Shown one piece after another: positions 1 through 47,488 of a DNA stretch of 47,488 bases; positions within the stretch are counted from its first letter, which is position 1; each line of letters begins with the position of its first letter. Both the position numbers and the translations under genes were made by a program. The notes below the pieces were generated by a model. That model ran no database searches, had not been told where the DNA came from, and worked only from the letters and a program-made list of their open reading frames with translations. The stretch lies in the NCBI GenBank assembly GCA_027398005.1, contig DAHYUM010000002.1, positions 1-47,488 on the forward strand. The letters run 5' to 3'. The DNA comes from a bacterium. GTDB lineage: Bacteria; Bacteroidota; Ignavibacteria; Ignavibacteriales; Melioribacteraceae.

Positions 1-1
1 C

Positions 2-214
2 CTTTGTATTAAGGCCTGGGGCGAAAATCCTATTAATGCCCTCCTTTTAATTTCTTCATTTTATATAACAATGGTAACGGTACTGGCAGGAACTATTATA
101 CTTTTCGGCACTACATCCTTTATTAATGAGAAAAACAAGCATAAGCTGATGGCTGTTTCATTCATTCTGCTGGGGATTATTGGTATATTCCAGCTCGTAA
201 AGTCAGTCGTTTAG
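2..214 (+). CDS. C-terminal fragment of a hydrophobic membrane protein, truncated by window edge
   Basis: Frame 2 is open from the window edge to TAG at 212-214: LCIKAWGENPINALLLISSFYITMVTVLAGTIILFGTTSFINEKNKHKLMAVSFILLGIIGIFQLVKSVV; two hydrophobic spans. Confidence 0.5.
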   Translation, partial: LCIKAWGENPINALLLISSFYITMVTVLAGTIILFGTTSFINEKNKHKLMAVSFILLGIIGIFQLVKSVV

Positions 215-577
215 TATGACACAATGACAGAGAGGGGAAAGTAACCGGTATTGATTTGAATTTAAACTATTATATGGTGATTCCCAAGGACAAACAATAG
301 GGCACCCGGGTGGAATCCGGTATTATAATATAAAGTTATAAAGATTACAGGACGCAAATATGAGGGGGAGGCAGATAAATCGAAAGCATTATAGCGCCCC
401 CGAAATATCAGTCAAAAAATTTATACGGTATTAAGTTTAAAATATTTTGCAGGTAGAGTTGAAAAACCAGGCCGGTCGGTGTGCAAACCTTAAAGGGGAA
501 GCAGGGGTTGAAAGGGGAAATGGAGAAGAAAAGGGATTGAATATTTTGGTAATGATAAAAAAATCTTACAAAAATTC

Positions 578-608
578 TTGCTTTTTAAAGTAAAGGCGAT
601 TAAATTTC
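578..608 (+). promoter_or_regulatory. Candidate promoter for tRNA cluster
   Basis: TTG (578-580), 20-nt spacer, TAAATTTC (601-608), resembling the Bacteroidota -33 TTG / -7 TAnnTTTG pattern, just upstream of tRNA-Tyr. Confidence 0.3.
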
Positions 609-639
609 AAGCTCGATTAAAAATGGTGTGGACTATTCT

Positions 640-726
640 GGGCGGACGCCGGAGTTGGAGAGCCGGGGCGGACTGTAAATCCGTTGGCAAACGCCTTTGG
701 GGGTTCGAATCCCTCGCCGCCCACCA
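640..726 (+). tRNA. tRNA-Tyr(GUA), CCA encoded
   Basis: Class II cloverleaf with long variable arm, anticodon loop CTGTAAA, T loop TTCGAAT, 3' CCA at 724-726; apparent A7-G66 mismatch. Confidence 0.93.
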
Positions 727-745
727 AGTTCTTTTAAGATTGAAT

Positions 746-819
746 GCGGGAGTAACTCAGTTGGCTAGAGTCACAGCCTTCCAAGCTGTTGGTCGCGGGT
801 TCGAGTCCCGTCTCCCGCT
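746..819 (+). tRNA. tRNA-Gly(UCC)
   Basis: GCGGGAG/CTCCCGC acceptor stem, anticodon loop CTTCCAA, T arm GCGGGTTCGAGTCCCGT. Confidence 0.95.
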
Positions 820-827
820 CTATCAAT

Positions 828-900
<73 letters not shown>

Positions 901-915
901 CTCTTGCAAAAGTTT

Positions 916-945
916 GCAGCAGGCTAAATTGCCCGCTGTTTTTTT
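916..945 (+). terminator. Intrinsic terminator/attenuator after tRNA-Thr
   Basis: CAGC(A)GGC-TAAATT-GCC(C)GCTG stem with one mismatch followed by TTTTTTT. Confidence 0.65.
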
Positions 946-956
946 CTTATTCCTGT

Positions 957-962
957 TATAAT
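957..962 (+). promoter_or_regulatory. Candidate -10 element for rpmG
   Basis: TATAAT immediately downstream of the terminator, about 28 nt before rpmG ATG; no clear -35. Confidence 0.3.
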
Positions 963-989
963 TTGATAAATATGAAATTTGGTGAATAA

Positions 990-1157
990 ATGGCTAAAGC
1001 AAAAAACATCAGAAGCACAATAATTCTTGAAAGCACTGCTAATACAGGATACAGATATTCAACCACAAAGAACAAAAGAAATCATCCTGCCCGAGTTGAA
1101 TTCAAAAAATACGATCCTGTAGTGAGAAAACACGTAGTATTTAAAGAGACGAAATAA
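990..1157 (+). CDS. rpmG: 50S ribosomal protein L33 (Cys-free form)
   Basis: 55-aa ORF below the track cutoff: [55 protein letters not shown]; syntenic with secE. Confidence 0.93.
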
Positions 1158-1159
1158 AT

Positions 1160-1232
<73 letters not shown>

Positions 1233-1254
1233 CTAACGAATTTTTGGTACAAGT

Positions 1255-1437
1255 ATGAAAGAGAAAATTTTAAATTACGTAAACGACATCTCCAAAGAGA
1301 TGAAGAAAGTTACTTGGCCTACCAGAGAAGAGCTTAAAGAATCAACCGCAATTGTGATTGTTCTTTGCCTTATTCTGGCACTTTTCACATACGTTATAGA
1401 CAGGTCAATTTCCCAAATTATTCAAGGGATTTTTTAA
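1255..1437 (+). CDS. secE: Preprotein translocase subunit SecE
   Basis: 60 aa, EMKKVTWPTREEL motif plus one TM helix; upstream of nusG. Confidence 0.95.
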   Translation: MKEKILNYVNDISKEMKKVTWPTREELKESTAIVIVLCLILALFTYVIDRSISQIIQGIF

Positions 1438-1983
1438 TTGGAAAACCCGAACGCTAGATGGTATGTGGTTAGAACCTTTTCGGGGCACGAAAACAAGGTT
1501 AAGGGCTTAATCGACGCTGAACTGCGCGATAACGACGAGTTAAAAGCCCGCATCTTCGAAGTTCTCGTTCCCACCGAAAAAGTTTTTGAAGTGAAAGACG
1601 GAAAGAAGAAAACCAAGAAAAAGAATTTTTTCCCCGGTTATGTTCTTCTTTGCGCCGATCTTGATGTTAAAGTAAAAGATTTTATTGTAAACACTCCTTC
1701 CGTTATGGGTTTTTTGGGAACTCAAAATAACCCGAATCCTCTTCAGCCCGACGAAGTAAAAAGAATTGTAGGGCGCATCACACAGAACGACGATGTTGAA
1801 AGAACCGAAACTATTTTCCGCACAGGCGATTTCGTAAAGATTATAGACGGTCCGTTCAACAACTTCTCCGGCGTTATTCAGGAAGTAAACGAAGAAAAAA
1901 TGAAAATTAAGGTTATGGTTTCAATCTTCGGCAGAAAGACTCCGGTTGAAATTGATTTTGTTCAAGCAGAATTAGAAAAATAA
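1438..1983 (+). CDS. nusG: Transcription termination/antitermination factor NusG
   Basis: RWYVVRTFSGHENKVK N-terminus, KOW region GDFVKIIDGPFNNFSGVI; TTG start directly after secE stop. Confidence 0.97.
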   Translation: MENPNARWYVVRTFSGHENKVKGLIDAELRDNDELKARIFEVLVPTEKVFEVKDGKKKTKKKNFFPGYVLLCADLDVKVKDFIVNTPSVMGFLGTQNNPNPLQPDEVKRIVGRITQNDDVERTETIFRTGDFVKIIDGPFNNFSGVIQEVNEEKMKIKVMVSIFGRKTPVEIDFVQAELEK

Positions 1984-2004
1984 ATATAATTAGTAGGTTA
2001 AGCT

Positions 2005-2430
2005 ATGGCAAAGAAAATAGAAGGTTTTATTAAACTTCAGATCCCCGGCGGGGCAGCAAATCCTTCACCACCGGTTGGCCCAGCATTAGGCCAGAAAGGC
2101 GTTAACATTATGGAATTCTGTAAGCAGTTCAACGCCAGAACTTCCGATAAACAGGGATTGATTATTCCTGTTGTTATTACCGTATTCTCCGATAAATCAT
2201 TCACATTTATCACCAAGACCCCTCCAGCGGCAGTTCTTCTTAAGAAAGCGGCTAAGGTTGAAAGAGGTTCGGCTGAACCGAATAAAACCAAAGTTGCAAA
2301 GGTTACCAAAAGCCAGGTGAAAGAAATAGCTCAGTTGAAAATGCCCGATTTAAACGCGCACGATATTGAACACGCAATGAGTATGGTTGCCGGAACCGCA
2401 AGAAGCATGGGCTTCACCGTTGAAGACTAA
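2005..2430 (+). CDS. rplK: 50S ribosomal protein L11
   Basis: [35 protein letters not shown]. Confidence 0.98.
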
Positions 2431-2448
2431 TTTTAAGGGTAAAAGAAA

Positions 2449-3144
2449 ATGAAAGTAACTAAAAGAACAAAGAATATTATAATCGATAAAGAAAAAGAAT
2501 TCTCATTAGCCGAAGCTGTTAAGAAGTTAAAAGAAGTCAGCAAAGTTAAGTTTGATGAATCCCTCGATTGCGCTATCCGTTTAGGCGTAGACCCGCGCCA
2601 TGCCGACCAGATGGTTAGAGGAACCGTTTCTCTTCCTCACGGTACAGGCAAGCAGGTTTCCGTTCTTGTTATTGCTAAAGGCAACCTTGCCGAAGATGCT
2701 CTTAAAGCAGGCGCCGAATACGCAGGATACGAAGAATATATCGAAAAAATTAAAGGCGGTTGGGCTGATATCGATGTTATTATCGCTACCCCCGATACTA
2801 TGGCGGAAGTTGGTAAATTAGGGCGCGTTCTCGGTCCTAAAGGTTTAATGCCCAATCCTAAAAGCGGCACCGTTACAACCGATGTGGCAAAAGCAGTTAA
2901 GGAAGTTAAAGCGGGTAAAATCGAATTCCGCGTTGAAAAAGCGGGTATCGTTCACACAACATTGGGCAAATTATCTTTTACCGAAGACCAGTTGATTGAA
3001 AACGCACAGGCTTTCTTACAGACCATTATTAAGCTTAAACCTTCTTCGGCCAAAGGCACATACGTTAAGAGCTTGTATCTTTCAAGCACAATGGGCCCGG
3101 GCCTTAAGATTAATAAGGACGAAACTGTATTTGTTACAAAGTAA
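2449..3144 (+). CDS. rplA: 50S ribosomal protein L1
   Basis: [11 protein letters not shown] ... [19 protein letters not shown]. Confidence 0.98.
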
Positions 3145-3217
3145 TTTAAAAAGAATTTACGCACTCAACATAAATGCTTCTAAAATAATAAATATCTGTT
3201 AACTGTACAGGTGAAAG

Positions 3218-3739
3218 ATGAATCGTAGTGAAAAAGAAGAAATAATTGGGCAGGTGAAAGAGCTGGTGGCAGGCGCTTCTGCTATATTCCTTGTGGATTA
3301 CGCAGGGGTAAACGTAGAAGACATTAACAAGCTTAGAGCCAGTTTCAGAAAAGAAGGCGTTACGTATAAAGTTGTTAAGAATACTTTTTTCAAGAAAGCT
3401 ATAGCCAGCTTAGGCAAATATGAAAAACTCAATGATAATCTTGTTGGAATGATTGGTATTGCCTTTGCCGATGAAAACTATATTGCTCCGGCTAAAATCA
3501 TTAAGAAATATTTCGATGAAAAGCAGAAATTCGTATTCAAAGGATGCTACATCGAAAACGAGTATTTCGACGCAAGCAAGCTTAACGTAATTGCTTCAAT
3601 GCCTACAAAAGAAGAAATTATTGCCGGTATTATCGGCAGTGTTGCAGCTCCAGCATCCGGTATTGTCGGTTCTATCAACGCCGTTATGAGAGATCTCGTC
3701 AGCGTAATTGATCAGATAAGCAAGAAAGAAGCTGCATAA
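3218..3739 (+). CDS. rplJ: 50S ribosomal protein L10
   Basis: AIFLVDYAGVNVEDINKLRASFRKEGVTYKVVKNT; synteny. Confidence 0.97.
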   Translation: MNRSEKEEIIGQVKELVAGASAIFLVDYAGVNVEDINKLRASFRKEGVTYKVVKNTFFKKAIASLGKYEKLNDNLVGMIGIAFADENYIAPAKIIKKYFDEKQKFVFKGCYIENEYFDASKLNVIASMPTKEEIIAGIIGSVAAPASGIVGSINAVMRDLVSVIDQISKKEAA

Positions 3740-3780
3740 ATATTTTGAAGAAAAATAATTATAAGAAGGAGATATAAAAA

Positions 3781-4161
3781 ATGTCAGAGAAAATTGCAGA
3801 ATTAGTAGAGAAAATCAAAGCATTAACCCTGGTTGAAGCTTCTGAATTAAAGAAAGCATTAGAAGATGAATTCGGCGTTACCGCTGCCGCTCCTGTTATG
3901 ATGGCTGGCGCAGGTGCCGGTGCTGCTGCTGCAGCTCCTGTTGAAGAAAAAACAGAATTCGACGTTATTCTTAAAGCCGCAGGCGAAAAGAAAATTAACG
4001 TTATTAAAGTTGTTCGCGCGCATACAGGCTTAGGTCTTAAAGAAGCCAAAGATTTAGTTGACGGCGCTCCTAAACCAGTTAAAGAAGCTGTTTCTAAAGA
4101 CGAATGTGAAAAAATAAAGAAAGAATTAGAAGAAGCAGGCGCAACTGTAGAAATCAAGTAA
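3781..4161 (+). CDS. rplL: 50S ribosomal protein L7/L12
   Basis: Ala-rich hinge and [47 protein letters not shown]. Confidence 0.98.
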
Positions 4162-4197
4162 TTGATTTTACGAAACGAACAAATATAGAATATTACT

Positions 4198-4235
4198 AAA
4201 GTGGTAAGACGGTGAAATACGTCTTACCGCTTTTT
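4198..4235 (+). terminator. Attenuator/terminator hairpin between rplL and rpoB
   Basis: AAAGTGGTAAGACG-GTGAAATA-CGTCTTACCGCTTT: 14-bp stem with one G.T wobble, then T-tract. Confidence 0.75.
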
Positions 4236-4291
4236 ATTACATTTTGGATAAATAATCGAGTTCCATACTCAAATAGAATTGGAGGTTTAGG

Positions 4292-7200
4292 TTGGAAAAG
4301 TTAAAAACTAACAAACAGAATAATCGAATTACTTTCTCTTCGATTAGTCCAGCCATTAAAGTTCCTGATTTGTTGAATATTCAAGTTGAGTCATTTGAAG
4401 AATTTTTACAGTTGAAAACCCCTCCTTCAAAAAGAACAAATACTGGATTGCAGTCAGTTTTTACCACTAATTTCCCTATTCTTGATAATAAAGAATTTTA
4501 CAGACTTGATTTTATTGATTATAACATTGAAAAACCCCGTTTTTCCATCCAGGAATGTGAAGAAAGAGGTTTAACATTTTCTGCCCCTTTGAAAGCCAAA
4601 TTAAGATTATCCACACGCGACGATGAAACAGGCGAATACGTTAATTCCGTTGAGCAGGAAGTTTATTTAGGAAACCTTCCTTTTATGACCGAAAGGGGTA
4701 CTTTTATTATTAATGGCGCTGAGCGCGTTATTGTAACTCAGCTTCACCGCTCGCCGGGCGTTGCCTTCGGGCAGACCGTGCATCCAAACGGAACACCCAT
4801 TTATTCAGCCAGAATTATTCCTTTCAAAGGCTCGTGGGTGGAATTTGCTACAGACATTAACAACGTTTTATTCGTATATATTGACCGAAGAAAGAAATTC
4901 CCTTCCACTACTCTGTTAAGAGCCCTCGGGTTTGAACAGGATGTGGAAATTTTAAATTTATTCAATCTGATTGATGTTGTTCCGGTTAAAGCCCTTGATG
5001 TTGACAAGCATACCGGACGTATTGCCGCCGCCGATGTTATTGATATGCAGACCGGTGAAATTTATGTTGCCAAGGATGGCGAACTTACAGAAGAAGTTAT
5101 TGACAATATTAAGCATTCTACATTAACTTCAGTTCAGTTAATCAGTTTCGAAACCACTGTCGAACAAGACTTAGTTATAAATACATTACGCAAAGACACA
5201 TCCAAAACTAAAGAAGAAGCTTTATTCTCTATTTACCGTCAGCTCCGTTCAAGTGAAGCACCCGATGCCGAAACCGCTTACGGCCTTATTGATAAACTCT
5301 TCTTCAACGATAAACGATACGATTTAGGCGAAGTTGGACGCTTTAGAATAAACGATAAATTAAATCTTGATATTCCCGAGGAAGTTAGGGTTCTTACAAA
5401 AGAAGATATTATTGCCATTATGAAGTATTTAATTCTTCTTAAGAACGGCAACGTAAACGTGGATGATATCGATCACCTCGGTAATAGAAGAGTGCGCACA
5501 GTTGGCGAACAGATTATGCAGCAGTATAACGTAGGCCTTGCCAGAATGGCGCGTACTATTAAAGAAAGAATGAACATGCGCGATAACGAGAATATGCAGC
5601 CTCAGGACCTCGTGAACGCGAGAACAATAAGCAGTGTTATAAATGCATTTTTCGGTACAAACCAGCTTTCGCAGTTTATGGACCAGACCAACCCTCTTTC
5701 CGAGCTTACTCATAAGAGAAGGATTTCGGCTTTAGGACCGGGCGGTCTTACACGCGAAAGAGCCGGTTTCGAAGTGCGAGACGTTCACCATTCGCATTAC
5801 GGACGTCTTTGCCCCATCGAAACACCCGAAGGTCCGAACATTGGTCTTATTTCGTCCCTTACCATTTTTGCGCGCGTTAACCAGTACGGATTTTTAGAAA
5901 CTCCTTACAGAAAAGTGAAAGACGGCAAGGTTACTAGCCATGTCGATTTCTTAAGCGCCGACCAGGAAGACGAGTTCACAATAGGACAGGCAAATGCTCC
6001 AATAGACGAACAGGGAAGATTCCTTGCAGACAGAGTAAAATGCCGTATGAGAGGGGAATTCCCCGTAGTGCCTCCATCGCAGGTGCACTATATGGACGTA
6101 GCCCCGGCACAGATTGTAAGCGCCGCGGCCGCCTTAATCCCTTTCCTCGAGCATGACGATGCTAACCGCGCCCTGATGGGTTCGAACATGCAGCGCCAGG
6201 CGGTTCCATTAATGGTTACCGAAGCTCCTATTGTGGGTACAGGCATGGAACAGAAGATTGCCAGGGATTCACGCTCGATGATTGTTGCCGAAGAAAACGG
6301 CGTTGTTGAATTTGCAGACGCTAAAAGAATTATTGTTAAATACGAAGTTGAAGAATCGAACGACGAAACACTCGTATCGTTCGATGACGAAAGAAAAGTT
6401 GAATATGTATTAAATAAATTTGCCGGCACAAACCAGGAAACCTGCTTCAACCAGAAACCGGTTGTTAAAGCGGGACAGAAACTTAAGAAAGGCGATGTGC
6501 TTGCAGACGGTCCTTCTATAGATAAAGGGGAGCTCGCATTAGGAAAAAATATTTCCGTTGCGTTCATGCCCTGGCGCGGTTACAACTTTGAAGATGCTAT
6601 TGTATTAAGCGAAAAGCTTGTTGCATCGGATACATTCACCTCTCTCCACATTGAAGAATTTGAACTTCAGGTTAGGGAAACAAAGAGAGGCGAGGAAGAA
6701 CTTACACGCGATATTCCCAACGTTAGCGAAGAAGCTACAAAAGACCTTGACGAAAACGGTATCGTACGCGAAGGCGCTGAAGTTAAGGAAGGGGATATTC
6801 TTATTGGTAAGATTACTCCTAAAGGCGAAACCGATCCTACCCCCGAGGAAAAACTCCTTAAAGCTATATTCGGGGATAAAGCAGGCGACGTGAAAGATGC
6901 TTCGCTTAAGGCGCCTCCCGGGCTTAAAGGAATCGTTATTAAAACAAGATTATTCAGCCGCAAGAGAAAAGATGCCGACGCCAAAAAGATCGAAAAGAAA
7001 CTTATGGACCAGGCAGAAAACACATACAAGAGCACAAGGGATAAATTGTATACTAAGCTTGCAGAAAAGCTTAACAAAATTTGCCTTGGCAAAACAACCA
7101 CCGGAATAAGGGATATTGACGGAAGCGTTGTTCTTAGAAGCGGTTCGGTTATTAAAGAAACCACTTTCTCTTCTATGGAAGACCTTGCAAGGCTCGATTA

Positions 7201-8071
7201 TACACAGGATTGGTTCGATGGAAGAAAAGCCAACGAATTAATTAAGGCATTATATAATAACTTCTTTGTTGTTCTTACCGAATGCGAAGAAGATTTCAAA
7301 CGCGAAAAACTTAAAATTCAGAGCGGCGACGAGCTTCCTCCGGGAATCGTTCAGCTTGCTAAAGTATATGTAGCCAAAAAACGCAAAATTCAGGTGGGCG
7401 ATAAGATGGCGGGACGCCACGGTAACAAAGGTGTTGTGGCAAAAATTGTTCCGGTTGAAGATATGCCTTACCATGAAGACGGCACTCCGGTTGATATTGT
7501 TCTCAACCCGTTAGGCGTGCCTTCGCGTATGAACCTTGGACAGCTTTATGAAACAGCTTTAGGATGGGTTGGCAAACTTCTCGGCGTTAAGTTCGAAACT
7601 CCTATTTTCGACGGCGCAAAATTTGAAGATGTTGACGAATGGTTGAACAAAGCCAACTTAAACCCGGGCAGCAAAACCTGGCTATACAACGGCCGTACCG
7701 GTGAAAAATTCCATCAGAAGGTTACATGCGGCTACATTTACATGCTTAAATTAGGCCATATGGTTGACGATAAAATTCACGCCCGTTCCATTGGGCCATA
7801 CTCTTTAATCACTCAGCAGCCTCTCGGCGGTAAAGCCCAGTTCGGCGGCCAGCGATTTGGAGAAATGGAAGTTTGGGCCCTTGAAGGGTACGGCGCTTCT
7901 CACGTTCTTCAGGAAATTTTAACCGTTAAAAGCGATGACGTTTCCGGCAGAGCCAAAATTTATGAAGCCATCGTTAAAGGGGAAAATCTCCCTGAACCAA
8001 ACTTGCCCGAAGCATTTAATGTTATGATTAAAGAACTTCAAGGCCTTGGGCTTGATATTAAAATTAACTAA
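4292..8071 (+). CDS. rpoB: DNA-directed RNA polymerase subunit beta
   Basis: [63 protein letters not shown] start after GGAGG. Confidence 0.99.
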
Positions 8072-8094
8072 TTAAAATTGTTTTGGAGAATGAC

Positions 8095-11000
8095 ATGAGA
8101 GTCAAAACTCAAGAAAAACAAATAAAACAAATAGATAAGCTTACTATCAGCTTAGCTAGTCCCGATGATATTTTGTCAAGATCGCATGGCGAGGTCACAA
8201 AGCCCGAAACAATAAATTACCGCTCTTTCAGACCCGAAAAAGATGGCTTATTCTGCGAGAAAATTTTCGGTCCCGTTAAGGACTGGGAATGCGCCTGCGG
8301 AAAATATAAAGGTATACGTTACAAAGGTATTGTGTGCGACCGCTGCGGTGTTGAAGTTACTCTTAAAAGCGTACGCCGCGAAAGAATGGGGCACATTTCA
8401 CTCGCTGTTCCCGTTGTTCACATCTGGTTTTTCAAAGCCCTTCCTTCCAAAATAGGAAACATTATCGGGCTTACTACCAAAGAGCTTGAAAAGGTTATTT
8501 ATTACGAATCGTATGTGGTTATCAATCCGGGTCCAACCGGACTTCAGAAACTAGATCTTATTTCGGAAGATCAGTATTTCGAAATTCTCAATTCTCTTCC
8601 TCACGATAACGATTCGCTTGACGATACAGATCCGAAAAAATTTCTTGCCAAAATTGGCGGCGACGGTATTAAGGAACTTCTTAAGAATACCGATATTGAA
8701 AACACATTCCTTGCCCTGAAGGCACAGCTTGCGGTTGAAACTTCTCAGCAGAAGAGGGCCGACCTTCTTAAGCGCCTTAGGGTTCTCGAATCGTTCCGCG
8801 AATACGAAGGCAAGGTTCCAAACAAACCCGAATGGATGGTATTAAGCGTTATTCCTGTTATTCCCCCCGAATTAAGGCCTCTCGTTCCTTTGGAAGGAGG
8901 ACGTTTCGCTACATCCGATCTTAACGACTTGTACCGCAGGGTTATCATACGCAATAACCGTTTAAAAAGATTAATAGATATTAAAGCTCCCGAAGTAATC
9001 TTGCGCAACGAAAAGAGAATGCTTCAGGAAGCAGTTGATGCTTTGTTCGATAATTCGAGAAGAGCAAGCGCAGTACGCAGCGACGGCAACAGGCCCCTCA
9101 AATCCTTAAGCGATATGCTTAAAGGAAAACAGGGACGTTTCCGTCAGAACCTTTTAGGTAAACGCGTCGATTATTCAGGCCGTTCGGTAATTGTTGTAGG
9201 CCCCGAATTGAAACTGCACCAGTGCGGTCTGCCTAAAGATATGGCTGTTGAATTATTCAAACCTTTTATCATCCGCAAGTTAATTGAAAGAGGATATTAC
9301 AAAACAGTTAAAAGCGCCCGCAAGGCAGTTGACAGAAAAGACCCGATGATTTGGGACATTCTCGAAAAGCTTATTGATGGGCATCCAATAATGCTCAACC
9401 GCGCACCTACTCTTCACAGGTTAGGTATTCAGGCATTCCAGCCGTTATTGATTGACGGTAAAGCCATTCAGCTTCACCCGATGGTTTGTACTGCGTTCAA
9501 CGCGGATTTTGATGGCGACCAGATGGCGGTTCACGTTCCGCTTTCTTATGAAGCGCAGCTTGAAGCATCTATCTTGATGTTAAGCAGTCATAATATTTTG
9601 TCGCCGCAAAACGGTTTACCGATCGTTCTTCCATCTCAGGATATAGTTCTTGGCCTTTATTATCTAACGAAAGTTAAAGCGAACGCAAAAGGCGAAGGAA
9701 AAATCTTCGGCGATGAAAGAGAAGTTATTATTGCTTACAATTCGAGAACCGTTGAACTTCATACTAAAATTAAAGTTAAGGTCGACGGCAAATTTATTGA
9801 AACAACAGTAGGCCGCATAATCTTTAATAAGATTGTACCTAAAGAAATGGGGTACATTAACGAAGTTCTTGTAAAGAAAATTTTCAGCGGTCTTATTTAT
9901 AAAATGTTTATTAAGCTGGGCAACGTAGTAACGGCAAAATTCCTTGATGATTTAAAGGACCTTGGCTACCGCTACGCTACAGCAGCAGGTATATCAATCA
10001 GCTTCAGCGATATGATTGTACCGGATGAAAAAGTAAAACTTATTGAAGATTCGAATAAAAAAGTATCGGAAGTATTAAGCGAGCACGAACAGGGTCTTAT
10101 TACCGATGCCGAACGCTACAACAAAATTATAGACGTTTGGACTCATACCACAAACAACGTGGCCCGTTCGCTTATGGACCGTCTTAAAACAGACCAGGCA
10201 GGTTTCAACTCGCTTCATATGATGGTTGACTCGGGCGCGAGAGGTTCTCAGGAACAGGTACGCCAGCTTGCAGGTATGCGCGGTCTTATGATGAAACCTC
10301 AGAAGAGCTTAACCGGCCAGTCGGGCGAAATTATTGAAAACCCGATTGTTGCTAACTTTAAGGAAGGCCTTTCGGTATTAGAGTACTTCATCTCAACACA
10401 CGGCGCGCGTAAAGGTCTTGCCGATACCGCGTTGAAAACGGCGGATGCCGGTTATCTTACAAGAAGGCTTTGCGACGTTGCGCAGGACGTAATTATTTCG
10501 GAAATAGACTGCGGAACAATCAGAGGCGTTAACGTAACTGCACTTAAGGATGCAGAGCTTGAAAGAGAGCCGCTTGCAGAACGAATCATCGGACGCGTAT
10601 CGCAGGAAGATATTTACGATCCGAGAAACGATGAAATTATTGTTGAAGCAGGCGATCTTATTGATGAAGAGAAAGCAGAAAGAATTGACGAAGCCACAAT
10701 CGAATCGGTAAAGATTAGAACAGTATTAACATGCGAATCGAAACGGGGCGTTTGCGCAAAATGCTACGGCCGCAACCTTACAACAGGCAAGCTTGTTGAA
10801 ATAGGCGAAGCAGTTGGTATTATTGCCGCGCAGTCAATTGGCGAACCTGGTACACAGCTTACATTAAGAACATTCCACTTGGGCGGTACTTCATCGCGTA
10901 TTGCGTCACAGTCGCAGGTAGAATCGAACGTTCCCGGTACGGTCCGTTTTGAAAAACTTAACTTTGTTGAAAAGACCGATTTCTTCGGCAAGGTTAAAGT

Positions 11001-12336
11001 TGTAATCGGACGCCGCGGCTCGATTGGTATTTTTGATGACGACAACAGACAGATTAAGAAATTTGAAATTCCTTACGGCGCCGAACTTACAGTAAGCGAC
11101 GAACAGGAAATTAAAAAAGGACAGGCATTATATAACCACGATCCTTACAACGCGGTTATTCTAACCGATATAACCGGTAAGGTTTCGTTCATAGATTTAA
11201 TTGATAACATTACAATTCAGCAGGTGGCCGATGAACAGACAGGGCACGTGCAGAAAGTTGTTATCGAATCGAAAGACAAAACATTAACCCCAAGTATTCT
11301 TGTACGCGACGATAAAGGGAAGGAAAAAGTATTCAATATTCCTACCCGTTCATATCTTTCCGTTGAAGAAGGTGAAGAAATTCAGGCAGGAACAATCCTG
11401 GCAAAAATTTCAAAATCGTCAACTAAGTCGAGAGATATCACCGGCGGTCTTCCAAGGGTAACCGAGCTTTTCGAAGCGCGCAGCCCGCACGATCCCGCAG
11501 TTGTTTCCGAAATTGAAGGACGCGTTAAATTCGGCGCAAAGAAAAAAGGTTCGCGCGAAATTATTGTTGAATCGTTAGACGGAACTGTACAGAAAGTATA
11601 CAATGTCGCTTACGGCAAGCACATCCTCGTTCAGGAAGGGGATGAAATACCAGCCGGCGAAAGAATAACCGACGGTCCTATTGACCCGCACGATATTCTT
11701 AAGATAAAAGGTCCGAATGCCGTTCAGGAATATCTTGTTAACGAAATTCAGGACGTATACCGCCTTCAGGGTGTAAAAATTAACGATAAGCACATTGAAA
11801 TTATTGTACGCCAGATGCTCCAGAAACTGAGCCTTATATCGGCAGGGGACACCTCATTTATTGAAGAGGACCTGGTGGACAGAAATAAATTTATTGAAGA
11901 AAACGAAAAAATAAAGACAATGGTCTTAATAACCGACCCGGGACAGTCGAAATTCAAGGCGGGTCAGCTTATTACAAAGGCGAAATTGAGAGAAATTAAC
12001 GCCGATTTGGCCAGAAAAGAGAAAAAACCAATTAAATCCAGGGATGCAGAACCGGCAACATTCGAAAACATCCTCCTCGGCATAACCCAGGCGGCATTAT
12101 CTACCGAAAGCTTCATTTCGGCGGCTTCTTTCCAGGAGACTACAAAAGTGCTCACAAATGCGGCAACGGAAGCCAAAGTGGATACTCTCATCGGCTTAAA
12201 AGAAAACGTTGTAATGGGACATCTGATACCGGCAGGTACCGGATTGAAAAAATACAAGAGAATTCTTCTTAAGGCCGAAGAGATTAAAGCAACTGAAGCA
12301 TTGGAAAATGAATTGGTTGAACAAAAGACTAATTAA
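8095..12336 (+). CDS. rpoC: DNA-directed RNA polymerase subunit beta'
   Basis: [16 protein letters not shown] catalytic motif; ORF track starts at TTG 8083, but ATG 8095 after GGAG fits better. Confidence 0.98.
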
Positions 12337-12360
12337 TGTTCTAAACATATAAAAAAATAA

Positions 12361-12400
12361 ATATAATGAACTTGACAATTATGTTCATTATATCTAAATT
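12361..12400 (+). promoter_or_regulatory. Candidate str-operon promoter overlapping an 11-bp palindrome
   Basis: TTGACA (12372-12377), 17 nt, TAAATT (12395-12400); perfect inverted repeat ATATAATGAAC/GTTCATTATAT at 12361-12371/12383-12393. Confidence 0.5.
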
Positions 12401-12407
12401 AAAAGTC

Positions 12408-12427
12408 TGAATTTTATGTAAAATTCA
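12408..12427 (+). promoter_or_regulatory. Leader hairpin upstream of rpsL SD
   Basis: TGAATTTT-ATGT-AAAATTCA perfect 8-bp inverted repeat just before TTTTGGAGG. Confidence 0.45.
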
Positions 12428-12444
12428 AATTTTGGAGGAATTAC

Positions 12445-12828
12445 GTGCCAACAATAAACCAGTTGGTTAGAAAAGGAAGAGTTGTAGTAACGTCGAAAAA
12501 CAAAGCACCGGCGTTAGATGCGTGCCCGCAGAAACGCGGCGTTTGTACAAGAGTTTACACTACAACACCAAAAAAACCAAACTCGGCCTTAAGAAAGGTA
12601 GCGAGAGTAAGATTATCTAATGGTATTGAAGTAACGGCTTACATTCCGGGTGAAGGCCATAACCTGCAGGAACACTCTATCGTTCTGATTAGAGGGGGCA
12701 GGGTAAAAGATTTACCTGGCGTTCGTTATCACATCATCCGCGGTACACTTGATACAAGCGGCGTTGAAGATAGAAAACAAGCCAGATCTAAATACGGTGC
12801 AAAAAAACCAAAAGCTAATAAGAAGTAA
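12445..12828 (+). CDS. rpsL: 30S ribosomal protein S12
   Basis: [22 protein letters not shown] ... [16 protein letters not shown] start. Confidence 0.98.
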
Positions 12829-12830
12829 TT

Positions 12831-13298
12831 ATGAGAAAAAGACGCGCAGAAAAAAGATATCTTAAGTCAGACCCGAAATATGGTGATACACTCGTAACAA
12901 AGTTTATCAACTATATGATGTGGGATGGAAAGAAATCTACAACCAGAAAAATGGTATACGATAGTTTTGAACTTATAGAGCAGAAGACTAAAAAGCCGGC
13001 TCTCGAAGTGTTCAAAAAAGCCGTTCAGAATATTCAGCCTCTCGTAGAGGTTCGAAGCAGAAGAGTAGGCGGCGCTACTTACCAGGTTCCTATGGAAGTT
13101 AGGCCTGAACGCAGAATTGCTTTGGCTTTCCGTTGGATACGCACATATTCACGCGATAGAAAAGACAAATCTATGGCATTGAAACTTGCGGCTGAACTTA
13201 TGGCCGCTGCAAATAACGAAGGTTCTTCAATTAAGAAAAAAGACGATACTCATAGAATGGCCGAAGCTAACAAAGCTTTCGCTCATTTCAAATGGTAG
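12831..13298 (+). CDS. rpsG: 30S ribosomal protein S7
   Basis: [19 protein letters not shown] ... [21 protein letters not shown]. Confidence 0.98.
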
Positions 13299-13317
13299 TT
13301 GATAGAAAGGAATTCTA

Positions 13318-15417
13318 ATGTCGGGCAAGAAAGTAGAAATATCTAAAGTCAGGAATATCGGTATCATGGCGCATATTGATGCCGGTAAAACTACTACGAC
13401 GGAGAGAATTCTTTATTATACCGGAAAAGTTCACAGAATTGGTGAAGTTCATGATGGCGCAGCCACAATGGACTGGATGGAGCAGGAAAAGGAAAGAGGT
13501 ATTACTATTACAAGTGCCGCTACTACTGCTTTCTGGAATGAACATCAGATAAATATTATAGATACTCCCGGACACGTTGACTTTACAGTTGAAGTTGAAA
13601 GATCCCTCAGAGTTTTAGACGGAGCAGTTGCTCTATTCTGCGCTGTAGGCGGAGTTGAGCCTCAGTCGGAAACCGTTTGGCGTCAGGCCGATAAATACGG
13701 TGTTCCGAGAATTGCTTTTGTTAATAAAATGGATAGAATTGGAGCTGATTTCTTTAATGCTCTCCAGATGATGAAAGATCGTTTGGGGGCTAATGCAGTT
13801 CCTGTTACTCTTCCTATTGGCGAAGGAGATTTATTCCGCGGTACAATTGACCTTCTTTATATGAAGGCAAGAATGTATCACGAAGATACTCTCGGCGCCA
13901 CATTCGAAGAAATTGCAATTCCGGCCGACCTTATGCCAATTGCAAACAAATACAGAACTCTGATGCTTGAAGCGGTATCGGACGTAGACGATACATTATT
14001 AGAGAAATATCTCGAAGGTCAGGAAATTACAACCGAAGAATTACGCGAAGTATTAAGAAAGGCTACAGTTCAATCGAAAATTGTGCCTGTGCTCTGCGGT
14101 TCTTCATTTAAAAATAAAGGCGTACAGAGGCTTCTGGACGCAATTGTTGATTTTCTTCCGTCTCCTGCCGATTCGCCCGAATTGACGGCGCATCACGTAG
14201 ACAGGAACGACCAGATTGTTCTTAAGACGAACGAAAAAGAAAGTTTTACAGCGCTTGCATTCAAGATCATGACCGATCCGTTTGTAGGCAAGCTTACATT
14301 CGTAAGAGTTTATGCCGGTACTTTATCGTCCGGTTCTTATATATATAATTCTGTTTCGAATAAGAAAGAGAGAGTAGGCCGCATACTTCAGATGCACGCA
14401 AACAACCGCGAAGACATCGATGAAATAAGGGCCGGAGACATTATTGCAATGGTCGGTTTGAAAAATACAAAAACCGGCGATACTCTCTGCACCGAAGACG
14501 ATCCTGTTGTTCTCGAAAGAATGGCATTCCCCGAGCCTGTAATTCAGATTGCCATCGAGCCTAAAACAAAGGCCGACCAGGATAAATTATCGGACGCTTT
14601 GGTTAAACTTTCTGACGAGGATCCTACATTTAAAGTTAAGGTTCACGAAGAAACAGGACAGACTCTCATCAACGGTATGGGAGAACTTCATCTTGAAATT
14701 CTTGTAGACAGGATGAAGCGCGAATTTAAAGTTGAAGCAAACGTAGGTAAACCTCAGGTTGCTTACAGGGAAACAATTACAAAATCCGTTGAAGCCGAAG
14801 GCAAGTTTGTTAAGCAGTCGGGCGGACGCGGTAAATACGGACACGTTTGGATTGAAGTTTCGCCGAATGAACCGGGCAAAGGATATGAATTTGAAAACGG
14901 GATTGTTGGCGGTACGGTACCCAAGGAATATGTTCAGCCTGTTTCGTTAGGAATTCAGGAATCGATGAGAAACGGTGTAGTTGCCGGTTATCCGATGGTG
15001 GATATAAAGGTAAGACTTTTCGACGGTTCGTATCATGAAGTGGATTCGGATGAAATTTCTTTTAGAGTTGCTGGTTCTATGGCATTCAGGGAAGCAGCTC
15101 AGAAAGCTTCTCCGGTTCTTCTTGAACCTTTAATGAAGGTAGAAGTTATTACACCGGAAGAATATCTTGGCGATGTTATGGGGGATTTGAATTCGCGCCG
15201 CGGAAAAATTGAAGGATTTACCGCACGTAAGGATGCCCAGGTAATAAGGGCTACAGTACCCCTTTCAGAAATGTTTGGTTATGCTACTATTATGAGATCT
15301 ATGACACAGGGCCGCGCAATATACACAATGGAATTTTCACGTTATTCAGAAGTTCCGAAATCGGTTGCCGCCGAACTGACTGAAAAGAGCCAGGCAAATA
15401 AAAATTCAAATGTCTAA
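13318..15417 (+). CDS. fusA: Elongation factor G
   Basis: [40 protein letters not shown]. Confidence 0.99.
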
Positions 15418-15458
15418 TAATTATTAAAGAAAAAAAATAAAATAGTAAGGAGAAAAAG

Positions 15459-16664
15459 ATGGCTAAAGAAAAATTTGATCGTAGTAAGCCACACGTTAAT
15501 ATCGGTACTATTGGTCACGTGGATCATGGCAAAACAACATTAACCGCTGCTATCACAATGGCTCTCGCTAGAAAGGGGTTATCAGCAGTAAGAACATTCG
15601 ATAGTATTGATAACGCTCCTGAAGAAAGAGAAAGAGGTATTACAATTGCAACTGCTCACGTTGAATATTCAACCGCCAGCAGACACTACGCTCACGTAGA
15701 CTGTCCGGGTCACGCCGATTATGTTAAGAACATGATCACTGGCGCCGCTCAGATGGACGGTGCTATCCTCGTAGTAGCCGCTACAGACGGTCCTATGCCG
15801 CAGACAAGAGAACACATCCTTCTCGCTCGTCAGGTAGGCGTTCCAAGAATAGTTGTATTCATGAATAAAGTTGATATGGTTGATGATCCTGAACTTATTG
15901 AATTAGTTGAAGTAGAATTAAGAGACTTATTAAGCTCGTACGAATTCCCCGGCGATGAAATACCAATCATCAAAGGTTCGGCTCTTCATGCTCTCGAAGC
16001 AGGTTCGAGCAACGCAGATCCTTCAGACCCAAGATACACCTGTATTTGGGAGCTTATGGATGCAGTTGACAGCTACGTTCCGCTTCCTGAAAGAAGTGTT
16101 GATAAACCATTCCTTATGCCTGTTGAAGACGTGTTCTCAATTACCGGCCGCGGTACAGTAGCAACCGGTAGAGTTGAAAGAGGACAGGTTAAAATTCAGG
16201 AAGAAATTGAACTTATCGGTTTAGGCGTACACAAGAAAACAGTTGTTACAGGCGTTGAAATGTTCCGTAAAGAACTTGACGCTGCAATGGCTGGCGATAA
16301 TGCCGGTATCCTTTTACGCGGTGTTGATAAAAAAGAAATTGAAAGAGGTATGGTTCTTGCAAAAACAGGTTCTATCACACCTCATAAAGTATTCGAAGGC
16401 AATGTTTACATCCTTTCAAAGGAAGAAGGCGGACGCCATACTCCATTCTTCAACGGTTACAGACCTCAGTTCTATTTCAGAACAACAGACGTTACCGGCG
16501 TTGCTACATTACCTGAAGGAACAGAAATGGTTATGCCAGGCGATAGAGTAGTTCTTAAAGTTGACCTTATTTCTGAAATAGCAATGGAAGAAGGTCTCCG
16601 TTTCGCTATCCGCGAAGGCGGCAGAACAGTAGGCGCAGGCGTAGTAACAAAGATTATTGAATAA
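15459..16664 (+). CDS. tuf: Elongation factor Tu
   Basis: [50 protein letters not shown]. Confidence 0.99.
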
Positions 16665-16677
16665 AAGAGTTAATAAA

Positions 16678-16704
16678 TTGGGAGAAGAGAAAATCTTCTC
16701 CCAA
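16678..16704 (+). other. Strong hairpin between tuf and rpsJ (no U-tract)
   Basis: TTGGGAGAAGA-GAAAA-TCTTCTCCCAA perfect 11-bp stem, 5-nt loop, followed by AAAAATATAAG. Confidence 0.7.
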
Positions 16705-16732
16705 AAAATATAAGAATAAGGAGAAGTAAAAA

Positions 16733-17041
16733 GTGCCCGGTCAAAAGATTAGAATTAGGTTAAAATCATACGATCATATATTGATTGATAAATCAACTGA
16801 AAAAATCATTAAGACTGTTAAAAGTACGGGTGCTGTGGTTTCGGGACCAATTCCGTTGCCTACAAAGAGAACTGTTTTCACTGTTCTTCGTTCACCGCAC
16901 GTTGATAAAAAATCGCGTGAGCAATTTGAAATTAGGGCTCACAAAAGAATAATCGATATTCACAATTCAAACAACAAAACCGTGGATGCTTTAAGCAAAT
17001 TGGAAATCCCGGCAGGCGTTGATATTGAGATTAAGTTATAA
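16733..17041 (+). CDS. rpsJ: 30S ribosomal protein S10
   Basis: [54 protein letters not shown] start. Confidence 0.98.
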
Positions 17042-17051
17042 GGATTGAACT

Positions 17052-17672
17052 ATGCCAGGTTTGCTAGCTAAAAAATTAGGAATGACAAATATTTTCGCCG
17101 AAGACGGAACAATGATTCCTGTAACAGTTTTGCAGGCTGGTCCTTGCAATGTAATTGCATTAAAGACCAAAGAGAAAGACGGCTACGAAGCTATTCAGCT
17201 CGGTTTTGGCGAAAAGAAAGAAAAACACGTTAGAAAACCTCAGCTTGAATACTATAAAAAAGCCGGGCTTAAACCTGCTGCTGTTTTAAGAGAATTCAGA
17301 AATTTTCCAATTGCCGACTATAAGGTGGGCGATGAAATTAAAGTTGAAATCTTTACAGTGGGCGACAAAGTGAAAGTTGTAGGCAAAAGCAAAGGTAAAG
17401 GTTTTCAGGGTGTAATGAGAAGACACAATTTTGGCGGTGTAGGCGGAACAACACACGGCCAGAGCGATAGATTGCGCGCTCCCGGTTCTATTGGCGCGAG
17501 CTCTTATCCTTCGCGTGTTTTCAAAGGCCAGAGAATGGCGGGAAGAATGGGTTTCGACCGTACTACAGTAAGGAATCTTAAAGTAGTAAAAATTCTTCCG
17601 GAACAAAATATTGTAATGATTAAAGGGGCCGTTCCGGGCGCAATAAATTCAATTGTTGAAATAAACAAATAA
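17052..17672 (+). CDS. rplC: 50S ribosomal protein L3
   Basis: LLAKKLGMTNIF; GKGFQGVMRRHNFGG..THGQSDRLRAPGSIG. Confidence 0.98.
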   Translation: MPGLLAKKLGMTNIFAEDGTMIPVTVLQAGPCNVIALKTKEKDGYEAIQLGFGEKKEKHVRKPQLEYYKKAGLKPAAVLREFRNFPIADYKVGDEIKVEIFTVGDKVKVVGKSKGKGFQGVMRRHNFGGVGGTTHGQSDRLRAPGSIGASSYPSRVFKGQRMAGRMGFDRTTVRNLKVVKILPEQNIVMIKGAVPGAINSIVEINK

Positions 17673-17684
17673 GTTGGTTGAACG

Positions 17685-18311
17685 ATGAAATTAGATGTAT
17701 TAAAAATAGATGGTACTAAATCGGGCGAATCAGTAGAATTGGCCGACGATATATTTGCCATTGAGCCAAACGACCATGTAATTTACTTATCGGTAAAAGC
17801 ATTTCTGGCCAATCAGCGTCAGGGTACCCATAAGGCTAAAGAAAGAAGCGAAGTAAGCGGCGGCGGTAAAAAACCGTGGCGTCAGAAAGGGCGCGGCGGC
17901 GCAAGAGCCGGTACGACCCGTTCTCCACTTTGGGTCGGCGGCGGTTCCATTTTCGGGCCAAAACCTCGCGATTACCGCCAGAAAGTTAACAAGAAAGTTA
18001 GCCTTCTTGCCAGAAAATCGGCTCTTTCTTACAAAGCTAAAGCAAATCAGATTTTGGTGGTAGAGGACTTCAATTTTGAAGCTCCGAAAACAAAACAGAT
18101 TTCGAGCATTCTTTCGGCTCTTAAAGTTGAAGGAAAGAAAACTCTTCTTCTTACACCGGGTTTACTGCAGAACGTTTACAAATCCGGAAGAAATATTCCT
18201 AAGATGAATATTGTTGAAGCCAGAAAAGCTTCTACATACGATATATTAAATAATCAGGTGCTCCTTGTTCAGAAGAGCGCTGTTAATGAATTAGTAAGTG
18301 CATTTAACTAA
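17685..18311 (+). CDS. rplD: 50S ribosomal protein L4
   Basis: RQGTHKAKERSEVSGGGKKPWRQKGRGGARAGTTRSPLWVGGG. Confidence 0.98.
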   Translation: MKLDVLKIDGTKSGESVELADDIFAIEPNDHVIYLSVKAFLANQRQGTHKAKERSEVSGGGKKPWRQKGRGGARAGTTRSPLWVGGGSIFGPKPRDYRQKVNKKVSLLARKSALSYKAKANQILVVEDFNFEAPKTKQISSILSALKVEGKKTLLLTPGLLQNVYKSGRNIPKMNIVEARKASTYDILNNQVLLVQKSAVNELVSAFN

Positions 18312-18325
18312 TAAGCGGTTGAATA

Positions 18326-18619
18326 ATGCGTAGAATATTAATAAAGCCCGTAGTAACTGAAAAAATGTCGGCAATTAGCGAAGGAAGCGGAAAATACGGT
18401 TTCATCGTTTCGGTTGACGCTAATAAAATTGAAATTGCCAAGGCAATTAAAGACAAGTTTAATGTGGATGTTGAGAAAATTAACACTACCCGTTACGAAG
18501 GGAAGACGAAAACTCAATTTACCAAAAAAGGTAGATTCAGCGGTAAGAAACCGCAGTACAAAAAAGCCCTTATAACCTTAAAGAAAGGGCAGACAATTGA
18601 TTTATTTGGTGAAGTGTAG
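18326..18619 (+). CDS. rplW: 50S ribosomal protein L23
   Basis: ILIKPVVTEKMSAI; synteny. Confidence 0.97.
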   Translation: MRRILIKPVVTEKMSAISEGSGKYGFIVSVDANKIEIAKAIKDKFNVDVEKINTTRYEGKTKTQFTKKGRFSGKKPQYKKALITLKKGQTIDLFGEV

Positions 18620-18639
18620 AGGCAATTGGAGCTTGATAA

Positions 18640-19464
18640 ATGGGAATTAGAAAATTAAAACCGAATACGCCTGGAACAAGATTTATGTCGATTTCTTCTT
18701 TTGAAGAAGTTACTAAAACTACTCCGGAAAAATCGTTGACTGCTGCTCTTAAAAAGAGCGGTGGAAGAAACAACCTTGGTAAGGTTACTGCTCGCCATAA
18801 AGGGGGCGGACATAAGAGAAAATACAGAATTATCGATTTCAAGAGAGATAAATTCGGCATACCTGCAAAAGTTTTCTCAATCGAATACGATCCTAACAGA
18901 ACATCGTACATCGCTTTGCTTAATTATGCCGACGGCGAAAAGAGATATATTATTGCTCCCGAAGGCCTTAAGGTTGGCGATAATGTAATGAGCGGTTCCG
19001 GTTCGGAAATTAAAGTGGGCAATTGCCTTCCGTTAAAAGAAATTCCTTTGGGCAGTTTCATTCACAACGTTGAAATGAAACCGGGCAAAGGGGGTCAGTT
19101 AGGGCGTTCGGCAGGTTCCTCGCTCCAGTTGATGGCTAAGGAAGGAAGAATGGCTCAGCTTAAAATGCCTTCGGGCGAAGTTAGACTGGTAAGTGTAGAC
19201 TGCCTTGCAACATACGGAGTAGTAGGAAACACAGACCACGAAAACCTCAGCTACGGAAAAGCAGGCAGAAGCAGATGGCTTGGAATCCGTCCTCATGTTA
19301 GAGGCGTTGCCATGAACCCTGTAGATCACCCAATGGGCGGCGGCGAAGGAAAGACTTCAGGCGGCGGTCATCCGGTATCTCCATGGGGCCAGAAAGCTAA
19401 GGGTCTTAAGACAAGAAAGAGAAAAAATCCATCAAATAAATATATTGTTAAAAGAAGAAAATAG
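18640..19464 (+). CDS. rplB: 50S ribosomal protein L2
   Basis: [45 protein letters not shown]. Confidence 0.99.
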
Positions 19465-19473
19465 AGATAGAGT

Positions 19474-19761
19474 ATGCCAAGATCAGTTAAAAAAGGTCCA
19501 TTTATTAGTGTCAAATTGTTGGCAAAGATTACAAAACTTAACGAGACTAACCAGAAAAAGATCGTTAAAACCTGGTCGCGTTCAAGTACAATATCTCCAG
19601 AGTTTGTTGGTCACACAATAGCAGTACACAATGGTAACAAAATGATTCCGGTTTATATTTCAGAAAACATGGTAGGACATAAACTGGGAGAATTTGCGCC
19701 GACAAGAATATTTAGAGGTCATCCAGGAACAAAAGCTGAAAAAGCTTCAAAAGTAAAGTAA
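19474..19761 (+). CDS. rpsS: 30S ribosomal protein S19
   Basis: [32 protein letters not shown]. Confidence 0.98.
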
Positions 19762-19774
19762 TTGAGGTAGAGTA

Positions 19775-20119
19775 ATGGAAGCGAAAGCGACACACAGATA
19801 CATTGGTTCGTCTCCCCGGAAAATGAGACTTGTTATTGATTTGATTAGAGGAGTTTCGGTAGAAAAAGCGATAGAGATATTGCACTTTCACCCGAAGCAC
19901 CCTGCAAAAGATGCTGAAAAAGTTTTGAGATCGGCTGTTTCTAATCTTTTCAACAAAGACGAAGGTTCAAAACATGAAGTATCGGCTTTGTATGTAAAAG
20001 AGGCATTTGTTAATCAAGGACCAAGCCAGAAACGAATTCTTCCGGCGCCAATGGGAAGAGCATACAGAATGAAAAAAAGATCAAATCATGTAACCATAGT
20101 GGTTGCAACAAAAAGTTAA
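19775..20119 (+). CDS. rplV: 50S ribosomal protein L22
   Basis: YIGSSPRKMRLVIDLIRG; GPSQKRILPAPMGRAYRMKKRSNHVTIV. Confidence 0.97.
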   Translation: MEAKATHRYIGSSPRKMRLVIDLIRGVSVEKAIEILHFHPKHPAKDAEKVLRSAVSNLFNKDEGSKHEVSALYVKEAFVNQGPSQKRILPAPMGRAYRMKKRSNHVTIVVATKS

Positions 20120-20132
20120 TTAGGAGGATTGA

Positions 20133-20774
20133 TTGGGTCAGAAGACTAATCCAATAGGTTTAAGAGTCGGTATTATCCGCGGTTGGGATTCCAACTGGTT
20201 CGAAAGCAAGAGCTATGCAGCTAAACTGCTTGAAGATAAAAAAATTAGAGGCTACATCCGTAAAAGACTTCAGAAAGCGGGTATTGCATCAATTATTATC
20301 GATAGAACATCTAAAAACATAATCTTAACAATTCACACCTCACGTCCCGGCGTTGTTATTGGAAAGAGCGGTAAGGAAATTGCGCAGTTAGAGCAGGAAT
20401 TAAAATCGATTACCTATAAAGAAGTTGAGATTCAGATTACTGAAGTAAAGAGACCTGAACTGGATGCATTTCTTGTAGCCGAAAATATTGCCAGCCAGCT
20501 GGAAGGAAGAATTTCTTTCCGCCGCGCGATGAAAAGTGCAATTACATCGGCAATGAGAATGGGTGCTGAAGGTATAAGGGTTATGTGTGCAGGCCGTTTG
20601 GGAGGCGCCGAAATGGCAAGAACCGAACAGTATAAAGAGGGAAGAATTCCTCTTCATACAATAAGAGCAGACATAGATTATGCTACCGCAACAGCCCAGA
20701 CAATTTACGGTTCGATAGGCGTAAAGGTTTGGATATGCCGTGGCGAAATTTTAGGTAAAAGATCATCCGAATAA
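20133..20774 (+). CDS. rpsC: 30S ribosomal protein S3
   Basis: [25 protein letters not shown] motif [14 protein letters not shown] start. Confidence 0.98.
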
Positions 20775-20795
20775 AGAGTTTGAGGAGTATTTCCA

Positions 20796-21221
20796 ATGTT
20801 AATGCCGAAAAGAGTAAAATATAGAAAAGCACAGCGCGGTAGAAGAGCCGGCAAAGCAACACGCGGAGCCGCAGTAAGCTTTGGCGATTTCGGGCTTAAA
20901 GCGCTTGAACCTGCATGGATTACAAGCCGTCAGATTGAAGCATGCCGTGTTGCCATTTCGAGAAAAATGAAACGCGACGGAAAAGTATGGATTAGAATCT
21001 TCCCCGATAAGCCCGTTTCGAAGAAGCCGCTTGAAACTCGTATGGGTAAAGGTAAAGGCGCTCCCGAATTTTGGGTAGCCGTTGTTAAACCGGGAAGAGT
21101 TTTGTTTGAAGTAGCCGGAGTTTCGAAGGAAATTGCAAATGATGCTCTTGCAATTGCCAGCCACAAGCTTCCTATTAAAACAAAAGTTGTTGTAAGACCC
21201 GATTACGAAGAATCTAAATAA
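20796..21221 (+). CDS. rplP: 50S ribosomal protein L16
   Basis: [44 protein letters not shown]. Confidence 0.98.
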
Positions 21222-21233
21222 AGGTGAAGAGCG

Positions 21234-21449
21234 ATGAAAATTTTTGAAATAAAAGAAATGAATTCTGACGAACTTAAAAAAAGAATCATTGAAGATGAGA
21301 AAGAACTGGTGGATTTACGCTTTCAGCACGAGCTTAAAAATCTTACTAATACAGCAAAGCTTAAAAACATCCGCCGCGATATAGCCAAAATGAAAACCGT
21401 ACTTAAAATTAGAAGTATGGAAGAGCAAAATAAGAGTTTAGGAAAATAA
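21234..21449 (+). CDS. rpmC: 50S ribosomal protein L29
   Basis: ELVDLRFQHELKNLTNTAKLKNIRRDIAKMKTVL; synteny. Confidence 0.97.
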   Translation: MKIFEIKEMNSDELKKRIIEDEKELVDLRFQHELKNLTNTAKLKNIRRDIAKMKTVLKIRSMEEQNKSLGK

Positions 21450-21466
21450 GGAGTAACTGAGTTAGT

Positions 21467-21724
21467 ATGGAAACAAGAAATCTCAGAAAGACAAAAGTGG
21501 GTGTTGTAGTCAGCAATAAAATGGAAAAAAGTATTGTTGTGGCTATTGAAAGGCGTGTCGCTCATCCAATCTATAAAAAATATTTCAAGAAAACCACCAA
21601 ATTGATGGCTCACGATGAAAAGAATGAGTGCGGAGTAGGTGATGTTGTTAAGATTATGGAAACCAGACCGCTGAGCAAAGATAAAAAATGGCGTTTAGTT
21701 GAAATAGTTGAAAAAGCAAAATAA
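21467..21724 (+). CDS. rpsQ: 30S ribosomal protein S17
   Basis: [40 protein letters not shown]. Confidence 0.98.
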
Positions 21725-21751
21725 TCTCGGGTCGATAAGGAGAAGTTTGAA

Positions 21752-22120
21752 ATGATACAAGAAGAAACCAATTTAGTTGTTGCCGATAATTCAGGCGCGA
21801 AGAAAGTAAGATGCATCCGCGTTTTGGGGGGCAGCAACAGAAGATATGCAAGCCTCGGCGATGTTATCGTGGTCAGCGTTAAATCGGCTATTCCGGGCGG
21901 TAACGTTAAAAAAGGAGAAGTATCGAAGGCAGTTATTGTAAGAACAAAAAAAGAAGTTCGCCGCACAGACGGTTCTTACATCCGCTTTGACGAGAATGCC
22001 GCCGTACTGCTTAATGCCCAGGGGGAACCGAAAGGAACACGTATCTTCGGTCCGGTTGCAAGAGAATTAAGAGATAAAAAGTTTATGAAAATAATTTCCC
22101 TCGCACCAGAGGTTATATAA
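21752..22120 (+). CDS. rplN: 50S ribosomal protein L14
   Basis: [27 protein letters not shown]. Confidence 0.98.
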
Positions 22121-22134
22121 TAAGGATTTACGTA

Positions 22135-22461
22135 ATGAAGATTAAAAAGAACGATAGCGTAAAAATAATAAGCGGAAACTCCAAAGGAAAAACAGGCAAA
22201 GTGCTTAAAGTATTTCCTAAAGAAAACAGATTAATTGTTGAAGGAGTTAATTTAAGAAAAAGGCATACAAAAGCTAATCAGAAAAATCCGCAGGGAGGCA
22301 TTATTGAGAAGGAAGCGCCCATCAATGCTTCTAACGTAATGATTCTCGACCCCAAGAGTGGCGAAACTACCCGTATTGGCGCAAAAGTTATAATCGATGA
22401 TAAATCTGGCAGAAAAAAACATGCCAGGATTTCAGTAAAAAGCGGCGAAATGCTGTCATAA
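22135..22461 (+). CDS. rplX: 50S ribosomal protein L24
   Basis: [45 protein letters not shown]. Confidence 0.98.
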
Positions 22462-22484
22462 AATTTTGAGGTTTGAATTTAATT

Positions 22485-23132
22485 ATGGCTAAAGAAAAAC
22501 AAGAAAAGAAACCGGAAAAGAAACAGGCAAAACCAGCCGAAGCTGTTAAAGAAACAACTCCGGAAGTAAAAGAAAAAATTGTTGCCCGGCTGGCAGTAAA
22601 ATATAAAGATGAAATCGTTCCCAAGATGAAGGAAAAATTCAATTACAAAAATGTAATGGAAATTCCAAAACTGGAGAAAATTGTTGTTAACATGGGCTTG
22701 GGGCAGGCGGTTCAGGATTCTAAAATTCTTGAAGAAGCAGTTAAGGACCTCGAAACGGTTACAGGCCAGAAAGCAGTTGTAACCATTGCCCGCAAATCGA
22801 TTTCTAACTTCAAACTGCGCGAAGGAATGAAGATTGGAGCTAAGGTTACATTACGCAAAGCTCATATGTACGAATTTCTTGACAGGCTTGTTACAATAGC
22901 TCTGCCACGTGTGCGCGACTTTAGGGGAATACCCGATAAATCGTTCGACGGGAGAGGAAATTATACATTAGGCATTAAAGAGCAGATTATTTTTCCCGAG
23001 ATTAACGTTGATAAAGTTACAAAAGTGCTTGGTATGGATATTACGTTTGTAACCACAGCAAAAACAGATAACGAGGCATACGAACTTCTTGCAGCCTTCG
23101 GCGTTCCATTTAGAAAGAAAGAAAATAATTAA
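22485..23132 (+). CDS. rplE: 50S ribosomal protein L5 with Lys/Glu-rich N-terminal extension
   Basis: [35 protein letters not shown] core; ATG 22485 preferred over track TTG 22473. Confidence 0.96.
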
Positions 23133-23143
23133 GAAGGAATTTT

Positions 23144-23413
23144 ATGGCACGTAAAAGTTTATTAGCACGAGAAGTAAAAAAAAGAAAAATGGCTGAAAAA
23201 TACGCTGCTTTGAGAAAAGAATTGAAAGAAAAAGGGGATTACGACGCATTACAGGCCCTTCCGCGCAACTCAATGCCTATCAGAGCGCATAACCGCTGCC
23301 TGATTAGCGGCAGACCGAGAGGCTATTATAGAAAATTCGGGATCTCTAGATTGGTCTTCAGAGAAATGGCTCTGAAAGGAGAAATCCCGGGAATTAAAAA
23401 AGCAAGTTGGTAA
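23144..23413 (+). CDS. rpsN: 30S ribosomal protein S14 (zinc-independent form)
   Basis: [51 protein letters not shown]; no CxxC pair. Confidence 0.98.
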
Positions 23414-23430
23414 AACAAGGAGAAAGATAA

Positions 23431-23826
23431 ATGCCAGTTAACGATCCGATTGCAGATTTTCTAACAAGAGTAAGAAACGCTGTTGGCGCTCGTAAGAAAT
23501 TTGTTGATATACCTTCTTCCAATATGAAGGTTCAGCTCACTCAGATTTTGAAGGACAATAAATTTATTAAAGATTTTAACGTTATTGAAGACAACAAGCA
23601 GAACATAATCAGAATCTATCTTCAGTATATCAACGGGGAATCGTCAATCACCGGAATGCAGAGAATAAGCACCCCCGGTTTAAGAAAATACACCGGAAAG
23701 GATGAAGTTCCTAAAGTATTGGGCGGCCTTGGTGTTTCAATTATTTCCACTTCAAAAGGATTATTAACAGATAAACAAGCCAAACTTCAATCTGTTGGCG
23801 GCGAAATAGTCTGCTACATTTGGTAA
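23431..23826 (+). CDS. rpsH: 30S ribosomal protein S8
   Basis: [52 protein letters not shown]. Confidence 0.98.
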
Positions 23827-23844
23827 AAATTGCGAGGAATATAA

Positions 23845-24381
23845 GTGTCAAGAATAGGTAAAAAACCGGTAAATATTAAAGGGGTAACAGTAACCCTTTC
23901 AGGAAACTCAATTAAAGTTAAAGGTAAGTTAGGCGAACTGGAACGCCCTGTTCATCCTAACATGAAAATAGAAATTAACGGTGAAGAACTTACCGTAATT
24001 AGACCCGACGACCAGAAGGAAAACAAGGCTCTTCACGGTTTAACAAGAGCATTAATCCAGAACATGGTTAACGGCGTTAACGAAGGGTATTCTAAAGTTC
24101 TCGATATAGTAGGCGTGGGATACAGAGTTGAACCTAAAGGCGCAAATCTTCTTTTAAGCCTTGGTTATTCACATCCTATTTATTTTATGCCTCCGGCAGA
24201 AATTAAACTTGAAGCCCCTACTCAGACCCAGATTAAAATTTCGGGGTGCGACAAAGAACTGGTTGGTTTAATTGCCGCAAAAATCAGATCCTTCAAGAAA
24301 CCTGAACCGTACAAAGGCAAAGGTATTAAATACAGCACCGAAGTTATTAAACGCAAAGCCGGTAAAACAGCAGGCAAATAA
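23845..24381 (+). CDS. rplF: 50S ribosomal protein L6
   Basis: MSRIGKKPVNIKGVTV; PEPYKGKGIKYSTEVIKRKAGKTAGK; GTG start. Confidence 0.98.
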   Translation: MSRIGKKPVNIKGVTVTLSGNSIKVKGKLGELERPVHPNMKIEINGEELTVIRPDDQKENKALHGLTRALIQNMVNGVNEGYSKVLDIVGVGYRVEPKGANLLLSLGYSHPIYFMPPAEIKLEAPTQTQIKISGCDKELVGLIAAKIRSFKKPEPYKGKGIKYSTEVIKRKAGKTAGK

Positions 24382-24402
24382 GGATTAGGAGAATTTTGAA
24401 AA

Positions 24403-24768
24403 ATGTTTAAGAAAGATACACAAAAGAGAACGCGCAAGCAGATAAGAGTGAGAAAGAAAATTGCGGGATCGACCGAAAGACCCAGAATTGCAATTTTCCG
24501 CAGCAACAGCGGCATTTATGCTCAGTTGATTGACGACAGCAAGGGTGTTACTGTTGCCTCTTCGTCAACTCTTTCAAAAGAAATTGCAGAAGAACTTAAA
24601 GCCGTTAAAACCAAAACGGAACAGGCAAAAATTGTTGGAAAGCATCTTGCAAAAATTGCGATTGAAAAAGGTTTTTCGGTTGTTGTTTTTGACAGAGGCG
24701 GTTACCAGTACCACGGCAGAGTTAAAGCTGTTGCCGAAGGCGCTCGCGAAGGCGGATTGAAATTTTAA
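24403..24768 (+). CDS. rplR: 50S ribosomal protein L18
   Basis: [67 protein letters not shown]. Confidence 0.98.
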
Positions 24769-24773
24769 TCCAT

Positions 24774-24844
24774 TGCCGGATCGTCTAATGGCAGGACAGC
24801 GGCCTTTGGAGCCGTATGTGGAGGTTCGAATCCTCCTCCGGCAG
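24774..24844 (+). tRNA. tRNA-Gln(UUG)
   Basis: TGCCGGA/TCCGGCA acceptor stem, anticodon loop CTTTGGA, T arm GGAGGTTCGAATCCTCC; 5 nt after rplR stop. Confidence 0.95.
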
Positions 24845-24896
24845 CAAAAGGTTTGAAGTTTAGTAAGTTAATAATTTGAAAAGAACGGAGTAAAAA

Positions 24897-25409
24897 TTGA
24901 AGCCCAAAAAAGTATCAGGATTAGAAAATCTTAAAGAAAAGATCGTTCATATCAATCGTGTTGCTAAAGTAGTAAAAGGCGGACGCCGGTTCAGCTTCAA
25001 TGCTATTGTAGTTGTAGGGGACGGCAATGGGCATGTAGGAATTGGGCTTGGTAAGGCAAACGAAGTTACTGACGCAATTTCGAAAGGAATTGACGATGCT
25101 AAGAAAAACGTATATAAAGTTTATGTAAATAAAGGAACAATTCCACACGAAATTATCGGGAAATTCGGCGCGGGAAAAGTTATGCTTAAACCTGCTTCCC
25201 CCGGTACAGGTCTTATTGCCGGCGGCGGTGTTCGTGCGGTCCTCGAAGCTGCAGGTGTTCAGGATATACTTACCAAATCGCTCGGATCAAGCAACCCGCA
25301 TAATCAGGTTAAAGCTACTATGAACGCTTTAATGTCTCTTACCGATGCGCTTACAATGGCTCGCAGAAGAGGGATGACCGTAAAAGAATTATTCAATATT
25401 GCTAATTGA
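24897..25409 (+). CDS. rpsE: 30S ribosomal protein S5
   Basis: [47 protein letters not shown] start. Confidence 0.98.
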
Positions 25410-25417
25410 GGATTTAA

Positions 25418-25606
25418 ATGGCAAAGAAATTAAAAGTTACACAGGTAAAAAGCATTATAGACAGACCGGAACCGCAGAAGCTTACAATTGCCGCTCTCGG
25501 TTTAGGAAGACCGAATTATTCAAAAATGCACAACGATACCCCTCAGATTAGAGGCATGATTAGAAAAGTATCGCATTTAGTAAAAGTTGAAGAAGTTGAA
25601 GAATAA
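25418..25606 (+). CDS. rpmD: 50S ribosomal protein L30
   Basis: [52 protein letters not shown]. Confidence 0.97.
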
Positions 25607-25616
25607 GAGGAAATAA

Positions 25617-26081
25617 ATGGATATTCTAAGTAATTTAAAACACGCTGAAGGCGCAGTTAAAAAAAGAAAAAGAGTAGGACGCGGCGAAGGTTCGCAGCAT
25701 GGCGGAACAGCCACACGCGGCGAAAACGGACAGCGTTCACGTTCGGGCGCTAAATTCAGAGCCTGGTTCGAAGGCGGTCAGATGCCTTTACAGAGAAGAA
25801 TTCCGAAACGCGGTTTTACAAGCCCATTTAAAGTTTACTACCAGGTTATTAACCTTGCTAAACTGCAGAAACTGGTTGACGATAAAAAAGTTACTGACGG
25901 TGTAATTAATGCGGCTGTTCTTTTCAAGAATAAAGTTATTGCTAAAGCAGCGGCTCCCTATAAAATATTAGGTTCCGGCGAATTGAAAGCCAAATTGAAT
26001 ATTGAAGCTAACGCTTTTAGCGAATCTGCAAAACAAAAAATAGAAAATGTTGGCGGAACTACAAAAGAGATTAAATCCTAA
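25617..26081 (+). CDS. rplO: 50S ribosomal protein L15
   Basis: KKRKRVGRGEGSQHGGTATRGENGQRSRSGAKFRAWFEGGQMPLQRRIPKRGF. Confidence 0.98.
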   Translation: MDILSNLKHAEGAVKKRKRVGRGEGSQHGGTATRGENGQRSRSGAKFRAWFEGGQMPLQRRIPKRGFTSPFKVYYQVINLAKLQKLVDDKKVTDGVINAAVLFKNKVIAKAAAPYKILGSGELKAKLNIEANAFSESAKQKIENVGGTTKEIKS

Positions 26082-27406
26082 TGGCGACAGTACAAGAAAC
26101 CTTCAGAAATATCTTTAAAATCCACGAGCTGAGGCAGAGGATTATTTATACCTTGGTTCTGTTGGTAATTGTGAGAATAGGCGCTCACATAACAATTCCG
26201 GGCATTAATGCGTCAATCATTCAGAGCGTTATGAAAGGGGGCTCCTCCGATACATTGCTCGGTTTGTACGATTTCTTCGTTGGCGGCGCTTTAGGCCAGG
26301 CAGCTATTTTCGGCCTTGGCATTATGCCTTACATAAGCGCTTCTATCGTGCTTCAGTTGGCGGGCGCCGTTATCCCTTATTTCCAGAAACTTCAGCGCGA
26401 AGGGGAAGAGGGAAGGAAAAAAATTAATCAGCTTACCCGTTACGGTACAGTTATTCTTTGTATCTTCCAGGGTTTTGCTTTTTCAAGTCAGTTTATGCAT
26501 TATAAGGTAAACGGCATTCCGGCTGTTGCTTACAGCGGAATCGGTTTCCTTGTAACCTCTACTCTGGTTCTTACAGCCGGCACTATGTTTCTTATGTGGA
26601 TGGGTGAACAGATTACCGAAAAAGGGCTTGGCAACGGTATTTCGCTTATCATCTTTATCGGCATTGTCGATCGTTTTCCTTATGCCGTATTCGATGAAAT
26701 TGCACGCGGTCCGAACATTGTGCTCGAACTGATTGTTGTTGCCATTATGGTCTTTATTATTGCCGGTGTTGTTCTTGTTACTCAGGGTACAAGAAGAATC
26801 CCCGTTCAGTATGCAAAGAGAGTAGTAGGACGTAAAGTTTACGGCGGCGTTACACAGTATATTCCTTTAAAAGTAAATACTGCGGGCGTTATGCCTATTA
26901 TCTTCGCTCAGTCAATCGTAATGATTCCGAGCACAATTGCACAGTTCTTCTACCAGAACGAGTTCATTCAGAGAATGGCACAGAATTATTTTGCGCCAAG
27001 AACAGTTCCTTACGCAATTATTGAAGCATTGCTTATCATCTTCTTTACATATTTCTACACTGCAATTGCATTCAATCCTCAGGATGTTGCTGAAAATATG
27101 AAGAAGCAGGGGGGCTTTATTCCCGGTATTCGTCCCGGCAAGCAGACCTCCGAATTCGTTGATAATATATTAACAAAAATTACATTACCCGGATCCGTGT
27201 TCCTGGCTATTATAGCCATACTTCCTCTCTTTGCCGAAAGAGTTTTGGGAGTTGCTCCGCGTTTCTCGGGATTTTTCGGCGGAACCAGTCTTCTTATTAT
27301 GGTTGGCGTTGCCCTCGATACTTTACAGCAGATTGAGTCGCACCTTCTTATGCGTCATTACGACGGATTTATGAAGGGGGGCAAGCTTAGAGGAAGAAGA
27401 CAATAA
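26081..27406 (+). CDS. secY: Preprotein translocase subunit SecY
   Basis: Multi-TM; GLGIMPYISASIVLQL; GNGISLIIFIGI; overlaps rplO stop (TAATG). Confidence 0.99.
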   Translation: MATVQETFRNIFKIHELRQRIIYTLVLLVIVRIGAHITIPGINASIIQSVMKGGSSDTLLGLYDFFVGGALGQAAIFGLGIMPYISASIVLQLAGAVIPYFQKLQREGEEGRKKINQLTRYGTVILCIFQGFAFSSQFMHYKVNGIPAVAYSGIGFLVTSTLVLTAGTMFLMWMGEQITEKGLGNGISLIIFIGIVDRFPYAVFDEIARGPNIVLELIVVAIMVFIIAGVVLVTQGTRRIPVQYAKRVVGRKVYGGVTQYIPLKVNTAGVMPIIFAQSIVMIPSTIAQFFYQNEFIQRMAQNYFAPRTVPYAIIEALLIIFFTYFYTAIAFNPQDVAENMKKQGGFIPGIRPGKQTSEFVDNILTKITLPGSVFLAIIAILPLFAERVLGVAPRFSGFFGGTSLLIMVGVALDTLQQIESHLLMRHYDGFMKGGKLRGRRQ

Positions 27407-27421
27407 ATTTTCTTTGATAAA

Positions 27422-28183
27422 GTGATTTTAATTAAATCGAAAAAAGAGATTGATTTAATGAGGGAAAGCTGCAGGATTGTAGCCGAAACTCTTCAGCTTG
27501 TTAAACGCAGCGTAAGAGTTGGAGTAACGACCCTGGAACTTGACAAGATTGCCGAGGATTATATCCGGAGCAACGACGCGATACCGGCATTCAAAGGGTA
27601 TTCGCAGGCAGGTTCTTTCGATTTTCCCGGTACAATATGTTCTTCAATTGATGATGAAGTGGTTCACGGTATACCCGGTTCGAGGGCTCTTAAGGAGGGA
27701 GAAATTATCTCCATAGACGTAGGAGCCAAGAAAAACGGTTATTTCGGCGATGCCGCTTTGACGGTTGCGGTAGGAAATATTTCCGAAGCAAAGCAGAAAC
27801 TGATGAAAGCTACCGAAGATTCCTTATATTTGGGGATTAAAGAAGCGGTTGCCGGAGCCAGATTGGGCAATATATCTCATGCTGTTCAGGCCCACTGCGA
27901 AGCTCAGGGTTTTTCTGTTGTAAGAGACCTTTGCGGTCACGGAGTAGGAAAGCGGCTTCACGAAGACCCCAGTATTCCAAACTTTGGAAGAAGGGATTCG
28001 GGTCCGGTTCTTAAAAACGGAATGACCTTGGCAATCGAACCCATGATCAATATGGGGGATTATGATGTTAGAGTTGCGCCCGACGGGTGGACGGTTTTAA
28101 CTGCAGACGGTTTGCCTAGCGCGCACTTTGAACATACAATAGTGATAATTGACGGAAATGCAGAAATATTAACGGTTTGTTAA
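27422..28183 (+). CDS. map: Methionine aminopeptidase, type I
   Basis: SSIDDEVVHGIPGSRALKEGEIISIDVGAKKNGYFGDAALTVAVG; GHGVGKRLHEDPSIPNFG; GTG start. Confidence 0.98.
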   Translation: MILIKSKKEIDLMRESCRIVAETLQLVKRSVRVGVTTLELDKIAEDYIRSNDAIPAFKGYSQAGSFDFPGTICSSIDDEVVHGIPGSRALKEGEIISIDVGAKKNGYFGDAALTVAVGNISEAKQKLMKATEDSLYLGIKEAVAGARLGNISHAVQAHCEAQGFSVVRDLCGHGVGKRLHEDPSIPNFGRRDSGPVLKNGMTLAIEPMINMGDYDVRVAPDGWTVLTADGLPSAHFEHTIVIIDGNAEILTVC

Positions 28184-28186
28184 ATT

Positions 28187-28405
28187 ATGTCTAAACAAGG
28201 TCCCATTAAAGTTGACGGAGTAGTAACCGATACATTGCCAAACGCGCATTTTAAGGTTAAGCTCGATAACGGACACGAAATATTGGCTCATATTTCCGGC
28301 AAGATGAGAATGCACTTTATAAAAATACTTGTGGGCGATAAAGTGTCAATTGAACTTTCGCCGTACGATTTAAATAAAGGTAGAATTACTTACCGGTATA
28401 AATAA
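28187..28405 (+). CDS. infA: Translation initiation factor IF-1
   Basis: [64 protein letters not shown]. Confidence 0.98.
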
Positions 28406-28416
28406 TAGAGGAATAG

Positions 28417-28530
28417 ATGAAAGTAAGAGCATCTGTAAAAAAGATTTGCGAACACTGCAAAATAATTAAAAGAAAAGGCGTTGTAAGGGTGATTTGCAAG
28501 AATCCAAAACATAAACAACGTCAAGGATAA
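28417..28530 (+). CDS. rpmJ: 50S ribosomal protein L36 (Zn-binding form)
   Basis: 37-aa ORF below track cutoff: [37 protein letters not shown]. Confidence 0.96.
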
Positions 28531-28549
28531 TAAATAGGAGGTTATTGAT

Positions 28550-28933
28550 TTGGCTCGTATCGCAGGTATCGATTTACCAAAACAGAAAAAAGCTTACATC
28601 GGGCTTACTTACATTTTCGGAATTGGCCAGCACTCTGCAATTGAAATTCTGAAAAAAGCCGAAGTAAACCCTGAAAAGAAAGTTGGTGAATTAACTGAAG
28701 AAGAAATAGCTAAGATTAGAGCTATTATGACTTCTGAGTATAAAGTAGAAGGAGCTCTTCGCAGTGAAGTTCAGCAAAACATAAAAAGATTAATGGACAT
28801 TGGTTCTTACAGAGGTCTTCGTCACCGCCGCGGCTTGCCTGTAAGAGGACAGAGAACAAGAACCAATTCAAGAACACGTAAAGGAAAACGCAGAACAGTT
28901 GCCGGTAAGAAGAAAACTCCGGCCAAGAAATAG
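28550..28933 (+). CDS. rpsM: 30S ribosomal protein S13
   Basis: [52 protein letters not shown] start. Confidence 0.98.
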
Positions 28934-28959
28934 TAAGTAATTAATAATGGAGTTGTAAT

Positions 28960-29346
28960 TTGGCAAAGGTTGTTAAAAAGACAAGAAAAAAAGTACATGT
29001 AGACGCTGTTGGCGTAGCTCATGTAAAAGCTTCTTTTAATAATGTTATTGTAACTTTGACCGATATTTACGGGAATACAATTTCCTGGTCTTCGGCCGGC
29101 AAGAACAGTTTTAAAGGATCGCGAAAAAATACACCGTACGCTGCGCAGGTTACTGCCGAAGCTGCCGCTAAAGAAGCATACGATCTCGGATTGAGAAGAG
29201 TAGATGTTTTTGTGAAGGGTCCTGGCTCGGGCAGGGAGGCTGCCATCAGAGCATTAAATACAGCAGGACTGCAGATATTATCGATTAAGGATACAACTCC
29301 TATACCTCATAATGGCTGCAGACCTCCAAAACGCAGAAGAGTTTAA
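28960..29346 (+). CDS. rpsK: 30S ribosomal protein S11
   Basis: [64 protein letters not shown] start. Confidence 0.98.
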
Positions 29347-29361
29347 TTAGGGAGAATTTAG

Positions 29362-29988
29362 ATGGCAAGATACACAGGTCCAAGCTGCAAATTATGCAGA
29401 AGAGAAAAACAGAAATTATTCCTCAAAGGCACAAAATGTCTTTCGGAAAAATGTCCGCTCGAAAAGAAGAATTATGCCCCTGGCCAGCACGGCCTTTCGC
29501 GCAGAACTAAATTTTCTGAATACGGCGTTCAGCTGAGAGAAAAACAGAAAGTTAAAAGAATTTACGGTTTAATTGAAACACAGTTCCGCACTTATTTCGA
29601 AGAAGCTGCCCGTCAGAAAGGCATTACAGGTTCTAACCTCGTTAAAATTCTCGAAAGAAGGCTGGACAACGTGGTTTATAGATTAGGATTTGCTCCATCG
29701 CGCAAATCGGCTAGGCAATTGGTATTGCACAGACATTTCCTCGTTAACGGTGGCATTGTTGACATACCTTCTTATATTTTAAGACCCGGTGACGTAGTAA
29801 CAGTAAGAGAAAAAAGCAAGAAACTTGATGCGATTCACAATTCGTTAAGAAGAACCAAAGACAGCGTTTACAACTGGCTTTCAATTGATAAAGCTTCATT
29901 GTCAGGTACATTTCTGCAGGTTCCGGAACGCGAAGATATTCCGTTGAACGCTAACGAACAGTTAATTGTTGAATTGTATTCAAAATAA
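29362..29988 (+). CDS. rpsD: 30S ribosomal protein S4 (Cys-containing form)
   Basis: [37 protein letters not shown]4 domain [32 protein letters not shown]. Confidence 0.98.
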
Positions 29989-30016
29989 TAGTTAAGTTTA
30001 ATTTAAGAGGATTTAT

Positions 30017-31012
30017 ATGAGCTATCCTTTTATTAAGATGCCCGAAGGTGTATTACTCGATGATTCCGTAAAGTCTCCGACTTTCGGAAAATTCTCCATC
30101 CAGCCGCTGGAAAGAGGGTTCGGGGTTACGCTAGGCAATTCTTTAAGAAGAGTATTGTTATCATCTTTAACAGGCGCCGCATTTAATGCTGTTAGAATTG
30201 AAGGCGTTCTGCACGAATTTACAACCGTTCCAGGAGTGGTTGAAGACGTTACGGATGTTATTCTGAACATTAAAAAAATCAGAATGAGAATTCTTAACAA
30301 AAAAACCGCTTCACTCGAGGTTTCGATTAACGGGCCAAAGGATTTTACCGCTGCCGATTTACAGGCTGCCTGCCCCGATATTGAAATTCTTAATCCGGAA
30401 CAGCACATTGCCAGCTTAAATGCTAATGCAAAATTAAATATGGAATTCAGGTTCGGTGTAGGCAAGGGCTTTGTTCCGGCTAACGAACAGAAAATACAGG
30501 ATCAGACAATCGGAATGATTCTTATCGATTCTATCTATACTCCGATTGTTAACGTTAAATACGACATTGAAAACGTTCGTATTGGCGAAAGAAACGACTA
30601 TGAAAAGCTTACTTTGGAAGTAACAACCGACGGTTCTATTACCCCTGAAGAAGCTCTTTCTAATTCAGCTAAAATTCTTAAAGATCATATCAACCTCTTC
30701 ATCAATTTCGAAACAGAACCTGAAGAAGAAAAAGTTGAAAATGAAAAAGACGCCGAACTTGAAAGAATGAGAAAAATTCTTTCAACCGGAATTGATGATC
30801 TCGAATTAAGCGTTCGTTCGCATAACTGCCTTAAAGCCGCCAACATTAAAACACTTGGCGAACTTGTACGCAAAGATGAAAGCGAACTCCTTAAATTCAG
30901 GAATTTCGGAAGAAAATCACTCGCTGAATTATCCGATATCGTGGATCAGTACAACCTCGAATTCGGTATGGATGTCGATAAATATTTCAAAGACCAAAAA
31001 GAAATCAACTAG
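30017..31012 (+). CDS. rpoA: DNA-directed RNA polymerase subunit alpha
   Basis: QPLERGFGVTLGNSLRRVLLSSLTGAAFNAVRIEGVLHEFTTVPGVVEDV; alpha-CTD. Confidence 0.98.
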   Translation: MSYPFIKMPEGVLLDDSVKSPTFGKFSIQPLERGFGVTLGNSLRRVLLSSLTGAAFNAVRIEGVLHEFTTVPGVVEDVTDVILNIKKIRMRILNKKTASLEVSINGPKDFTAADLQAACPDIEILNPEQHIASLNANAKLNMEFRFGVGKGFVPANEQKIQDQTIGMILIDSIYTPIVNVKYDIENVRIGERNDYEKLTLEVTTDGSITPEEALSNSAKILKDHINLFINFETEPEEEKVENEKDAELERMRKILSTGIDDLELSVRSHNCLKAANIKTLGELVRKDESELLKFRNFGRKSLAELSDIVDQYNLEFGMDVDKYFKDQKEIN

Positions 31013-31036
31013 AAGTTTTTTGAAAAAGGTAGAATA

Positions 31037-31519
31037 ATGAGACATAATGTAAAAGGAAGAAAATTAAAAAGAACCGCAAGCCACCGTCTTGCAACCTTAA
31101 GAGCGCTCGCAACGGCTTTGCTCCGCTACAAGAAAATTAAAACAACCGTTGCTAAGGCAAAGGAAACAAGAATTTTTGTTGAGCCGATTATTACAAAGGC
31201 TAAAACCGATTCTGTTCATACCCGCCGTCTCGTTGCCGAAGATATTCACGATAAAACAGTGGTAAAAGAATTATTTACCGATATCGTTAAGAAAATTGGG
31301 GAACGCCCGGGCGGTTATACAAGAATTGTTAAATTAGGACACAGAAGAGGAGACGCCGCTGAAATGGCTATTCTTGAACTGGTTGATTTTAACGATCTGG
31401 TTGCCAAGAAAAAAGCTGCTGTAGCTGCTAAAAAAGCAGAAGCTGCCAAAGCAGATTCCGCTAAAGTAGAAGATGCTGTAGTGGTTAAAGAAACCAAAGA
31501 ACCTAAAGCGGAAAAATAA
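31037..31519 (+). CDS. rplQ: 50S ribosomal protein L17 with K/A-rich C-terminal tail
   Basis: MRHNVKGRKLKRTASHRLATLRALATALL; GYTRIVKLGHRRGDAAEMAILELV. Confidence 0.97.
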   Translation: MRHNVKGRKLKRTASHRLATLRALATALLRYKKIKTTVAKAKETRIFVEPIITKAKTDSVHTRRLVAEDIHDKTVVKELFTDIVKKIGERPGGYTRIVKLGHRRGDAAEMAILELVDFNDLVAKKKAAVAAKKAEAAKADSAKVEDAVVVKETKEPKAEK

Positions 31520-31541
31520 TATATAAGCTTTTAGTAAAGTT

Positions 31542-31574
31542 AAAAGAGTAACCGGAAACGGTTACTCTTTTTTT
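31542..31574 (+). terminator. Intrinsic terminator after rplQ
   Basis: AAAAGAGTAACCG-GAAA-CGGTTACTCTTTT perfect 13-bp stem plus T-tract. Confidence 0.92.
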
Positions 31575-31578
31575 ATTT

Positions 31579-32166
31579 ATGATGAAACTGATTGAATTCC
31601 ATAAAGCCGTTTACAAAATTGCCGATCTCCCAAAGGGAAACCGCGCCGAAGTGGTGCTATGCGGAAGATCGAACGTGGGCAAATCATCTTTCATTAACTG
31701 CCTCCTTTCTTCAAAAACCGCAAAAACCAGCTCCCAGCCGGGTAAAACCCGCTCTATTAACTATTATCTTATCGATAATAAATTCTTCTTTGTAGACCTT
31801 CCCGGTTTCGGCTATGCAAAGGTTTCTAAAACCGAAAGGGATAACTGGCAGAAACTTATTGATGATTACTTCAATTCTTCTGGGGGAAGGATTAAACTTG
31901 TTCTTCACCTTGTGGATAGCCGGCACGAACCCACCCCATTGGACCTTATGCTGCACGAATACCTTAAGCAGATGGGCATGCCCTGCGCCGTTATACTGAA
32001 TAAAATTGATAAACTTAAACAGTCCGAAATTGCCGCCTCAAAAAGGAATATTTCGGCTACTATGCCGGGACTTGAAGCGGGAAAGGATTTTTTCCTCTTT
32101 TCGGCCGTTTCCGGGTTCGGTAAAAAAGAACTATTAAAATTAGTTAATAACTCAATTATTGAGTGA
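31579..32166 (+). CDS. engB: Ribosome biogenesis GTPase EngB (YihA/YsxC)
   Basis: AEVVLCGRSNVGKSSFINCLL; SQPGKTRSINYY; FVDLPGFGYAKVSK; LNKIDKLKQ. Confidence 0.95.
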   Translation: MMKLIEFHKAVYKIADLPKGNRAEVVLCGRSNVGKSSFINCLLSSKTAKTSSQPGKTRSINYYLIDNKFFFVDLPGFGYAKVSKTERDNWQKLIDDYFNSSGGRIKLVLHLVDSRHEPTPLDLMLHEYLKQMGMPCAVILNKIDKLKQSEIAASKRNISATMPGLEAGKDFFLFSAVSGFGKKELLKLVNNSIIE

Positions 32167-32243
32167 ATTTTTATCAAAGATTTAGTATAATTAAATCTGA
32201 ATTTTACTATAAATTATAATTTTACATCACCCTGCGGAAGGCG

Positions 32244-34127
32244 ATGGGATTATCATCAAAAAATAAGAAGAGGATTGTAACTTTTGCGTTAATTCCTGTT
32301 CTAATAACTATTCTGTTTCTGGCCGATGATACAATTCTGCGCGCAATTACTGCGGCCATTCTTATTGTTTACGCCGCTTTTATTATCTTCCTCCGCGATT
32401 CAGTCCGTTCCGACAATTTCGACGAATCCCGTATCGAATCCGATTTACCGGCAGAAGAACCTGAATCTTTTACCGAAGGTAAACGGGAATATGCCCCCGA
32501 TGAAGGGGAGGGATTCGAAATCATTTCCCAGAATAAGCAGATTGAAGTTATTACTGCCGAAAATTACCGCCCCACGGTTCATAGCGGCCAGAAAGATATT
32601 TATAAACCCCCCGATTTTAAAAAGACTTACGACGACATTGCCCATGAGGAACTGCCCAAGGACCTGAACCACGATGAACAGTTCGCTTTTGTGCTTGAGA
32701 AGGTGCTCAATATTGCCAAAGACGCTTTCATGGCGCATACGGCCGTTTTCTTCTGGTATAATAAAAACAAGAACCGTCTTACATTAGAAAAATTCGTCTC
32801 CAGCTCAAATGCCATCAGCGAACAGAAGTTCGACCTTGAAGATGACATTTTAGGTAAGATTATTAACAGGGAAGAGCCCGAGCTCCTTTCGAGCATTAGC
32901 ACCAACGCCGAAGCGGAAAATATACGCTACTACAGCACACTGCAGGGCATAAGAAGTTTTGTAGGGGTGCCCTTGTTCTACAAAAAGAATATTGCGGGCA
33001 TTCTTGCCCTCGATTCCAAAATGAACGACGCTTTCGGCATTGAAACCGTTTATTCACTTGGCAGAATGGTAAGGGTCATTTCAATTCTTATCACTTTGTT
33101 CGAAGAAAGATTTGCCGAATCGCAGGCAGAACAGAGGCTTAAAATACTTTTGGGCATTCTGGGGGGCGATAAAAAATTCCTTTCCGAAGCAGACCTTATT
33201 TCGGCCCTGGAGCAGGCTGTTAATGCTTTAATTCATTGGGACGCATTTACATTCGTTTATTTCTATCCCGGCGAGCAAAAATTCAAAACTGCCCGGATTG
33301 TAAATAAAACATCTCTCAAATACGTCGGCGAAAACCTCGAAATTGATTTGAGCGGAACTCTTGTGGGTAAGGCTATCCTAAGCGGCATTCCGGTTAAGAT
33401 AGACGATACTTCCTCCTCGGAATATAAAAGATTCACTAAAAACGAGGATGTAAGCTTCGACGGCTCATTTATGGCTATTCCGCTTGTGTATGACGACCAG
33501 AACTATGGCGTGCTCTGTTTTGAAAGCCTTAAAAAGAATAATTACAACAATGCCGATGTGGCATTCCTTAAAAACGCTACAAAGATTTTTTCTTTCATTC
33601 TATATTCTTATTCAAGCACATCAATTTTAAGAAATCTTCTTTCGGTTGATGTTGATACAAAATTATTGAATTACGACACATTCTGCGAGCGTGTTGCCGC
33701 CGATTTATTCAAAGCCAAAGAGCTTAACGTGCAGGGGGCTATTGCCCTTATTCAGGTAGACGACCTGCTTGAACAGGATTCACTGTTCGAAGGGGACCCG
33801 TTCCCTAAAGTGCTTAAAGCCGTGGCTAAAATGGTTTCGGATGAAATGACCCCTCTTAATGTTCTCGGCCGCCTGAATGAAAAAGTATTCGGAGTGCATT
33901 TCTTCAACGCCACGGCTAAGGATGTTTTTCTGTGGGCTGAAAAATTGAGAATTAAAATTGCGCGCAAACCGATTGCCGTGCTCACCAAACAGACTACTTT
34001 TACTGTCTCAATCGGAGTTGCTTCCTCATACAATAAATCGGATGTTAAAGAAATTATTTACAATGCCGAGCTCGCCTTAAAAAAAGCCCTTGAAAAAGGG
34101 GGCAATTCCGTTAAAAGCTTAAACTAA
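32244..34127 (+). CDS. Membrane GAF-domain protein with degenerate GGDEF domain
   Basis: N-terminal TM pair; GAF-like repeats; C-terminal LLNYDTFCERV...LGRLNEKVFGVHF...FTVSIGVAS; GGDEF loop replaced by RLNEKVF. Confidence 0.75.
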   Translation: MGLSSKNKKRIVTFALIPVLITILFLADDTILRAITAAILIVYAAFIIFLRDSVRSDNFDESRIESDLPAEEPESFTEGKREYAPDEGEGFEIISQNKQIEVITAENYRPTVHSGQKDIYKPPDFKKTYDDIAHEELPKDLNHDEQFAFVLEKVLNIAKDAFMAHTAVFFWYNKNKNRLTLEKFVSSSNAISEQKFDLEDDILGKIINREEPELLSSISTNAEAENIRYYSTLQGIRSFVGVPLFYKKNIAGILALDSKMNDAFGIETVYSLGRMVRVISILITLFEERFAESQAEQRLKILLGILGGDKKFLSEADLISALEQAVNALIHWDAFTFVYFYPGEQKFKTARIVNKTSLKYVGENLEIDLSGTLVGKAILSGIPVKIDDTSSSEYKRFTKNEDVSFDGSFMAIPLVYDDQNYGVLCFESLKKNNYNNADVAFLKNATKIFSFILYSYSSTSILRNLLSVDVDTKLLNYDTFCERVAADLFKAKELNVQGAIALIQVDDLLEQDSLFEGDPFPKVLKAVAKMVSDEMTPLNVLGRLNEKVFGVHFFNATAKDVFLWAEKLRIKIARKPIAVLTKQTTFTVSIGVASSYNKSDVKEIIYNAELALKKALEKGGNSVKSLN

Positions 34128-34136
34128 AGTGATAAT

Positions 34137-35300
34137 TTGAAAAATTTTATTATTCTTGTGCTCGATGGAGTAGGCGTTGGCGAATTGCCCGATGCACCTC
34201 AATATAACGATGCCGGCAGTAATACTTTGGGAAACCTGGGTAATTTTGTAGGCGGTATGAACCTGCCTAATTTACAGAAAATGGGGCTAGGCAATATAAT
34301 ACCTATTAAAGGAGTTGATAACACCCCCTCGCCGCTGGCTTCGTACGGCAAGATGTTCGAGCAGTCCAAAGGTAAGGATTCTACTTCGGGGCATTGGGAA
34401 ATTGGAGGCCTTATTGTAGACGTAGAATTTCCCCTTTATCCGAATGGTTTTCCCGATGAAATAATTAATAAGTTCATTTCGGAAACCGGAGTAAAAGGAA
34501 TTCTTGGGAACAAGCCGGCTTCGGGAACCGAAATTATTAAAGAGCTTGGCGCTGAACATGTAAAAACCGGATATCCTATTGTTTATACTTCGGGCGATTC
34601 CGTATTCCAGATTGCCGCACACGAAGAAGTTATTCCTCTTGAACGGCTTTATGAAATATGCAAAATAGCCAGGCATAAAATTATGACCGGAAAGGATTCG
34701 GTAGGCCGTATTATTGCACGCCCTTTTGTAGGAACAGAAGGCTCTTTTACGCGCACCACAAACAGAAAAGATTTCTCCGTCGATCCTTTCGGATATACTA
34801 TTCTTGATACCTGCTCTAACGCAGGAATTAAAACCATAGCCGTTGGCAAAGTAAATGACCTTTTTAACTATAAGGGAATTGACGAAAAGCATCATACAAA
34901 ATCGAATTTGGAAGGAATTGAGGAAATTATAAAAGTAAATAAATCAGTCTCGTCATCCCTTATTTTCGCCAACCTGGTCGATTTTGATGTGTACTACGGG
35001 CACCGTCTGGACCCGGCAGGGTATTACAAAGCTTTACAGGAATTTGACGGCAGGCTCCCCGAAATACTCGATTCGATGGATGAAAGCGATATTTTAATTA
35101 TAACTTCGGACCACGGCAACGACCCCACTACTACAAGCACAGACCACAGCAGGGAATATGTACCACTTCTCTTTTACGGTAAAAACATTCAGCCCCGTTC
35201 ATTGGGCATAAGGAATACTTTTGCCGATGTGGCACAGACCGCATGCCGGTTCTTCGGGCTGAATAACTCGCTTGCAGGGGAAAGTTTCCTTATCGGTTAG
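34137..35300 (+). CDS. deoB: Phosphopentomutase
   Basis: FIILVLDGVGVGELPDAPQYNDAGSNTLGNL; KDSTSGHWEIGG; ITSDHGNDPTTTSTDHSREYVPLL; TTG start. Confidence 0.95.
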   Translation: MKNFIILVLDGVGVGELPDAPQYNDAGSNTLGNLGNFVGGMNLPNLQKMGLGNIIPIKGVDNTPSPLASYGKMFEQSKGKDSTSGHWEIGGLIVDVEFPLYPNGFPDEIINKFISETGVKGILGNKPASGTEIIKELGAEHVKTGYPIVYTSGDSVFQIAAHEEVIPLERLYEICKIARHKIMTGKDSVGRIIARPFVGTEGSFTRTTNRKDFSVDPFGYTILDTCSNAGIKTIAVGKVNDLFNYKGIDEKHHTKSNLEGIEEIIKVNKSVSSSLIFANLVDFDVYYGHRLDPAGYYKALQEFDGRLPEILDSMDESDILIITSDHGNDPTTTSTDHSREYVPLLFYGKNIQPRSLGIRNTFADVAQTACRFFGLNNSLAGESFLIG

Positions 35301-35544
35301 CTCTTTTTAAGTAACCGAAAGATATTTGAACCCGAAATAATTAAGAGTAAAAGAAATTTAATTAATGGAATTTTGGGTTTACTAAATGCTCTAAAAATAT
35401 TAGGTTTGAAGTCAGCAAAACCTTTCTTTAAATTTTGGATATAATTAGTGCCGTTAAAGAGTGTTGCCGGCATTATTGTTTTGCTTTCGTATTTATAATA
35501 ACTGTTGAAATAAATTTAGTTTATAGAAAAATTTTGAGGTACTT

Positions 35545-35844
35545 TTGATACTAGGCCGTGTTATTGGCACCGTTTGGTCCACAAGAAAAGATGAATATCT
35601 TGTAGGGGCAAAATTTCTTATTGTACGCCAGCTCGACCTTGATTATAAGCCGAAGGAAAATTTTGTAGTTGCGGTCGATTCGGTTGGCGCGGGAGTTGGC
35701 GAAGTGGTTTTGGTTGCGCAGGGCAGCAGTGCCAGGCAGACCACCTTTACGCGCAATAAACCAATTGACGCGGTTATCATGGCTATTGTGGATAAGCTCG
35801 ATATATCGGTTAAGGAACAGCTTGCGGGAATGGTTGAAGAATAA
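35545..35844 (+). CDS. EutN/CcmL-family bacterial microcompartment vertex (pentamer) protein
   Basis: GRVIGTVWSTRKDEYLVGAKFLIVRQLD...AVDSVGAGVGEVVLVAQGSSARQ...PIDAVIMAIVD, the EutN/CcmL signature; TTG start. Confidence 0.92.
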   Translation: MILGRVIGTVWSTRKDEYLVGAKFLIVRQLDLDYKPKENFVVAVDSVGAGVGEVVLVAQGSSARQTTFTRNKPIDAVIMAIVDKLDISVKEQLAGMVEE

Positions 35845-36113
35845 TGTATTTGGGCAGGGTTATAGGCACAATCTGGGCAACCAGAAAATATGAAGCCGTT
35901 AACGGTTACAAAATGCAGTTCGTTCAGCCTGTTAATGCGGATTTGAAAGCCTCCGGAGACCCATTTGTAGCGCTGGATACTGTTGGCGCAGGGCCGGGGG
36001 AAATTGTTTATTATGTTACATCGTGCGAAGCCGTTATTCCACTTGATGTTGATATGGCTCCGGTTGATGCTTCAATTGTAGGAATTGTAGATTCACTTTA
36101 TTCTGTATCCTAA
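35844..36113 (+). CDS. EutN/CcmL-family bacterial microcompartment vertex (pentamer) protein, second paralog
   Basis: [27 protein letters not shown]...[25 protein letters not shown]...[18 protein letters not shown] overlap with upstream gene. Confidence 0.92.
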
Positions 36114-36127
36114 TAGGAGATATCAGT

Positions 36128-36982
36128 TTGAAGATTCAAAAACAATTTACCAACAGGGAAAGCCAGTCGCTGGATAAATACCTTCAGGAAATTGGCAAGG
36201 TTGAACTTCTGGCTCCGGAAGAAGAAATTGATCTCGCAATCCGCATTAAGAAAAACGACAATATTGCTCTTGAAAAACTGGTTAAGGCAAACCTCCGCTT
36301 TGTTGTAAGCGTTGCCAAGCAGTACCAGAACCAGGGCTTAACCCTGGGTGATCTTATAAATGAGGGGAATTTAGGGTTAATTAAGGCCGCTAAGCGTTTT
36401 GATGAAACTCGCGGTTTTAAATTTATTTCATACGCAGTTTGGTGGATCAGGCAGTCAATACTGCAGGCATTGGCGGAACAATCCAGAATTGTTCGCCTTC
36501 CGCTTAACCGCGTTGGCGCTCTTAATAAAATTGGCAAAGCCTACAGCAGTCTGGAACAGGAATTTGAACGGGAGCCGAACGCAAGCGAGCTTGCGCAGGA
36601 ACTGGATATGGATGTTTCTGAAGTTTCGGACCACCTTAAGATTTCGGGCAGGCATGTTTCTATAGATGCCCCTTTTGCATCGGGGGAGGAGAACAGGCTT
36701 CTGGATGTTATTGAGAATGAAGACCAGCCTTCGCCCGACGCAAAGCTGATGAGCGAATCGCTTAAAAGCGAAATTGAAAGAGTGCTTTCAACTCTTAACG
36801 AAAGAGAAACTGAAGTTTTGAAATTATATTTCGGCATAAATAAAGACCACGCCCTTACCCTTGAAGAAATTGGGGAGATGTTTAACCTTACGAGGGAACG
36901 GGTAAGGCAGATTAAGGAAAAGGCAATAAGGAGATTGAGGCACGCTTCGCGAAGCAAGAATCTCCGTTCTTATTTAGGCTGA
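36128..36982 (+). CDS. rpoD: Primary-type RNA polymerase sigma factor RpoD (short form lacking region 1.1)
   Basis: [97 protein letters not shown] start. Confidence 0.96.
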
Positions 36983-37001
36983 TAAATTAAGGAATTAAAA
37001 T

Positions 37002-37703
37002 TTGAAAATATTAAAATCTGTAATACTCGCTTTAAGCGTATTTTTCATTTTTGTGGGATGCACCGCTACAAGCGCGTTCAGCAGGTTCCGTACAAGGAAC
37101 GATAACAAAAAGGGGAGCGCCGTAATACCCGATACGGCAAGGTACAATTCCAAAAAGTTAATGACAGTAACCGCGCTTGATGACCTCGATTCGGACAGCG
37201 AATTCAGCCTTGAAGATGACGATGACGAATTCGACAATACTGAATCGGTTACCGCTACATGGAAGAAAGACGAAGTTTACAGCACTCTTATTAAGGCGGC
37301 TGGCAATTCGGTTCCTCCCGAACTATGCTCGCGCATTCTTAACGAAGCAGTAAGTTACCTTAATACGCCTTATAAATACGGCGGCACTACTGCCAACGGT
37401 ATCGACTGCTCGGCATTTACACAGAAAGTTTATGAAAATTCTATCGAGCTTCAAATTCCCAGAAGCACTAGGGAACAATTTTCAATTGGGGAAAAAATAT
37501 TGAAAGGGGACGAACTCCAGTTTGGCGACCTCGTATTCTTTAAGACTAAAAGAAGGTCGGGGCCCGGGCATGTAGGCATTTACATAGGCGATAATAAGTT
37601 TATGCATGCCAGCAGGAAAAAGGGCGTTATGGTTTCCTCCCTTGACGAGCAGTACTGGAAACCCCGTTATATGGGCGCAAGACGTCTTAACATTACTGAA
37701 TAG
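37002..37703 (+). CDS. NlpC/P60-family peptidoglycan hydrolase lipoprotein
   Basis: Lipobox VGCT after hydrophobic leader; GGTTANGIDCSAF...FGDLVFFKTKRRSGPGHVGIYIGDNKFMHAS; TTG start. Confidence 0.93.
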   Translation: MKILKSVILALSVFFIFVGCTATSAFSRFRTRNDNKKGSAVIPDTARYNSKKLMTVTALDDLDSDSEFSLEDDDDEFDNTESVTATWKKDEVYSTLIKAAGNSVPPELCSRILNEAVSYLNTPYKYGGTTANGIDCSAFTQKVYENSIELQIPRSTREQFSIGEKILKGDELQFGDLVFFKTKRRSGPGHVGIYIGDNKFMHASRKKGVMVSSLDEQYWKPRYMGARRLNITE

Positions 37704-37784
37704 AATATATTTTAGTTTACTCTGTTACCCGGCTTTAATCAGTTTGAAAAATTAATTTTTGTCAAACAATCAAGGAGTTATGTT

Positions 37785-39164
<1,380 letters not shown>

Positions 39165-39177
39165 AATTCTTATTTAT

Positions 39178-39208
39178 CCGGGCGCGGCAGAAACCGCGTC
39201 CGGTTTTT
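39178..39208 (+). terminator. Intrinsic terminator after fumC
   Basis: CCGGGCGCGG-CAGAAA-CCGCGTCCGG 10-bp stem plus TTTTT. Confidence 0.9.
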
Positions 39209-39338
39209 ACCTCTTCACTTTAACAATAAAAATTTATAACTTCCTTTTAAATATATCTGTCCTTTATTTTCTTAGGTTATATTCTTGTTTCCGGTTATTA
39301 AACAGAATCATATTCCAATTATAAACAGGAGAGAAAAA

Positions 39339-39575
39339 ATGGAAGAACCAAAAACACCCCAGAAAGCCCCTTATGTAATGGATGTTAAACCGGGCACATA
39401 TCACTGGTGCGCCTGCGGCCGTTCTGAAAGCCAGCCTTTTTGCGACGGATCGCATGAAGTAACCGGTTTTACTCCTATTGAAGTTGAAATTACAGAAGAG
39501 AAGAAAGTTGCCTGGTGCGGGTGCAAGCATTCGTCTAATAAACCGTTCTGCGACGGAACCCATAAACATATTTAA
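39339..39575 (+). CDS. Tandem CDGSH iron-sulfur domain protein
   Basis: WCACGRSESQPFCDGSH and WCGCKHSSNKPFCDGTH; ATG 39339 after AGGAG preferred over track start 39285. Confidence 0.92.
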   Translation: MEEPKTPQKAPYVMDVKPGTYHWCACGRSESQPFCDGSHEVTGFTPIEVEITEEKKVAWCGCKHSSNKPFCDGTHKHI

Positions 39576-39633
39576 TTTCTGCCCTATTGTTTTTAGGTTA
39601 TTTACGATAATTGATTAGGGCAGTTGGAGAAAG

Positions 39634-39984
39634 ATGTTTAAGGCGTTTCTGGTTACGGAAGATTACCGGGCGGAATATCCCGATCCCATTAAAATAAGTA
39701 AAGGGGATTCGGTTGTTATTGGTGAAAAATATGAGGGAAACCCCGATTGGAATGGGTGGGTCTGGTGCATTAATAAGGCAGGTTCTAAGGGGTGGGTGCC
39801 CGAAAATATATTAATAATTGAAGGAAACAGTGGAACGGCCGCTGAGGATTACGACGCCGCGGAGCTGGGCGCTGTAAAAGGGGAAATACTTGAATGTAAT
39901 AAATTAACCGGAGGCTGGGCTTTCTGCCGGAACGGCAAAAATGAATGGGGCTGGATTCCGGAATCGAATCTTAAACAAATTTAG
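39634..39984 (+). CDS. Protein with two SH3-like domains
   Basis: KISKGDSVVIGEKYEGNPDWNGWVWCINKAGSKGWVPENIL and AAEDYDAAELGAVKGEILECNKLTGGWAFCRNGKNEWGWIPESNL. Confidence 0.75.
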   Translation: MFKAFLVTEDYRAEYPDPIKISKGDSVVIGEKYEGNPDWNGWVWCINKAGSKGWVPENILIIEGNSGTAAEDYDAAELGAVKGEILECNKLTGGWAFCRNGKNEWGWIPESNLKQI

Positions 39985-39992
39985 GGAGTGAA

Positions 39993-40445
39993 ATGAATTC
40001 GTTAAATGAAATTGAGGATTTTTTAAATTCAGAATGTTTTGCTGTTGTAGGTGTCTCACGTTCCGATAAAAAATTCGGGAATGTTATTTTTAAGGAGCTG
40101 AACAAAAAGGGGAAAAAGGCGTTCGCAATTAATAACAAAGTCACAGCCGGGGGCATAGGGGACATTTACCCGAATTTTCAATCGCTTCCCCAAAAAGCGG
40201 ATGCGGCAATTATAAACATTGCCCCGCGCGAAAGCCTTAATGCGGTAAAGGAAGCTTATGAAAGCGGAATAAGGAAAATATGGCTTCAGCAGGGGGCCCA
40301 ATCCCCCGAAGCCGTTAAATTCTGCGGTGAAAATGGAATCCCGGTTATCAGCAATTTGTGCATTCTCATGTTCGCCAGCCCGGGGCAGTTCCCCCATAAC
40401 CTGCATAAATGGTTTTTGAATATTTTCGGCAAATATCCGGCATAA
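39993..40445 (+). CDS. CoA-binding (YccU/COG1832-type) Rossmann protein
   Basis: FAVVGVSRSDKKFGNVIFKELNKKGKKAFAINNK...IRKIWLQQGAQSPEAVKFCGENGIPVISNLCILM. Confidence 0.85.
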   Translation: MNSLNEIEDFLNSECFAVVGVSRSDKKFGNVIFKELNKKGKKAFAINNKVTAGGIGDIYPNFQSLPQKADAAIINIAPRESLNAVKEAYESGIRKIWLQQGAQSPEAVKFCGENGIPVISNLCILMFASPGQFPHNLHKWFLNIFGKYPA

Positions 40446-40543
40446 CGGGGTATGTGATAATTTAGGCCTTTTAATGGGGCTTAAGGGAAACTAAAAGCAA
40501 ATTTTAGTATCTTAACACATTAAATTTTAATTAAAACGGTTTT

Positions 40544-41200
40544 ATGGAAGATTTAAAGGGTATTGCGGCACTATTCACCGCGTGCATAACGCTTTCGGTT
40601 CTGGTTAATCTGCTCATTTTTTATAAGGATAGAAAATCGCTTGTTGACGGTTTTATTCTTGCGGCTTTGGTTTTCGTAAACCAGTCCTTAGAATTTGTTT
40701 CCTCCTTCTGGGCAATAGATAAGACGATACTGGTTTTTGCCTATATAAACACATTTAACTTCTCGATATCCTTTGCCAGCTATTATTTATTGAAAAGAAT
40801 CCAACCCGAATCGAAACAGAACTGGAAAGCATTCATGTTCTCTATTATGCTCCTGCCGGCGGGATTCGTCTATATGTCCTCATTTAAAATGGTTCATACC
40901 GGATTCTTTTTTACGCAATACCGTTATTTTGCATCCCCCCTTGCCAACGTTATTATCGGTCTTCTTCAGGCTTTATGGGGGCTCTATTTCCTTACTAAAG
41001 TAATGTTCGGAGACGAAGAGAAAAAGAAGTCATTTCATTATAAGGCGGTTCTTGCGGGGTATCTTATTCCTCCGGTTGTTGTAGTTGCCGCTTCTATTAT
41101 TTCCCTTAATTCTGCCCTTCTTTTCGAAAGCGTTTATTCCAAACTGCTTATCTTAAATGTCATATCATTATTCATATTCATTATTAAAGACAAAAAATAA
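40544..41200 (+). CDS. Hypothetical multi-pass membrane protein (about 7 TM)
   Basis: 218-aa ORF with repeated hydrophobic segments; spacing resembles 7TM sensor modules but no output domain. Confidence 0.7.
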   Translation: MEDLKGIAALFTACITLSVLVNLLIFYKDRKSLVDGFILAALVFVNQSLEFVSSFWAIDKTILVFAYINTFNFSISFASYYLLKRIQPESKQNWKAFMFSIMLLPAGFVYMSSFKMVHTGFFFTQYRYFASPLANVIIGLLQALWGLYFLTKVMFGDEEKKKSFHYKAVLAGYLIPPVVVVAASIISLNSALLFESVYSKLLILNVISLFIFIIKDKK

Positions 41201-41201
41201 T

Positions 41202-41540
41202 ATGCTCGAAATTATATTAAATATATTTCTCATAATCGAAAACGATTATGTGGTGGCTTTCAGGGCCCATGCGCACGAAATGGAAGGGGGCGACGACCGT
41301 AAAATACGTTTCCTTAAAGATAATGTTGACGAGGATTTTCAGCGCGCAAACGTATTTGACGCGCCGACAAATAAAACCGGCGATTTCATGAAATACAATA
41401 AATTCTCGCGTCTCGAAAAACAGGGTATGCAGTATCAGCTTTTCGAGGAGATATTCCAGTATTTCAAGGCTCCGCAGAATCCTATTGTATGCGTTACACC
41501 GGTTGTAAACGGAACTTTATATAAAAATCAAAAGGACTAG
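41202..41540 (+). CDS. Hypothetical small soluble protein, coupled to neighbours
   Basis: 112-aa ORF from ATG 41202, 1 nt after the upstream stop and 10 nt before transketolase; track start 41157 overlaps the upstream CDS. Confidence 0.65.
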   Translation: MLEIILNIFLIIENDYVVAFRAHAHEMEGGDDRKIRFLKDNVDEDFQRANVFDAPTNKTGDFMKYNKFSRLEKQGMQYQLFEEIFQYFKAPQNPIVCVTPVVNGTLYKNQKD

Positions 41541-41550
41541 AGAGAGATAA

Positions 41551-43554
41551 ATGAACCTTACACAGACCGAAATTGAACAGCTAGGTATTAATACTATTAG
41601 AACTCTTGCAATAGATGCAATCCAGAAGGCAAATTCCGGGCATCCGGGCATGCCTATGGGATGCGCTCCCATTGCCTACCTCCTTTATACTAAAATTATG
41701 AAACATAACCCGTCCAACCCTAAATGGTTCAACAGGGATAGGTTTGTGCTTTCCGCCGGACACGGAAGCATGCTTCTATACAGCATTTTGCATCTGACAG
41801 GATACGGTATATCGCTTGATGATATAAAAAATTTCCGCCAGTGGGGAAGCATTACCCCAGGGCACCCCGAATTCGGCATGACTCCGGGTGTGGAAACAAC
41901 AACGGGACCTCTGGGGCAGGGTTTTGCCAATGCAGTAGGCATGGCCGCCGCTCAGAAATATCTTCAGGCTAAGTTCAATAAAGAAAATTATGAACTGATA
42001 AATAATAAGATTTATGTTATTGCAGGGGACGGATGCCTTATGGAGGGCATTTCGCACGAGGCCGCTTCCTTTGCAGGCCATAATAAGCTCGATTCTATTA
42101 TCGTTTTTTACGATAACAATAAAATAACCATAGACGGAAGCACTTCGCTTGCGTGTTCCGACGATGTGCAGAAAAGGTTCGAATCGTACGGATGGTACGC
42201 CCAGAAAGTTGAGGATGTAAACAATCTTGCCGAACTTGAAAAGGCCGTTAAAAACGCGCAGTCGTCTAAAGGTAAACCCTCAATTATTATTACCAGTACC
42301 CATATCGGTTTCGGTTCGCCTAACAAGCAGGATAAGGAATCGGCGCACGGCTCGCCGCTGGGTGAAGAGGAAGTTAAGCTTACCAAAAGAAATTTAGGCT
42401 GGGATGAAAACGCACAGTTTTATATTCCCGAAGAAGTAAGTAAAATGTTCGCCAGCATGCGTATTAAGTTCGAAAATTATGAAGCGCAGTGGAATAAATT
42501 ATTCGAGAAATATTCTGCCGAATATCCTGCCGAAGCGGAATTGTTCGGTAATATTACATCGGGCAACTTCGGCACGGAATGGAAGAATAAAATGCCAAAG
42601 TTCGAAGACCTGTCAAAAAAACTTGCAACACGCGCTGCTTCGGGTAAAGTAATTAATTCAATTGCTCCTGCAATGGTATCTTTATTCGGAGGTTCTGCCG
42701 ACCTGGCTCCTTCAAACAATACCAAGATCGATGGCGAACCCTCATTTTCCCCCGAAAATTACGGAGGCAGAAATCTCCATTTCGGCATTAGGGAACACGC
42801 TATGGGGGCCATGATGAACGGAATGTATATGTACGGGGGAATAATTCCGTACGGCGGCACATTCCTCGTCTTCTCCGATTATATGCGCCATTCGCTCCGT
42901 ATTGCATCCCTAAGCCATTTAAAAGTTGTTTATGTGTTCACACACGATAGTATCGGTTTGGGCGAAGACGGCCCTACACACCAGCCGGTTGAACATGTCG
43001 CATCTCTCAGGTCAATTCCGAATATGACTGTTATACGTCCCGCGGATGCCAATGAGACCGCATACGCATGGCAGGCGGCGCTCGAAAATAACGGGCCTAC
43101 ATCGTTAATCCTTTCACGACAGGCTCTTCCGGTGTACGACCGTTCGAAACTGGCTCCGGCGGAAGGGGTACTTAAGGGGGGGTATGTAATGAAAGATTCC
43201 GCCGCCGCACCACAGATAATTTTAATGGCTACCGGCTCCGAAATTGAACTTGCTTTGGAAGCCGCTGAAAAACTGGAAAGCGAAAATATTCCGGTTAGGG
43301 TTGTAAACCTTGCAAGCTGGGAATTATTTGAAAAACAGTCTGAAGAATACAAAAACTCGGTACTGCCCAGGGAAATTAAGGCTAAACTTTCAATTGAAGC
43401 AGGCGTAAAATTAGGATGGAAAGAATATACCGGTACTTACGGCGATTCGATAAGCATTGAAAAATACGGAGCTTCGGCCCCCGATAAAGTGCTCTTCGAA
43501 AAATACGGCTTTACTGTTGATAATGTGGTGCAAAAGGCAAAAAGCCTTCTCTAA
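41551..43554 (+). CDS. tkt: Transketolase
   Basis: DAIQKANSGHPGMPMGCAPIAYLLYTKIMKHNP; GDGCLMEGISHEAASFAGH; EDGPTHQPVEH. Confidence 0.96.
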   Translation: MNLTQTEIEQLGINTIRTLAIDAIQKANSGHPGMPMGCAPIAYLLYTKIMKHNPSNPKWFNRDRFVLSAGHGSMLLYSILHLTGYGISLDDIKNFRQWGSITPGHPEFGMTPGVETTTGPLGQGFANAVGMAAAQKYLQAKFNKENYELINNKIYVIAGDGCLMEGISHEAASFAGHNKLDSIIVFYDNNKITIDGSTSLACSDDVQKRFESYGWYAQKVEDVNNLAELEKAVKNAQSSKGKPSIIITSTHIGFGSPNKQDKESAHGSPLGEEEVKLTKRNLGWDENAQFYIPEEVSKMFASMRIKFENYEAQWNKLFEKYSAEYPAEAELFGNITSGNFGTEWKNKMPKFEDLSKKLATRAASGKVINSIAPAMVSLFGGSADLAPSNNTKIDGEPSFSPENYGGRNLHFGIREHAMGAMMNGMYMYGGIIPYGGTFLVFSDYMRHSLRIASLSHLKVVYVFTHDSIGLGEDGPTHQPVEHVASLRSIPNMTVIRPADANETAYAWQAALENNGPTSLILSRQALPVYDRSKLAPAEGVLKGGYVMKDSAAAPQIILMATGSEIELALEAAEKLESENIPVRVVNLASWELFEKQSEEYKNSVLPREIKAKLSIEAGVKLGWKEYTGTYGDSISIEKYGASAPDKVLFEKYGFTVDNVVQKAKSLL

Positions 43555-43602
43555 TTTCCGGTAGTAAAGTGTAAAGAAAATTGGAATAATAAGGTATAAA
43601 TT

Positions 43603-43633
43603 AATAGTCCCGCATGGCGGGACTATTTTTTTT
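43603..43633 (+). terminator. Intrinsic terminator after transketolase, at convergent junction
   Basis: AATAGTCCCGC-ATG-GCGGGACTATT 11-bp stem followed by T-tract. Confidence 0.9.
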
Positions 43634-43634
43634 A

Positions 43635-45722
43635 TCACTCAATAATCAATTCGTCTGTAAATATCCATGCTTTGCCGCCAGCCCCTTCGTGCCATGGCGG
43701 GCATTTACCAATGCTTTTGGCTGTTATACGTATTTTTTTTACATTCTTATTCTTCATATCAAAAGTATAAGTTTTTTTGAAAGGTCCGCTTTGCCTGTCA
43801 GGTATATTATTCCTGATAGTCTTAACCTTTTCGAAATTAGTCCCGTCGTACGAAGCATAGAGTGTAATGTACCTTGGCATGAAAATCCAGCTTTCGGTTG
43901 CCTGCAGAAAACCAATTTTAATTTCGCTTACCGGGTTTACCGTAGAGGTATCCATTTCAAGAATAAAATCTTTTTCCTGAACTCCCAGCCACCCCTTAAA
44001 AGGCACATTGTATAATTCCCCTTCGGGGTAAACCATTCCGTCGGTAATATTACCATTATACTTAGGGGCAGGGGCATTAGCAAGTGTATAGGCCAATCCA
44101 ATCCCCTTATGGCTAATTTTGAAGGTCTGTTTGGGAAGATATTTTTTATAATCCACATCGTCATATTTTTTCTGAAGCGAGTAGAGCTTTTTCTTAAGGT
44201 TTTCAGTAATGGATTTATATTCGGCATTGCCGTAAACATTATTCAGCTCGTCAGGGTCTTTTTCAAGGTCGTATAATTCCCATGCGTCTATATTGTAATA
44301 AAAATGAATCAGTTTATATTTTTTCGTTCTTATACCGTAATGTCTCTTAACCATATGCACAGCGGGGAATTCGAAATAATGATAATAAATTGCGTCTCTG
44401 GTTTTAGCAAAGATGTTCTGTTCAAGCACAGGGCGCAGCGAGCTGCCCTGCATTTCTTTCGGGGCGTTTACGCCCGCGTAATCAAGAAATGTGGGGGCAA
44501 AATCGAGGTTCATAACCATATTCTCATTATCGGTATGCGGTTTAATTACTCCGGGCAGTCTCATCAAAAGGGGCATTCTAAGTGACTGCTCGTACATAAA
44601 TCTCTTATCGAACCAGCCGTGTTCGCCCAGATAGAAACCCTGGTCCGATGTGTAAATAACAAGGGTATTATTAGCCAGGTTATTTTCATCAAGGTAATTT
44701 AGAACTTTGCCTACGTTTTCATCCACCGAAACAACGCACCTTAGGTAATCTTTCATATACTGCTGGTATTTCCATTTATCAAGGTCGGCGCCTTTAAGTT
44801 TAAGCGCCCTGTATTCCTCGCTTCTCTTTTTGTAAACCTTATCCCACTCTTTTCTTTCATCTTCCGTCATGCGGGCATAAATGCCTTCCCAGTAATCCCC
44901 CATAATCCTTTCTCTTGTCGGGTCTGTAACTTCATCTTTCTTAAGGTCAACCTTAAGGTCGTAATCCATAGACATATTGCGCGAAACCGACATCTCGCTT
45001 TCGGGCGCGGCAAGCGAACGGGTTTTATAATCGTCGAAATAGGTTGAGGGAATGGGGAACTCCTTGTCCTCGAAAAGGGAAATATATTTAAGGCTGGGCA
45101 GCCAGTTGCGGTGCGGCGCTTTATTGTGCATAAGAAGGCAGAACGGCTTTGAATTATCCCTTTCCTTAAGCCAGCCTATGCTTTTATCGGCAATAAGATC
45201 GGTTACATATCCGTTTATCTTAATTCTGTTCCCCATTTCAATAAAATCGGGATTATAATAATCCCCCTGCCCGGGCAGAATGCTCCAGAAATTAAATCCG
45301 GTAGGATCGCTTTTAAGATGCCATTTACCAATTACCGCAGTCTGATACCCGTTTTTCTGAAGGATCTTGGGGAATGTAACCTGCTGTCCGTCGAACGATG
45401 ATGTGTTGTCTATAAATCCGTTTTTGTGACTGTATTTGCCTGTAAGAAGAACCGCGCGGCTTGGCCCGCATATCGAATTAGTACAGAAACTGTTAATGAA
45501 ACGGCATCCCTCGCGGGCAATGCGGTCTATATTGGGGGTGTTTATTAATTTATTATCGTAACAGCTAATTGCCTGGTATGCGTGGTCATCGGACATAATA
45601 AAGAGTATATTGTATTTATGTTTGGCCGCGGCGTCAATAAAGTTTGCCGGCAAAGCCAAACCTGCCGCGCCAAGCGCCACGGTCTTAATAAAATCCCTTC
45701 TGCTGTAATCGCTGCCGCTCAT
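43635..45722 (-). CDS. Tat-exported type I sulfatase (formylglycine Cys type) with C-terminal beta-sandwich-like extension
   Basis: SRRDFIKTVALGAAGLALP Tat signal; NILFIMSDDHAYQAISCYDN; NSICGPSRAVLLTGKYSHKNG FGly motif (C-x-P-S-R). Confidence 0.95.
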   Translation of the reverse strand: MSGSDYSRRDFIKTVALGAAGLALPANFIDAAAKHKYNILFIMSDDHAYQAISCYDNKLINTPNIDRIAREGCRFINSFCTNSICGPSRAVLLTGKYSHKNGFIDNTSSFDGQQVTFPKILQKNGYQTAVIGKWHLKSDPTGFNFWSILPGQGDYYNPDFIEMGNRIKINGYVTDLIADKSIGWLKERDNSKPFCLLMHNKAPHRNWLPSLKYISLFEDKEFPIPSTYFDDYKTRSLAAPESEMSVSRNMSMDYDLKVDLKKDEVTDPTRERIMGDYWEGIYARMTEDERKEWDKVYKKRSEEYRALKLKGADLDKWKYQQYMKDYLRCVVSVDENVGKVLNYLDENNLANNTLVIYTSDQGFYLGEHGWFDKRFMYEQSLRMPLLMRLPGVIKPHTDNENMVMNLDFAPTFLDYAGVNAPKEMQGSSLRPVLEQNIFAKTRDAIYYHYFEFPAVHMVKRHYGIRTKKYKLIHFYYNIDAWELYDLEKDPDELNNVYGNAEYKSITENLKKKLYSLQKKYDDVDYKKYLPKQTFKISHKGIGLAYTLANAPAPKYNGNITDGMVYPEGELYNVPFKGWLGVQEKDFILEMDTSTVNPVSEIKIGFLQATESWIFMPRYITLYASYDGTNFEKVKTIRNNIPDRQSGPFKKTYTFDMKNKNVKKIRITAKSIGKCPPWHEGAGGKAWIFTDELIIE

Positions 45723-45745
45723 TAAAATTTCCCCCTGTTTAATTA

Positions 45746-47488
45746 TTAGTTTAGTTTTAATCCTTCTGCCGCATCTAATTTAATTTCTTTTAACTCCATT
45801 TTCTCTGTGGAAATATTTTTCCCCATAATATTCCCGATGTAGCTGTTGCCATTAATATTTACATTAAGGCATCCTTCAAAAGAGAATGTGAATTTCCTCA
45901 GGTGGAACGGAGTAAAATCGGTGCTTCTTATTAATTTGTTGTTAAAAAACTTCAATCCGTCAACCGATTTGGCGTAAAGCACCGGATAGTCGAATGGATG
46001 GAATTCGTTCCCTTCTATTGTAATATTTTTATGGTAGGGTCTAAGCGGATTTAATTCCGGAATTTCGGGGTATATACTTATTATCCCTTCGCAGAACTGG
46101 TACATTGAAGTAAGGCATGGCGAAAGGAATTTATTGTTTTTAATTGTTACATCCTTAACAGCGCCGGTTTCGTACCAGTAGTTGGCGTCCCCCGCAATAA
46201 GAATAGCCGAGCCGCTCGATTCGAAATTATTATTTTGAATAATTACCTTTCCCGGAGTCGATACCAGAATGCCGCGTGCCCTGCAGCTCTTGAAATCGGA
46301 ATTTTGTATAGTCACATCGGGGGTCCAGCTCAGGTTTTCAAGCGCAAACCCCTCTTTTATATCCTCCGGCACCCTATTTTCAAATTCAACCTCAAATTCC
46401 TCGGGGGATAGGGGAGTGAACGATTTTAAAGTGCCTAATGCAATAGTTTCCATTGGTTTGTTATCTATAAAGCCTATTACATCCCCTTTGACCCCCCAAT
46501 CCAACCCTACACTCTGATTGTGCATAAAACGGCATTTAAGTTTAGAGGGACTAATAATCTTAATAATTTTAACGCTTGTGCCGTGAATATTAATAGGGTC
46601 ATCCATCAATGCGGCAAACTGGCAGCTATCCACAAGTATTTTGCCTTTGCAGTTGGAGAAGTGGAAACCGTCGTCGTGCCCGCTTAGATAACGCCCCCTT
46701 GCGTAATTGGGTACCACTTTAACATTTATGAAAGAGAGGTCTTCGCTGTGCTGCGAAAGTATGCCCAGGCCTGCCGTATGGAAAACATCTACACTTTCAA
46801 TATTCACATTCCTGCTTTTATAAATGAAGATGCCCGAGTGGTCCCTGTTGCTGTGGCGTAATACCAGAAAATTTCCGATTTCCGGTTTGCGGTACATTTT
46901 TTTATGAATTCTTACGACACCGTCCGAAAGTTCTTCAGCCGTGTATTTATCCCAGCCGCCGCCGGTGCATCCGTTATCGCCTGTCTGCGGGGCAATAAGC
47001 CTTGTGTTCCTGTCGAATTCCATTGCCGAGCCGTTGAAACGGCTTTTCCATCCTTCCCCTACAAAAACCAGCTTACCATTTTCAAATATATAGGGGGATT
47101 CATATTTATTTATTTTCAAATCGATATAGTCATCGGTTACGTTAAGAATTTCCCCCTGCGCCGTAAGAAGGATATCCCAGTCGATGCTTAGATTCCTGAT
47201 TGTAATATTGCTTGAGTTATCAATTGTAAATGGCTGTTCCCGGTCGTGAAAAATAAATTGCGAGCCTTCTCCGTTAATAGTTAAATTATCCATCTTCTCA
47301 ATCAAAATTGGGCACCGGCGTGGGTTGGTAACATCGGTATTCGATTCGTAATAGACTTTTTCATCCGCCCACTGGGGCCAGAAATCGTACCGCCCCCTGG
47401 GGAAAAAGAGGAGAGGATTTTTAAGGTTCCGGCATTCTTTTAACGCCTCTTTAACGGCGGCTACGGCGTTGCGGCGGCTGTTGGGCAT
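45746..47488 (-). CDS. GH110-like alpha-1,3-galactosidase, right-handed parallel beta-helix; likely truncated at N-terminus by window edge
   Basis: SRRNAVAAVKEALKECRNLKNPLLFFPRGRYDFWPQ; LSGHDDGFHFSNCKGKILVDSCQFAALMDDPINIHGTSVKI; RARGILVSTPGKVIIQNNNFESSGSAILIAGDANYWYETGAVKDV. Confidence 0.85.
   Translation of the reverse strand: MPNSRRNAVAAVKEALKECRNLKNPLLFFPRGRYDFWPQWADEKVYYESNTDVTNPRRCPILIEKMDNLTINGEGSQFIFHDREQPFTIDNSSNITIRNLSIDWDILLTAQGEILNVTDDYIDLKINKYESPYIFENGKLVFVGEGWKSRFNGSAMEFDRNTRLIAPQTGDNGCTGGGWDKYTAEELSDGVVRIHKKMYRKPEIGNFLVLRHSNRDHSGIFIYKSRNVNIESVDVFHTAGLGILSQHSEDLSFINVKVVPNYARGRYLSGHDDGFHFSNCKGKILVDSCQFAALMDDPINIHGTSVKIIKIISPSKLKCRFMHNQSVGLDWGVKGDVIGFIDNKPMETIALGTLKSFTPLSPEEFEVEFENRVPEDIKEGFALENLSWTPDVTIQNSDFKSCRARGILVSTPGKVIIQNNNFESSGSAILIAGDANYWYETGAVKDVTIKNNKFLSPCLTSMYQFCEGIISIYPEIPELNPLRPYHKNITIEGNEFHPFDYPVLYAKSVDGLKFFNNKLIRSTDFTPFHLRKFTFSFEGCLNVNINGNSYIGNIMGKNISTEKMELKEIKLDAAEGLKLN

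What the first reader, a model, noticed from the sequence alone, without database searches (positions are those of the whole stretch)
35545..36113. Tandem pair of EutN/CcmL microcompartment vertex proteins with no shell hexamer genes nearby
Two adjacent, overlapping (TAATG) genes encode divergent BMC-P paralogs with clear signatures (DSVGAGVGEVVLVAQGSSAR and [19 protein letters not shown]). No BMC-H/BMC-T shell gene or typical signature enzyme (aldehyde dehydrogenase, pduL) occurs in the window. This is either a satellite locus of a BMC encoded elsewhere or a repurposed pentamer pair working without a shell.
Basis: partly seen in the sequence, partly recalled or inferred. Interest (0 to 1): 0.68.

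Follow-up and report, generated by a model that had tools for sequence, protein, structure and literature searches.

The report
Vertex genes of a scattered microcompartment
The two genes are real corner-piece genes of a bacterial protein organelle whose other shell genes lie elsewhere in the same genome, and the way genes come and go together across relatives suggests that this scattered organelle, of unknown function until now, breaks down the sugar of DNA.

Summary
In detail: two intact, overlapping BMC-P genes (PF03319, 112 and 92 bits) lie between deoB and a sigma-70 gene, with no hexamer gene on the contig. The shell-free reading is not supported. The same genome encodes BMC-H proteins and three more BMC-P. 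Some of these belong to a second, fucose-type BMC.

In Melioribacteraceae/Ignavibacteriales the deoB–P1–P2–sigma block is almost invariant. It travels with a dispersed shell set: a third BMC-P beside dprA, a BMC-H pair, and a PduT-like BMC-T beside a PduS-like gene. This matches the FRAG BMCs of Sutter et al. 2021, whose function was unknown.

New here is the link to cargo. Genomes with P1 carry a deoxyribose-phosphate aldolase (DeoC) with a conserved 73-residue N-terminal domain. They also carry an acetylating aldehyde dehydrogenase with an encapsulation-peptide-like C-terminus. Relatives that lost P1 keep DeoC without the domain and lack the dehydrogenase. Outside the order, P1 and the DeoC domain co-occur 56/12/11/223. 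The window's own genome has both enzymes.

Best explanation: a satellite vertex locus of a scattered metabolosome in which DeoB feeds deoxyribose-5-phosphate to encapsulated DeoC and acetaldehyde dehydrogenase. Known kind; new functional assignment, supported by association only.

The parts
35545..35844 (+). P1, BMC-P vertex protein (EutN/CcmL family, 99 aa, TTG start)
   Evidence: PF03319 112 bits; 5v74 match 1.5e-24; orthologue in 92 of 116 relatives, counted
35844..36113 (+). P2, second BMC-P paralogue (89 aa), start codon overlaps the P1 stop (TAATG)
   Evidence: PF03319 92.5 bits; 33 invariant columns in 31 orthologues; model matches PDB pentamer subunits
34137..35300 (+). deoB, phosphopentomutase; conserved upstream neighbour, supplies deoxyribose-5-phosphate
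   Evidence: TIGR01696 479.5 bits; present in 76 of 80 named P1 loci
36128..36982 (+). housekeeping-type sigma-70 factor; conserved downstream neighbour, genomic context only, no role in the organelle implied
   Evidence: PF04545/PF04542/PF04539/PF00140; present in 75 of 80 named P1 loci

Best explanation
The pair encodes two of the three vertex (pentamer) proteins of a bacterial microcompartment whose genes are scattered over the chromosome: P1-P2 behind deoB, a third BMC-P beside dprA, a BMC-H plus BMC-H-with-extension pair, and a PduT-like BMC-T beside a PduS-like electron-transfer protein. The organelle is most likely a deoxyribose-5-phosphate metabolosome. In the cytosol deoxynucleosides give deoxyribose-1-phosphate, and DeoB converts it to deoxyribose-5-phosphate. 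This enters the shell, where DeoC, held by its N-terminal domain, splits it into acetaldehyde and glyceraldehyde-3-phosphate. The acetylating aldehyde dehydrogenase, held by its C-terminal peptide, turns acetaldehyde into acetyl-CoA. NADH is re-oxidised through PduS and the BMC-T. The shell keeps acetaldehyde in. Shown: gene identities, dispersal, conserved neighbours, co-inheritance, enzyme extensions. Inferred: encapsulation, substrate, flux, vertex placement, the PduS/BMC-T step.
For: (1) deoB...P1-P2...sigma: deoB and sigma both present in 72 of 80 named loci, mostly Ignavibacteriales. (2) The relatives read gene by gene carry the same scattered shell set; single-contig genomes show the dispersal is not an assembly effect. 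(3) The acetylating AldDH is present in 81 of 92 P1+ but 2 of 24 P1- relatives, Fisher 1.5e-13; the two exceptions (G003, G051) keep the extended DeoC and PduS, so P1 is probably missing by assembly. (4) DeoC carries a fixed ~73-residue N-terminal domain in nearly all P1+ genomes; P1- relatives keep DeoC with shorter, unrelated N-termini. In 393 class genomes: inside the order 72/1/3/15, outside 56/12/11/223, Fisher 1.2e-37. (5) AldDH C-termini end in a conserved short helix after a linker (FGSGISEEEIKKIVKEF). (6) DeoC lies 8-18 kb from the BMC-H pair in 13 of 16 genomes and AldDH 13-30 kb from the third BMC-P in 13 of 15. (7) The window's genome has both: DeoC with the domain on C291 (TIGR00126, 282 bits), AldDH with the tail on C110 (TIGR02518, 619 bits against a cut-off of 620). 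(8) G107 (P1 only, N-terminally shortened DeoC, no AldDH) and G100 (BMC-H only, partial N-terminus) look like joint decay.
Against: No direct evidence of encapsulation or substrate. BMC-T and PduS were not found in the window's own draft genome (87.6% complete; they are neighbours elsewhere, so one gap could explain both). No PduL phosphotransacylase in this set. DeoC's N-terminal helix is not amphipathic by an 18-residue hydrophobic-moment test (p 0.70-0.98), although 11-residue windows are moderately so; the AldDH tail is better (p 0.017-0.065). Genomes are related, so the Fisher values overstate independence; losses nevertheless fall in about ten genera, including two of five genomes in one genus. 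Nucleoside phosphorylases and RpiB were not searched. A class II aldolase also sits near the third BMC-P.
Confidence: 0.75

Rival explanations
1. The pair is a satellite that supplies extra vertices for the fucose/rhamnose-type (PVM-like) BMC encoded on contigs C7 and C185 of the same genome, and has no organelle of its own.
For: C7 is a real BMC operon: BMC-P, PduP-type AldDH, BMC-H, class II aldolase, acetate kinase, L-fucose isomerase.
Against: Most relatives with P1-P2 have no fucose BMC; the PVM-type AldDH passes its cut-off in only 14 of 116. The fucose BMC brings its own pentamers, which branch apart from P1 and P2. PduL tracks the fucose BMC (G006, G008), not P1.
Confidence: 0.08
2. 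The scattered organelle is real, but its main cargo is another aldolase or aldehyde source (for example the class II aldolase near the third BMC-P); the DeoC domain is a secondary adaptation.
For: A PF00596 aldolase lies five genes from the third BMC-P in the three relatives examined; related aldolases serve PVM and GRM5 BMCs (PMC8217296).
Against: That aldolase shows no terminal extension, whereas DeoC and the acetaldehyde-type AldDH do and track the shell. The AldDH scores as acetaldehyde-specific.
Confidence: 0.12
3. Repurposed pentamers working without any shell.
For: No hexamer gene within the window. A few relatives keep reduced sets, such as G107 with one BMC-P and two BMC-H.
Against: PF00936 genes are in the same genome and 110 of 116 relatives; P1 is inherited together with cargo-type enzymes.
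Confidence: 0.04

Closest known systems
FRAG BMCs (Sutter et al. 2021, PMC8217296)
   Same: Shell genes spread over several genomic places, a BMC-P triplet, named in Ignavibacteriae, few enzymes adjacent.
   Different: Reported there with unknown function. Here DeoC and an acetylating AldDH with terminal extensions are tied to it by co-inheritance. The FRAG subtype could not be assigned with the tools at hand.
SPU (sugar phosphate utilizing) BMCs (Axen 2014 PMC4207490; Sutter 2021)
   Same: Proposed chemistry: DeoC-type aldolase, acetaldehyde, AldDH, products of DNA breakdown.
   Different: SPU genes are clustered with shell genes and include RpiB; here everything is dispersed and RpiB was not tested.
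HO BMC (Haliangium ochraceum)
   Same: P1 is closest to its BMC-P 5v74; BMC-P triplet; some HO genomes have a distant pfam01791 enzyme with an EP-like N-terminus.
   Different: HO has a defined main locus; here the shell genes have none.
PVM / PVM-like BMC
   Same: Present in the same genome on C7 (fucose isomerase, class II aldolase, AldDH, BMC-H, BMC-P); reported for Melioribacter roseus.
   Different: A separate organelle with its own pentamers and AldDH.

Membership tests
BMC-P (EutN/CcmL) vertex protein family | PF03319 domain above cut-off over its full length | tested here: met
   112 and 92.5 bits against 25, profile positions 1-83 of 83
BMC-P (EutN/CcmL) vertex protein family | Pentamer that caps shell vertices | not testable with these tools
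   Only a monomer model was made
Satellite BMC locus (Axen 2014) | Contiguous shell genes of only one domain type, with a main locus elsewhere in the genome | tested here: met
   Only PF03319 here; C7 has BMC-P and BMC-H. That main locus belongs to the other BMC; the scattered one has no main locus.
FRAG BMC (Sutter 2021) | Shell genes at several separate genomic locations | tested here: met
   Own contigs C222, C100, C141; four loci in single-contig relatives
FRAG BMC (Sutter 2021) | BMC-P triplet | tested here: met
   P1, P2 and third BMC-P fall in three separate groups; some inner branches weakly supported
FRAG BMC (Sutter 2021) | Assignment to FRAG1-7 by that paper's shell-protein models | not testable with these tools
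   Supplementary models and data not available here
SPU BMC | DeoC-type pfam01791 aldolase | tested here: met
   In own genome with N-terminal domain, but not beside shell genes there
SPU BMC | RpiB-type pfam02502 enzyme | not tested
SPU BMC | Main locus with shell genes and enzymes clustered | tested here: not met
   Dispersed over at least four places; so not filed as SPU
Encapsulation peptide on cargo | About 15-20 residue amphipathic helix at a terminus joined by a linker | tested here: inconclusive
   AldDH C-terminus fits (moment p 0.017-0.065); DeoC N-terminus conserved but not clearly amphipathic

The most novel reading that the evidence does not exclude
The FRAG BMCs of this whole class are housekeeping-like deoxyribose-5-phosphate organelles: their shell genes are scattered among core operons (ribosomal/sigma region, ruvX-tmk, dprA-rarA) and so may be made constitutively rather than induced, to recycle the sugar of DNA.
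Probability: 0.45. Interest if true: 0.68.

Novelty: new member of a known kind. Interest (0 to 1): 0.5.

Why it matters
FRAG BMCs were catalogued in 2021 as enigmatic, and their authors expected the function to be revealed by some later correlation. Co-inheritance of the shell with an extended DeoC and a tailed acetaldehyde dehydrogenase gives these organelles a concrete, testable job in a widespread group of environmental bacteria. It also shows how cargo can be found when organelle genes are not clustered.

Tried and rejected
Shell-free pentamers: rejected by PF00936 hits in the same genome. Leftover of the fucose BMC: rejected by the BMC-P tree and distribution. PduL as a marker of this BMC: found only in genomes with the fucose BMC. 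Cytidine deaminase was my first guess for the ~130-residue gene between deoB and P1 in relatives; it is a PIN-domain protein (PF01850, weak but over cut-off), present in about half of the relatives, so not essential. A pattern scan for the same terminal peptides on other proteins in the fetched loci found only the AldDHs. Two early scans of genome contigs failed for technical reasons; the third worked. The M. roseus genome paper does not mention compartments. No held paper assigns a function to FRAG BMCs of Ignavibacteria.

Full report
Observation. Window 35545-35844 (P1) and 35844-36113 (P2) are intact BMC-P genes that overlap as TAATG. Both score far above the Pfam cut-off, match solved vertex proteins, and a model of the more divergent P2 matches PDB pentamer subunits. 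The window lies on contig C222 of a draft genome of 2.93 Mb in 337 contigs (87.6% complete). No PF00936 gene is on that contig. The upstream neighbour is phosphopentomutase deoB and the downstream neighbour a sigma-70 factor.

Is there a shell? Yes. The genome has three PF00936 proteins (C7, and two on C141) and three further BMC-P (C7, C185, C100). C7 is an operon with BMC-P, a PduP-type AldDH, BMC-H, a class II aldolase, acetate kinase and L-fucose isomerase, i.e. a PVM-like fucose/rhamnose BMC. The BMC-P on C185 and C7 group with the triplet of a relative's fucose-type locus, whereas P1, P2 and the C100 protein each group with their counterparts in relatives that have no fucose BMC. So two BMCs are encoded, and the window pair belongs to the other one.

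Conservation. Relatives named by record title are Melioribacteraceae and other Ignavibacteriales, with a few Rhodothermales. P1 has an orthologue in 92 of 116 relatives of the order (counted). deoB and the sigma gene both lie in 72 of the 80 named P1 loci, often with a PIN-domain gene between deoB and P1. In single-contig or near-complete relatives the remaining shell genes lie at other fixed places: BMC-H and an extended BMC-H between ruvX and a ybbR/tmk block, a tandem-domain BMC-T next to a PduS/RnfC-like protein, and a third BMC-P next to dprA (families). G008 lacks the dprA copy, so the set is not identical everywhere. The dispersal is therefore real and ancient.

Cargo. The BMC-like acetylating AldDH (TIGR02518-like, about 530 aa) is present in 81 of 92 P1+ and 2 of 24 P1- relatives. 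It ends in a conserved short helix after a variable linker. DeoC is present in nearly all relatives, but in P1+ genomes it carries a fixed ~73-residue N-terminal domain and in P1- genomes it does not. A profile of that domain (A1) searched in 393 genomes of the class and compared with P1 in the same genomes gives, inside the order, 72 both, 1 P1 only, 3 domain only, 15 neither; outside the order 56, 12, 11 and 223. Genomes are not independent, so the p-values (2e-13 and 1e-37) overstate the evidence; but P1 losses are spread over about ten genera, and within one genus (g53) two of five genomes have lost both. G107 and G100 look like intermediates of loss. The PduS-like protein at 58% identity or more is likewise confined to P1+ genomes, apart from G003 and G051, where P1 is probably missing from the assembly. 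The window's own genome has the extended DeoC (C291) and the tailed AldDH (C110); it lacks detectable BMC-T and PduS, which are neighbours elsewhere and may fall in one assembly gap.

Mechanism. DeoB makes deoxyribose-5-phosphate, DeoC cleaves it to acetaldehyde and glyceraldehyde-3-phosphate, and the AldDH makes acetyl-CoA; a shell would retain acetaldehyde, and PduS with the BMC-T could recycle NADH. The enzymology is established knowledge of these families; encapsulation and vertex placement are inferred. The DeoC domain is not clearly amphipathic by hydrophobic moment, so it may be a docking domain rather than a classical encapsulation peptide.

Known or new. Axen et al. 2014 noted seven BMC-P in five loci of Melioribacter roseus (PMC4207490), and Sutter et al. 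2021 (PMC8217296) defined FRAG BMCs, with shell genes in up to six places, a BMC-P triplet, Ignavibacteriae among the hosts, and unknown function. The locus is thus a new member of a known kind. The link to DeoC and acetaldehyde dehydrogenase resembles what Sutter et al. proposed for SPU and suggested for HO; I found no held paper that proposes it for FRAG. SPU membership is not claimed because the clustered main locus is absent.

Noticed in passing
L075:9120-9716, L078:8427-9059, L082:8854-9552, L087:9237-10142, L091:8641-9303: The second BMC-H carries a low-complexity, often acidic linker and a conserved C-terminal ~45-residue module (LNVHELRKLARSFxxFPIKGREISKANRxELIxHF); it resembles the Rho_N domain only below threshold (E 0.007), a possible nucleic-acid-binding tail.
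   Followed up: partly
L085:8932-9790 and 13374-14144: Relative G066 has a BMC-P triplet 3.6 kb from a fuculose-aldolase-like gene, yet its only PF00936 genes are the scattered core set; these pentamers must share hexamers or do without.
   Followed up: partly
window:35301-35443: After deoB a short frame reads LLNALKILGL, like the PIN protein that relatives carry there; possibly a remnant of a deleted gene (tblastn gave no significant hit).
   Followed up: partly
G007, G100, G103, G081, G115: These relatives keep one or two PF00936 genes but no detectable BMC-P, a possible case of hexamers retained after loss of the organelle.
   Followed up: no
L083:6180-7415 and L079:10934-12169: A SpoIIE-type phosphatase domain protein lies directly upstream of the PduS-like gene and BMC-T in several relatives.
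   Followed up: no
window:43635-47488: Minus-strand sulfatase (SGSH_C/Sulfatase) and GLAA-B-like beta-helix glycosidase genes, consistent with use of sulfated or galactose-rich polysaccharides.
   Followed up: partly
L010:1-756: In the window's own genome the core BMC-H pair (C141) is not next to ruvX as in relatives; local rearrangement or draft-assembly effect.
   Followed up: no
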